DNA of 41,980 nucleotides from assembly GCA_000415185.1 (NCBI GenBank), contig KE351659.1, positions 1-41,980 on the forward strand. Reading direction: 5' to 3'. A model generated the notes under the pieces. That model was given only the letters and a program-made list of their open reading frames with translations, was not told the origin of the DNA and did no database searches. This DNA is from Enterococcus faecalis 13-SD-W-01 (GTDB lineage Bacteria; Bacillota; Bacilli; Lactobacillales; Enterococcaceae). Below, piece by piece: positions 1-41,980 of the stretch; the stretch's first letter is position 1; each line of letters begins with the position of its first letter. Position numbers and translations under genes: made by a program.

Positions 1-25
1 CTACGAACAAGGAGGATTATACCAC

Positions 26-217
26 ATGTCACCATATAAGAAAATCCGCATCAGAAACAAAATGACGCTTGATGAACTAGCGGAACGAATGTTGATGAAA
101 AAATCGCTCGTCCGTAAGATGGAACAGCCGAATATTGTTCCCTCGCTTCATTATCACGCAAACTTTAAAGCAATTTTCAACGTTACTGACGAAGATCTGA
201 AAGGAGAAAAAGAATGA
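26..217 (+). CDS. Small XRE-like helix-turn-helix protein
   Basis: A 63-residue protein preceded by a strong AAGGAGG ribosome site. Residues 13-45 (TLDELAERMLMKKSLVRKME) have the spacing of a lambda-repressor-type helix-turn-helix, although the turn is degenerate. The next gene overlaps it by four bases (ATGA), so the two are probably translationally coupled. It is the first early gene visible, to the right of a lysogeny module that would lie outside the window. A regulatory role is inferred from the fold-like pattern and position only. Confidence 0.7.
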   Translation: MSPYKKIRIRNKMTLDELAERMLMKKSLVRKMEQPNIVPSLHYHANFKAIFNVTDEDLKGEKE

Positions 218-525
218 CCAGGAACGAGGCTTTCCAAGAAATTCTTAGCCTGACCCCTGATCCTAGCTGGATGAGTGATCCGGTGAAAGTAGCGAGAGTT
301 CAGGCGTTGTCTAGGATCGCAAACGGTGAAATTAAGCCCCGCAAGAAAACTAAGCGTAAAAGAAAAGTTATCGAAGTGTATCACAATGACAAACTATTGA
401 TTGAAGGATACTCAGATACCTTAAGTAGAGCTTTTGGGATAACTGCGCAAAGACTAAATGATAGAGCACGATCACAGTTTGTAGATTCGAGAGGTCGGCT
501 TTTCAAATATAGGGAGGAAAAGTGA
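214..525 (+). CDS. Hypothetical early phage protein, possibly DNA-binding
   Basis: A 103-residue basic protein with a KPRKKTKRKRK stretch near residue 45, followed by a compact module of about 50 residues (VYHNDKLLIEGYSDTLSRAF...). That module has the look of small phage winged-helix or NUMOD-type DNA-binding segments. The start overlaps the stop of the upstream gene, and the stop overlaps the next start at 522, so it sits inside a coupled early operon. I do not recognise a named family. Confidence 0.65.
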   Translation: MTRNEAFQEILSLTPDPSWMSDPVKVARVQALSRIANGEIKPRKKTKRKRKVIEVYHNDKLLIEGYSDTLSRAFGITAQRLNDRARSQFVDSRGRLFKYREEK

Positions 526-914
526 TGAATAAAAAAGTATTAATTGATAAACAAGCATTGATTGATGAGCTACTGAAAATACCTGGTGTGGGATCTAATA
601 GTGACGCTTTAGAAACGATTAAACGTTTCCCATCGTATGAACCACAGAAGCCAGTTGTGCCGAAGTTTGTGGCGGAATGGTTTGAGGAGAATAAGGATGA
701 TTTAGAACAAAATTTATTTAATGTTTCGACACAAGTTTATGAAAAGGGGGCAAAAAACGATTTCGAAAAATGGTTTTTAAGTCTCAACGAGAAGCCATAT
801 GAGACTCTCATACGCATGAAAGACGGCTACGAGGTCGAGAAAGATCCGCTTTACTACGTAGCTGATAAGGAAAATGGTCTTTTCCGGTCTAAATTTTTCG
901 TTATTCGACGTTGA
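522..914 (+). CDS. DUF1642-like early protein, probably truncated by a frameshift
   Basis: The 130-residue product has the features of DUF1642 proteins of Firmicutes phages: VVPKFVAEWFEENK near residue 48 and a WFLSLNEKPYETLIRMKDGYEVEKDPLYYV stretch around residue 85, here read in parts. The frame stops at 912-914. The +1 frame then continues with a typical family tail (FTNKEKADAVALLTGGEVVE) up to 1026. Removing one T from the TTTTT run at 894-898 joins the two frames. The most likely reading is a one-base insertion that truncates the protein. Function of the family is unknown. Confidence 0.7.
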   Translation: MMNKKVLIDKQALIDELLKIPGVGSNSDALETIKRFPSYEPQKPVVPKFVAEWFEENKDDLEQNLFNVSTQVYEKGAKNDFEKWFLSLNEKPYETLIRMKDGYEVEKDPLYYVADKENGLFRSKFFVIRR

Positions 915-1026
915 CAGAAAACACATCCAGTTTATCCGCCAACGTTCCGAGACGATTCCTTTTACTAATAAAGAAAAAGCTGATGCAGTTGCCCTGTTGA
1001 CAGGTGGAGAGGTGGTAGAAGGATGA
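895..1026 (+). pseudogene. Out-of-frame C-terminal tail of the DUF1642 gene
   Basis: This frame is open from 862 and ends at 1024-1026. It encodes a DUF1642-like ending containing NKEKADAVALLTGGEVVEG. Its stop overlaps the ATG at 1023 of the next gene (ATGA). That coupling is the arrangement seen between the other genes here, and it supports the view that the tail was once part of the gene starting at 522. It has no start codon or ribosome site of its own. Confidence 0.55.
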
Positions 1027-1193
1027 TAGGTTTTATATTTTTCGGGTTATTCGTTCTTCTCGTGTTAATTGCAAACATTAGCTTGTGGGGAGATTTAAAA
1101 GAACTAAGAAAAGAGAACAGTTTTTTAAAAGGGATTTTACTTGATACAGAGTATGCACATGTAGTGGAACAGTTAAACAGAGATTATAAATAA
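1023..1193 (+). CDS. Small single-pass membrane protein
   Basis: A 56-residue protein. Residues 2-19 (IGFIFFGLFVLLVLIANI) form one hydrophobic membrane helix, followed by a charged, probably helical tail (LKELRKENSFLKGILL). The ATG overlaps the ancestral stop of the DUF1642 gene. A ribosome-site-like GGTGGAGAGG lies just upstream. Position inside the early operon and intact reading frame support a real gene. Function is unknown. Confidence 0.6.
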   Translation: MIGFIFFGLFVLLVLIANISLWGDLKELRKENSFLKGILLDTEYAHVVEQLNRDYK

Positions 1194-1214
1194 AGAAAAG
1201 AGAGGGTTTATACC

Positions 1215-1709
1215 ATGGCAAAAATTAATTTGAATATCGAGGCAGAAACAACAGAAGAGCTACAAAAAATCTTGAAAGAGTTGACAGTTGTCGAAGCAAT
1301 AGAAGTCGCAACTTCTCAAGCGGACACTGATATGAAAAAAGAGGCAACAAAACCGAAAAAGGCCAAAACAAAAAAAGCAGCTACAAAAAAGCAGGAGGAG
1401 GTTTCTACGGAATCGACTGCAGACGCCGAACCATCGAAAACTGGGGATCAAGTAGAGCCTACTGAAATTGATGACAACGATGTCGAAAAAACATCCTCTG
1501 CAACAGTTGGAAAATATCCAGGCGCGACAAAAGTCGATGTACAAAAAGCAATGGCCATTGTTATAAAGGCAAAAGGCAAAGACGTCGTTAAAACAGCGTT
1601 TGGGCGTTGCGGTGCCTCAAAATTATCGGAATTAAAAGAAGAGGACTATTCTGCTTTCATCACCGATCTTGAAGCATTGTCAGGTATCGACAATTTGGTG
1701 GGTGATTAA
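1215..1709 (+). CDS. Lysine-rich early protein with conserved C-terminal helical domain
   Basis: A 164-residue protein preceded by AGAGGG. Residues 1-30 form a short conserved N-terminal segment. Residues 42-95 are a low-complexity Lys/Ala/Glu/Thr linker. Residues 105-164 form a compact domain (VDVQKAMAIVIKAKGKDVVK...GASKLSELKEEDY). I have the impression that this kind of C-terminal domain recurs at the ends of several phage replication and recombination proteins, where it may mediate protein contacts. Its stop is one base before the ATG of the DUF2800 gene, so the two are likely co-translated. A role as a replication or recombination accessory is inference. Confidence 0.6.
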   Translation: MAKINLNIEAETTEELQKILKELTVVEAIEVATSQADTDMKKEATKPKKAKTKKAATKKQEEVSTESTADAEPSKTGDQVEPTEIDDNDVEKTSSATVGKYPGATKVDVQKAMAIVIKAKGKDVVKTAFGRCGASKLSELKEEDYSAFITDLEALSGIDNLVGD

Positions 1710-1710
1710 T

Positions 1711-2883
1711 ATGCCCGTAGGAAAACATGCTCTGTTAGGGGCCAGCAGTGCACATCGGTGGTTAGTCTGTCCGCCGATTGCACGGCTAGAAGAAAAGGTA
1801 AAAGACCAGGGCTCCTCCTTCGCCGAAGAAGGGACGGCCGCTCATGAATTAGCTGAGTTGACCTTGATGAAACGATTCAAATTGTTGTCTACTCGTGCCA
1901 TCAATTCGCGACTGAAATTGTTTAAAGAATCAAACACCTACTACGATCAATCAATGGAAGATTATGTCTCTTCTTACTGCGATTTAGTCGAAGAGCGATT
2001 CAATGAATACGAAAATGCCACAATCGAGTTAGAACAAAAAGTCGATTTCAGCGATTGGGTCCCAGAAGGATTCGGGACATCCGATGTTGTTATCTTAGCG
2101 GATAAAACGATTGAAATTATTGATTTGAAATACGGAAAAGGGGTGCCGGTAGATGCCTACCTCAATCCTCAACTGATGTTATACGCATTAGGCGCAGTCG
2201 ATAAATACGACATCATCTATGAATTTGAAACAGTCAAAATGACAATCATCCAGCCGCGACTTGATAATATTTCGACTTTTGAGATTGACAAAGGGGAACT
2301 GCTTTACTGGGCAGATAACTATGTGGCCCCTCGTGCTGTTCAAGCTTACGAAGGAAACGGTGAGTGGACGATCACTGACGACGTCGTGAAATTTTCCAAG
2401 GTTCGTGCCCAACTTCGCCCAAGAGCTGAACGAAATTTTGAATTGATTGATAAATACGATCTAAAGGAATCGCCTCTTTTAACGAACGACGAAATTGCCG
2501 AGATCCTGGAACGTGTGCCAGAAATCAAAAAATGGATCGAACACGTTGAACAGTACGCCTTGCATAAAGCAAGAGACGAAAACGAAGAGTTTCCAGGGTG
2601 GAAATTGGTTGCAGGTCGTAGCAATCGAAAAATCAATGATGAAGAATCGCTCATGTTCTTACTCGAGGCAGAAGGTTTCGAAGACGAGGAGATTCTAAAA
2701 CCTCGAACGCTGCAACCGATCGGACAGCTAGAAAAAATAGTCGGGAAGAAAAAATTTGAAGAGTTGGCCGCTGACTTCATTGTGAAGCCGGAAGGCAAAC
2801 CGGTCCTTGTGCCAGATACGGACAAACGCCCACCGTTGAACGGTGTAGAGAGTGCAATCAGTGATTTTGAAGGAGTGGAATAG
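1711..2883 (+). CDS. DUF2800 family protein, PD-(D/E)XK nuclease-like
   Basis: The protein starts MPVGKHALLGASSAHRWLVCPP, the usual start of DUF2800 phage proteins, so ATG 1711 is preferred over an upstream in-frame ATG at 1669. The 390-residue length fits the family. The N-terminal SAHRW..CP and EEGTAAHELAE motifs, followed by GTSDVVILADKTIEIIDLKYGKG, match the RecB/Cas4-like nuclease fold, with the D..IDLKYG acting as the active-site core. In related phages the gene sits just ahead of DUF2815 and the family A polymerase, as it does here. It probably acts in phage recombination or end processing. Confidence 0.85.
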   Translation: MPVGKHALLGASSAHRWLVCPPIARLEEKVKDQGSSFAEEGTAAHELAELTLMKRFKLLSTRAINSRLKLFKESNTYYDQSMEDYVSSYCDLVEERFNEYENATIELEQKVDFSDWVPEGFGTSDVVILADKTIEIIDLKYGKGVPVDAYLNPQLMLYALGAVDKYDIIYEFETVKMTIIQPRLDNISTFEIDKGELLYWADNYVAPRAVQAYEGNGEWTITDDVVKFSKVRAQLRPRAERNFELIDKYDLKESPLLTNDEIAEILERVPEIKKWIEHVEQYALHKARDENEEFPGWKLVAGRSNRKINDEESLMFLLEAEGFEDEEILKPRTLQPIGQLEKIVGKKKFEELAADFIVKPEGKPVLVPDTDKRPPLNGVESAISDFEGVE

Positions 2884-2885
2884 AT

Positions 2886-3131
2886 ATGGGGAAAAAAGTA
2901 AATACGAGTGAAGCGATGGTTGAGGCTTTTAATAAAGGTGCGGAACTAGCAGATGAATTGTTCGGAGATATCGCGGAAGCAGAATTCAAAATTGTCCAGC
3001 CTTTTGATGATGGACACGCCGTGATAATCAGTGTTGAAGGAGAAGGCGAGGAACGGTCTATCAAATATGATGTTTCAGATTCAGTGATTGTTCTAGAAAA
3101 ACGAGAAGGCACGTTAAACGTGTTTATCTAG
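2886..3131 (+). CDS. Hypothetical early phage protein
   Basis: An acidic 81-residue protein that starts three bases after the DUF2800 stop, with GAAGGAGTGG upstream. The N-terminal half (VNTSEAMVEAFNKGAELADELFG) looks helical, and the second half is predicted beta-rich (HAVIISVEGEGEERSIKYDV). I do not recognise a family. Its tight spacing with neighbours marks it as part of the recombination/replication operon. Confidence 0.65.
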   Translation: MGKKVNTSEAMVEAFNKGAELADELFGDIAEAEFKIVQPFDDGHAVIISVEGEGEERSIKYDVSDSVIVLEKREGTLNVFI

Positions 3132-3146
3132 AAAGTTGGTGTAAAT

Positions 3147-3479
3147 ATGGCACAACAGAAGCCCGTCATTTTTCAAGGTTCTGGCTATCGAGTGGTTCGC
3201 AGTGATCCTCGAAACGTCGTACTAGAGGTTCTAGCTAAAAATGATGAGGGTAAAGAAGTCTATCAATTTAAAGTCTATTTTTTAACGATTGAGGCGGCTT
3301 TAGGCTCTTTGGTCACTAATTCCTTATTAGTGGATGAAACAAAGACCATGAACGCCGCAAGCTATCGAAAAGCGATTATGGAAATGAAAAATCAAATTCT
3401 TTCCGACATCAAAGAAGTTTTCAATTCTTCAACAACGTCCGATGATTTTGATATCGAAGACGATGAATTATTTCAATAA
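3147..3479 (+). CDS. Hypothetical early phage protein
   Basis: A 110-residue protein, with an acidic C-terminus (DDFDIEDDELF) like those used by single-strand-binding proteins for partner contacts. The middle (FKVYFLTIEAALGSLVTNSLL) reads as a beta strand then helix. No family is recognised. It lies between the DUF2800 gene and the HNH gene, in the same operon and strand. Confidence 0.65.
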   Translation: MAQQKPVIFQGSGYRVVRSDPRNVVLEVLAKNDEGKEVYQFKVYFLTIEAALGSLVTNSLLVDETKTMNAASYRKAIMEMKNQILSDIKEVFNSSTTSDDFDIEDDELFQ

Positions 3480-3508
3480 AAAAAATAAACGAAAGTAGGA
3501 ATTTAAAA

Positions 3509-4003
3509 ATGGCTAAAGTAAAACAGATACGTGGATATCCAGATTATCTAGTTTCTGAGGAAGGAAAGCTGTTTTCTACAAAACGGGGCTTTCGTGAATT
3601 GAAACTTCGTAAGACCAATTGTGGATATTGGGGAACCACTTTAAAAGTTGAAGGTAAACGAATCGATGTAATGATACATCGTTTGGTAGCAGAAGCCTTT
3701 ATTGATAATCCTGAAAATAAACAACAGGTCAACCACATTGATGGTAATAAAAATAATAATTCTGTTGAAAATTTAGAATGGGTAACGCCTTCTGAAAACC
3801 AAATTCACGCCTATTTAAATGGCTTATCTAATCAGGTGAAGGGTGAAAGACATTATAATCACAAACTGACCGAGAATCAAGTTTTAGAAATAAGAAGTCT
3901 TTTTTTAAGTGGCTGGAGCAAAACAGCTTTAAGTAAAAAATTCAAAGTGTCAAGAGCTAATATCAGAAAAATAATACAAAGAAAAACGTGGAAACACGTC
4001 TAA
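3509..4003 (+). CDS. NUMOD4/HNH homing-type endonuclease with C-terminal helix-turn-helix
   Basis: The 164-residue protein has three modules in order. An N-terminal NUMOD4 segment contains [18 protein letters not shown]. An HNH core has H57 in [21 protein letters not shown] with H76, and the following [10 protein letters not shown]. The C-terminal helix-turn-helix ([12 protein letters not shown]...SRANIRKII) probably binds DNA. Such genes are selfish mobile elements that cut related phage genomes lacking them. It separates genes that are usually adjacent in related replication modules, and has only a weak ribosome site (AGTAGGA), so it looks like an insertion. Lateral origin is inference. Confidence 0.88.
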
Positions 4004-4017
4004 AGGAGAAATTTATT

Positions 4018-4599
4018 ATGGCAAAAGTAAACGGAACAAAAGTGATTACTGGGAAAGTGAGATTGAGTTTTGTACATGTATTGGAACCACATGCAATGGA
4101 AGAAGGACAAGAGAAAAAATACTCTGCAATGCTGATTATTCCGAAAAGTGATAAAGAAACGCTTAAAGCGATGAAAGAAGCAATCAAAACAGCCTATGAA
4201 GCTGCAAAAGGGGACAAATTAAAGGGCGTGAAATTTGACCGTCTAAAAACGACATTACGCGACGGTGACGAAGAAATGGATACAGAAGACTATCCAGAAT
4301 TCGAAAATGCAATGTTTATCAACGTTTCAAGTAAAACAAAACCGCAAGTCGTGAAACGCGAAGACGGCATGTTGGTAAAAACAGAAAATCAAGAAGATGT
4401 CTATTCTGGCGTGTATGCCATTGCCTCTATCAATTTCTATGCGTATAACACAGCAGGAAACAAAGGTGTTACCGCTGGGTTGAATAACCTTTTGACAACA
4501 GGAAAAGGCGAGTATCTAGGCGGCCGTGCAAGTGCTGAATCCGATTTCGGTGATTTAGACTGGGACGATGATGAAGATGACGACGATATGTTTGCATAA
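4018..4599 (+). CDS. DUF2815 family, phage single-stranded-DNA-binding protein
   Basis: The start at 4018 ([20 protein letters not shown]) is chosen because TAAAGGAG precedes it. An upstream in-frame ATG at 3988 lies inside the HNH gene. The 193-residue length and the sequence [28 protein letters not shown] and [19 protein letters not shown] match the DUF2815 family. Members are predicted to have an OB-fold related to T7 gp2.5. The acidic tail ([14 protein letters not shown]) is typical of SSB proteins that recruit replication partners. It directly precedes the polymerase block and is followed by a terminator. Confidence 0.85.
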
Positions 4600-4607
4600 A
4601 AGTGAAT

Positions 4608-4634
4608 AGGGGCGGCAACGTCCCTTTTCTTTTG
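4608..4634 (+). terminator. Intrinsic terminator after the DUF2815 gene
   Basis: AGGGGCG pairs with CGTCCCT (seven pairs, one G-T) around a GCAA tetraloop at 4615-4618 and is followed by TTTTCTTTTG. Its place just after the SSB stop suggests partial termination within the early operon, or a processing hairpin. Confidence 0.6.
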
Positions 4635-4648
4635 AAAGGAGAATTTGA

Positions 4649-4879
4649 ATGGAAGAAGAAACAAGACCTGTTTTTTTACCTATTGATTTAAAAGATGTTT
4701 TCGAATTAATTGAGGGAGGAAAAACGAATCTTATATATTTCGTTAACGATATTGGTTCGCTCTTACCTGCGAACGATTATTCATTCTCCCTGGATGCCCT
4801 GCCTAAAAAATCATTCTACGTCAAACCGGATTATTTACCAAAAACCGAACAGGAGGCTGGAAAAAATGAAACCAACTAA
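4649..4879 (+). CDS. Hypothetical phage protein
   Basis: A 76-residue protein preceded by GAAAGGAG at good spacing. The N-terminus MEEETRPVFLPIDLKDVFELIEGGKTN has a helix-prone segment. No family recognised. The C-terminal end overlaps the start of the next gene at 4866, so the two are likely translationally coupled. Confidence 0.65.
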   Translation: MEEETRPVFLPIDLKDVFELIEGGKTNLIYFVNDIGSLLPANDYSFSLDALPKKSFYVKPDYLPKTEQEAGKNETN

Positions 4880-5414
4880 AGCACGATTGAAGAATTATGT
4901 GAACGAGTTAAAAGAATCAGTCATCAACGAAATAAGAGCGAAAAAATCAAAAGCTGTTGATGCTCATGTGGAAAAAGAGTGGTTAAAAATAGACCCGGAT
5001 TTTAAGAAACTATATGGCTATTTTAAATCACTGGAAGATCACAGAGATCTAAAAAATGAAATCGTTGATTTGTTAAGTCAGAATGATTTAGTGTTGTACT
5101 CTTTTTATCGGGATACAGAGTCTAGAGATTTTGACCAATATAAACAAGATTTCTTAGATAGAATCAACTCTGGATCTGTGAAGGGGTTAGGGGAAGTCCA
5201 AGAGATTTATAATCGAGAAATTAGAGAAGTAGGAGAGACCTATGGTGCTATTGCAGAAAATCTTATAAAAATTACCGTTAAACAGGGATTGATTTATCTC
5301 GAAGAACTTGGTTTCAACATAGATATTTTTAAAGAGGAAGAAGCACAGCCACCAATGATTGTAATCGACAAAAGCAAATTGCGACTACCCTCATCATTGA
5401 AGGAAGATAAATGA
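4866..5414 (+). CDS. Hypothetical protein encoded just upstream of the DNA polymerase
   Basis: The 182-residue protein starts at ATG 4866, chosen because AGGAGG lies at 4851-4856. The frame is open further upstream to 4710 but without a ribosome site. The sequence is largely helical and charged (KARLKNYVNELKESVINEIRAKK, shown in part) with no motif I can name. Its stop overlaps the polymerase start by four bases, so it is probably a replication accessory, but this is inference from position. Confidence 0.7.
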   Translation: MKPTKARLKNYVNELKESVINEIRAKKSKAVDAHVEKEWLKIDPDFKKLYGYFKSLEDHRDLKNEIVDLLSQNDLVLYSFYRDTESRDFDQYKQDFLDRINSGSVKGLGEVQEIYNREIREVGETYGAIAENLIKITVKQGLIYLEELGFNIDIFKEEEAQPPMIVIDKSKLRLPSSLKEDK

Positions 5415-7369
5415 AAACTTTAAACATCGATATCGAAACCTATTCAGATAAGGATTTAACCAAAGTTGGTGTTTACAAATATGCAGATAGCATGGAATTT
5501 GAAATCCTGCTGTTTGCATATTCTGTCGACGGTGGACCTGTCCAATGTGTTGATTTCACAAAGGAGAAACTTCCTGCGGATATTTTTGAAGCGTTGCGTG
5601 ATCCAGAAGTTCTAAAGATTGCTTTTAATGCCCAGTTTGAACGTGTGTGTCTTTCTAAATATTGGGACCTATCTTTTTTAGATCCATGCCAATGGCATTG
5701 TACGATGGTCCATGCCAACGAATTAGGGTTACCTGCCTCGCTAGGGCAGTGTGCAAAGTATTTGAACATTGAACAGCAAAAAGATACAAGAGGTACGCAA
5801 TTAATTAATTTCTTCTCGAAACCTTGCAAACCAACCAAGAAAAACGGAATGAGAACAAGAAACCTTCCTGAACATGCTCCGGAGAAATGGCAAACATTTA
5901 TCGATTATTGTATCCAGGACGTAAATGTCGAAATGGCGATCGCGAATAAGTTGAATCGTTTCCCTGTTCCGGAGAGTGAATGGAATCTCTATAGTTTGGA
6001 TCAGCGAATCAATGATCGTGGCACAGAAATCGACCATGAATTGGCTTCGGCTGCTGTTGAGATTATGGCGGACTTAGGAGAAAAAGGACTCTCTAAGATG
6101 CAGGAACTGACAGGACTAGAAAATCCCAACAGCCTAAAACAGTTGAAAGAGTGGTTAGACCAACAAGGAACACCGTTCGAAAAACTAGGGAAAGAAGTTG
6201 TCTTGAAAGCCATTGAGCTTGGTAATCTGCCCGAAAAGGTAGCTGATGTCCTTCGTCTGCGATTGAGTCTGTCAAATTCCAGCACGAAAAAATATTTGAT
6301 GATGGATAACGCCCGCTGTTCAGATGGTCGTATTCATGGCATCTTGCAGTTTTATGGCGCCAACCGGACAGGGCGATGGGCTGGGCGATTGCTACAAGTC
6401 CAAAACCTTCCGCGAAATTACTTGAATGAGATTGAGTTCGCTAGGGAGTTGGTGAAAGCCAAAGACACCGAGGTCATCGAATGGATGTACGATGATGTGC
6501 CTGATACATTGAAACAGCTGATTCGTACAGGGCTAGTCGCTAAAGAAGGTCACCGTTTTATCGTTTCTGACTTCTCTGCGATTGAGGCTCGAGTGATTGC
6601 CTGGTATGCCCAGCAAGATTGGGTACTGGACGTTTTCCGCACGCATGGAAAAATTTATGAAGCGACAGCGGCACAAATGTTCCACCTAGGAGAGGTCGAG
6701 GATTACGACTGGAAGAGTTACGAAGGCAAAGCGATGCGCCAGCGTGGGAAAGTGGCCACACTTGCTCTAGGGTATCAAGGTGGTCCAGGAGCGCTTAAAG
6801 CGATGGGTGCTTTAGATAACGGTATCCAAGAACACGAATTACAGGATATTGTCGATCGTTGGCGGACGGCAAATGCCAAGATCAAGAAATTCTGGCACGA
6901 AACACAACGGGCGGTTATTGACTGTCTGCAAAATGGTGGCATCAAAAAAGGCCCTCGAGGGTTGAAATTCTACAAGAAAGCGGGCTTTTTATTTATCCAG
7001 CTGCCAAGTGGTAGAAAACTGGCTTATGCAAAAGCACACTTGGAAGACGGTGAGTATGGTCCTGCCATTTTTTACGAAGGACAAGGCGATAAAGTCGTTT
7101 TTACGAAACAACAAACGTACGGCGGTAAATTGGTGGAAAACATCGTCCAAGCTACGGCAAGAGACGTATTGGCCGAAGCAATGTTGCGCCTCGAGCGTGA
7201 AGGCTACCCAATCGTTTTCCACGTGCACGATGAGGCAGTGGCCGAAGTACCAGACGGCGAAAAGTCTATCGAGGATATGAACGAACTTATGGCCGTGGTT
7301 CCCGATTGGGCAGAAGGTCTGCCACTAAACGCCGAAGGATTTGAGACAAAATATTATATGAAAGATTAG
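5411..7369 (+). CDS. Phage family A DNA polymerase with 3'-5' exonuclease domain
   Basis: The 652-residue protein has the DEDD proofreading domain first, with D7 and E9 in NIDIETYS, then FNAQFERVCL, and YCIQDVNVE as the third exonuclease motif. The polymerase domain follows: motif A SDFSAIEARV with D387, motif B RQRGKVATLALGYQGG, and motif C VHDEAVAEV with H606, D607 and E608. All catalytic residues are present. There is no 5'-3' exonuclease domain, as is usual for phage versions. It replicates phage DNA together with the VapE-type primase/helicase downstream. Confidence 0.95.
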   Translation: MKTLNIDIETYSDKDLTKVGVYKYADSMEFEILLFAYSVDGGPVQCVDFTKEKLPADIFEALRDPEVLKIAFNAQFERVCLSKYWDLSFLDPCQWHCTMVHANELGLPASLGQCAKYLNIEQQKDTRGTQLINFFSKPCKPTKKNGMRTRNLPEHAPEKWQTFIDYCIQDVNVEMAIANKLNRFPVPESEWNLYSLDQRINDRGTEIDHELASAAVEIMADLGEKGLSKMQELTGLENPNSLKQLKEWLDQQGTPFEKLGKEVVLKAIELGNLPEKVADVLRLRLSLSNSSTKKYLMMDNARCSDGRIHGILQFYGANRTGRWAGRLLQVQNLPRNYLNEIEFARELVKAKDTEVIEWMYDDVPDTLKQLIRTGLVAKEGHRFIVSDFSAIEARVIAWYAQQDWVLDVFRTHGKIYEATAAQMFHLGEVEDYDWKSYEGKAMRQRGKVATLALGYQGGPGALKAMGALDNGIQEHELQDIVDRWRTANAKIKKFWHETQRAVIDCLQNGGIKKGPRGLKFYKKAGFLFIQLPSGRKLAYAKAHLEDGEYGPAIFYEGQGDKVVFTKQQTYGGKLVENIVQATARDVLAEAMLRLEREGYPIVFHVHDEAVAEVPDGEKSIEDMNELMAVVPDWAEGLPLNAEGFETKYYMKD

Positions 7370-7380
7370 GAGGAAGCAGA

Positions 7381-7605
7381 ATGAAATATAAATGCCTAGA
7401 AACATTTAGTGTTCCTGAATGGGACGAATTTGAAAACTGTGAGGAAGATCGTGAGTTTATTGTTCAAGAAGGTAGTATTTGGAAAAGCGATAAGCCTATC
7501 GCAAAGGATGACCAAGAAGTGTTTCTGAGTAGCGATGAAAGTACTTTAAATATTGCAAAAGAACTCTTTGATTTAATGTTTGAGGTGGTGGAAGAATGTT
7601 ATTAA
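7381..7605 (+). CDS. Hypothetical acidic phage protein
   Basis: A 74-residue acidic protein preceded by AGGAGG. It begins MKYKCLETFSVPEWDEFE and has the look of small DUF1653-like phage proteins with an SH3-type strand pattern (FIVQEGSIWKSDKPI), but I cannot name a family. Its last codons overlap the next small gene. Confidence 0.6.
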   Translation: MKYKCLETFSVPEWDEFENCEEDREFIVQEGSIWKSDKPIAKDDQEVFLSSDESTLNIAKELFDLMFEVVEECY

Positions 7606-7688
7606 AAATAATTGTAGGGGTCATCTTTTGGATTATGACCCTACTGCTAGGGTATTACGCGGGAATAGACGAAGGCCGCAAAAAATAG
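7596..7688 (+). CDS. Thirty-residue membrane peptide
   Basis: The reading frame MLLKIIVGVIFWIMTLLLGYY... gives one membrane helix with a short charged tail. The start overlaps the end of the previous gene by ten bases, and GAGGTGGTGG sits at a good distance upstream. Similar tiny membrane peptides are common between phage replication genes. Function unknown. Confidence 0.45.
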   Translation: MLLKIIVGVIFWIMTLLLGYYAGIDEGRKK

Positions 7689-7703
7689 AAGGGAAGAGTG
7701 AGG

Positions 7704-10139
7704 ATGGAACAGCCTAAAAAAAATGTGACTCTCAAATACAACGGTGAGATCCATCTCGCTATTGGTAGTTCCAAAACTGAGAAAAAATGGAAAAATCGGC
7801 AAATGTCCTGGGCGGAGTTCCTCGACAGATTAAGTACACCGACGATCACCCAGGAAACTGTAGAAGACTACAAAAAGATGCCGAGGTCAAGACAAGATAA
7901 CGTGAAAGACGTCGGTGGTTTTGTCGGCGGCTGGCTGAAAGAAGGCAAACGAAAAAGAGGCCATGCCCAGCAGAGAAGCCTTGTCACGTTGGATGCTGAC
8001 AGCACGACGCTAGATTTTTGGGAAGATGTGCAGCTATTGTTTGACCATGCGGCTGCTATCTACACCACACACAGTCACCTGGTGAAAGGTCCTCGTTACC
8101 GTTTAATTATCCCCCTTAGTCGTCCTGTGACGGCAGAGGAGTACGAACCTCTAGCAAGAAAATTGGCTGAGATATTCGGTATGGATAATTTTGACGACAC
8201 CACCTACCAAGCTGAAAGGTTGATGTATTTTCCCAGTCATTCTATCGATGGGGAGTATTTCACTGCCTTTCAAGATTTGCCATGGGTTGATCCAGATGAG
8301 GTGTTAACTTCGTATGAGGATTGGCGAGATTCCAGCTTTTGGCCAGAATCCAGTCGGGGTCATTCGATTCGAGAAAGCCAAGCAAAAAAGGCTGGGGATC
8401 CATTAGACAAAAAAGGAATCGTCGGGGCGTTCTGTCGTACGTATGACATCATTTCAGCCATCGAAACCTTTTTGTCCGATGTTTATGGACTGACAGGGCA
8501 CGGCGATCGCTGGACGTATTTAGAAGGTTCAACAAGTGGCGGCCTAGTGATTTACGATGACAAGTTTGCTTACTCACCCCATGGTACCGATCCGGTAGGG
8601 GATCAATTGGTCAACGCATTTGATTTGGTCCGTATCCACAAGTTTGGTGACCTAGACGATGAAGTCAAACCGACGACAAGAATCGACAGATACCCTTCGT
8701 TTAAGGCCATGCGCGATTTTGCGATGGATGACCCAGAAGTAAAAACCTTGATCCAAAGTGAGAAATTATCGCAAGCGTTGGAAGACTTCGACGGCGACTT
8801 GGAAGAGTTGGACGAAGAAGACAAGGACTGGTTTAAGAAACTCAACCTTGAAATTGATGAATACGGGCAAATCGCCTCTTCGGCCAAAAACTTAGAAATT
8901 ATTATGCTAAACGATCCGAACTTGAAAAAGAAGATTTTCATGAACACTTTTTCGAATCGTATCGAAATAAAGGGAAACCTCCCCTGGCGTAAGCTTAGTC
9001 GGGACAATATGTGGAAAGACAGCGACGACGCAGGCCTTCGAGTGTATATCGAAAAAATTTATGGTATTGCCAATCGTGGGAAAATCGACGATGCCCTGAT
9101 ACAGGAAATCGAAAGAAACTCTTATGATCCGGTAAAAACGTATTTGGAAAGTTTGGATTGGGACGGCGTCCATAGGATCGAAACGTTACTGATCGACTAC
9201 TTGGGGGCAGAAGACACACCATTCAATCGAATCGTCACGAAAAAGTTTCTGACGGCTGCAGTTGCCCGGATTTTTGTTCCTGGTATTAAGTTCGATCACA
9301 TGTTAGTCACAAGCGGTCCGCAGGGAATAGGGAAGACCTTGCTTCCTTCTGTTCTTGCTGGGGATTGGTTCTCAAACAGCTTGGAAGGCGTGACGGGAAA
9401 AGATTCCTATGAAGCGCTGCAAGGCGTTTGGATTATGGAAATGGGCGAATTGTCTGCGACGAAAAAAGCAGACATTGAAGCCACCAAACATTTTATCAGT
9501 AAACAAGAAGACATTTTCCGTGTTGCCTATGGCCGTCATAAGTCTTATTTTAAACGGCGCTGTGTTTTTTGGGGAACCACGAACGACAATGAATTTCTAA
9601 GAGACAAAACCGGGAACCGCCGTTTTTGGCCCGTCGATGTCGGTGTGAATCCTATTAAAAACAAGGTGTGGGAAATGCCGCAAGAGATCCGTGACCAGAT
9701 ATGGGCGGAAGCCGTTTCTTTGTGGGAATCAGGTGAAACGATTTATTTAACGGGGGAACAGGAACAACTAGCATTAGAAGCCCAAGAGATGCACACAGAG
9801 TCATCTAGCATGGAAGGGGAAATCCTTGAATACCTGGATATCCCAATAACAGAAGACTGGTACAAACGGAGTAAGCAAGAACGTCGTGAATATATCCAGG
9901 GGTGGGGTACCGAGCTTCAGGAATCCGGCAAGGAAGTTAGAAACAAAATATGTATTGCGGAGATTTGGAACGAATTGTATAGCGGTGATTCGAAAAATAT
10001 TCACCCGGCAAAAGCAGCAGAAATTCGTCAAATTTTGAACCATCTACCTGGATGGGAGAAAAATAAAAAGAATAAGGGTCGGCTAAGATTTGGAGCCGGA
10101 TATGGTATCCAGTCAGCCTTCATGCGTGTTACACCCTAA
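7704..10139 (+). CDS. VapE/D5-type primase-helicase
   Basis: The start is ATG 7704 (MEQPKK); a GTG six bases upstream is possible. The 811-residue protein has an N-terminal primase-like part with VTLDADSTT (D97, D99) and the downstream THSHLVKGPRYRLIIPLSRP. The C-terminal part is a VirE-type (PF05272) ATPase with Walker A SGPQGIGKT (537-545), WIMEMGEL as Walker B (E579), and the family signatures FRVAYGRHK and RRFWPVDV. It is expected to prime and unwind at the phage origin. The candidate origin lies immediately 3' of the gene. Confidence 0.92.
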   Translation: MEQPKKNVTLKYNGEIHLAIGSSKTEKKWKNRQMSWAEFLDRLSTPTITQETVEDYKKMPRSRQDNVKDVGGFVGGWLKEGKRKRGHAQQRSLVTLDADSTTLDFWEDVQLLFDHAAAIYTTHSHLVKGPRYRLIIPLSRPVTAEEYEPLARKLAEIFGMDNFDDTTYQAERLMYFPSHSIDGEYFTAFQDLPWVDPDEVLTSYEDWRDSSFWPESSRGHSIRESQAKKAGDPLDKKGIVGAFCRTYDIISAIETFLSDVYGLTGHGDRWTYLEGSTSGGLVIYDDKFAYSPHGTDPVGDQLVNAFDLVRIHKFGDLDDEVKPTTRIDRYPSFKAMRDFAMDDPEVKTLIQSEKLSQALEDFDGDLEELDEEDKDWFKKLNLEIDEYGQIASSAKNLEIIMLNDPNLKKKIFMNTFSNRIEIKGNLPWRKLSRDNMWKDSDDAGLRVYIEKIYGIANRGKIDDALIQEIERNSYDPVKTYLESLDWDGVHRIETLLIDYLGAEDTPFNRIVTKKFLTAAVARIFVPGIKFDHMLVTSGPQGIGKTLLPSVLAGDWFSNSLEGVTGKDSYEALQGVWIMEMGELSATKKADIEATKHFISKQEDIFRVAYGRHKSYFKRRCVFWGTTNDNEFLRDKTGNRRFWPVDVGVNPIKNKVWEMPQEIRDQIWAEAVSLWESGETIYLTGEQEQLALEAQEMHTESSSMEGEILEYLDIPITEDWYKRSKQERREYIQGWGTELQESGKEVRNKICIAEIWNELYSGDSKNIHPAKAAEIRQILNHLPGWEKNKKNKGRLRFGAGYGIQSAFMRVTP

Positions 10140-10159
10140 AATAGAAATACTTTAGTACC

Positions 10160-10430
10160 AAGGGTTTAGCTGTCACACCTATTACTTAAAAAAGTGTGAC
10201 AGCTAAAAAGGTGGGCGTCACACCTGTCACACCTAATTATAGTCAAGTGTGACGGGGGGGTGACACCTCTATTTCTTGAGGCAGTAGGTGTGAAGTCCTA
10301 CTGTCACACTCGTCACACCTTTTTCTCTTCATATATAGAGAAAGTTAATATACATATATATGGGATATAGATATATATGTAAAACAGGGGTTTTAGCCTT
10401 TTCGCGCGTGCGAGGTGTTACAAGTGTGAC
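10160..10430 (+). other. Candidate phage replication origin: GTCACAC iterons plus AT-rich tract
   Basis: This 309-base non-coding gap contains eight exact copies of GTCACAC or its complement, starting at 10172, 10194, 10217, 10226, 10247, 10303, 10312 and 10424, plus near copies at 10261, 10287 and 10414. The first two form a perfect 13-base inverted repeat (TTAGCTGTCACAC, arms 10166-10178 and 10194-10206). Copies at 10217 and 10226 are a direct nine-base tandem. A run of TATATA-rich sequence at 10327-10384 could be the unwinding element. The location between the primase/helicase and nuclease genes favours an origin over an ordinary operator. No gene is seen here. Confidence 0.6.
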
Positions 10431-10448
10431 AGCAAAAGGAGGAAAGAA

Positions 10449-10769
10449 ATGGAATTAGAAAAAGATATCGAAAAATATCTAACCAGACAAATAAAATTAA
10501 TCGGCGGTCTATGTTATAAGTTCACATCCCCGGGAGTCAGAGGAGTGCCTGATAGAATTGTCCTTCACCGAGGAAATGTGTTTTTTGTAGAAGTGAAAAG
10601 GCCCGGAGGTAAACCAAGAAAAGATCAATTGAAAATCATAGAAAAATTTAACAATCAGCTGATTCCCGTTTTTGTGATCGATACAAAAGAAAAGGTAGAT
10701 ACCTTAATTTATGCGATGAAAAAGGGGATAGCGAGACTTATGCCGTCAATATCAGGGGAAAAGGAGTGA
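10449..10769 (+). CDS. VRR-NUC domain nuclease
   Basis: A 106-residue stand-alone VRR-NUC protein. The PD-(D/E)XK core is visible: GVPDRIVL with D35, FFVEVKRPGG with E48 and K50, and the following DQ. It is the usual size for phage members and is preceded by AAAGGAGG. In many Firmicutes phages it is paired with the SNF2 helicase that follows here, and the two may act together on branched or damaged DNA. Confidence 0.92.
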   Translation: MELEKDIEKYLTRQIKLIGGLCYKFTSPGVRGVPDRIVLHRGNVFFVEVKRPGGKPRKDQLKIIEKFNNQLIPVFVIDTKEKVDTLIYAMKKGIARLMPSISGEKE

Positions 10770-10777
10770 TCTAAAAC

Positions 10778-12145
10778 ATGAAAGCAAATTTACACCCATA
10801 TCAAGAGTATTCGAGAGATTTCATCATTGAACATCCATACTGTGCGTTACTCTTAGATATGGGGCTTTAGCTGGGGAAAACGTTATCAACCCTATCCGCT
10901 GTTGATGAACTGTTGCACACTTTCGAACTTATCGAGAATGTGTTGGTGATTGCGCCTTTATCTGTCGCAAAGAAAACTTGGACGGACGAGATTGAGAAAT
11001 GGGACCAACTGAAACACCTAACCTTTTCAAAAATTTTAGGGAACGAGAAAAAACGTCTCGAAGCCTTGAACAAAAAAGCAGATGTCTATTTAATTAATCG
11101 TGAAAATGTAGAATGGCTTGTGAACTATTACCAAAGAGCTTGGCCATTCAAGACAGTTATCATCGATGAATTGTCTAGCTTTAAATCCAATGGCGCAAAG
11201 CGTTTTAAGGCACTGAAAAAAGTTCGACCGAAGATGGAACGAGTGATTGGCTTGACCGGGACGCCATCACCTAACACGTTGTTAGACCTGTGGCCACAAA
11301 TCTATTTGCTGGATCAAGGCGAACGATTAGGAAAAACAATTACCCAATATCGAAACAAATATTTTGTTCCAGCGCAAAAAAACGGTCATATCGTCCATTC
11401 TTGGAAATTGATTCCAGGTGCAGAAGAGGCTATATACGAAAAAATAAGCGATATTTGCGTTTCGATGAAAGCAAAAGACTATCTCAAGTTGCCACCACGA
11501 ACAGACAATATCATGAAAATCGAACTTGCTGACTCCGATAAAAGGAAATACAAGGAACTAGAAAGAGAATATGTTTTAGAGCTTTCAGATTCTGATGTTG
11601 TGGCAAGTAATGCTGCCACATTATCCAACAAGCTGTTACAGCTGTCTAATGGTGCGATATACGACGAGAACGGGGAAGCAAAGGAAATCCATTCAAAAAA
11701 ACTAGAAGCATTAGAAAGTATCATTGAAGAGGCACAGGGGCAACCTGTCCTAGTCTTTTATCAATACAAGCATGATCTCGAAAGAATCCTAAAAAAATTC
11801 AAAGAAGCGAAGAGCTTAGACGTTTCTGCCGGAGACATCGAAAAGTGGAATGATGGAAAAATCCCAATCCTTTTAGCACATCCACAATCGGCAGGCCATG
11901 GGTTGAACTTGCAAAAAGGTGGCCACATTATTGTCTGGTTTGGCCTTACCTGGTCCTTGGAATACTACCAGCAAGCAAACGCAAGGTTGGATCGTCAAGG
12001 CCAAACAGAACCTGTTATCGTCCATCATCTTGTCACAAAAGACACAATCGACGAACAGGTAATTGAATCTTTACAAAACAAAAAAGTCGGACAAGACGCG
12101 TTAATGTCTGCCGTAAAAGCAAAAATCGAGGAATACAGGGGGTAG
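10778..12145 (+). pseudogene. SNF2/DEAD-like helicase interrupted by an amber codon in Walker A
   Basis: The frame starts at ATG 10778 and would give 455 residues. It is stopped at 10868-10870 (TAG) exactly inside motif I: the DNA reads DMGL-stop-LGKT. Removing the six bases CTTTAG (10865-10870) restores MGLGKT without changing frame. Everything else is intact: VLVIAPLSV, DELSSFKS (motif II), LTGTPSPN (motif III) and QANARLDRQGQ (motif VI). The first later ATG (10913) would give a 410-residue protein without an ATP-binding loop. The helicase is therefore probably inactive, unless the stop is read through. Confidence 0.85.
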
Positions 12146-12148
12146 CTT

Positions 12149-12673
12149 ATGGCAAATGGATTGACCAAACATCAGCTTGAAATTATAGCTGCTGCTGTTT
12201 TGAGAGAACAAGAGAAGAAAGAAAAAAAGAACCAGGAACCGAAAAAAGATTGGCGACTGAGAAATACCAAGTTATTGCTAAAGCATTATCGCTGGTTAAC
12301 AAAGCACTGCGAAGAGATTGTCGAAGACTTGGACGAGTATGAGGATGTGGTTTTTGATCCAGAAGAGTTGAACCTCAAAGCGTTGATGAAATACAAAGTA
12401 AAAACCAAGAAAATGATGGATTATTTCGACACGGTATGGGGATCATTTTATCAACACTGTAAAAACAGGGGCAAAATGTCACAAAGGCGCGCAGATGTTT
12501 TATACAAAATTTATATCTCCCCTGCAGAATTTAAAAAGATTGAGATTGCAGAATTCTATGGTGTAGACGAGTCTACTATCAGACGGGATGAAAGCAAAGC
12601 CACAAAAGAACTATCAATTTTTTTATTTGGAATCGACAGCTTGAACGATTTAGAAAAAATCCTCTCCGTCTGA
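12149..12673 (+). CDS. ArpU/RinA-like phage late-transcription regulator
   Basis: A 174-residue protein with a charged helical N-terminus, RNTKLLLKHYRWLTKHCEEIV at about 35-55 (one residue trimmed when quoted elsewhere), and a C-terminal sigma-region-4-like helix-turn-helix (KIEIAEFYGVDESTIRRDESKA, in part). This layout and its place between the replication genes and the small terminase match ArpU/RinA-type activators of late transcription. A good promoter sequence begins 17 bases after its stop. The family assignment is by pattern and position. Confidence 0.65.
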   Translation: MANGLTKHQLEIIAAAVLREQEKKEKKNQEPKKDWRLRNTKLLLKHYRWLTKHCEEIVEDLDEYEDVVFDPEELNLKALMKYKVKTKKMMDYFDTVWGSFYQHCKNRGKMSQRRADVLYKIYISPAEFKKIEIAEFYGVDESTIRRDESKATKELSIFLFGIDSLNDLEKILSV

Positions 12674-12689
12674 ATGCACAAAGCGTGCC

Positions 12690-12718
12690 TTGAAAGCGCC
12701 GATTTTATGTTTTATTAT
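12690..12718 (+). promoter_or_regulatory. Candidate late promoter
   Basis: TTGAAA at 12690-12695 and TATTAT at 12713-12718 are separated by 17 bases, a good vegetative promoter. Transcription would start near 12725 and run through a 140-base leader to the terminator before the small terminase gene. Confidence 0.5.
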
Positions 12719-12780
12719 GATAGCGTGAAATAAATGTGAATAAGAGCAAATGAAAGCTAGAAACAGGAAAAGTTTTCTGC

Positions 12781-12854
12781 AAAAAACAGATATCGGTACA
12801 AAAAAATAAAAAAATCATTTCTTCTTTTTTTTCAACAGCTGCTATCTGTTTTTT
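12781..12854. repeat. Long-range inverted repeat in the late leader
   Basis: AAAAAACAGATA (12781-12792) and TATCTGTTTTTT (12843-12854) are perfectly complementary. The sequence between them holds A-rich and T-rich runs that could extend the pairing. It could be a bidirectional terminator or a structured leader. Confidence 0.5.
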
Positions 12855-12861
12855 ATACACG

Positions 12862-12892
12862 GGATCATCTCATTTTGAGGTGGTCCTTTTTT
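12862..12892 (+). terminator. Intrinsic terminator before the packaging genes
   Basis: GGATCATCTCA (12862-12872) pairs with TGAGGTGGTCC (12876-12886) over eleven positions including two G-T pairs, with a TTT loop and a following TTTTTT. It ends early transcription or attenuates the late transcript that would start near 12725. Confidence 0.75.
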
Positions 12893-12914
12893 ACATAGAA
12901 AAGAGGTGAACAAC

Positions 12915-13355
12915 ATGGGACTAACCGAGAAACAAAAACGTTTTTGCGACTATTATGTTGAATCAGCGAATGCAACAGAAGCGGCAATCAAAGCCGGGTA
13001 TAGCAAAAAGACCGCACGAAAAATAGGTTCTGAAAACCTCTCAAAACCAGACATCAAAACCTATATAGACGAGCAACTTGAAAAGATGCACAATAAACGA
13101 GTAGCAGACGCCCAAGAGGTTTTGGAGTACCTGACCTCCGTCATGCGAGGCCAGTACACAGAAGAGACGTTGATGGGGATAGGAGAAGGCGCCCAAGCAA
13201 AAATTGATATTGAAGTGGGGGCAAAGGATCGTATCAAAGCCGCCGAATTACTCGGCAAGCGTCATGCGCTGTTCACTGATAAGGTTGACTTGCAAACGGG
13301 CGATATTGTAATCAAGGTAGGTGAGTGGGATGCCAGCGACGAAGCCGAAGATTAA
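12915..13355 (+). CDS. Small terminase subunit
   Basis: The start is ATG 12915, with AGAGGTG at 12902-12908; a GTG at 12906 lies inside that ribosome site. The 146-residue protein begins GLTEKQKRFCDYYVESANATEAAIKAGYS (read in parts), the typical terminase_2 (PF03592) N-terminal DNA-binding domain. It selects phage DNA and recruits the large subunit. Its 3' end overlaps the large terminase gene by 26 bases. Confidence 0.93.
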   Translation: MGLTEKQKRFCDYYVESANATEAAIKAGYSKKTARKIGSENLSKPDIKTYIDEQLEKMHNKRVADAQEVLEYLTSVMRGQYTEETLMGIGEGAQAKIDIEVGAKDRIKAAELLGKRHALFTDKVDLQTGDIVIKVGEWDASDEAED

Positions 13356-14628
13356 TATTATCCTCGAATTTCCTAAACCATCAAAAGTTTTTAACAAACA
13401 TATCTATGACGTTCTGAACAATTATACGAAATTCACAGAGATCCACTATGGCGGTGCATCCAGTGGAAAATCTCATGGCGTTGTTCAGAAAGTCGTTATC
13501 AAGGCTTGCAAAAAATGGAAGAAGCCTCGGAAAGTTTTGTTCCTTCGAAAGGTTGGCCGTTCAATCCGCGATTCGATTTTTGCCGATGTCGTTGCCTGCC
13601 TCTCAGATTTGGGTCTCATAGACCGCTGTAAGGTGAATATGACGGACTTTCGTATAACTTTACCTAATGGCGCCGAATTCCTCTTCAAGGGCATGGATGA
13701 CCCCGAAAAAATCAAATCTATCAAAGGAATCTCCGATGTCGTGATGGAAGAAGCTACGGAGTTTACCCTAGAAGATTACACACAGTTAACTCTTTGCCTC
13801 CGTGATCGTAAACATCGAATGCGACAAATCTTTTTGATGTTTAACCCGGTAAGTAAAACAAACTGGGTCTACAAGCATTTTTTTGCAGAAGACGCAGAAG
13901 TGGATTTTAAACGAACAGCTATTTTCCACACCAATTACAAAAACAATCGATTCCTTGATGAAGACAACAGGAAAACCATTGAGGAACTTCAAAAAAGGAA
14001 TCCAGCTTATTATCGCATCTATGCGTTAGGTGAATTCGCTACGTTGGATAAGTTAGTATTTCCTGCATACGAATCGAGAGTTTTGGACAAGGCGGCGCTT
14101 CAAGCACTGCCCTCTTTTTTTGGTCTCGATTTCGGTTATGTGAATGACCCATCTGCATTTATGCACGTAAAGATCGATGAAAAGAATAAGACGTTATATA
14201 TCGTCGAGGAATTCGTTAAAAAGCACATGCTGAACGACGAGATTGCCGAGACGATAAAAAGCTTGGGCTACGGAAAGGAAGACATCGAAGCGGATAGTTC
14301 AGAAGAAAAGTCCATCGCTGAAATTCGAGTCAAAGGCGTACCAAAAATCCACGCAGTTAAAAAGGGCAAGGGTTCAATTTTACAAGGCATCCAGTTCATC
14401 CAGCAATACAAAATTGTGATAGATTCTCGATGCTTCAAAACGATCGAAGAATTTGAAAACTACACCTGGAAAAAAGACAAGAAGACAGGTGAGTATATCA
14501 ACGAACCAGTAGACACGTACAATCACACCATCGATGCCATCAGATACGCTTTGAATCGTGCGATATTCAAACTAAAAAGCAACAATCTGGGTAATCGCAT
14601 GCGGTCAGTGAAGGCATTCGGTTTCTAG
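13330..14628 (+). CDS. Large terminase subunit, PBSX type
   Basis: The start is ATG 13330, as GTGAG precedes it; a GTG at 13321 is less likely. The 432-residue protein has Walker A GGASSGKS (41-48), Walker B DVVMEEATE (E140, E141), and a C-terminal RNase H-like nuclease that begins GLDFGYVNDPS with D267 as a metal ligand, followed by DSSEEKS. The PBSX/phage_term_2 family is clear. It drives DNA packaging through the portal encoded next. Confidence 0.95.
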   Translation: MPATKPKINIILEFPKPSKVFNKHIYDVLNNYTKFTEIHYGGASSGKSHGVVQKVVIKACKKWKKPRKVLFLRKVGRSIRDSIFADVVACLSDLGLIDRCKVNMTDFRITLPNGAEFLFKGMDDPEKIKSIKGISDVVMEEATEFTLEDYTQLTLCLRDRKHRMRQIFLMFNPVSKTNWVYKHFFAEDAEVDFKRTAIFHTNYKNNRFLDEDNRKTIEELQKRNPAYYRIYALGEFATLDKLVFPAYESRVLDKAALQALPSFFGLDFGYVNDPSAFMHVKIDEKNKTLYIVEEFVKKHMLNDEIAETIKSLGYGKEDIEADSSEEKSIAEIRVKGVPKIHAVKKGKGSILQGIQFIQQYKIVIDSRCFKTIEEFENYTWKKDKKTGEYINEPVDTYNHTIDAIRYALNRAIFKLKSNNLGNRMRSVKAFGF

Positions 14629-14640
14629 AAAGGAGACAAC

Positions 14641-16161
14641 ATGGCAAACAACGTAAAATTTTTAAGTGGTCGACGTTTCAACCCAAAAGCGAATGATGTT
14701 TTTAAGATGGCATCGGAAGATTTCGAACAAATCGACTTTGCAAGTCAAGCCTGGATCAAACAGCTTGAACGATACATCAGACGCCATCAAACAGAACAGG
14801 TCCCACGTCTGGAAGAACTAAAGAGGTACTATTTATCGGATAACAATATCAAGTATCGGCCTTCAAAAACAGATGAGTTTGCAGCGGATAACAGAATCGC
14901 TAGTGACTTTTCTAGATATATCACTATTTTTGAACAGGGGTACATGTTAGGAAAGCCGGTTCAATACAAAAATGAGGATGCTTCTATCCAGAAAGAAATT
15001 GAAAGTTTTTCAGTTGAGAATAACGAGGCTTATCACAATGTCCGCATAAAAAAAGATTTGTCTATTTATGGCCGTGCCTATGAATTACTTACGGTAAAAC
15101 TAGTTAACGAAAAAGCAGTTGTCAAGTTGACGCAGATGAGTCCTGAACAAACTTTCATCGTTTACGACGATACCAGTGACAAAAACTCACTGTTTGCCGT
15201 CAATTACTACCGAGTGGATTATGGTGATAGCAAGTGGAAAGATTTCGTCAATGTCTATTCAGGTGATGCTATTTATTATTATGTGAATGACAACCAGAAA
15301 AAAGAGGTTGGTTTGGTCTTTGATGGATCAGAAGAACACGAATTCCAAGGTGTACAAATCAACGAGTTTGAAAACAACGAAGACAGAACAGGTGCATTCG
15401 AACCTGTATTAGACTCAATCGACGCCTATGATCTATCTCAATCCGAACTAGCTAACTTTCAGCAAGATATGATGGATGCGATGTTAGTTATCACAGGAAA
15501 TCCTTATACAGGGACTGACGAAAACGACTTCGACGAAGAAGGGCGTGTCAATCCTAACTCAAAATTAGGTGTGACCCTAGCTTTCAAAAAAGCGCGTGTG
15601 ATGATCCTAGACGACAACCCGAATCCAGAAGGTGCCACCCCTAATGCCTTCTACCTCGTAAAAGAGTATGACGCATCAGGTGCAGAGGTTTATAAGCAAC
15701 GTCTAGTTTCAGATATCCTGCGTTTTACTTTTACTCCTGATATGTCAGACGAAAATTTTGCTGGCACGCAATCAGGCGAAGCGATGAAATACAAGCTGAT
15801 GGCTGCGGACAACCGCCGAGCAATGCAGCAGCATCTATTCGAAAAAGGCTTGATGAGACGACTTCGGTTAGCTGTCAATATCTGGCGCATCAAAGGGAAC
15901 GATTCAGTAGCATATGACAAAATCAATAATACTAACATCATCTTTACTGTAAATGTTCCTAAGTCAGATAGCGAGATTGTTACTTTAGCCAGTCAGTTAG
16001 TAGGACAGGTTTCCGATGAGACACTATTTGAGATTCTATCAACGGTAACGGGTGTTGATCCTGATGTGGAATTGAAGCGAATCAAGGGAGAAGCAGGAAC
16101 ACAGACGACACCAAGACGTCCAGAAGCAGAACAGGAGGATACAGAAAATGGAAAATCATGA
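14641..16161 (+). CDS. Portal protein, SPP1 family
   Basis: A 506-residue protein preceded by AAAGGAG. Recognised by the order KQLERYIRRHQ, RIASDFSRYITIFEQGYMLG (in parts), the YGRAYELLTV segment and SGEAMKYKLMAADNRRA, all typical of SPP1 gp6-like portals. It forms the dodecameric DNA channel at the capsid vertex. Its last codons overlap the next small gene by 14 bases. Confidence 0.93.
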   Translation: MANNVKFLSGRRFNPKANDVFKMASEDFEQIDFASQAWIKQLERYIRRHQTEQVPRLEELKRYYLSDNNIKYRPSKTDEFAADNRIASDFSRYITIFEQGYMLGKPVQYKNEDASIQKEIESFSVENNEAYHNVRIKKDLSIYGRAYELLTVKLVNEKAVVKLTQMSPEQTFIVYDDTSDKNSLFAVNYYRVDYGDSKWKDFVNVYSGDAIYYYVNDNQKKEVGLVFDGSEEHEFQGVQINEFENNEDRTGAFEPVLDSIDAYDLSQSELANFQQDMMDAMLVITGNPYTGTDENDFDEEGRVNPNSKLGVTLAFKKARVMILDDNPNPEGATPNAFYLVKEYDASGAEVYKQRLVSDILRFTFTPDMSDENFAGTQSGEAMKYKLMAADNRRAMQQHLFEKGLMRRLRLAVNIWRIKGNDSVAYDKINNTNIIFTVNVPKSDSEIVTLASQLVGQVSDETLFEILSTVTGVDPDVELKRIKGEAGTQTTPRRPEAEQEDTENGKS

Positions 16162-16327
16162 ACTAATTCAAAAAGCTATTGAGGTTTTACAACGATTAGA
16201 TCCAGAAAAATTAGAAACAGTTTCTATCAGAACAGGGAATTATGAAGATGGAAGTAAATCACTTGAGATTGAAATTTCTTGGCCGGCAGAAGAGCAAGAG
16301 GGTACAGAAGATGAAAACAATCAATAA
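16148..16327 (+). CDS. Small acidic protein between portal and minor head genes
   Basis: A 59-residue frame starting MENHELIQKAIEVLQRLD. It overlaps the portal end by 14 bases and sits behind CAGGAGG (16132-16138), which is a good ribosome site. The sequence is helical then acidic. I do not recognise a family. The overlap and the ribosome site argue that it is translated. Confidence 0.55.
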   Translation: MENHELIQKAIEVLQRLDPEKLETVSIRTGNYEDGSKSLEIEISWPAEEQEGTEDENNQ

Positions 16328-16445
16328 TTATTTTTGGTTTATCCGTGAATCACAAGCTTTCATGCAGGGATATAATCCTGTCGTTGTCTTTTTTAAATCT
16401 CTTTATAAAGGATTTGGTTTCTGTAAAATGATGAAAGGGAGTTGA
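16311..16445 (+). CDS. Small hypothetical aromatic-rich protein
   Basis: A 44-residue frame starting MKTINNYFWFIRESQAFMQG. The start is ATG 16311 with GAGGG upstream; the frame is open earlier without a good start. It is rich in Phe, Tyr and Lys. Its stop lies four bases before the minor head start. Function unknown. Confidence 0.45.
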   Translation: MKTINNYFWFIRESQAFMQGYNPVVVFFKSLYKGFGFCKMMKGS

Positions 16446-16449
16446 TTAG

Positions 16450-18102
16450 ATGGCCGACTCCCAAGAATACTGGATCAAGCGCATGGACGAAATAATGGCC
16501 CATGTGGACAGGACAGATTTAGATTTCTTCGATGAATTACAGTCCGTTTATACAGAAGCCCGTCAGAACGCCCTGAAAGAGATTTACGGATTCTACACAC
16601 AATACGCCAAAGATAACGCGATTACTGTTCAGGAAGCTAAAAAACGGCTCATGCGTGAAGATTTAAGCGACTACCGTGCCAATGCTGAGAAATACCTTAA
16701 ACAAGCGGAAAAAGACCCTGAACTGCTGAAACGTTTGAACGAACAGTACAAAGCAGGGAAAGTAACGAGGCTCGAAGCTTTACAACTCGATTTAACCTAT
16801 CAGCTGGGGAAGTTGGCAGGAGAGCTACACAAGTCTTTTGAATCCTATTTGAAAGAAGTAGCTCAATACACCTATCGAAAAGTAGCTTTTGGAAATTCTG
16901 CCAGTACGTTGAACCTACCCGCATTGAAACAGCTGATCGAAACACCGTTCAACGGTAAAAATTATTCTCAAAGTATCTGGGGCAACGTAGATGATTTGGC
17001 AGAAGACCTGAAAAAATTATTATCCCAAGCATTTATCAAGGGGATGAATCCCAGCGATCTGGCTAGAGAGCTGCGGAAAAAGTACAACGTAGCAAAGGCA
17101 AGAGCCGAGGCAATCGTTAGAACAGATGGAACGAATATCATCAACAATGCCACCGTAAAACGTTACCTTGAGGCAGGTTTGACCAAGTACGATTTTCTCG
17201 CCCACATCGACAGCAGAACAACGCAGACCTGTAAAAGCCTGAACGGTAAAACTTTCGATTTGAAAGATTATCAACCCGGTACCAACGCACCGCCGATGCA
17301 CGTGAATTGCAGAAGCACGATCGTACCAAACGACGAAGAGCTATCAGCAGGTAAAGGCAGCACAGAACAACATGCTTTGGATCAAACCAACATGAGAGAA
17401 AAGGTTGGCGATGAAAATTATGAAGCTTTCATTGAAAGCCTCGAATCAATTGAAAATCCAAAAATTAAAGCGTTGCTGGAGAAATTTGGTAATCAGTTAG
17501 ATTTCAATGATTTATCAGATGGGAAAGATTTTGTTCGAGGAAACATGGTGCAGCTATCCCAAGAAGCGTTTGAAGGTGCTGCATATAAAAATCCTTTGCA
17601 GGTTGTATTCCATGAACTAGGACATGCTATTGACAATCTAGGCATCGAAGCCTTTGGCAGCGAATACGACCGTGTATCCGAGATGCCTAAATATAAACTC
17701 AAAAATGACATCAATAACGACCTGTTAAACCTATTCAATGGTGATTTATCAGCAATCAAGGGTGCCGATTATCAGAAGTTGAAAAATTTGAAAAAAATGG
17801 ATATTTTTGATCAGGGAGCAATTATCCGTAAGTACAAAAAATTAGCAGAAGAGAATCCGAAAATGTATTCTTCTTTATCAGACATGATGGAATCAACAGG
17901 AGCATTTATCGATCATCCACTTGATTTTGGTCATGGTTTAAAATATTGGAAGACTTACGGAATGCAAGAAGCAGAATTCTTCGCTCATATGGCAGAAACT
18001 GTCGTCAACGAAGATTCAAGAAAAATGATGTATGAACTGTTCCCGTCTGCATCCAAGAAATGGGATAAAATGCTAGAAGATATTTTGGGGGCGGTGGATT
18101 AA
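16450..18102 (+). CDS. MuF-type minor head protein fused to a HELGH metallopeptidase-like domain
   Basis: The 550-residue protein is about 250 residues longer than an ordinary SPP1 gp7/MuF protein. Residues 1-300 are the head domain: LSQAFIKGMNPSDLARELR near 190 and the MuF signature from AHIDSRTTQTCKSLNGKTF to PPMHVNCRSTIVP at 283-294. Residues 340-550 form a separate domain with the zinc motif HELGHAID (388-395) and a downstream EAEFFAHMAE with E509, which could be the third ligand. MuF proteins enter the capsid and can be delivered with DNA, and in polymorphic-toxin systems their C-termini carry toxins. The domain could also be a structural protease; toxicity is inference. Confidence 0.88.
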   Translation: MADSQEYWIKRMDEIMAHVDRTDLDFFDELQSVYTEARQNALKEIYGFYTQYAKDNAITVQEAKKRLMREDLSDYRANAEKYLKQAEKDPELLKRLNEQYKAGKVTRLEALQLDLTYQLGKLAGELHKSFESYLKEVAQYTYRKVAFGNSASTLNLPALKQLIETPFNGKNYSQSIWGNVDDLAEDLKKLLSQAFIKGMNPSDLARELRKKYNVAKARAEAIVRTDGTNIINNATVKRYLEAGLTKYDFLAHIDSRTTQTCKSLNGKTFDLKDYQPGTNAPPMHVNCRSTIVPNDEELSAGKGSTEQHALDQTNMREKVGDENYEAFIESLESIENPKIKALLEKFGNQLDFNDLSDGKDFVRGNMVQLSQEAFEGAAYKNPLQVVFHELGHAIDNLGIEAFGSEYDRVSEMPKYKLKNDINNDLLNLFNGDLSAIKGADYQKLKNLKKMDIFDQGAIIRKYKKLAEENPKMYSSLSDMMESTGAFIDHPLDFGHGLKYWKTYGMQEAEFFAHMAETVVNEDSRKMMYELFPSASKKWDKMLEDILGAVD

Positions 18103-18333
18103 ATGTTTACCAGTGAAGAGGGAGCGTATCCCATCATCAACGAAGCAGTTGATAAATACGAAAATCATTTCAGCAAAGAATTTCCATTATATGAGTACCT
18201 GCACATCACCAAAGATGAAAAGTACGATTTCTCTTTAGCAGGAGCGAACAAACTTGCTCAATTCATAGAGGATTGTATAAACGACAAAAAGCCTGTGCTT
18301 ATCCCCGAAGGATACGACGATAGGCTATATTAG
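18103..18333 (+). CDS. Small protein abutting the MuF-metallopeptidase; candidate immunity protein
   Basis: A 76-residue acidic protein (MFTSEEGAYPIINEAVDKYE). Its ATG follows the TAA of the MuF gene with no gap, and GGGGGCGGTGG lies inside the end of the MuF gene as a ribosome site. A small acidic protein directly behind a variable C-terminal domain is the arrangement of toxin-immunity pairs. I recognise no family. It could equally be an ordinary small head gene. Confidence 0.6.
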   Translation: MFTSEEGAYPIINEAVDKYENHFSKEFPLYEYLHITKDEKYDFSLAGANKLAQFIEDCINDKKPVLIPEGYDDRLY

Positions 18334-18343
18334 GAGGATAGAT

Positions 18344-18577
18344 ATGATAAAAATACCCCTAGTTAAATTTGATAATGGCATGTATATCGATGACAAAAGA
18401 ATCGACGGATTACTTGATGTGAAAATTGAATCCAACACTGATAATTTTTCCGAAGTGTCTGTTAAATTTATATGTCAGGTGGACGGTCTAGACAATATAA
18501 AGCCCCAAACCTACAGTTTTAAATCTGATGAGCCAAAAAGAGAATACAAACCAAAAAGAAAGTACCTAAGCCGCTAA
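18344..18577 (+). CDS. Hypothetical small protein of the head gene cluster
   Basis: A 77-residue protein preceded by AGGAGG. The strand pattern (IPLVKFDNGMYIDDKRIDGLLDVKIE, in part) suggests a small beta sandwich with a basic tail (KREYKPKRKYLSR). Proteins like this seem common between minor head and scaffold genes in Gram-positive phages, but no function is known to me. Confidence 0.6.
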   Translation: MIKIPLVKFDNGMYIDDKRIDGLLDVKIESNTDNFSEVSVKFICQVDGLDNIKPQTYSFKSDEPKREYKPKRKYLSR

Positions 18578-18746
18578 CGCAGTCTAAGTGCTTTTTTATT
18601 TTGTCTGCATGTCATTTTTGGTCATTCAGAAATGTAGGTTTTTGATCATCTAAAATGTAGTTTTTTAGTCCAAGCGTGATGACATAAAAAGCTTCGGTAT
18701 GTGCAAGCATTGATCCACGTTAAAAGCAATGGAAGGAGTAAGAACT

Positions 18747-19364
18747 ATGAAATACAAACGACTAATGCCAATGAAGCTACAATTTTTTGCCGAGAATGAA
18801 GGCGGAACAGAAACTCCGGATAATGAAACGCCTGAAATCAATGTAGAAGAGTTGAGCGATGAACAGTTGGCAGCCATCAAAGAAAAATACGGATTTAAGG
18901 ATGACGAGGATGTTAATTCTATCGTCCAGTCCAAACGTACACGCTGGCAAAAGGAGCTAGAAAAAGAAAAGGATGAAGCGGCTCGATTAGCTAAATTATC
19001 CGAAAAAGAACGTCAGCAAGCTCTTTTAGATAAAGAAAAAGAAGATTTCGAAAAGGAAAGAGCACAGTTCAAACAAGAAAAACTCTTTGTCGAAAAAGGT
19101 AAACAGCTGACAGCTGAGGGGCTACCTAGCGAATTTGCGCATCGTATCGTTGGCGAAACAGCCGAGGATATCTTGGCAGACGTGAAAAAACTTCGCGAGG
19201 AATTCGACAAAGCTGTTGAGGCTAAAGTCAACGAACGTTTAGCAACAAAACGCACAACTCGTGTGGGCACTGGTGCTGGTCAAATGACGAAAGCAGAAAT
19301 CATGTCCGTAAAAGATTCAGCTGAAAGACAACGTCTGATTGCTGAAAACAGAGACTTATTTTAG
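18747..19364 (+). CDS. Scaffold protein, DUF4355 family
   Basis: The start at 18747 is selected because GGAAGGAG ends eight bases before it. The 205-residue protein begins MKYKRLMPMKLQFFAENE, a typical opening for phage scaffold proteins. It has a long Lys/Glu coiled coil (about 75-165) and ends with DSAERQRLIAENRDLF. It lies directly before the capsid gene, and helps assemble the procapsid. Confidence 0.88.
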   Translation: MKYKRLMPMKLQFFAENEGGTETPDNETPEINVEELSDEQLAAIKEKYGFKDDEDVNSIVQSKRTRWQKELEKEKDEAARLAKLSEKERQQALLDKEKEDFEKERAQFKQEKLFVEKGKQLTAEGLPSEFAHRIVGETAEDILADVKKLREEFDKAVEAKVNERLATKRTTRVGTGAGQMTKAEIMSVKDSAERQRLIAENRDLF

Positions 19365-19375
19365 GAGGAAAAAGC

Positions 19376-20308
19376 ATGAAAAACATGTCAAAAACAAACA
19401 AAGACAATTTATTAAAAATGAATCTGCAGACATTTGCTGCAGAGGACGGACTAACAACAATGGACGATTTGGGTGAAATCAAATCCATTGATTTTGTGAA
19501 TCGTTTCGAAGCAGGTATTAAAGAGTTGCTAGCATTATTAGGCGTGACTCGACTAGAACCGCTGACAGCAGATATGAAAATCCAAATGTATAAATGGACT
19601 ACAAGCCTAAAGGACGGAGCTGTCGCAGAAGGTGAGGACATCCCTCTTTCTAAAGTTACCCGTGCGAAAGATCGTTCTTTTACAGTAACTTGGGGGAAAT
19701 ATCGTCGTGCGGTTTCTGCTGAGTCTATTGCTCGTCATGGTGCATCTTTGGCAATCGACCAAGCTGATAACAAGCTATTGCGTCAAATCCAAGGCGGGAT
19801 CAAAACAAAATTTGTCGATTTTCTTGGGACAGCCCCAACAGTAGCGGAGGGCGGAAGCTTACAAAAAGCTTTGGCACAATCTTGGGGAAAATTGGCAACT
19901 TTTGAAGAATTTGACGGCGCTCAATTTGTTTCTTTCGTAAATCCTTTGGACGTAGCAGACTATTTAGGCGATACAGCTGTATTAGCTGACGCGTCGAATG
20001 TGTTTGGTATGACCTTGCTTAAAAACTTCTTAGGTGCTTCAAATGTAATCGTATTGAATGCCGTACCACAAGGGACTGTTTATTCAACAGCTGTAGATAA
20101 CATCGTCCTAGCATACTTGGATATGAAGGCTTCTGATTTAGGTGATATTTTTGTAGACTTTACAGACGAAACGGGCTTTATCTCTGCTACACGTGGTAGT
20201 GTATTGCGTAATGCTACTTACGAATCTCTATTCATGAATGCGTTAGTTCTATTTCCTGAAATCCCAGCTGGCGTTGTGCAAGCTCCTGTAGGGACGGTTA
20301 CACCCTAA
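19376..20308 (+). CDS. Major capsid protein, short form
   Basis: A 310-residue HK97-type capsid protein preceded by AGGAGG. The opening LLKMNLQTFAAED and the central LSKVTRAKDRSFTVTWGKYRRAVSAE region, read in parts, are typical of this group. It ends VGTVTP followed by TAA. The last sense codon and stop form CCC-TAA-G. A +1 slip of the Pro tRNA from CCC to CCT allows translation to continue into the frame at 20307 and adds 111 residues. Confidence 0.93.
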   Translation: MKNMSKTNKDNLLKMNLQTFAAEDGLTTMDDLGEIKSIDFVNRFEAGIKELLALLGVTRLEPLTADMKIQMYKWTTSLKDGAVAEGEDIPLSKVTRAKDRSFTVTWGKYRRAVSAESIARHGASLAIDQADNKLLRQIQGGIKTKFVDFLGTAPTVAEGGSLQKALAQSWGKLATFEEFDGAQFVSFVNPLDVADYLGDTAVLADASNVFGMTLLKNFLGASNVIVLNAVPQGTVYSTAVDNIVLAYLDMKASDLGDIFVDFTDETGFISATRGSVLRNATYESLFMNALVLFPEIPAGVVQAPVGTVTP

Positions 20309-20309
20309 G
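20303..20309 (+). other. Putative programmed +1 frameshift site at the end of the capsid gene
   Basis: In frame the ribosome reads ACA CCC TAA. CCC to CCT re-pairing by one base places AAG as the next codon, giving TPKAPGG... into the Ig-like domain. The same CCC-TRA motif recurs twice in the tail gene. Capsid and tail frameshifts of this kind are established for Listeria phage PSA. Confidence 0.8.
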
Positions 20310-20642
20310 GCTCCCGGAGGCACTCAAGGAACTTTGAACGAAGACGGATCAGTTGAAATTTCTTGGGATGCCGTTGACGGGGCACAGGCTTATGTCATCC
20401 GCTATGGTGACGCAAATCAGTCCGATCCACACCAAACCATTTATATGGGATACAGCGAAACAAATAGCTGGACACTTGCGGCAGAAGATGTACCAACTTT
20501 GGAAGAAGGAGACGAAATTTATTTCTACGTCCAAACCTTTAACGATTTAGGTGAAGGTGCTAACGACATCGAAAAAGCTGCATTCTTGAATGAAAATAAA
20601 CTAGGTTCAGCCTGGTCCGAACCAATCATTCTGACTAAATAG
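20307..20642 (+). CDS. C-terminal FN3/Ig-like extension of the capsid protein, made by +1 frameshift
   Basis: The frame encodes 111 residues beginning KAPGGTQGTLNEDGSVEISW. It carries the FN3-like pattern VEISWDAVDGAQAYVIRYGD, TNSWTLAAEDVP, IYFYVQTFND and ends GSAWSEPIILTK. It has no ribosome site. A TTG at 20334 cuts off the linker, so independent translation is unlikely. Fused to the capsid protein it would give a 421-residue form displayed on the particle surface. About half of the domain matches the first extension of the tail protein. Confidence 0.82.
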   Translation, partial: KAPGGTQGTLNEDGSVEISWDAVDGAQAYVIRYGDANQSDPHQTIYMGYSETNSWTLAAEDVPTLEEGDEIYFYVQTFNDLGEGANDIEKAAFLNENKLGSAWSEPIILTK

Positions 20643-20654
20643 GGGTGACCGACT

Positions 20655-21005
20655 TTGCTAGAAGAAGTCAAAACATTACTCGGGATAACAGATGATTTAC
20701 AGGATACGCTAATCGAATTGCTTATCAAAGATAGTGAAGAGCGTATCCTGTCAGCACTGAACAGCTTTGCGCTTAAAAATGGGACGGAAGAATTAAAATC
20801 CGTGCCTACATCTCTGTCTTATGTTGAACGTGATGTTATTATCAAACGTTTTAACAAAATGAACAGTGAAGGCGCAACGGCAGACAGCGAAGAAGGACGT
20901 TCCTATACTTGGGAAAAAAGTTATCTCGACGAGTACCTAACGATCTTTGATGAAATCACCAAACCAAAAAAAAGAGCTGGCAAAGGGATTGCGAGGTTTA
21001 TCTGA
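20655..21005 (+). CDS. Head-tail connector protein (gp6-like)
   Basis: A 116-residue protein read from TTG at 20655, with AGGGGTG at 20641-20647. The sequence LLEEVKTLLGITDDLQDTLIE (from the second residue, in part) and the RYTW-like EEGRSYTWEKSYL are typical of the phage gp6/gp15-like adaptor that docks on the portal. Its stop overlaps the next start by one base. Confidence 0.85.
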   Translation: MLEEVKTLLGITDDLQDTLIELLIKDSEERILSALNSFALKNGTEELKSVPTSLSYVERDVIIKRFNKMNSEGATADSEEGRSYTWEKSYLDEYLTIFDEITKPKKRAGKGIARFI

Positions 21006-21286
21006 TGAATTACAACAAAAGGTGTACTTTCACATTTACCGAAAAAGTACCTGGCTATCTCGGCGAAGACGAGGTTAAATCAGAAACAAAAACTGTACCT
21101 TGTGGTAAATCCTCGCTTTCTGCTTCTGAACAGATTGATTTGTTCGGGAAATATGAACGCAAAGCTTTCAAACTTCACCTACAAGGAATCTGGGAAAACA
21201 TAAGCGAGATTGAATTTGGAGGCTTGAAACGGAATATATTCGATCAGAATTTTCATCGTAACTCGACTGTTGTGATCGTCACATGA
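21005..21286 (+). CDS. Head closure / minor capsid protein
   Basis: A 93-residue protein that overlaps the upstream stop (ATGA). Length, beta-rich sequence (YNKRCTFTFTEKVPGYLG, KTVPCGKSSLSASEQIDLFG) and place match Minor_capsid_1-type head-closure proteins. The four-base overlap with the next gene shows tight coupling. Confidence 0.75.
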   Translation: MNYNKRCTFTFTEKVPGYLGEDEVKSETKTVPCGKSSLSASEQIDLFGKYERKAFKLHLQGIWENISEIEFGGLKRNIFDQNFHRNSTVVIVT

Positions 21287-21627
21287 GTAAGACGGTCAAA
21301 TTCGTTGGCGTAGATAAATTTACACGAGGTATCACCCAGCAAAGTGTAAAAATGGAAAAAGCTGTCAGTCAAGAAGTTCAGCGTTCTATTCTAAGAGTAG
21401 AGAAAAAAGCGAAACAGCTGGCACCTTGGGACTCCGGCTTTTTATCCAACAGTATTTACTCAATGATGACATCCGTTTTAATAGGTGAGATAAAATCTCC
21501 TGCAGATTATTCGATTTATGTCGAAGAAGGAACACGGAGAATGGCGGCACAGCCGTTCTTGTTCCCAGCCGTAAAAATGGAATACGCTGTATTTATGAAA
21601 AATCTTAATAAAATCGTGAGAGGGTGA
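21283..21627 (+). CDS. HK97 gp10-like head-tail joining protein
   Basis: A 114-residue protein starting MSKTVKFVGVDKF. The pattern KKAKQLAPWDSGFLSNSI...YSIYVEEGTRRMAAQPFLFPAV is the HK97 gp10/Minor_capsid_2 signature: a glycine-free start followed by the conserved Y..YVE.GT...AQPF motif. It joins the head-closure protein to the tail. Confidence 0.88.
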   Translation: MSKTVKFVGVDKFTRGITQQSVKMEKAVSQEVQRSILRVEKKAKQLAPWDSGFLSNSIYSMMTSVLIGEIKSPADYSIYVEEGTRRMAAQPFLFPAVKMEYAVFMKNLNKIVRG

Positions 21628-21631
21628 TTCG

Positions 21632-21988
21632 ATGGAACACGCTCCAGGTACAAAATTTTTAAAAGGAATCTCTGAGGGCTTAGCTCAAACAGGGATTCCT
21701 GTTTACTTTAAGCTCCCTGATGCTAGCGTTATGGAGCCTTTTTACGTGATAGGCACACATCTTGACGATGATAGTCTTAGTGCTAAATTCGGTCCTGCTA
21801 TTGTCGATATCGAGTTACAGATTGATTTGTTCTACCCTATAAACAGCCGCACTGAGGTTGAGGATGCTATTTATTTAACCAAAGCGGTTTTAGGTAGGAG
21901 AAAGAACATTACATCTAATCTGAGTACAGACGATTCGATCGGCAGAGAGGTCTATCACGTTGTTTTTAGGGTATCAGATTATATTTAG
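21632..21988 (+). CDS. Tail terminator / minor capsid 3-like protein
   Basis: A 118-residue protein immediately before the major tail gene. The sequence has the pattern of tail terminators: GIPVYFKLPDAS, PFYVIGTHLDDDS and VYHVVFRVSDYI. It caps the tail tube at the head end. Confidence 0.78.
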   Translation: MEHAPGTKFLKGISEGLAQTGIPVYFKLPDASVMEPFYVIGTHLDDDSLSAKFGPAIVDIELQIDLFYPINSRTEVEDAIYLTKAVLGRRKNITSNLSTDDSIGREVYHVVFRVSDYI

Positions 21989-22000
21989 GAGGGGTTAAAC

Positions 22001-22591
22001 ATGCCAGAAACAATTATTAATAACGGAGTTACAAAATTTCAAGGAAAACCTATCAAGGGGAAACGGGTATGGTATTTTATCCAATCCGTGGAAGCTGCAA
22101 TTGGTTCGCCTGCGTTATTGCCAGCGTTTCAAACGGAAGGTACCACAACAATTGGCGGTGACAGTATTGATGAACAAACCAAAATGGGGCGCATCATCAT
22201 GAAATCTACCGATGAACATGCCATTGATTTAACTCAATATTTTGCACCAGATGATGAATCTATCCAAGTGGTTGAAGACGCTAAAATAAATGGAAATTCC
22301 ATAAAAGTATGGCGAGTCGTGGTAGATGATACTTTGGCTGTAGAAGAGGGTGAAGGAAGTAAAGCCTATCCTGCTAAATTCGGCTATGGAATACCGGATG
22401 AACTTGAGTATGACGAAGGGGATGACCTTGTTGAAATCAGTTATACATTAAACATCGTTGGAAAACTTCAAAACGGTACTTTTCCTCTTTCTGATGAAGA
22501 TGTTCAAATGATTGAAAACTTGTACAACTACCAACGTCCTGGTGAAACAACAGGAGACTACAGCGATATTCAAACAGAAGTAACACCCTGA
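22001..22591 (+). CDS. Major tail protein, short form
   Basis: A 196-residue tail-tube protein preceded by AGGAGGGG. It begins MPETIINNGVTKFQGKPIKG, is beta-rich, and fits the TP901-1/phage_TTP family in length and in position between the tail terminator and the chaperone. The last codons are ACA CCC TGA. As at the capsid gene, CCC can slip +1 to CCT, opening the frame at 22590. A 19-base GC hairpin starts five bases after the stop. Confidence 0.92.
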   Translation: MPETIINNGVTKFQGKPIKGKRVWYFIQSVEAAIGSPALLPAFQTEGTTTIGGDSIDEQTKMGRIIMKSTDEHAIDLTQYFAPDDESIQVVEDAKINGNSIKVWRVVVDDTLAVEEGEGSKAYPAKFGYGIPDELEYDEGDDLVEISYTLNIVGKLQNGTFPLSDEDVQMIENLYNYQRPGETTGDYSDIQTEVTP

Positions 22592-22592
22592 T
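22586..22592 (+). other. Putative programmed +1 frameshift site 1 of the tail gene
   Basis: CCC TGA in frame 0 is followed by a base that lets Pro re-pair on CCT with GAT as the next codon, giving TPDAPRNVTGVLN into the Ig-like extension. The same arrangement as at the capsid gene, with TGA in place of TAA. Confidence 0.82.
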
Positions 22593-22934
22593 GCGCCCCG
22601 GAATGTAACCGGGGTTCTTAATACAGATGGGTCCGCTTCTCTTTCTTGGGACCCAGTGCCAGGGGCAAAATCGTATATTCCACACTATACCGATGCGAAT
22701 CAAACAGATCCGCACGATGCCAACAAGATGGGGTATACGGAAATGAACTCTTGGACGTTATCAGCTGCAGATATGCCGCAACTAGAAGCTGGAGATGAAA
22801 TCCGTTTCTACATCCAAACTTATAACGAAGTTGGCCAAGGAGCTAACGACATTGAGAAAGCTCGCTATCTACACGATGGTGATTTCTTGGGTTCTGCATG
22901 GTCTGAACCTATTGTTTTGACTAAATCGCCCTAA
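22590..22934 (+). CDS. First FN3/Ig-like extension of the major tail protein, made by +1 frameshift
   Basis: The frame adds 114 residues and begins DAPRNVTGVLNTDGSASLSW. It follows the same layout as the capsid extension: SLSWDPVPGAKSY, MNSWTLSAADMPQ, IRFYIQTYNEVGQGANDIEKA, GSAWSEPIVLTK. There is no ribosome site. It gives a 310-residue tail protein. It ends SP followed by TAA, at a second CCC-TAA shifty stop. Confidence 0.82.
   Translation, partial: DAPRNVTGVLNTDGSASLSWDPVPGAKSYIPHYTDANQTDPHDANKMGYTEMNSWTLSAADMPQLEAGDEIRFYIQTYNEVGQGANDIEKARYLHDGDFLGSAWSEPIVLTKSP
22596..22614 (+). other. GC hairpin just 3' of the tail frameshift site
   Basis: CCCCGG (22596-22601) pairs with CCGGGG (22609-22614) around a seven-base AATGTAA loop. 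It starts five bases after the TGA. It lies where a downstream stimulator of frameshifting would, and could also join a pseudoknot. Confidence 0.55.
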
Positions 22935-22935
22935 G
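22929..22935 (+). other. Putative programmed +1 frameshift site 2 of the tail gene
   Basis: In the frame of the first extension the ribosome reads TCG CCC TAA. Re-pairing on CCT sets AAG as the next codon, and the new frame is open to 23202. The heptamer CCCTAAG is identical to that at the capsid site. Confidence 0.72.
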
Positions 22936-23202
22936 CCTCCCCGAATCACCTACGTTGATACTTACATTGTGGGACAGTCTACTTGGGTGACAGGGGAGCA
23001 TTCAGGGAGCGAGCTAGCTAAAAAGGTTGGCTTGTACATCAATGGAGCGAGAATTTACTCCGTGCCAATTGGCCAAGCTGAACCCGGTCATTTTAAGTAT
23101 TACAGAAAAGACTTAAAGAAAACAGATGTTGTGAAAGTCTACATTGCAGATGCAGACGACAAAGAACTAGATAAGGCAGATGTGCCAATATCAGAAGGCT
23201 AG
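22933..23202 (+). CDS. Second Ig-like extension of the tail protein, needing a second +1 frameshift
   Basis: The frame adds 89 residues: KPPRITYVDTYIVGQSTWVT, then SELAKKVGLYINGARIYSVP, FKYYRKDL, and VKVYIADADDKELDKADVPI. The pattern is that of bacterial Ig-like repeats of Gram-positive surface proteins (VxVTG...LxVNG...YYxKD...VxVxAxDxxG). It is unrelated to the first extension. It has no ribosome site of its own, so it is most likely read only as part of a 399-residue, doubly shifted tail protein. Confidence 0.75.
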   Translation, partial: KPPRITYVDTYIVGQSTWVTGEHSGSELAKKVGLYINGARIYSVPIGQAEPGHFKYYRKDLKKTDVVKVYIADADDKELDKADVPISEG

Positions 23203-23236
23203 AAATAGCCTTCTTTTTATTTTAGGAGGAAAAAAT

Positions 23237-23737
23237 ATGCCATTCACAGTTGAGTTAAAAGGAAAACCACTAGAGATCAAATTTAATTACGCATTGTTGT
23301 TCAAAGCAAATAAACGTCTAGGCTCAAAAGATGCAGACGGAAATTCACAAAAGGACGGTGCGGGTGTTCTTTTCGCCCAAGTCTTAGAAAAAGACGACGA
23401 TGCACTAATCAATATTATCAAATTGGTCACAAAAGGTGATCCGTCAGAAAATGACATCTTAGAGGCAATTGGCACTTATGTTTCTGCATATGAAGATGAA
23501 GAAGAGGGCTACAATGCAATTTTCGAAAATCTCAAAGAGGAAATGCTGAATTCAGGTTTTTTCTTGACGAAAATCAAAAAATACATCAGCAATCTGGAAA
23601 AAGCGGCGAAAGCAATCAAGGAACAAAAACCGGACGAAAAAATCCAAGACCCGAAAGCCTCAGCACAAGCAGTTCAAGAACTGGCAGACACGATGAAGAA
23701 AGAAATCTCATCGTTGACTGTGCAAGACAAGGACTAA
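23237..23737 (+). CDS. Tail assembly chaperone (gpG-like)
   Basis: The start is ATG 23237, chosen because TTTAGGAGG precedes it. The 166-residue protein (MPFTVELKGKPLEIKFNYAL) is typical of siphovirus tail assembly chaperones in place, with an acidic C-terminal half. The next gene overlaps in another frame, as gpG/gpGT pairs do. The protein coats the tape measure during tail assembly. Confidence 0.85.
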   Translation: MPFTVELKGKPLEIKFNYALLFKANKRLGSKDADGNSQKDGAGVLFAQVLEKDDDALINIIKLVTKGDPSENDILEAIGTYVSAYEDEEEGYNAIFENLKEEMLNSGFFLTKIKKYISNLEKAAKAIKEQKPDEKIQDPKASAQAVQELADTMKKEISSLTVQDKD

Positions 23738-23754
23738 CAGACATTGATCTAATC

Positions 23755-24030
23755 ATGAACTGTTATCTTTGGGAGCTTGAAGCGCTTCTCGAAGGTTTGG
23801 CTTTGAAGCAGGTAGACGAGAAAGAACAAAATGCTATTTTCGCTTTCAACCTTCGATACGTTTTGAACGATAAAAAACCGAAGCTGAAAAAAGTTTTCGA
23901 TAAGGTGAAGGCTGAAACGAAAATCAGAAATATTTTCTCGAGAAACAAACCCGCGCAACAAACACAGCCAAACAAAACAAAAAGAGTTAAGGAAGCAATG
24001 GACTACTTCAAAAATAAAAAATGGGGGTGA
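23755..24030 (+). CDS. Second tail chaperone frame (gpGT-like T domain)
   Basis: A 91-residue frame (MNCYLWELEALLEGLALKQV). No ribosome site precedes its ATG, while the same frame is open upstream across the whole 3' end of the gpG gene, with ARQGLTDIDLI just before the ATG. That is typical of a T domain read after a -1 frameshift. No canonical heptamer is visible. A run of six A at 23637-23642 is the best candidate. Basic tail (RNKPAQQTQPNKTKR). It lies directly before the tape measure gene. Confidence 0.72.
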   Translation: MNCYLWELEALLEGLALKQVDEKEQNAIFAFNLRYVLNDKKPKLKKVFDKVKAETKIRNIFSRNKPAQQTQPNKTKRVKEAMDYFKNKKWG

Positions 24031-24034
24031 GTTG

Positions 24035-27000
24035 ATGGCTTTTGATGGATCAATCAATGCGATAATTGGTGCCGATATTTCGAGTTACACCGAAGCGATG
24101 AGCAAGATAGCAAATATCACATCGCAAACGGTGAATAAAGTCTCCCAGACACTTTCAAGCACAAACGGCATTGTTCAAAAAGTTGGGCAAGTGATGAGTC
24201 ATTTAGCAGAGCCGCTTCTTTCAAACGTCTCTAAAGTGATGCCTCAGACAGTTGCGCTGTTTGAAAAAGCAGGTGGACAGATTCAGCGTACGATCGCAAG
24301 CATCGGCGAAAAAATACCCCAGCCCATAAGGACGGGGTTTAAGGCTGTCAATTCGGCAGCCCAAGAAATGGGTTCAAACCTTACGCAACAAACTGGTTTA
24401 ATAAAAAGTGGATTCTCTGCGGCCGCTTCTAAAATACCAACGCCTTTTAAAACAGCCTTTAAAACGGTTAGTTCTAGCACGGGAGAGGTTGTCTCCAAAG
24501 TCACATCTCTAGGCACACAAATTGGGTCTAAACTAACAGGCTCTTTTAACAGTGCAGGTTCAAAAGCTGCCAGCGCTTTAAACAAAATGACCTCAGGTGC
24601 AGAAAAAGCCTCATCCAGCACAAGCAGCCTAATAAAACAGGTTATTGGTATAGGGGCAGCATATGCAGTGGCGCAAAAAGGTATTTCTGCATTGACCAGT
24701 GGTATCAAAGAGATTATCGGTGATCTAAATCAAGGATCAGCGACATGGAAAACCTTTAATTCCAATATGGAAAACATAGGTAAAGGCAAAGAAGAAATTG
24801 CCTCTGTAAAAAAGGAATTGCAAGATTTTGCCACAAAAACTATCTATTCTGCTTCTGAAATGGCTACAACTTATAGCCAGCTTGCTGCAGTTGGGATAAA
24901 AAACACAGATCAGCTTGTAATGGGATTTGGCGGATTGGCCGCCGCGGCTGAAAATCCATCCCAAGCCATGAAAACGTTGAGTCAGCAGGCCACTCAAATG
25001 GCAGCAAAACCAATGGTTCAATGGCAAGACTTTAAGTTGATGTTGGAACAAACGCCAGCGGGTGTGGCAGCCGTAGCAAAAGAGATGGGTATGTCTACCT
25101 CAGAAATGGTTACAGCGGTTCAAGATGGGACCGTTAAAACCGAGGATTTTTTCAATGCTATCACTAAAGTTGGTACTAACGATACGTTCAGTAAAATGGC
25201 CACTCAATACAAAACGGTTGGCCAAGCGATGGACGGGTTGAAAGAAAGCATGACCAACAATCTACAGCCAGCCTTCGACACTCTTTCTCAGGTTGGTATT
25301 GATGCAGTCAGCAAAATAACGGATTCTTTGGGTAAAATCCATTTTGACAGAATCACGGCTATGGCTTCCAAGCTAGCTGATGTGTTTTCGGACAGATTAG
25401 GTAAAATTAATTTCGATTCATTAGTATCCAATGTAAATGTTGTTATTAATGTTTTCGACCACTTTATTACTGGCGCTGATCTTTCTTCTGAAAGTATCGT
25501 AAAAATTCGTGATGCTGTTCAAAAAGCGCTACCTGTTCTAGCTGTATTGGGTTCTGCTCTAGTATTAGGGCAGGCAGTTCCTGCAATTGCCGCACTTTCA
25601 GGTGGTTTCACTGCTTTTTCAGGCGTTCTAGCTGGTATTGTCAGTGGTCCATTTCGATTGTTTAGCTCAGGTCTTTCGAGTCTCATCGGTTTAATCCCTA
25701 AAATTGGTAGTAGCTTATCTTTAGCAAGTTCTGTCGGTATGGGTGCTTTAGGTGGCATGACTTCTGCAATGGGAACAATCATGCAGGTCGCTTTATCTGC
25801 AATCGGTCCAGCGGCCATTTTAGGGCTAGTTGTAGCAGGTCTGGGATTAATCAATAATCAATTCGGCGAACAGATTGATAAATTACTGAACACGGTCACT
25901 ACAAAAGGACCCGAAATCATCACCAATTTGGTGAACGGTATTACGTCACAGCTTCCGCAGTTGATGGCAAGTGGTACCGAATTAATCGCGAAATTGGCTA
26001 GCGCGATTTCTACGATGATTCCCGTTATTATACAAGCAGGTATCCAAATCATCGGAAGTTTGGTGCAAGGTGTTGGCCAGAATGCACCTTCTCTCATTTC
26101 ATCTGCTTTACAAGTGGTAACATCCTTTATCAGTTCTGTAGCTTCTGCACTGCCTCAATTGTTATCAATGGGAATGCAACTGCTACTAAGTATCGTGAAC
26201 GGGATTGTTCAAAACATTCCGCAGATCGTAAGTTCTGCCCAGCAAATTTTAATGTCCTTTGTTGGATCGGTAGTTCAAAACCTGCCTCAGATTATTAATA
26301 CAGGTATCCAGATTCTTATGAGCCTGGTCAACGGGATCACTCAGCTATTGCCTCAGCTTTTACCTGTTGCGTTAAATGCAATCTTGATGCTGATTCAAGG
26401 ATTGATGAACAACATCCCGCAACTATTGAATGGTGCTGTGCAAATTGTAAATTCATTGGCTTCGTTCATCGTTCAAAACTTACCGATGTTACTCGACGCC
26501 GCATTACAAATTTTAATGGCCATTGTCAATGGGATCGTACAGAATTTACCACAAATCATCAGTTCAGGTATTCAAATTATCATGACTCTGGTAACGACTG
26601 TAGCGCAAATGTTACCTCAAATTGCGCAAGCCGGTTGGAATATTATCACTTCCTTAGCTGGTGCCATTTGGGACGCTATTCCTAATGTCCTTCAAGGGGC
26701 CTGGGATGGAATCAAAAACGGGTTCTCTAATCTGTGGAACACGATCACAGGTAAATCTGGTGAAACAAGTACGAAAGTAGCAAGTGATGCATCGACCACA
26801 GCTACAAACATGTCAACATCCTACGCACAAGCAAATACGAATGTTACGAACTCGATGTCTGGCTTGAACTTCAATGTGGGATCATTGAGCAATCAGGCTT
26901 CGGTTGATGCTGTGACAGCTGCTGCAAATGCGAATTCTGGCACTACAACCAACTATGATGCGCTGAAAAACAATGTTTCCGGGATTATGAGTACGGTAAA

Positions 27001-28003
27001 TAGCACAGTAGGCGCTAATTCTAGTCAAGCGGCAAGTTCCGCGACCACAGAAGCCAATAATGCCTTAAAAGGAGTGTCAACGAACTTTGATAGCATTTTA
27101 TCGAATGTGACACAAAACACTTCTGGTGTAGCAAGTGCTGTAGACTCAAACATGAATGCCGCGTCAGGTGCTGCGTCGAATGCTTCTGCGCAAATGTATC
27201 AAAATGTTGCAAGCAACGCCCAGGGAATCAATAAAGATTCCACTGCAGAAATTACGGCAATGTCAAACAACATTTCGAATTCGATGAAAACAATGAACAC
27301 CTCTGTATCTACATCGATGAACAGTGTAGTTTCTTCTATCAATTCCGGATTCTCGAAAATTTCTGCTGCCAACAAAACAGCTATAACATCAATGACTCAG
27401 TCAATGAACTCAGGCATGCGAAGTTTAGTCAGCGCAGTTTCTAATGGCATGAATAGCGCTGTTTCTGTGATGACTTCCACATCATCAAGAATTATAGCTT
27501 CGTTCAGTAATTTGGGTGCAATACTTCAAACGATTGGATATAACGCTGGTATTGGGCTAAACAATGGGTTAGCAAGTTCCGCAGGGACTATCTATTCCAC
27601 TGCTAACACTATCGCCAATAATGTTGCTAATACAATGAGAAGAGCGTTAGACGTCCACTCTCCTTCCCGTGTCATGAAAGAGATTGGTGGGTTTGTGGGT
27701 GAAGGTTTGGTCCTTGGTATGGCGTCTATGCAATCTAAAGTAGATAGTCAGGCATTAGCTTACGCGAGTGCAATCCAAGATCAAGAGTTTTCCGCACAGT
27801 CTGTAGTAACAGCTGATACACGCAGCGTTTCGGGAGCTATTTCCTCATCTATGGAGGATCTGAGCGATGAAGTAGAAAACAGTGCAAGTTCGACAATTAA
27901 CGTCACAGTTGAGCAGAATTGGGATGGAAAACAAGTCTATACTTATGTGAAGACCGAGGATGCTAGAAATCAAAATCGTATCAACCTTATCAACAAAAAA
28001 TAG
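24035..28003 (+). CDS. Tape measure protein
   Basis: The start is ATG 24035 with GGGGGTGA upstream. The 1322-residue protein sets tail length. Residues 230-420 are the tape-measure N-terminal domain (VKKELQDFATKTIYSASEMA, TTYSQLAAVGIKN). Residues 500-620 are hydrophobic. Residues about 620-880 are tandem hydrophobic repeats of the type IVNGIVQNLPQII.SAxQILM, repeated roughly every 39 residues. The next 350 residues are low-complexity Ser/Ala/Asn repeats. The C-terminus has VHSPSRVMKEIGGFVGEGLV, a motif found in many tape measures. Mostly membrane-active or coiled structure is implied. Confidence 0.95.
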   Translation: MAFDGSINAIIGADISSYTEAMSKIANITSQTVNKVSQTLSSTNGIVQKVGQVMSHLAEPLLSNVSKVMPQTVALFEKAGGQIQRTIASIGEKIPQPIRTGFKAVNSAAQEMGSNLTQQTGLIKSGFSAAASKIPTPFKTAFKTVSSSTGEVVSKVTSLGTQIGSKLTGSFNSAGSKAASALNKMTSGAEKASSSTSSLIKQVIGIGAAYAVAQKGISALTSGIKEIIGDLNQGSATWKTFNSNMENIGKGKEEIASVKKELQDFATKTIYSASEMATTYSQLAAVGIKNTDQLVMGFGGLAAAAENPSQAMKTLSQQATQMAAKPMVQWQDFKLMLEQTPAGVAAVAKEMGMSTSEMVTAVQDGTVKTEDFFNAITKVGTNDTFSKMATQYKTVGQAMDGLKESMTNNLQPAFDTLSQVGIDAVSKITDSLGKIHFDRITAMASKLADVFSDRLGKINFDSLVSNVNVVINVFDHFITGADLSSESIVKIRDAVQKALPVLAVLGSALVLGQAVPAIAALSGGFTAFSGVLAGIVSGPFRLFSSGLSSLIGLIPKIGSSLSLASSVGMGALGGMTSAMGTIMQVALSAIGPAAILGLVVAGLGLINNQFGEQIDKLLNTVTTKGPEIITNLVNGITSQLPQLMASGTELIAKLASAISTMIPVIIQAGIQIIGSLVQGVGQNAPSLISSALQVVTSFISSVASALPQLLSMGMQLLLSIVNGIVQNIPQIVSSAQQILMSFVGSVVQNLPQIINTGIQILMSLVNGITQLLPQLLPVALNAILMLIQGLMNNIPQLLNGAVQIVNSLASFIVQNLPMLLDAALQILMAIVNGIVQNLPQIISSGIQIIMTLVTTVAQMLPQIAQAGWNIITSLAGAIWDAIPNVLQGAWDGIKNGFSNLWNTITGKSGETSTKVASDASTTATNMSTSYAQANTNVTNSMSGLNFNVGSLSNQASVDAVTAAANANSGTTTNYDALKNNVSGIMSTVNSTVGANSSQAASSATTEANNALKGVSTNFDSILSNVTQNTSGVASAVDSNMNAASGAASNASAQMYQNVASNAQGINKDSTAEITAMSNNISNSMKTMNTSVSTSMNSVVSSINSGFSKISAANKTAITSMTQSMNSGMRSLVSAVSNGMNSAVSVMTSTSSRIIASFSNLGAILQTIGYNAGIGLNNGLASSAGTIYSTANTIANNVANTMRRALDVHSPSRVMKEIGGFVGEGLVLGMASMQSKVDSQALAYASAIQDQEFSAQSVVTADTRSVSGAISSSMEDLSDEVENSASSTINVTVEQNWDGKQVYTYVKTEDARNQNRINLINKK

Positions 28004-28014
28004 GAGGGCAAGAA

Positions 28015-28866
28015 ATGGATTTATATATCGAAAAGGATAATTTAAAAACAAGAATGTCCTCCTTGGGCATTCTCATAAAAGATATACAGGTATCAAACGT
28101 TAACCTGGAATCGAACCGAAAAAAGATCAACGGTAAAAACGGGAACTTATTCCTAGGTGCGACATATACAGAAAAAAAAATCACAGTTGTCGGTAACTAT
28201 TACGCAGAAAACGAACTGGAAGACGATTTGATACAGGACCGTATCAACGGTTTATTAGTAGATACTACGCCTTATTACATCACAAAAATGTATTCAGTGA
28301 ATAGCAACTTGTATAACTTCGAGCGACCAGGTGAGAAAAAAGGGTTTGACTTGTTCAAATCCGAAGACCAACGTTTGTATCACTATCGCTATAAAGTATT
28401 GCTTGATGGAGAAATCAGTTACGATTTCCAAGGATTGAGCGGAGCGGGACTTCTTTACGAGGTCTCGTTTTCGTTTATCACTGCGGACATTCCTTTCGGG
28501 ATTTCGGTGCCCCAAGATGATGACTTAACCGGTAGTGTGGTCATCCAATATAAAGGAACTGCGCCGTGCAGTCAATTAGAGTGGCCGTTTTCTATTAAAG
28601 TGGTCGCTGCCCAGGATCACATGGCGAGTTGTTATTTCAGAATCGGTGATCGAACTGTTAGTTATGTTGATTCATCTAAACAACTAAAAAAAGGTGATGT
28701 TTTGATGTTTAACGGAGTGAGCACTACTTTAAACGACGTGAACGTAAACGACAAAACAAATTATAACTATTTTGTTTTAGAACCTAATCCAACGGGCTTT
28801 ATTTCTTATCACTGTGATATGCCTTCTCTAATAACACTGGTCAATAAGGTGGAATTTTACAAATAA
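28015..28866 (+). CDS. Distal tail protein (Dit)
   Basis: A 283-residue protein preceded by AGGAGGGC. It lies directly after the tape measure and before the Tal gene, the usual place for Dit. The N-terminus (MDLYIEKDNLKTRMSSLGI) and the GLLVDTTPYYITKMYSVNS and VSFSFITADIPFG segments fit sipho_tail proteins. It forms the hub that joins the tail tube to the baseplate. Confidence 0.87.
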   Translation: MDLYIEKDNLKTRMSSLGILIKDIQVSNVNLESNRKKINGKNGNLFLGATYTEKKITVVGNYYAENELEDDLIQDRINGLLVDTTPYYITKMYSVNSNLYNFERPGEKKGFDLFKSEDQRLYHYRYKVLLDGEISYDFQGLSGAGLLYEVSFSFITADIPFGISVPQDDDLTGSVVIQYKGTAPCSQLEWPFSIKVVAAQDHMASCYFRIGDRTVSYVDSSKQLKKGDVLMFNGVSTTLNDVNVNDKTNYNYFVLEPNPTGFISYHCDMPSLITLVNKVEFYK

Positions 28867-28882
28867 AAAGGTGGTGATAGAA

Positions 28883-30958
28883 TTGACGATATTTATTGAC
28901 GTATCTGGAAATGAATATTTAGCTCTTACTGAGTTGACTTACAGCCACAAAGTAAACGGAGAAAAATCGCTGAAAGGGACTATTTACACTAATGACGATG
29001 TCATAAATAAAATCGATCGAGGTTGGTCTCTCAAATACGAGGATGAAATTTACTGTATCACCTATGCGTTGCCTGTTGATAATGGGCAGGCTGTGACTGT
29101 TGAATTTGATGCAATCCACGAATTTTTCTACAAAATGGGAAAATCTTCCGTTTATACAACGCTGGACGGCTCTAATACAGCCATAGCTTATCTGGATTTA
29201 ATTTTTACTAACAGCGGCTATACCTATTCTTTGGGAGCGACTATTCCAGCTTTCGAAAAAGAGAGCTTCGGTATGAAAAACCGATTGGCTCTATTCAATG
29301 ATTTTATTGATAGTACAAATACAGAGTTTAAAATTGTAGGAAAAACAGTCACTATTGTTGAAAAAATAGGGAGTGATCTATCGACGATCGTCCGCAAAGG
29401 GTTCAACTTGCAAGAACTAGGGCTTGAGTATAATATCAGCGATTTCGTTACTTACGCAAAAGGATTTGGGGCTTTTAAAGACCCAGACGATGAAACGAAA
29501 GGCAGACTAGAAGTCGAGTACAGAAGTCCTTTGGCAGATGTTTACGGTGTTTTAGAAGCCGATCCGGTTGTTGATGAACGATATACAATCGCTGAAAATT
29601 TAACGACAAAACTAAAAGAACTGGTTGAAGGCTCTTACAGTATTTCGGTTTCCTTAACGGTGGAAGACTTGCAAGCGGCCGGATATGAATACGGCTTTCC
29701 TAGTCCTGGTGATTACATCATGGCCATAAATGAAAATTTAGGATTTCAGCAAAAAATCCGGATCGTCAGCATAGATGAGTCGATTGATGTTTTAGGTAAC
29801 TCCTCGGATAAAAGTGTTACGTGCAGTTCTTTAAATTTAGTTGAACAAAAAAATCAAGCGGACGCCAGCAACTCTCAGACTTGGTCTGATATCTCTAATG
29901 GCGTAAAGCCTATCCCAAGTGATTGGCTGGCGGATGCTATCCAGACGGCTACAACTGACTTGCTAAATGCACGTACTGAACTGAAATTCACCTCTAACGG
30001 AATCTTGGCCATTGACAAATCAGACAGCAATCGTGTGGTTATCATGAACTCAAGTGGTCTAGGCGTATCCACTGACGGAGGTAAAACGTTTGGCGAAGCG
30101 ATCACAGCCCAAGGAGTCAACGCCAGTGCTATCAACACGGGAATTTTAAAAGCGATTAGCATTCAGGGGGTTACAATCTCGGGTAGTACTTTTGAAACTA
30201 CAAGTGGTGCATATAAAACCGTCCTAAAAGGCGGGAATATGACAACTAGTTACAACGGAAAAAAGTTTTTAGTAATTGATGGTACATCATTTGAACTTTA
30301 TCAAAGTAATGGAACTTCTCTTTTAGGACAGTTAATGCGCGTACAAGATAAAGAAACTAAAAAAGAATCGATGACGTTTGCTGCAGAAAGGGGTCAATAT
30401 ATCTCTTTGGCCTCAAGAGGGACAGACGGTGTCTATTACAGACAAATTCACCTCGACGGTAGTTCAGGCGAAGTGAGTATGAACAATCTGACAATGAATG
30501 GGGTCATTAAAGATGGCGGACTATCTAATTTTTACGCCTCTAAAAAATTCTGGGTACCAAATAACGTAGATTTAGATTTTTATTCCAATCTAAATATGAA
30601 TGGTTTCGATATTCAAAATCAGTCAGATATACGTTTGAAAGAAAATATCGAACCAACACAAGTGGATGGAATTGCTGAGACGAAAAAGCTAGAGTTTTAT
30701 GAATTTGACCGCAAACAAAACTATCAAACAACAGATGGACGAGCGCAACCCAATTCGAAAAGAGAGTTGGGTTTGATTGCACAATATACTCCGTTTTTAG
30801 CTGAAACATCTGACAGGGATCACTATTTACGGTTAAGTATGTCAAAACAAATAATGTTGAATAGCCTAACCAATAAGCAGCTGATTGAAAAAATCGAATC
30901 TTTAGAAAAAAGGATTATCGAAATTGAAGAAAAATTGAAGGGAGATGACATCGAATGA
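28883..30958 (+). CDS. Tail-associated (Tal) protein with C-terminal S74 self-cleaving chaperone
   Basis: The start is TTG 28883, because AAAGGTGG lies just upstream; an earlier GTG at 28871 falls inside that site. The 691-residue protein has an N-terminal Tal/prophage endopeptidase-like module (IFIDVSGNEYLALTELTYSH, about 1-370), a beta-rich middle, and a C-terminal peptidase_S74 domain beginning SDIRLKENIEPTQ with S581 and K585. S74 domains help trimer folding and then cut themselves off at that Ser. The released piece would be about 110 residues, ending in a coiled coil (LIEKIESLEKRIIEIEEKL). Confidence 0.88.
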   Translation: MTIFIDVSGNEYLALTELTYSHKVNGEKSLKGTIYTNDDVINKIDRGWSLKYEDEIYCITYALPVDNGQAVTVEFDAIHEFFYKMGKSSVYTTLDGSNTAIAYLDLIFTNSGYTYSLGATIPAFEKESFGMKNRLALFNDFIDSTNTEFKIVGKTVTIVEKIGSDLSTIVRKGFNLQELGLEYNISDFVTYAKGFGAFKDPDDETKGRLEVEYRSPLADVYGVLEADPVVDERYTIAENLTTKLKELVEGSYSISVSLTVEDLQAAGYEYGFPSPGDYIMAINENLGFQQKIRIVSIDESIDVLGNSSDKSVTCSSLNLVEQKNQADASNSQTWSDISNGVKPIPSDWLADAIQTATTDLLNARTELKFTSNGILAIDKSDSNRVVIMNSSGLGVSTDGGKTFGEAITAQGVNASAINTGILKAISIQGVTISGSTFETTSGAYKTVLKGGNMTTSYNGKKFLVIDGTSFELYQSNGTSLLGQLMRVQDKETKKESMTFAAERGQYISLASRGTDGVYYRQIHLDGSSGEVSMNNLTMNGVIKDGGLSNFYASKKFWVPNNVDLDFYSNLNMNGFDIQNQSDIRLKENIEPTQVDGIAETKKLEFYEFDRKQNYQTTDGRAQPNSKRELGLIAQYTPFLAETSDRDHYLRLSMSKQIMLNSLTNKQLIEKIESLEKRIIEIEEKLKGDDIE

Positions 30959-32439
30959 GTGCGGATTTCATATTCGATACCTCAAAAGACGTTAACGGCA
31001 GTTATATCGTTTACGGACGTGTAGCGGATAATGAGGGTGTTTCTAAGCAAATCGGTATTCTCGAGAATGGCATGCCTTTAAACCTGACAGGTTTTACCAT
31101 CACTTTTGAGGGTATTACACATGAGGGAAAAACGAAGGTGTTTGATACGGGGGGCGTGACGGTCGTAGATGCTGCAAAAGGAACATTCAAGTACACATTT
31201 CCTAACTCGGCATTCACCGTATCAGGTAAATATGAACGGGCCTATTTTTCCTTGGTCAAGGATTCGGTCAGATATACTACAGCTGATTTTGAGATCGTCG
31301 TCTTTGAAAATGCGGACATTGATGCGGAAGAAGCAGAAACGATTATCACAGAATACAATAAACTGATTGCAGAATTGTACGCTTTGCAAAAAAGCAATAT
31401 TGCAGAGCTTCAAAAACAGCAGGATGAATATATCAAAACTACCGATGCAACATTTGCAGCTATCAACCAGAAAATTACTACTTTACAAACACAGATCACT
31501 ACTTACGAAACAAACGTCACTGATGCTAAAAACGCGGCAATAAGTACGATAAATGCTGCTTTAGAAGAGTTCAAAGCCGGAGATTTTTATACTAAAAGCG
31601 AAGCTGATGCAAAGTTCATGCTGTTAAAATCTGCGGAGCGGAGTTTACTTACACTGAAAAATGCCACTGTTACAGTTGAGGACTGGAACACCCTTACTAC
31701 CACAGGTATTTATTACTGTGCGGCCGCAACAGGAGCAAACATGCCTTGCACAGGAACGCTGTATGGCTATCTAACAATCTATAACACTTTAGCAGTCATT
31801 ATCCAAAAATACGAGTTTCAAGGTGCTATGTATATGCGTACCTACGCAGGGAACCCTGCTGCGTGGGGTGAATGGAAAAAAATTGCTTTTTCGAGTGAGG
31901 TCGTTGATTTAACCCAACCACAATCTATTGGAGGGATAAAAAATTTTGTAGATGGTCTTCAAATGACAGGAAAAGAAGTTGCTGTACAAGACCAAATTCC
32001 TTTGTGCGGCATACACGGAGAAGGGACAAATCTTTCAAAAATTCCCAATGGTACAAAAATTCCAATCGGACCGCTAGTTGCTACAGATTTTGGGCATGAA
32101 GCAAGTGACTTGCCTTACACAATAAGCAGTGACGGAAATACATTAACAACAACTAGGGCATGTGTTTTGCTTTTCGAAGGAACAATAAAGATCCATGGGA
32201 ACAACACGCTGAAATATACCTATGTAAAAATTAGAAAAAACGGAAGTGATACTAATTTTACATCGTTAGGAAGTAGTGTGAATTCTAACTACATGACTGC
32301 ACAATCAGGTCAATACGTTCACACACTGGCTGAGGGTGACAAAGTTGAATTCACAATCGAAGTAGCAGAAGGCGGAGTGTTGTTTGCAACACAATTGCTA
32401 TCATTAAAAATTACAGAAGTAAAAGCAGTTCAAAGCTAA
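30955..32439 (+). CDS. BppU-like baseplate / receptor-binding protein
   Basis: A 494-residue protein coupled to the Tal gene (ATGA). Residues 1-130 match the BppU N-terminal domain (ADFIFDTSKDVNGSYIVYGR, IGILENGMPLNLTGFTITFE). Residues 140-210 form a coiled coil. Residues 228-315 have a pyocin-knob-like pattern (TTTGIYYC...TYAGNPAAWGEWKKI). Residues 345-494 form a C-terminal jelly-roll-like domain. It probably determines which host cell wall is recognised. Confidence 0.85.
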   Translation: MSADFIFDTSKDVNGSYIVYGRVADNEGVSKQIGILENGMPLNLTGFTITFEGITHEGKTKVFDTGGVTVVDAAKGTFKYTFPNSAFTVSGKYERAYFSLVKDSVRYTTADFEIVVFENADIDAEEAETIITEYNKLIAELYALQKSNIAELQKQQDEYIKTTDATFAAINQKITTLQTQITTYETNVTDAKNAAISTINAALEEFKAGDFYTKSEADAKFMLLKSAERSLLTLKNATVTVEDWNTLTTTGIYYCAAATGANMPCTGTLYGYLTIYNTLAVIIQKYEFQGAMYMRTYAGNPAAWGEWKKIAFSSEVVDLTQPQSIGGIKNFVDGLQMTGKEVAVQDQIPLCGIHGEGTNLSKIPNGTKIPIGPLVATDFGHEASDLPYTISSDGNTLTTTRACVLLFEGTIKIHGNNTLKYTYVKIRKNGSDTNFTSLGSSVNSNYMTAQSGQYVHTLAEGDKVEFTIEVAEGGVLFATQLLSLKITEVKAVQS

Positions 32440-32451
32440 GGAGGAAACACA

Positions 32452-32892
32452 ATGAAAACAATTTGGCAATATGGACGTACTGGTGGAAAGCAACTGGAAG
32501 TATCCGATGATTTCCCAGTACAGTTTCCTTTTACGGATGTACCACCTCTTAAAGGCATCGCACTTGAAGATCAATTTTTCATCCCATCAGAAAATCGATG
32601 GAAAGAAATCATCAATGCGTTAGATCGTGAAAAATTGGATAACTTAGAAAAATTCTACGAAGCTCTTAAAAGTGAGAATGAGGCACTTACATCCAAAGCT
32701 GAAACAATGAGCCAGTTAAACGCAACACTGATGCTTAATGACGTAGCAATCAAGCAAGAAAATACAGCGTTGAAGGAAAAGGCTGACACATTAGCTCAAA
32801 TCAACTCGAGCACGATGCTTGCAGCTGTTCAAAACAGTAAAGATATTGCAGCAATCAAAACACAATTAAATCCAGAAGGAGGAGTTGAATAA
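32452..32892 (+). CDS. Coiled-coil tail accessory protein
   Basis: A 146-residue protein preceded by AAGGAGG. It begins MKTIWQYGRTGGKQLEVSDD and has a C-terminal coiled coil with two similar repeats (NATLMLNDVAIKQENTALKEKADTLAQINSSTMLAAV, in part). Such proteins lie between the receptor-binding and XkdX genes in many enterococcal and lactococcal phages, and may be neck or baseplate accessories. Confidence 0.72.
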   Translation: MKTIWQYGRTGGKQLEVSDDFPVQFPFTDVPPLKGIALEDQFFIPSENRWKEIINALDREKLDNLEKFYEALKSENEALTSKAETMSQLNATLMLNDVAIKQENTALKEKADTLAQINSSTMLAAVQNSKDIAAIKTQLNPEGGVE

Positions 32893-32893
32893 T

Positions 32894-33031
32894 ATGTTTA
32901 GCTATGACCAAATCAAACAGATGTATGATTGGGATTGCTTTACTGATGAACAGGTTAAGAAGTTCGTCCCACTATGCATCACAGAAGAAGAAGCAGAACA
33001 AATTATTAATAAAGAAGAGAGCACATCTTAA
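32894..33031 (+). CDS. XkdX family protein
   Basis: A 45-residue protein MFSYDQIKQMYDWDCFTDEQVKKF..., with the XkdX (PF09693) pattern of an aromatic N-terminus followed by a short helix with V..FV....ITEEE. GGAGG lies upstream. XkdX proteins follow baseplate genes in PBSX-like phages; function is unknown. Confidence 0.75.
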   Translation: MFSYDQIKQMYDWDCFTDEQVKKFVPLCITEEEAEQIINKEESTS

Positions 33032-33050
33032 TTGATGTGCTTTTTATTTA
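33020..33050 (+). terminator. Intrinsic terminator at the end of the tail operon
   Basis: AGCACATC (33020-33027) pairs with GATGTGCT (33034-33041) around TTAATT and is followed by TTTTATTT. The XkdX stop codon lies in the loop. It separates the tail genes from the lysis genes. Confidence 0.85.
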
Positions 33051-33065
33051 GGGAGACGTAAGCCG

Positions 33066-33509
33066 ATGTTTTTACTGGTTATTAAGGAGCATATTGAACA
33101 TTTGCTTGAAGTGAACGGCACGATTATGGCATTTACAGGTTTTACGATTCTTGGGCTAGTCAGTGCGGGCTTCAAAGTAATTTTGAAAAACTACAAAGAA
33201 TTGAAAAAGCGAAATGAGAAACTCGATGAAATGCTGAAAAAGCAAGAATCGATACAAAAAGATATCAGCGAATTACAATCTCAAGGCGCAAAAAGGCAAA
33301 AAGCCAATATTGCCAGTTTGCACGATCGAATTTACTCAAATTATGAAACGATCTTAAGCCGTAATCCTCCTGTGGTCACGATGAAGGAATTGAACAATTT
33401 AGAGTACCTTTGGGAGGCATACAGCGGTTTAGGCGGCAACGGAACAGGACAACGCATGTATGAGCGTATTTGTGATTTACCAATTATAGAAGAGGTGGAA
33501 GAAATATGA
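33066..33509 (+). CDS. Membrane-anchored coiled-coil protein of the lysis cassette
   Basis: A 147-residue protein with one membrane helix (about 20-40, MAFTGFTILGLVSAGFKVIL) and a charged coiled coil (LKKRNEKLDEMLKKQESIQK). Its stop overlaps the holin start by four bases. It looks like the hemolysin-XhlA/DUF7365-type accessory found before holins in Gram-positive phages. Role in lysis is inferred from position. Confidence 0.65.
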   Translation: MFLLVIKEHIEHLLEVNGTIMAFTGFTILGLVSAGFKVILKNYKELKKRNEKLDEMLKKQESIQKDISELQSQGAKRQKANIASLHDRIYSNYETILSRNPPVVTMKELNNLEYLWEAYSGLGGNGTGQRMYERICDLPIIEEVEEI

Positions 33510-33784
33510 AAAACATCAACTGGAAAGTACGTTTGCGGAACCCACAATTTTTGGTTCCTTTTATTTTATTTTTACTAAGTACAATCGGGTCTATTACACA
33601 TGTGACAGATGCTGACTTATCTACGTGGAGCGGCATTGTAAAAGTGGCGCATGGTTTAGTGATGAACCCGTCTCAATTATTCGCATTAGCTTTTGCATTG
33701 TACGGCTATATCGTTGATCCAACAACAAAAGGTGTAAAGGACAGCGAACAAGCACTAACCTATGAAAAACCGAAAGGAGAATAA
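33506..33784 (+). CDS. Phage holin, phiLC3 family
   Basis: A 92-residue protein with two membrane helices (residues about 14-30 and 50-70). It starts MKNINWKVRLRNPQFLVPFI and contains GYIVDPTTKGVKDSEQAL, the phiLC3 holin signature. It opens the membrane for the lysin encoded directly after it. Confidence 0.9.
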   Translation: MKNINWKVRLRNPQFLVPFILFLLSTIGSITHVTDADLSTWSGIVKVAHGLVMNPSQLFALAFALYGYIVDPTTKGVKDSEQALTYEKPKGE

Positions 33785-33786
33785 CT

Positions 33787-34776
33787 ATGTCATTAAATGT
33801 AGTAGATTTATCAAACAACAACGGTTCAAAAAATATCGCAGATTATCCAGCAGATGCTTATATGTTCAAAGCGACAGAAGGTTCGAATTTTGTCGATAAA
33901 TATTGTGATCCATTTGTTCAGCAAGCTATTAAGGCAAATAAACCTTTTGGCGTTTATCACTTCATCGACGGCTCCAATTGGAAAACACAAGCTGATTTCT
34001 TTGTTAAAAACGTACAAGGATATATTGGAAAAGGTATTTTAGTTTTGGACTATGAAATGTATGGTCGCCAAGGTACATCGGTCTTAAAACAGATGTTGGA
34101 TTATATCCAATCAGCAACAGGAGTTAAGCCGCTTGTTTATACGTCGGCTTCTGTTTTATTTGAAGAAGATTTTTCAGAAATCGTAAAAGCTGATTATGGG
34201 TTATGGGTCGCAGCTTATCAATCGAAGTTCCCTGCTATTAAACACTGGAAAAATGCAGCGATGTGGCAATATACATCTACACCATACGATAAAAACTATT
34301 TTTATGGTGATGCAAAAACGTGGAAAGCCTATGCTTCCAGCACGCCAATTTCCCAAACCGAAGAAACGAAAAAAACACATGACCAGGAAGTCGCAGCAAG
34401 CAAACCAAAACACCAGGGCAATGCTTATGGGAAGCTTGATAAATTCACCATTGTCTCGCCTGATAAAGCATGTGGTGCCGGATGGTTGGTTCCAGATAAG
34501 CCACAAGGACCAATCGGCACATATGCTTATGTGTTAGTAATGGAACACGGCACAAGCAAAGAGTTTACTCGAATTCAATCAAAAGGGATCGCACGTCCGG
34601 ACGTCAAGAAAGCATACGGCTATCAAGGTGGCGATGCATTAGGCTTTGATGTTACTTTCGATACAGATTGGTTGAAAGGTAAGAAAGTCGACATCATCCT
34701 ACGCCGATGCAATAAGTCAAACGGTGAAGAACCAGTAAATGATGTACGTATTTCTGATATTTATTTGAGTTTATAG
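33787..34776 (+). CDS. Endolysin: GH25 muramidase with C-terminal cell-wall-binding region
   Basis: A 329-residue protein. Residues 1-185 are a GH25 lysozyme: VVDLSNNNG with D7, MFKATEGSNF, PFGVYHFIDG, then LVLDYEMYG with D88 and E90 as catalytic residues, and MWQYTSTPYDKNYFYGD. After a linker (190-210), residues 212-329 form a beta-rich domain (YGKLDKFTIVSPDKACGAGW...) that probably binds the cell wall but matches no family I can name. No signal peptide, so it depends on the holin. Confidence 0.92.
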   Translation: MSLNVVDLSNNNGSKNIADYPADAYMFKATEGSNFVDKYCDPFVQQAIKANKPFGVYHFIDGSNWKTQADFFVKNVQGYIGKGILVLDYEMYGRQGTSVLKQMLDYIQSATGVKPLVYTSASVLFEEDFSEIVKADYGLWVAAYQSKFPAIKHWKNAAMWQYTSTPYDKNYFYGDAKTWKAYASSTPISQTEETKKTHDQEVAASKPKHQGNAYGKLDKFTIVSPDKACGAGWLVPDKPQGPIGTYAYVLVMEHGTSKEFTRIQSKGIARPDVKKAYGYQGGDALGFDVTFDTDWLKGKKVDIILRRCNKSNGEEPVNDVRISDIYLSL

Positions 34777-34845
34777 CAGCTTGAACTTGAGTGGAATTTC
34801 ACATAAAAGCTAGTTTTTTTGTAATAGCTATGTAATAATTAATTT

Positions 34846-34923
34846 GCCACCACAACAAAGAGGACGAATCATATTATTATCTCGTCTATGTCCACTTTTA
34901 TTTTTTGCAGTCGTTGTGGTGGC
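34846..34923. repeat. Long-range inverted repeat before the tRNA gene
   Basis: GCCACCACAAC (34846-34856) and GTTGTGGTGGC (34913-34923) are perfectly complementary. Inside them GACGA and TCGTC can form a second stem. The structure ends five bases before the tRNA start. It may be a bidirectional terminator, a processing structure or a structured RNA. No protein frame is seen. Confidence 0.6.
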
Positions 34924-34928
34924 TCTCT

Positions 34929-35002
34929 GTACCCTTAGCTCAGTTGGTCAGAGCAGACGGCTCATAACCGTCCGGTCGTAGGTTCGAGTCCTACAGGGTA
35001 CA
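34929..35002 (+). tRNA. tRNA-Met (CAT), phage-encoded
   Basis: A complete cloverleaf: acceptor GTACCCT/AGGGTAC, D-arm GCTC...GAGC, anticodon loop CTCATAA with a five-pair stem (GACGG/CCGTC), T-arm GTAGG/CCTAC, and discriminator A. There is no encoded CCA. The anticodon CAT fits elongator Met, or Ile if modified to lysidine. It lies inside the prophage, left of attR. Confidence 0.92.
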
Positions 35003-35004
35003 TA

Positions 35005-35032
35005 AAAAAGCCCCCTTACTATTAAGGGGCAG
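35005..35032 (-). terminator. Intrinsic terminator of the zinc-ribbon gene (bidirectional)
   Basis: Read on the reverse strand, GCCCCTTA and TAAGGGGGC form a stem closed by a short ATAG-like loop and followed by TTTTTT. It follows the reverse-strand gene at 35039 and could also end the tRNA transcript. Confidence 0.7.
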
Positions 35033-35038
35033 CACGTA

Positions 35039-35407
35039 TTATTTTTTAGTTGTAAATGTATTTCCGCAATTTAGGCAATGCCATTCATTTTTCCCTTTTT
35101 TGCCAGCAAAACCAGCAATAGCACCCACACCACCTGTTAAAACAGCACCTCCGATAGCTTTACCTGTCGAGAAGCCTTTTCTGTTATTTTGCATAAACTG
35201 AACGTTCATGCTTCGGCATTTGGGGCAATGAATACCAGAGTGGAAAAGGGGAGCTTTGTTCTCTGCTTTTTTTGCCTCAGCTTTTTCTTTATTTTTTTGG
35301 ATTCTATCAGGGTCGTTTTTCCATTCTTGGAAAGAGTCAACACCTTTTTCTGTTGCTTGTTTACTTAAGTCTAACGCTTGCTTACCAACTTTTTTCCAAT
35401 CAACCAT
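35039..35407 (-). CDS. Zinc-ribbon protein, probable prophage cargo gene
   Basis: A 122-residue protein transcribed against the phage operons. Residues 1-50 are charged and helical. CPKCRSMNVQFMQ and WHCLNCGNTF give two CxxC pairs that form a zinc ribbon around a glycine-rich loop (GKAIGGAVLTGGVGAIAGFAG) that could insert in a membrane. It has its own promoter and terminator and sits next to attR, the usual arrangement of a lysogenic-conversion gene. Function unknown. Confidence 0.75.
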   Translation of the reverse strand: MVDWKKVGKQALDLSKQATEKGVDSFQEWKNDPDRIQKNKEKAEAKKAENKAPLFHSGIHCPKCRSMNVQFMQNNRKGFSTGKAIGGAVLTGGVGAIAGFAGKKGKNEWHCLNCGNTFTTKK

Positions 35408-35428
35408 ATTTTCATCTCTTTTCGATAT

Positions 35429-35457
35429 AGTATATTTCTACATATACATGATATCAA
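35429..35457 (-). promoter_or_regulatory. Promoter of the zinc-ribbon gene
   Basis: On the reverse strand TTGATA (35457-35452) and TATACT (35434-35429) are separated by 17 bases, with AGAGATG as the ribosome site before the ATG. This close match suggests expression in the lysogen. Confidence 0.6.
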
Positions 35458-35524
35458 TAAGAGGGTATTTTGGGTAGCTGGAAATCTGCAGTTTTTTAGA
35501 TAACAAAATATTTTTAAAAAATTA

Positions 35525-35547
35525 GTGGCAGAAATGGTGGCAGAAAT
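35525..35547. repeat. Tandem GTGGCAGAAAT repeats, possible integrase arm sites
   Basis: GTGGCAGAAAT occurs at 35525-35535 and 35537-35547 with a 12-base period. It lies about 100 bases inside the prophage from attR, where arm-type integrase binding sites would be expected. A related pair lies on the other side of attR. Confidence 0.4.
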
Positions 35548-35647
35548 TATTTTCGAACATAAACGTTTATTATCTTTTGTAGTTAAAAACCTTGATATAT
35601 AAATATTTATATTCATTTTTAATCGCTAAGGATGTTATATAATCTAA

Positions 35648-35689
35648 CTCGTAACGCGTAGGTCGTAGGTTCGATCCCTATAGCTGGCA
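35648..35689 (+). other. attR: displaced 3' half of a tRNA-Thr(CGT) gene
   Basis: The sequence begins in the anticodon loop (CTCGTAA), then the 3' arm of the anticodon stem (CGCGT), a variable loop, a T-arm (GTAGG TTCGATC CCTAT), AGCTGGC and the discriminator A. The 5' half is missing. Phage insertion in a tRNA gene leaves such a displaced 3' end at the distal prophage end. The intact, repaired tRNA-Thr should lie at attL, left of the window. Bacterial DNA begins here. Confidence 0.8.
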
Positions 35690-35696
35690 CTACGTG

Positions 35697-35745
35697 AAAA
35701 AAGCCGTCATATCAAGGGTTTCGCTTGATTCATGACGGCTTTTTC
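35697..35745 (+). terminator. Intrinsic terminator of the original tRNA-Thr gene
   Basis: AAGCCGTCAT-ATCAAG (35701-35716) pairs with CTTGAT-TC-ATGACGGCTT (35724-35742) with a two-base bulge, followed by T-rich sequence. It is the host terminator that was left behind at attR. Confidence 0.82.
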
Positions 35746-35764
35746 TTTTTCTTTTTTCTGCTTT

Positions 35765-35789
35765 GTGGGCAGAGATGTGGGCAGAATAT
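35765..35789. repeat. Tandem GTGGGCAGA repeats on the host side of attR
   Basis: GTGGGCAGAGAT (35765-35776) and GTGGGCAGAATA (from 35777) have the same 12-base period as the pair inside the prophage. They may be arm sites, or the end of an old integrase gene, left by an earlier element in the same tRNA site. Confidence 0.35.
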
Positions 35790-35824
35790 TTCAAAATCCA
35801 CTTACTTTCTGCTCGAATATCAAA

Positions 35825-36499
35825 TTAGCCGATTTGTCGTGCTAATTTTCCATCAATGTAAACAGTATAAATTGATTCTACTTGTACAACTTCTGTTGAA
35901 TGGACATAGTATCTTGCTGTTCTGCCATTTTGCTGCAGGTATAACAGATAACCTCTCTGATCATGGCCGCGGCTCCAAGATTCTGTACAGTTTTTCTTCA
36001 CTGTAAAATATTTCGACTGTCCGCCACTCCAAGTACTGATCCCTGCGCTTATTTGCGAGCTGCTTTCATTTTTAAGATAAATAGTTGTTTGAGTTGGTTT
36101 CGAACGGTACATTTCCTTAGTGATGTAGTTTCCAGCACTATTTCTTCTAAAACGATCAGCATCTTTATTTACTGTAGAAACTGGTTGACCCACACTAGAT
36201 GATTTTAAAACATCTTCAAAATAATAACTAGTATTTGCAGGACTATAATGAACGTTGAATAAATTACTCTGTCTAACAGCGATTAAAAAGCCCCGACTAT
36301 CTGAACGAGACCAAGTTTCTCTTTCTTTCGGACCAACGCTGTAATATCTATTCTGTCCTGTACTGTATGTATTGACTGAAAAATCTGCCCAACTGTATAT
36401 ATTATTGTTTCTAATACTGATATTTGCGGATACGGGCATACCAAACGATGTAAAAAGACTTATTCCACCTATCAAACCAATCAAAAATTTTTTAAACAT
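35825..36499 (-). CDS. Secreted protein with a duplicated domain
   Basis: A 224-residue protein with a signal peptide (MFKKFLIGLIGGISLFTSFG, cleaved near VSA-N at 26). Two homologous halves follow: TYSTGQNRYYSVGPKERETWSRSDSRGFLIAV and STWSGGQSKYFTVKKNCTESWSRGHDQRGYLLYL (each shown in part), sharing the pattern GQ.-Y-.V...E.WSR...RG.L. Such a duplicated beta-rich module suggests binding of a surface or another cell. AGGGAGAG precedes the ATG. No named family recognised. Confidence 0.78.
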   Translation of the reverse strand: MFKKFLIGLIGGISLFTSFGMPVSANISIRNNNIYSWADFSVNTYSTGQNRYYSVGPKERETWSRSDSRGFLIAVRQSNLFNVHYSPANTSYYFEDVLKSSSVGQPVSTVNKDADRFRRNSAGNYITKEMYRSKPTQTTIYLKNESSSQISAGISTWSGGQSKYFTVKKNCTESWSRGHDQRGYLLYLQQNGRTARYYVHSTEVVQVESIYTVYIDGKLARQIG

Positions 36500-36528
36500 A
36501 CCAAATCTCTCCCTAAAATTTTATTTTC

Positions 36529-36629
36529 AGAGTACACTCAATAGGATACTCTACGAAAATTATACGATTTAGTTGTTCTTTGTTTCGTTGGATTCGTCAT
36601 TTATCACTTGATTTTTAGGGAAGAGTATC
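36529..36629. promoter_or_regulatory. Inverted-repeat cluster upstream of the secreted protein gene
   Basis: AGAGTA (36529-36534) and TACTCT (36547-36552) form an inverted repeat with a 12-base spacer. GATACTCT (36545-36552) is complementary to AGAGTATC at 36622-36629. These repeats lie where a promoter or operator of the reverse-strand gene would be. No regulator can be named. Confidence 0.35.
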
Positions 36630-36707
36630 TTTTTAACAAAAAATAAAAAATAAATAATCTCCATTCATTTACTCAACATGTATCAAAATAGTTCAATTAT
36701 AGACAAA

Positions 36708-36753
36708 ATAAAAAACGACCAACCGCTTATTAAGAGCGAATGATCGTTTTTCG
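36708..36753. terminator. Bidirectional terminator between the secreted and DUF378 genes
   Basis: AAAACGA...CGCTT and AAGAGCG...TCGTTTTT can form an imperfect stem around TATT, with A-rich and T-rich flanks on both sides. It mainly ends the reverse-strand DUF378 transcript. Confidence 0.6.
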
Positions 36754-36766
36754 GATGGCACACATC

Positions 36767-36988
36767 TTAATATTGGTCACGATTTCTAACTTTAGCAGAA
36801 ATCATTGGGAAAAATTTTAAGCAATAAAGAGCACATAAACCAACGACAACATAAATGATTTTTGCCAAAATAGTTGTAGATCCGCCTGAGATAGAAGCAA
36901 CTAAATCGTATTCAAATAAGCCGACAAGCAACCAGTTCAAGCCTCCAACGATCAATAGTGCTAATGCGATAGAATCTAAAATTTTCAT
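36767..36988 (-). CDS. DUF378 family membrane protein
   Basis: A 73-residue protein with two membrane helices. It has the family pattern MKILDSIALALLIVGGLNWL..GLFEYDLV and IIYVVVGLCALYCL. AAGGAGG precedes the ATG. The family is widespread in Firmicutes and of unknown function. It is a host gene. Confidence 0.9.
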   Translation of the reverse strand: MKILDSIALALLIVGGLNWLLVGLFEYDLVASISGGSTTILAKIIYVVVGLCALYCLKFFPMISAKVRNRDQY

Positions 36989-37108
36989 TATAAAAACCTC
37001 CTTTTTATTATAAAATGATTATATAGCAATAAACATAACAATGCTTATATTATGCTTGGATGATTTTGAATGGTTTGTATGCTTCCAGAGAAGAGGAAAA
37101 GATAATCC

Positions 37109-37137
37109 TTGTACTATATTGGAAAGCATGTTATAGT
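37109..37137 (+). promoter_or_regulatory. Promoter of the cold-shock gene
   Basis: TTGTAC (37109-37114) and TATAGT (37132-37137) are 17 bases apart. The predicted leader is about 118 bases, the usual length of cold-shock mRNA leaders. Confidence 0.5.
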
Positions 37138-37226
37138 AATTAAGTAATCTAATTTGAACCGTAATCTGAGCAATATATTCTATTATAGACCTCCTTTTAC
37201 TAAGTAATAATTAATTGCAATAAAAA

Positions 37227-37243
37227 ACGTATCTCGAATACGT
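37227..37243 (+). promoter_or_regulatory. Leader hairpin just before the cold-shock ribosome site
   Basis: ACGTAT (37227-37232) and ATACGT (37238-37243) pair around CTCGA and end four bases before AGGAGG. A small hairpin here could tune translation with temperature. Seen in sequence only. Confidence 0.4.
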
Positions 37244-37261
37244 AACAGGAGGAAACATAAT

Positions 37262-37459
37262 ATGAATAATGGTACAGTAAAATGGTTTAACGCAGACAAA
37301 GGTTTTGGTTTTATCACTGGTGAAGACGGAAATGACGTATTTGCACATTTCTCAGCTATCCAAGGTGAAGGCTTCAAATCTTTAGAAGAAGGACAAGCAG
37401 TAACTTACGATATCGAAGAAGGCCAACGTGGACCTCAAGCAGTAAATATCGTTAAATAA
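37262..37459 (+). CDS. csp: Cold-shock protein, CspA family
   Basis: A 65-residue protein with RNP1 KGFGFIT and RNP2 VFAHFSAI in the expected places, and the usual start [16 protein letters not shown]. It is an RNA chaperone that prevents secondary structure at low temperature. AGGAGG precedes the ATG. Host gene, full length. Confidence 0.95.
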
Positions 37460-37470
37460 TTACGAACTTT

Positions 37471-37496
37471 AACCGTCTCATTGAGGCGGTTTTTTT
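37471..37496 (+). terminator. Intrinsic terminator of the cold-shock gene
   Basis: ACCGTCTCA pairs with TGAGGCGGT (one G-T) and is followed by TTTTTTT. Confidence 0.85.
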
Positions 37497-37504
37497 GTGT
37501 CTTG

Positions 37505-37537
37505 ATTTAAATAAAAACGCGGTTATCTGACCGCGTT
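37505..37537 (-). terminator. Intrinsic terminator of the decarboxylase operon
   Basis: AACGCGGT (37516-37523) and ACCGCGTT (37530-37537) pair around a six-base loop. On the reverse strand the stem is followed by TTTTATTT. It overlaps the lpdD stop. Confidence 0.85.
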
Positions 37538-37949
37538 ATTTGGGTTTTTCTTGATTTGTATAATAAATCGGGGCGGCTTGCTCAAAGGTAAAGGTATCAA
37601 ACCAATCAGCAATTTGGCGGCCGAGAGATTTTGCCATTGCCGAAGAAGCTTGGATTTGAGCATTCGAGATGTGGTTGACGTGAACACCAGCTGTAATGAC
37701 ACAATTTCCTGGTAATTTTTCTTTTATTTCAGCAAATAGAAAATCAGCGAGTACATCATCTTTGTGAAATCTTCCATGATGACTGGGAAAACGAGTGGTT
37801 TTTTTCCCTCCATCTTTTGAAAATGCGGTAATTGTACCAATATGAGGAGTATCACCGCCAGTAATCGTAATCAGCACATCATTGCCAATGATTGTTGTTT
37901 CTGCAATCATTGGGTAATTTTCTTTTACCACTTTAAATCTTTTTACCAT
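37536..37949 (-). CDS. lpdD: LpdD-like small subunit of the decarboxylase system
   Basis: The start at 37949 (MVKRFKVVKENYPMIAE) is selected because AAAGGA lies eight bases before it; an earlier ATG at 37967 lies inside the ubiX-like gene. The 137-residue protein is the LpdD/VdcD-type partner that accompanies gallate or phenolic acid decarboxylases. It contains GGDTPHIGTITAF and GVHVNHISNAQ. Its role is proposed to be in handling the prenylated flavin cofactor. It is the third gene of the reverse-strand operon. Confidence 0.82.
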   Translation of the reverse strand: MVKRFKVVKENYPMIAETTIIGNDVLITITGGDTPHIGTITAFSKDGGKKTTRFPSHHGRFHKDDVLADFLFAEIKEKLPGNCVITAGVHVNHISNAQIQASSAMAKSLGRQIADWFDTFTFEQAAPIYYTNQEKPK

Positions 37950-37951
37950 GC

Positions 37952-38524
37952 TCAGATTCCTTTCCAACGTCCGCCGGTATCATTTTCGATACCTAGTGCA
38001 TCCATGATTTTCATGGAATGATGATCGACTAGGTCTTGGATAGTTTTCGGCTGGTTATAGAAAGCTGGGATAGGCGGGATGATTTGGACACCTAAATGGG
38101 CTAATTTAGTAAGATTTTCTAAATGGATCGCATTTAAAGGGGTTTCTCGAGGAACAATGATCAGTTTTCGTTGTTCTTTCAAAGTGACATCTGCAGCACG
38201 ATTGATTAAATTATCGCCAAATCCCATTGAGATCGCAGCAACAGTTTTCATACTAGCTGGTACAACGACCATGCCGTCTGTTAAAAATGAACCACTAGCG
38301 ATAGCTGCACCTAAATCACGTATCGAATAATGATAATCTAGTAAATTTTCTAATTCTTTTAAGCTAAGTTCAGATTCTAATTTTAAATTTTCTTTCGCCC
38401 AGCTGCTGATGACGCCGTGTGTTTCTACATTGGGGATTGCTTTTAATTTTTTGATTAGGTCAATAGCGTAGATAGTCCCTGAAGCACCAGTTACACCAAT
38501 GACGATTCGTTTTGGTCTATTCAT
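37952..38524 (-). CDS. lpdB: UbiX-like flavin prenyltransferase (LpdB/VdcB)
   Basis: The start at 38524 (MNRPKRIVIGVTGASG) is chosen because GAGGTGG precedes it; the frame is open further upstream. The 190-residue protein has the family motifs GVTGASGTIYAIDL, VVVPASMKTVAAI and the VPRETPLNAIHLENL signature. It makes the prenylated FMN that the UbiD-type decarboxylase upstream needs. Confidence 0.93.
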   Translation of the reverse strand: MNRPKRIVIGVTGASGTIYAIDLIKKLKAIPNVETHGVISSWAKENLKLESELSLKELENLLDYHYSIRDLGAAIASGSFLTDGMVVVPASMKTVAAISMGFGDNLINRAADVTLKEQRKLIIVPRETPLNAIHLENLTKLAHLGVQIIPPIPAFYNQPKTIQDLVDHHSMKIMDALGIENDTGGRWKGI

Positions 38525-38629
38525 TTTGTCCACCTCGTAAAAGTTATCAAAAAAAGAAGTTGAAAAATGCAAAAACAGCTTTAAACGTTTTTGCATTTTT
38601 CAAATTTGGTTCTTGAAGCAATTAATTAT

Positions 38630-40111
38630 TTATTTTAGATATTTCTTCCAATCAGATACTTCTTTGAAACGTGCACGCACAAAATGTTCTTTCATGTCGT
38701 ACGGCGCTGTACCGTCAAAAATAGTTTTTGCACTCATGCCGCGATAGCGGATAACACCTGGGTTGTATGCTGGAAGTTCGGATGGGTCAAGAGGATGGTT
38801 CCGCATGCCAGGAAGAACGATGATATCTTTATCTCCTTGGAAACGTGTATTAAACGTCCACATCACATCATTCATATCAAAAATATCGACATCTTCATCT
38901 ACCAAAATCACTGTTTTTAATTCCTTGAAAGAAGAAAGAGCAAGAATCGCTGCTTGCCGCTGAATACCTTCATCTGCTTCGTTTTCTTTACGGATCTGCA
39001 TGATCGTCATCAATTTTCCGCCGCCCGCAGGAGGATTATAGACATTTACGACTTTATTTGGGATTGCTTTGTCAACCAATGATAGGATGCTTGCTTCAGT
39101 TGGGATTCCCGCCATTGAAACATGCTCTTCGCTTGGTCCAATCGTTGTTTGCATAATTGGGTTATCTTTTCGATGAGTGACTGCTTTAACTTTGACCACA
39201 TTCACGGCAGGATTTGCATCGCCATTGTAACCTGGAAATTCCGGCATCGCTTTTCCTGTATTTGTGTTGATATCTTCTTGCATTGTCTGGTTTGGCAAAA
39301 TCTCTGCTTCGATGATAAATTCCGCGCGAGCAATACCAACTTCGTCAACACTGACGCCATCAACTAATTGGACAGGCTCATTTCTTAAAGCACCTGCTAC
39401 CCATAATTCATTGTAGCCAAGAGGCGTGGTTGGCGGTTCAAAAGTAGTACCAATAGCTATAGCTGGATCTAAGCCGATATTGATCGTGATCGGCATGGGT
39501 TTTCCTAGGGCTTCAAATTGTTTCTGGAAATGACCGATATGGCGTCCGCCAGGCATAATATACATGCCGATTGTATCTTTATCTTCTAAAACCATACGAT
39601 GGATCGTAACGTCACTCATGGTTTTTTCTGGATCTGACCCATAAACGACACCCATAGTAATATAAGGTCCAGCATCTTCAGGGGTATTTGTTGGAGCAGG
39701 CAAAATTTTACGGATATCAAAGTCTTTCTCTGTAGCTAAATGAATCACTTCTTGTGCAGGTGCGTCTTCTTTTGTTACTTTTACAGGTTTAACTGGGTTC
39801 TCAACAGAATCTTTTAGAAGACGTCCCAATGTTTTGTAATCGTGGTGTAAAATTTCGCCTACTCTTTTTCTGCTAGCCATTGTTCCGATAGAGACACGCG
39901 TATTTGGAAACCCTTTGATGTTATTGAAGGTCATAGCAGGTCCTTCTTGAGTGGGGCGCATCACAGTGCCACCAGCACCGATATAGCGGTAAACACCTGA
40001 AAGTTCAGCATCAGGATCAACTTCGACATCGGTTTCGTGATACTGTCCAGGGATTTCTTTTAGTTCATCCAACACTTTTCTTAAATCATAAGGCTGATGT
40101 TCTTTTGTCAT
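38630..40111 (-). CDS. lpdC: UbiD-type aromatic acid decarboxylase, gallate decarboxylase LpdC-like
   Basis: The start at 40111 (MTKEHQPYDLRKVLDELK) is preferred over an upstream ATG at 40141 as AAAGGAGGT lies between them. The 493-residue length matches the lactobacillary LpdC. Hallmarks include AELSGVYRYIGAGGTVMRPT, NTPEDAGPYITMGVV, IMPGGRHIGHF and the catalytic E-R-E style residues within FIIEAEILP and ETNTGK regions. It decarboxylates hydroxybenzoates such as gallate or protocatechuate using prenyl-FMN. It is the first gene of the lpdC-lpdB-lpdD operon. Confidence 0.93.
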   Translation of the reverse strand: MTKEHQPYDLRKVLDELKEIPGQYHETDVEVDPDAELSGVYRYIGAGGTVMRPTQEGPAMTFNNIKGFPNTRVSIGTMASRKRVGEILHHDYKTLGRLLKDSVENPVKPVKVTKEDAPAQEVIHLATEKDFDIRKILPAPTNTPEDAGPYITMGVVYGSDPEKTMSDVTIHRMVLEDKDTIGMYIMPGGRHIGHFQKQFEALGKPMPITINIGLDPAIAIGTTFEPPTTPLGYNELWVAGALRNEPVQLVDGVSVDEVGIARAEFIIEAEILPNQTMQEDINTNTGKAMPEFPGYNGDANPAVNVVKVKAVTHRKDNPIMQTTIGPSEEHVSMAGIPTEASILSLVDKAIPNKVVNVYNPPAGGGKLMTIMQIRKENEADEGIQRQAAILALSSFKELKTVILVDEDVDIFDMNDVMWTFNTRFQGDKDIIVLPGMRNHPLDPSELPAYNPGVIRYRGMSAKTIFDGTAPYDMKEHFVRARFKEVSDWKKYLK

Positions 40112-40143
40112 AAAAAAATGACCTCCTTTTTCTCTCTGCATCT

Positions 40144-40172
40144 ATCGTAAGATGTGAAGAAAAAGGAAGCAA
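40144..40172 (-). promoter_or_regulatory. Candidate promoter of the decarboxylase operon
   Basis: On the reverse strand TTGCTT (40172-40167) and TACGAT (40149-40144) are 17 bases apart. Transcription would start near 40137, placing the ATTCC-N5-GGAAT site at about -63. Confidence 0.5.
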
Positions 40173-40192
40173 TTCAACTTCAGCGTTCTGCT

Positions 40193-40207
40193 ATTCCAAA
40201 ATGGAAT
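40193..40207. promoter_or_regulatory. Candidate LysR operator before lpdC
   Basis: ATTCC-AAAAT-GGAAT is a perfect 15-base palindrome at the position, near -63, where LysR activators bind. A related site lies before the lysR gene. Confidence 0.5.
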
Positions 40208-41083
40208 TTAATGATTTGTTTTGAGTTCTTCCCAAAATAAATCGGAAGCTTTAGAATGTTCACCTGGTTTTCGGATAAAGGAAAGGTAACTGATCTGATT
40301 TTCTTTTAAGGGACGCGAAACAACGTGAGAAGAGAGCAGTTTATCTACAGTTTCTTTCATAACGACAGCGATACCTAAATCACTTGCTACCATATTAAGC
40401 AATAAATCGATTCTTGTTCCTTCATAATCGATCACGGGTTCAAAACCAGCTTTATGACAGAGTTCAACGACTGCTTGATATAAATTGGTATTTTTTCCCA
40501 GCATCAAAAAATGTTCATTTTTCAACTGTTCAATAGACAAGACTTCTTGTTTTGATAAAGGATGATTTTTCGGTAGTAAAACAACAAATTGATCTTTATC
40601 TGTAATGATCGATTCGTACTCTTCAAGTTCGAGTTGAAAAGTACGTGCGAAAAGAATACTGTTTTCTGACTGCCGCAATGTCGGAAAGAGTTCATTGCTT
40701 TCTTTTTCTTGGATCTGGATCTTTATCTCTGGGTGTCTTTTCAAGAATTCGGATATTTTTTGAAAACCGCGGTAATTTGACATAGTGGGAATCGTATAAA
40801 TCGTCAATGTTTGATTTTGTTTTGCTTCATGCTCCGCTAAAGTATGTTTCAAACCTTGATATTGAGACACGATACTTTTGGCAAAAGGCAAAGTCAATTT
40901 TCCTGATTCTGTCAGGTTGACTTTTCGGTGTGAACGTTCAAATAACTTGGTCTCTAATTCTTTTTCTAAAGCAATGATCTGTTTAGAGACATTTCCTTGT
41001 GTGGTGTAGAAATTCTCTGCAGTTTCAGTGAAATTTTTTGTTTGGGTCAAATCGATGAATAATTCTAATTTTGAAATTTCCAC
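40208..41083 (-). CDS. LysR-family regulator of the decarboxylase operon
   Basis: A 291-residue protein with the LysR winged helix-turn-helix (KLELFIDLTQTKNFTETAEN, then QGNVSKQIIALEKELETKLFER) and a two-lobe effector-binding domain. It lies just upstream of lpdC on the same strand with operator-like palindromes on both sides. Activation of the operon by a phenolic acid is inferred from family behaviour. Confidence 0.9.
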   Translation of the reverse strand: MEISKLELFIDLTQTKNFTETAENFYTTQGNVSKQIIALEKELETKLFERSHRKVNLTESGKLTLPFAKSIVSQYQGLKHTLAEHEAKQNQTLTIYTIPTMSNYRGFQKISEFLKRHPEIKIQIQEKESNELFPTLRQSENSILFARTFQLELEEYESIITDKDQFVVLLPKNHPLSKQEVLSIEQLKNEHFLMLGKNTNLYQAVVELCHKAGFEPVIDYEGTRIDLLLNMVASDLGIAVVMKETVDKLLSSHVVSRPLKENQISYLSFIRKPGEHSKASDLFWEELKTNH

Positions 41084-41104
41084 AAGTCTCGCATCCTTCT
41101 TTTA

Positions 41105-41123
41105 CTATTCCATTTGAGAATAG
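41105..41123. promoter_or_regulatory. Candidate LysR operator between lysR and the DUF554 gene
   Basis: CTATTC-CATTTGA-GAATAG is an inverted repeat with LysR-type T-N11-A geometry and shares the ATTCC/GAAT half sites with the site before lpdC. It could control the divergent lysR and DUF554 genes. Confidence 0.45.
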
Positions 41124-41221
41124 GATAACACAAAAAATTGAATAGGTAAGCAGAAAAAATCTTGTTAAAATGGATATGCACGTTTCAAGGCAAGAAGATT
41201 TATGAAAGAAGGAGAATTTAT

Positions 41222-41953
41222 ATGCCAATTGGTGTAATCATTAATACATTATCTATTTTGCTAGGAGGGATCATTGGCGGACTTCTAGGCAGCAGATTAA
41301 CAGAAAAATTCAAAACAGAGATCAATTTGGTCTTTGGTATTTGTTCCATGGGGATGGGAATCAGCTCGATTGGTTTGATGAAAGATATGCCAGCTGTTAT
41401 TTTTGCATTGGTTATCGGAACGGGTGTAGGATTAGTTCTTCATTTCGGTGAATGGATCAATAAAGGGGCCGCACTTATGCAAAGACCCATCGCAAAACTG
41501 ATTCCAAACGAACATCTAGACATGTCAGAAGAAGAATTCATCAATACATTAGTGACTGTGATCGTCCTATTTTGCGCAAGCGGCACGGGGATCTACGGAA
41601 GCTTGGATTCTGGGATGACTGGCGACAGCACGATTTTGATCTCAAAATCGATTTTAGACTTTTTCACCGCATTGATTTTTGCATGTAACTTAGGATATGT
41701 GGTTTCTGTTATTGCTATACCGCAATTTATTATTTTCGGCAGTTTGTTTTTATTAGCAGGAGTCATTTATCCTTTGACAACCCCTGATATGATTGCTGAT
41801 TTCAAAGCATGCGGCGGCTTTTTGATGTTGGCTACAGGTTTCCGAATGATCAAATTGAAGATGTTTCCAACAGCGGATATGATTCCGGCAATGATACTGG
41901 CCATGCCATTTACGTGGATGTGGATCAATTGGATAGTGCCGCTTATTAGTTAG
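41222..41953 (+). CDS. DUF554 family membrane protein
   Basis: The start at 41222 (MPIGVIINTLSILLGGIIGG) has GAAGGAG upstream; the frame is open to 41162. The 243-residue length is typical of the family. Six or seven membrane helices can be seen, and the family signature NTLSILLGGIIGGLLGS and CASGTGIYGSLDSGMTGD are present. The family is thought to be a transporter-like protein of unknown substrate. It is divergent from lysR, so the aromatic acid pathway could be linked to it. Confidence 0.9.
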   Translation: MPIGVIINTLSILLGGIIGGLLGSRLTEKFKTEINLVFGICSMGMGISSIGLMKDMPAVIFALVIGTGVGLVLHFGEWINKGAALMQRPIAKLIPNEHLDMSEEEFINTLVTVIVLFCASGTGIYGSLDSGMTGDSTILISKSILDFFTALIFACNLGYVVSVIAIPQFIIFGSLFLLAGVIYPLTTPDMIADFKACGGFLMLATGFRMIKLKMFPTADMIPAMILAMPFTWMWINWIVPLIS

Positions 41954-41980
41954 AGGTCGTGAAAGAACCGTTCAGCTCCG

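Follow-up and report, generated by a model that had tools for sequence, protein, structure and literature searches.

The window analysed here, a stretch of 41,980 nucleotides of Enterococcus faecalis 13-SD-W-01 (contig KE351659.1, positions 1 to 41,980 of the forward strand), contains a prophage whose major tail gene is continued by two further coding regions, each lying in a different reading frame (Table 1). The tail gene closes with GTA ACA CCC TGA, and a +1 shift on CCC leads into extension 1 (DAPRNVTGVLN...LTKSP). This extension itself closes with AAA TCG CCC TAA (stop TAA at 22932–22934), and a second +1 shift on its last CCC opens extension 2 (KPPRITYVD...SEG), which terminates with TAG at 23200–23202. 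Reading CCCT as proline joins the three parts into one protein of 399 residues, in which this step occurs exactly twice, at P196 and P310, and the nested tail forms are predicted to comprise 196, 310 and 399 residues.

Table 1 Features of the tail and capsid genes and their +1 extensions
Feature	Position	Strand	Evidence
Major capsid gene, ending ACA CCC TAA (slip site 20303–20308)	19376..20308	+	phrog_544 E=6e-68
Capsid +1 extension, FN3-like, single step, ending AAA TAG	20307..20642	+	62% identity to the tail FN3-like domain
Major tail (tail-tube) protein gene, zero frame, 196 aa	22001..22591	+	Phage_tail_2 (PF06199) E=9e-10; phrog_238 E=3e-54
Slip site 1, CCC TGA, +1 into the frame from 22590	22586..22591	+	Sequence; CCC in all 37 +1 clusters
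Extension 1, FN3-like domain, 114 codons + TAA, +1 frame	22590..22934	+	fn3 E=2.8e-4 (sub-threshold); phrog_7440 E=1e-40; dN << dS
Candidate stimulatory stem-loop CCCCGG-AAUGUAA-CCGGGG, 6–7 bp, from the 4th–5th base after the stop	22595..22615	+	Weak consensus energy
Slip site 2, CCC TAA, +1 into the frame from 22933	22929..22934	+	Sequence; CCC–third-domain association 9/9 vs 0/35
Extension 2, Big_16 immunoglobulin-like domain, 89 codons + TAG, third frame	22933..23202	+	PF20622 E=8e-12; dS 0.86, dN 0.22 vs C50

The two extensions encode different domains, both out of the frame of the tail gene. Extension 1 matches the C-terminal part of phrog_7440, 'major tail protein'; its score against fn3 (PF00041) is 21.5 bits, below the curated cut-off of 25, and it is therefore named FN3-like only. 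Extension 2 passes the curated cut-off of PF20622 (Big_16) with 45.3 against 27 bits. A PDB sequence search at E 0.01 returned no matches for the queries A1 and A4. These assignments bear out the first-pass annotation of this DNA, which had placed an FN3/Ig-like frame behind ACA CCC TGA and an Ig-like third frame behind TCG CCC TAA, and had predicted the same three lengths. In the window, CCC precedes 40 of 4221 stop triplets (0.95%, counted in any frame on both strands), so that two serial CCC-stop junctions would arise by chance in about 1 in 10,000 cases, a figure that applies before a recognisable domain is required behind each junction. The capsid gene of the same prophage also carries its own CCC-TAA, followed by an FN3 module related to the one behind the tail gene, an arrangement absent from the first-pass annotation.

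To place the locus among its relatives, the FN3 module was searched in IMG/VR, GTDB contigs, phage records and whole genomes (105 of the family, 395 of the order and 398 of the class). The 68 classified loci (59 from IMG/VR, four from genomes, three from GTDB contigs, one phage record and the window capsid copy) form 44 clusters at 95% identity; L053 among them is the IMG/VR copy of the window prophage. Repeats of places or contigs were left out (L001, L002, L007, L018, L019, L037–L041, L043–L052, L077, L078, L084–L086, L088, L089, L104, L105 and L140–L144), as were Big domains of host or surface proteins lacking FN3 (L009–L017, L020–L036, L087, L090 and L100–L103). Also outside the 68 are two phage relatives of the virion genes whose capsid and tail ends are without CCC or extension (L004, L005), phage 4995_2 with TCC-TAA (L006), a capsid gene fused straight to a third-type domain with no FN3 (L008), phage EFP1 (L098, in frame like L097), Listeria P40 (L099, in frame, 35% identical) and weak partial matches in MAGs (L094–L096). 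The tail–FN3 junction and domain of L079 (G104), likewise outside the set, are the same as those of L091 from a Tetragenococcus MAG, which belongs to the family of the window's genome. On visual inspection, the long +1 openings behind FN3 in L097, L108, L112, L128 and L133 were taken to continue into the next gene, and they were excluded as third domains.

The join between virion gene and FN3 module is +1 in 37 of the 44 clusters, −1 in five and in frame in two. All 37 +1 clusters have, in at least one member, a CCC within two codons of the stop of the virion gene, which stands directly before the stop in 34; in L082 the first site reads CCC-TCA-stop. Decay of the first site is seen in one 11-row cluster near Enterococcus phage 4995_2, where seven rows carry CAC (six) or TCC (one) instead of CCC. 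The first-pass annotation had named relatives with the domains in a single frame as evidence that would count against its reading. Such fusions exist at the first junction only, in L097 and L126 (the two in-frame clusters) and in Listeria P40; in phiFL4A gp45 and Listeria P40 gp11 the in-frame tail–FN3 protein is annotated as one gene each. Phage records with similar DNA come from Enterococcus (9) and Streptococcus (12), the best scores from Enterococcus. The nearest relative of the window capsid and tail genes among them is phiFL1A, at about 70% DNA identity, and neither phiFL1A nor the streptococcal Javan273 has CCC or an extension at the end of either gene. This comparison suggests that the modules were gained at the capsid and tail genes of the window prophage.

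The border of the FN3 module coincides with the slip site. G000:C50, a second phage contig of the window's own genome, has a tail gene of a different PHROG family, which is 20–43% identical to that of the window per 30-nt step before 22590. From 22590 onward the two are 100% identical over 120 nt, the common run starting at ACACCC, and their FN3 proteins are 94% identical over the whole domain. Because the tail genes belong to different families and identity sets in at the slip site, the FN3 domain appears to move together with its slip site. A comparable border is found for the outer domain. The loci L083 and L130 are 93–100% identical per 40-nt step across tail gene and FN3, and the next gene lies 269 nt further on in L130, the added DNA being a Big domain. 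The FN3 module of L130 ends CCC-AGT-TAA, whereas that of L083, where the Big domain is absent, ends without CCC. In several loci, moreover, the string CCCTRA..GCCCC is common to the first and second junctions.

A stem of the form CCCCRG-N7-CYGGGG lies at a fixed distance past the first site in many loci. Comparable stems are present in 31 of 52 distinct first-junction strings (absent in 21) and at none of ten second sites. Synonymous codon choice would give a 6-bp stem in this register in 0.3–0.7% of cases for each of six sequences, and when 26 of the 52 strings are aligned, 87% of the cells pair. Two-sided change occurs in only one of the six stem pairs (4 of the 26 strings), a number reached by 219 of 500 shuffles; RNAalifold keeps three pairs at −0.5 kcal/mol, and the first site of the window does not fold unusually well (z −0.55). 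We therefore reject the stem-loop as a required stimulator, given its absence from the second sites and from part of the first, its covariation within the range of shuffles and the weak RNAalifold result. It is retained as a candidate stimulator of site 1 only.

Stem-loop and junction string might instead serve mainly as a DNA recombination target for domain swaps, with the frame bridged by whatever slip is at hand. The break in identity at ACACCC, the recurrence of CCCTRA..GCCCC at both kinds of junction and the existence of −1 and in-frame versions among the relatives all fit such a role. It leaves unexplained, however, the prevalence of +1 joins at CCC (37 of the 44 clusters) and the selection on the third frame (see below), and we regard it as rather unlikely to be the main account. 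A recombination target of this kind can be compatible with two serial frameshifts at the same junctions.

The first-pass annotation had proposed a search for both CCC sites in related prophages. In our survey, a second +1 extension follows the FN3 module in nine of the 44 clusters, and the second site is CCC-TRA, with CCC directly before the stop, in six of the nine; it reads CCC-AGT-TAR in L081 and L130 and CCC-CTC-TAA in L125. The nine clusters are the window itself (L053), G000:C50 (L054/L039), G027:C1:667k (L082/L019), G030:C51 (L080, a capsid gene), G048:C7 (L081, from another genus of the family), L131 with L129, L130, L109 and L125, and they span four genomes of two genera plus other IMG/VR contigs. 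The genes in front of these two-step extensions belong to the tail families phrog_238, 885, 820, 88 and 117 and to the capsid family phrog_10. PF20622 forms the third domain of the window, C50, G027, G030, G048, L130 and L131. L125 carries another domain in this place; a search of 50,697 phage records gave 77 matches to it, 74 from Enterococcus, at 37–39% among the 20 matches listed, and two of these 20 bear the annotation minor tail protein or tail fibre.

Scans with third-domain patterns retrieved few further loci. In IMG/VR, the window query P0003 found one locus, the window prophage; query A2 found one, the C50 contig, but not L131 despite 75% identity over 171 codons, so these scans are not exhaustive. 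Query A11 found only L130 itself, and the L125 third domain likewise only its own locus. Among the 50,697 phage records there was no match for P0003 and none for the extension of L131, and the third-frame extension of L081 had three distant matches at 34–35%. Query A3 found only G000 in the 398 genomes of the class.

The presence of a third domain is tightly linked to the slip codon. A CCC lies within two codons of the FN3 stop in nine of nine clusters with a third domain or a remnant of one and in none of the other 35 (p=1.4e-9, Fisher). Membership of the with-third set was assigned manually by reading the extension sequences and not by the slip codon. The nine clusters are not fully independent, since the window and C50 share one genome and a near-identical FN3. 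A third-type module also stands directly behind a capsid gene, at CCC-AAA-TAA, in G027:C1:1797k.

The third frame carries the substitution pattern of a coding sequence. By the Nei-Gojobori method, dS/dN is 0.86/0.22 for the Big part of window and C50, 1.68/0.145 for C50 and L131, 2.3/0.28 for C50 and G027, 1.98/0.30 for G027 and L131, and 1.72/0.35 for the Big pair of L130 and L080. Across these five comparisons dN/dS ranges from 0.09 to 0.26, and in either other frame of the same DNA, with stop codons omitted, dN is similar to or larger than dS. Judged from these substitution rates, the third frame is protein-coding and under purifying selection.

This selection and the nine-of-nine against none-of-35 association of CCC with the third domain or its remnant make it improbable that the first shift alone operates, with a third frame left over from domain swapping and open by chance and an incidental CCC-TAA at 22929. 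Several third frames are indeed decayed. L129 is internally disrupted, L109 is down to a 25-aa remnant of the PF20622 module, and L072 has a third-module remnant behind CTC-TGA, that is, with CTC in place of CCC; the third module of the window, too, is a shortened version of that of C50, and the second sites have no stem-loop. The loss of CCC in L072, where the domain is reduced to a remnant, again ties the codon to the domain, although the reduced L109 keeps it.

Start codons were examined from the upstream stop to 30 codons beyond each slip site, with ATG, GTG and TTG considered. In the tail extensions of the window none of these is accompanied by a ribosome site: the candidates are GTGs inside the domains (codon 22 of one extension, codons 12 and 18 of the other) with no Shine-Dalgarno match. 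The earlier statement that neither downstream tail frame has a ribosome site thus holds in this sequence-only check. Elsewhere, potential starts are present. At codon 8 of the window's capsid extension stands a TTG preceded by GGAGG, C50 has a TTG at −34 for FN3 and a GTG at +18 in the third frame, and the G027 FN3 has an ATG at −25, the last three with short (4-base) Shine-Dalgarno matches. An in-frame ATG is the second codon after the second slip site in L131, and ATGs stand 4–5 codons into the third frame in L130 and G030, all without a Shine-Dalgarno match. In addition, TGATG or TAATG overlaps occur at many first sites, but this ATG is in the wrong frame for FN3. It is very improbable that the downstream domains are made unfused, from such starts of their own or by termination-reinitiation: internal starts would truncate the domains, and the in-frame tail–FN3 proteins of phiFL4A and Listeria P40 are annotated as single genes. 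Assembly or sequencing error at one or both frame breaks, which the first-pass annotation had named as a possible objection, can be set aside as extremely improbable, since nothing but the general risk attached to an assembly of 95 contigs speaks for it and both breaks recur in the +1 direction, with a CCC no more than two codons from the stop, in G027, G030, G048, L130, L131 and L125, and error does not explain a layout that recurs across genomes and IMG/VR contigs.

The recurrence of the layout, the association of CCC with the third domain and the purifying selection on the third frame strongly support the serial +1 reading of the first-pass annotation, and we consider it likely, on these sequence data, that the tail gene gives rise to three nested proteins through two programmed +1 frameshifts in series. 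Most ribosomes would terminate at TGA and release the 196-residue protein. On some, the peptidyl-tRNA-Pro would pause on CCC, before a slowly decoded stop, and slip by one base to CCU, yielding the 310-residue form with the FN3-like domain; across 30 window ORFs, 12% of proline is encoded by CCC. A fraction of the once-shifted ribosomes would then slip again at CCC-TAA and add the Big_16 domain, giving 399 residues. What the sequences show is the layout, its recurrence, the selection on the third frame and the module boundary at the slip site; the slipping itself and its rates are inferred.

Since the tube-forming part is common to all three forms, they should co-assemble, and the tail would then consist of a bare majority with some one-domain spikes and few two-domain spikes. 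By analogy with Bacillus phage SPP1, each tail subunit is expected to bear two spikes, one or none. The spikes would probably attach weakly and in many copies to the cell wall, an adhesive role suggested by the domain types and by the published 936 phage module discussed below. As the slip site lies at the front edge of each domain, the domains should be swappable between virion genes and stackable. We propose, tentatively, that the evolving unit may be a mobile cassette of slip site plus domain, in which the CCC-TRA comes with the domain and keeps it in the minority, so that it could be plugged behind any abundant virion gene with the main product unaltered, and stacked. If this holds, it would represent a general and stackable way of dosing phage surface domains, with every added layer made at a lower level.

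Such an arrangement would offer a reason why Ig-like domains are often placed behind frameshifts and not in frame: the slip site would set the dose, protect the main product and travel with the domain. The outer domains appear interchangeable, being either Big_16 or a module that resembles parts of other, mostly Enterococcus, phage proteins. The near-identical pair L130 and L083, with and without the outer domain, together with the natural loss of slip codons, makes the idea directly testable.

The first step of the proposed series has well-described counterparts. In SPP1, ribosomes pausing at the CCC of CCCUAA shift to CCU, giving gp17.1 and gp17.1* at 3:1 (PMC6316719), and the resulting FN3 extension is exposed on the tube (PMC6316719, PMC8718954). 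The tail-tube gene of SPP1 resembles that of the window in its CCC-UAA end (CCC-UGA in the window), the +1 direction and the FN3 extension; as described, it has one shift and one extension (PMC6316719, PMC8718954), whereas two in series are predicted for the window. SPP1 virions that lack the FN3 form are infectious (PMC8718954). As an illustration and not a prediction for this phage, the SPP1 rate acting at both sites would give about 75:19:6. The tsh genes of the Listeria phages PSA, A118 and A500 likewise have a +1 shift at (AAA)CCC-UGA, and PSA cps has one at the capsid gene too, a layout mirrored by the window capsid gene (PMC5009743). The single +1 shifts at PSA capsid and tail ends named in the first-pass annotation are established, and the passages available describe one shift per gene, unlike the window tail gene (PMC5009743). 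The window agrees with these systems in the CCC-stop end, in the +1 Ig/FN3-type domain that begins straight from the slip codon and, for the tail extensions, in the lack of an independent start as judged by sequence, the capsid extension having its TTG with GGAGG. It departs from their single extension per gene by its second +1 site and third-frame domain.

Another tail with a frameshift-encoded module is that of the lactococcal 936 phages with TpeX, in which the major tail protein carries an Ig-like adhesin and a further frameshift-encoded, carbohydrate-binding module that binds host cells (PMC6669499). There, according to the portion of the report available, the adhesin lies in the tail gene's own frame and one frameshift is involved, whereas both domains of the window are out of frame (PMC6669499). 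According to a 2022 review, the tail-tube proteins of siphophages may have room for a single Ig-like domain at the C terminus (PMC9022992). Here, two are arranged in series, behind a capsid gene and tail genes from several families.

Serial shifts yielding nested proteins are known from the Gag-Pro-Pol of MMTV and HTLV, a betaretrovirus and a deltaretrovirus; these use −1 slippage in eukaryotes and produce enzyme precursors, whereas the window encodes predicted surface domains (PMC5009743, in the excerpts available). The X_XXY_YYZ heptamers of that −1 type have no counterpart in the window, where both shifts are +1 at CCC-stop. In the Quimbyvirus DGR reverse transcriptase, a gene spread over three frames, two programmed frameshifts have been suggested; as presented in the accessible part of that paper, this is one enzyme needing its full product, neither a nested set nor a virion protein (PMC8008677). 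The claim of the first-pass annotation that a serial shift is undescribed thus stands in a narrower form: no serial frameshift on a virion gene was found in a full-text literature search, outside which most subscription journals lie, but serial shifts as such are known in retroviruses and have been suggested for a phage reverse transcriptase. What is known already is the single +1 extension at CCC-UGA or CCC-UAA, and what would be new, on this search, is the serial, stackable arrangement.

Among the loci with relatives of the FN3 module, the CCC codon of the first slip site, at which the tail gene would shift +1 into the FN3-like frame, is replaced by CAC in six loci (L058, L059, L060, L062, L063, and L064) and by TCC in two (L061 and L006). 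These loci (L058-L064 and L006) are prophages resembling Enterococcus phage 4995_2, and their FN3 frame is open despite the lost CCC. Judged from their sequences, they are loss-of-slip variants that have arisen naturally. The window also holds a natural case of the putative slip string ACA CCC TAA lacking an extension, at the end of an 813-aa ORF, where the +1 frame shuts after five codons.

The modules are joined in other ways in further relatives. In L072 / L051, FN3 is linked to the tail through -1 rather than +1 slippage at C CCA AAA, and a remnant of the third domain sits behind CTC TGA. In L008 (G027:C1:1797581), a third-type domain directly follows the capsid gene through CCC AAA TAA and a +1 shift. 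Because this capsid gene joins the domain with no intervening FN3, the modules are interchangeable. PF20622 (Big_16) domains, the type of the outer, third-frame domain, are common in the window's family (35 of 103 genomes) and, among the matches listed, lie mostly in tandem inside large open frames resembling surface proteins; phages may have acquired the outer domain from the host. On C50, the second phage contig of this genome, a further domain follows Big_16.

Features of the window and of the second phage contig
Feature	Position	Remarks
813-aa ORF	7698-10139	terminal ACA CCC TAA; slip string 10134-10139
Capsid slip site and FN3-like extension	20303-20642	own ACA CCC TAA, then FN3-like domain related to the tail's
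Terminator-like hairpin with T run	23193-23214	overlaps third-frame stop codon; between tail gene and tail chaperone
tRNA-Met gene	34928-35003	later part of window; perhaps near prophage boundary
HeH/LEM domain (PF12949)	L039 5118-5750	end of C50 third extension; same frame, after Big_16

Between 21900 and 23300, two terminator-like hairpins with a T run are observed versus 1.3 expected, and the one at the third-frame stop could reduce expression of genes past the abundant tail protein. In phiFL1A (L004), whose tail gene carries no extension, gp51 (302 aa, 3242-4150) follows the tail gene where an extension might stand, and by eye looks like a glycosyltransferase.

Codon 8 of the capsid extension is TTG with GGAGG upstream, a possible alternative start. 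Shifts of +1 may decorate both capsid and tail in this prophage, whose layout is like that of Listeria phage PSA, in which both proteins are +1-extended.
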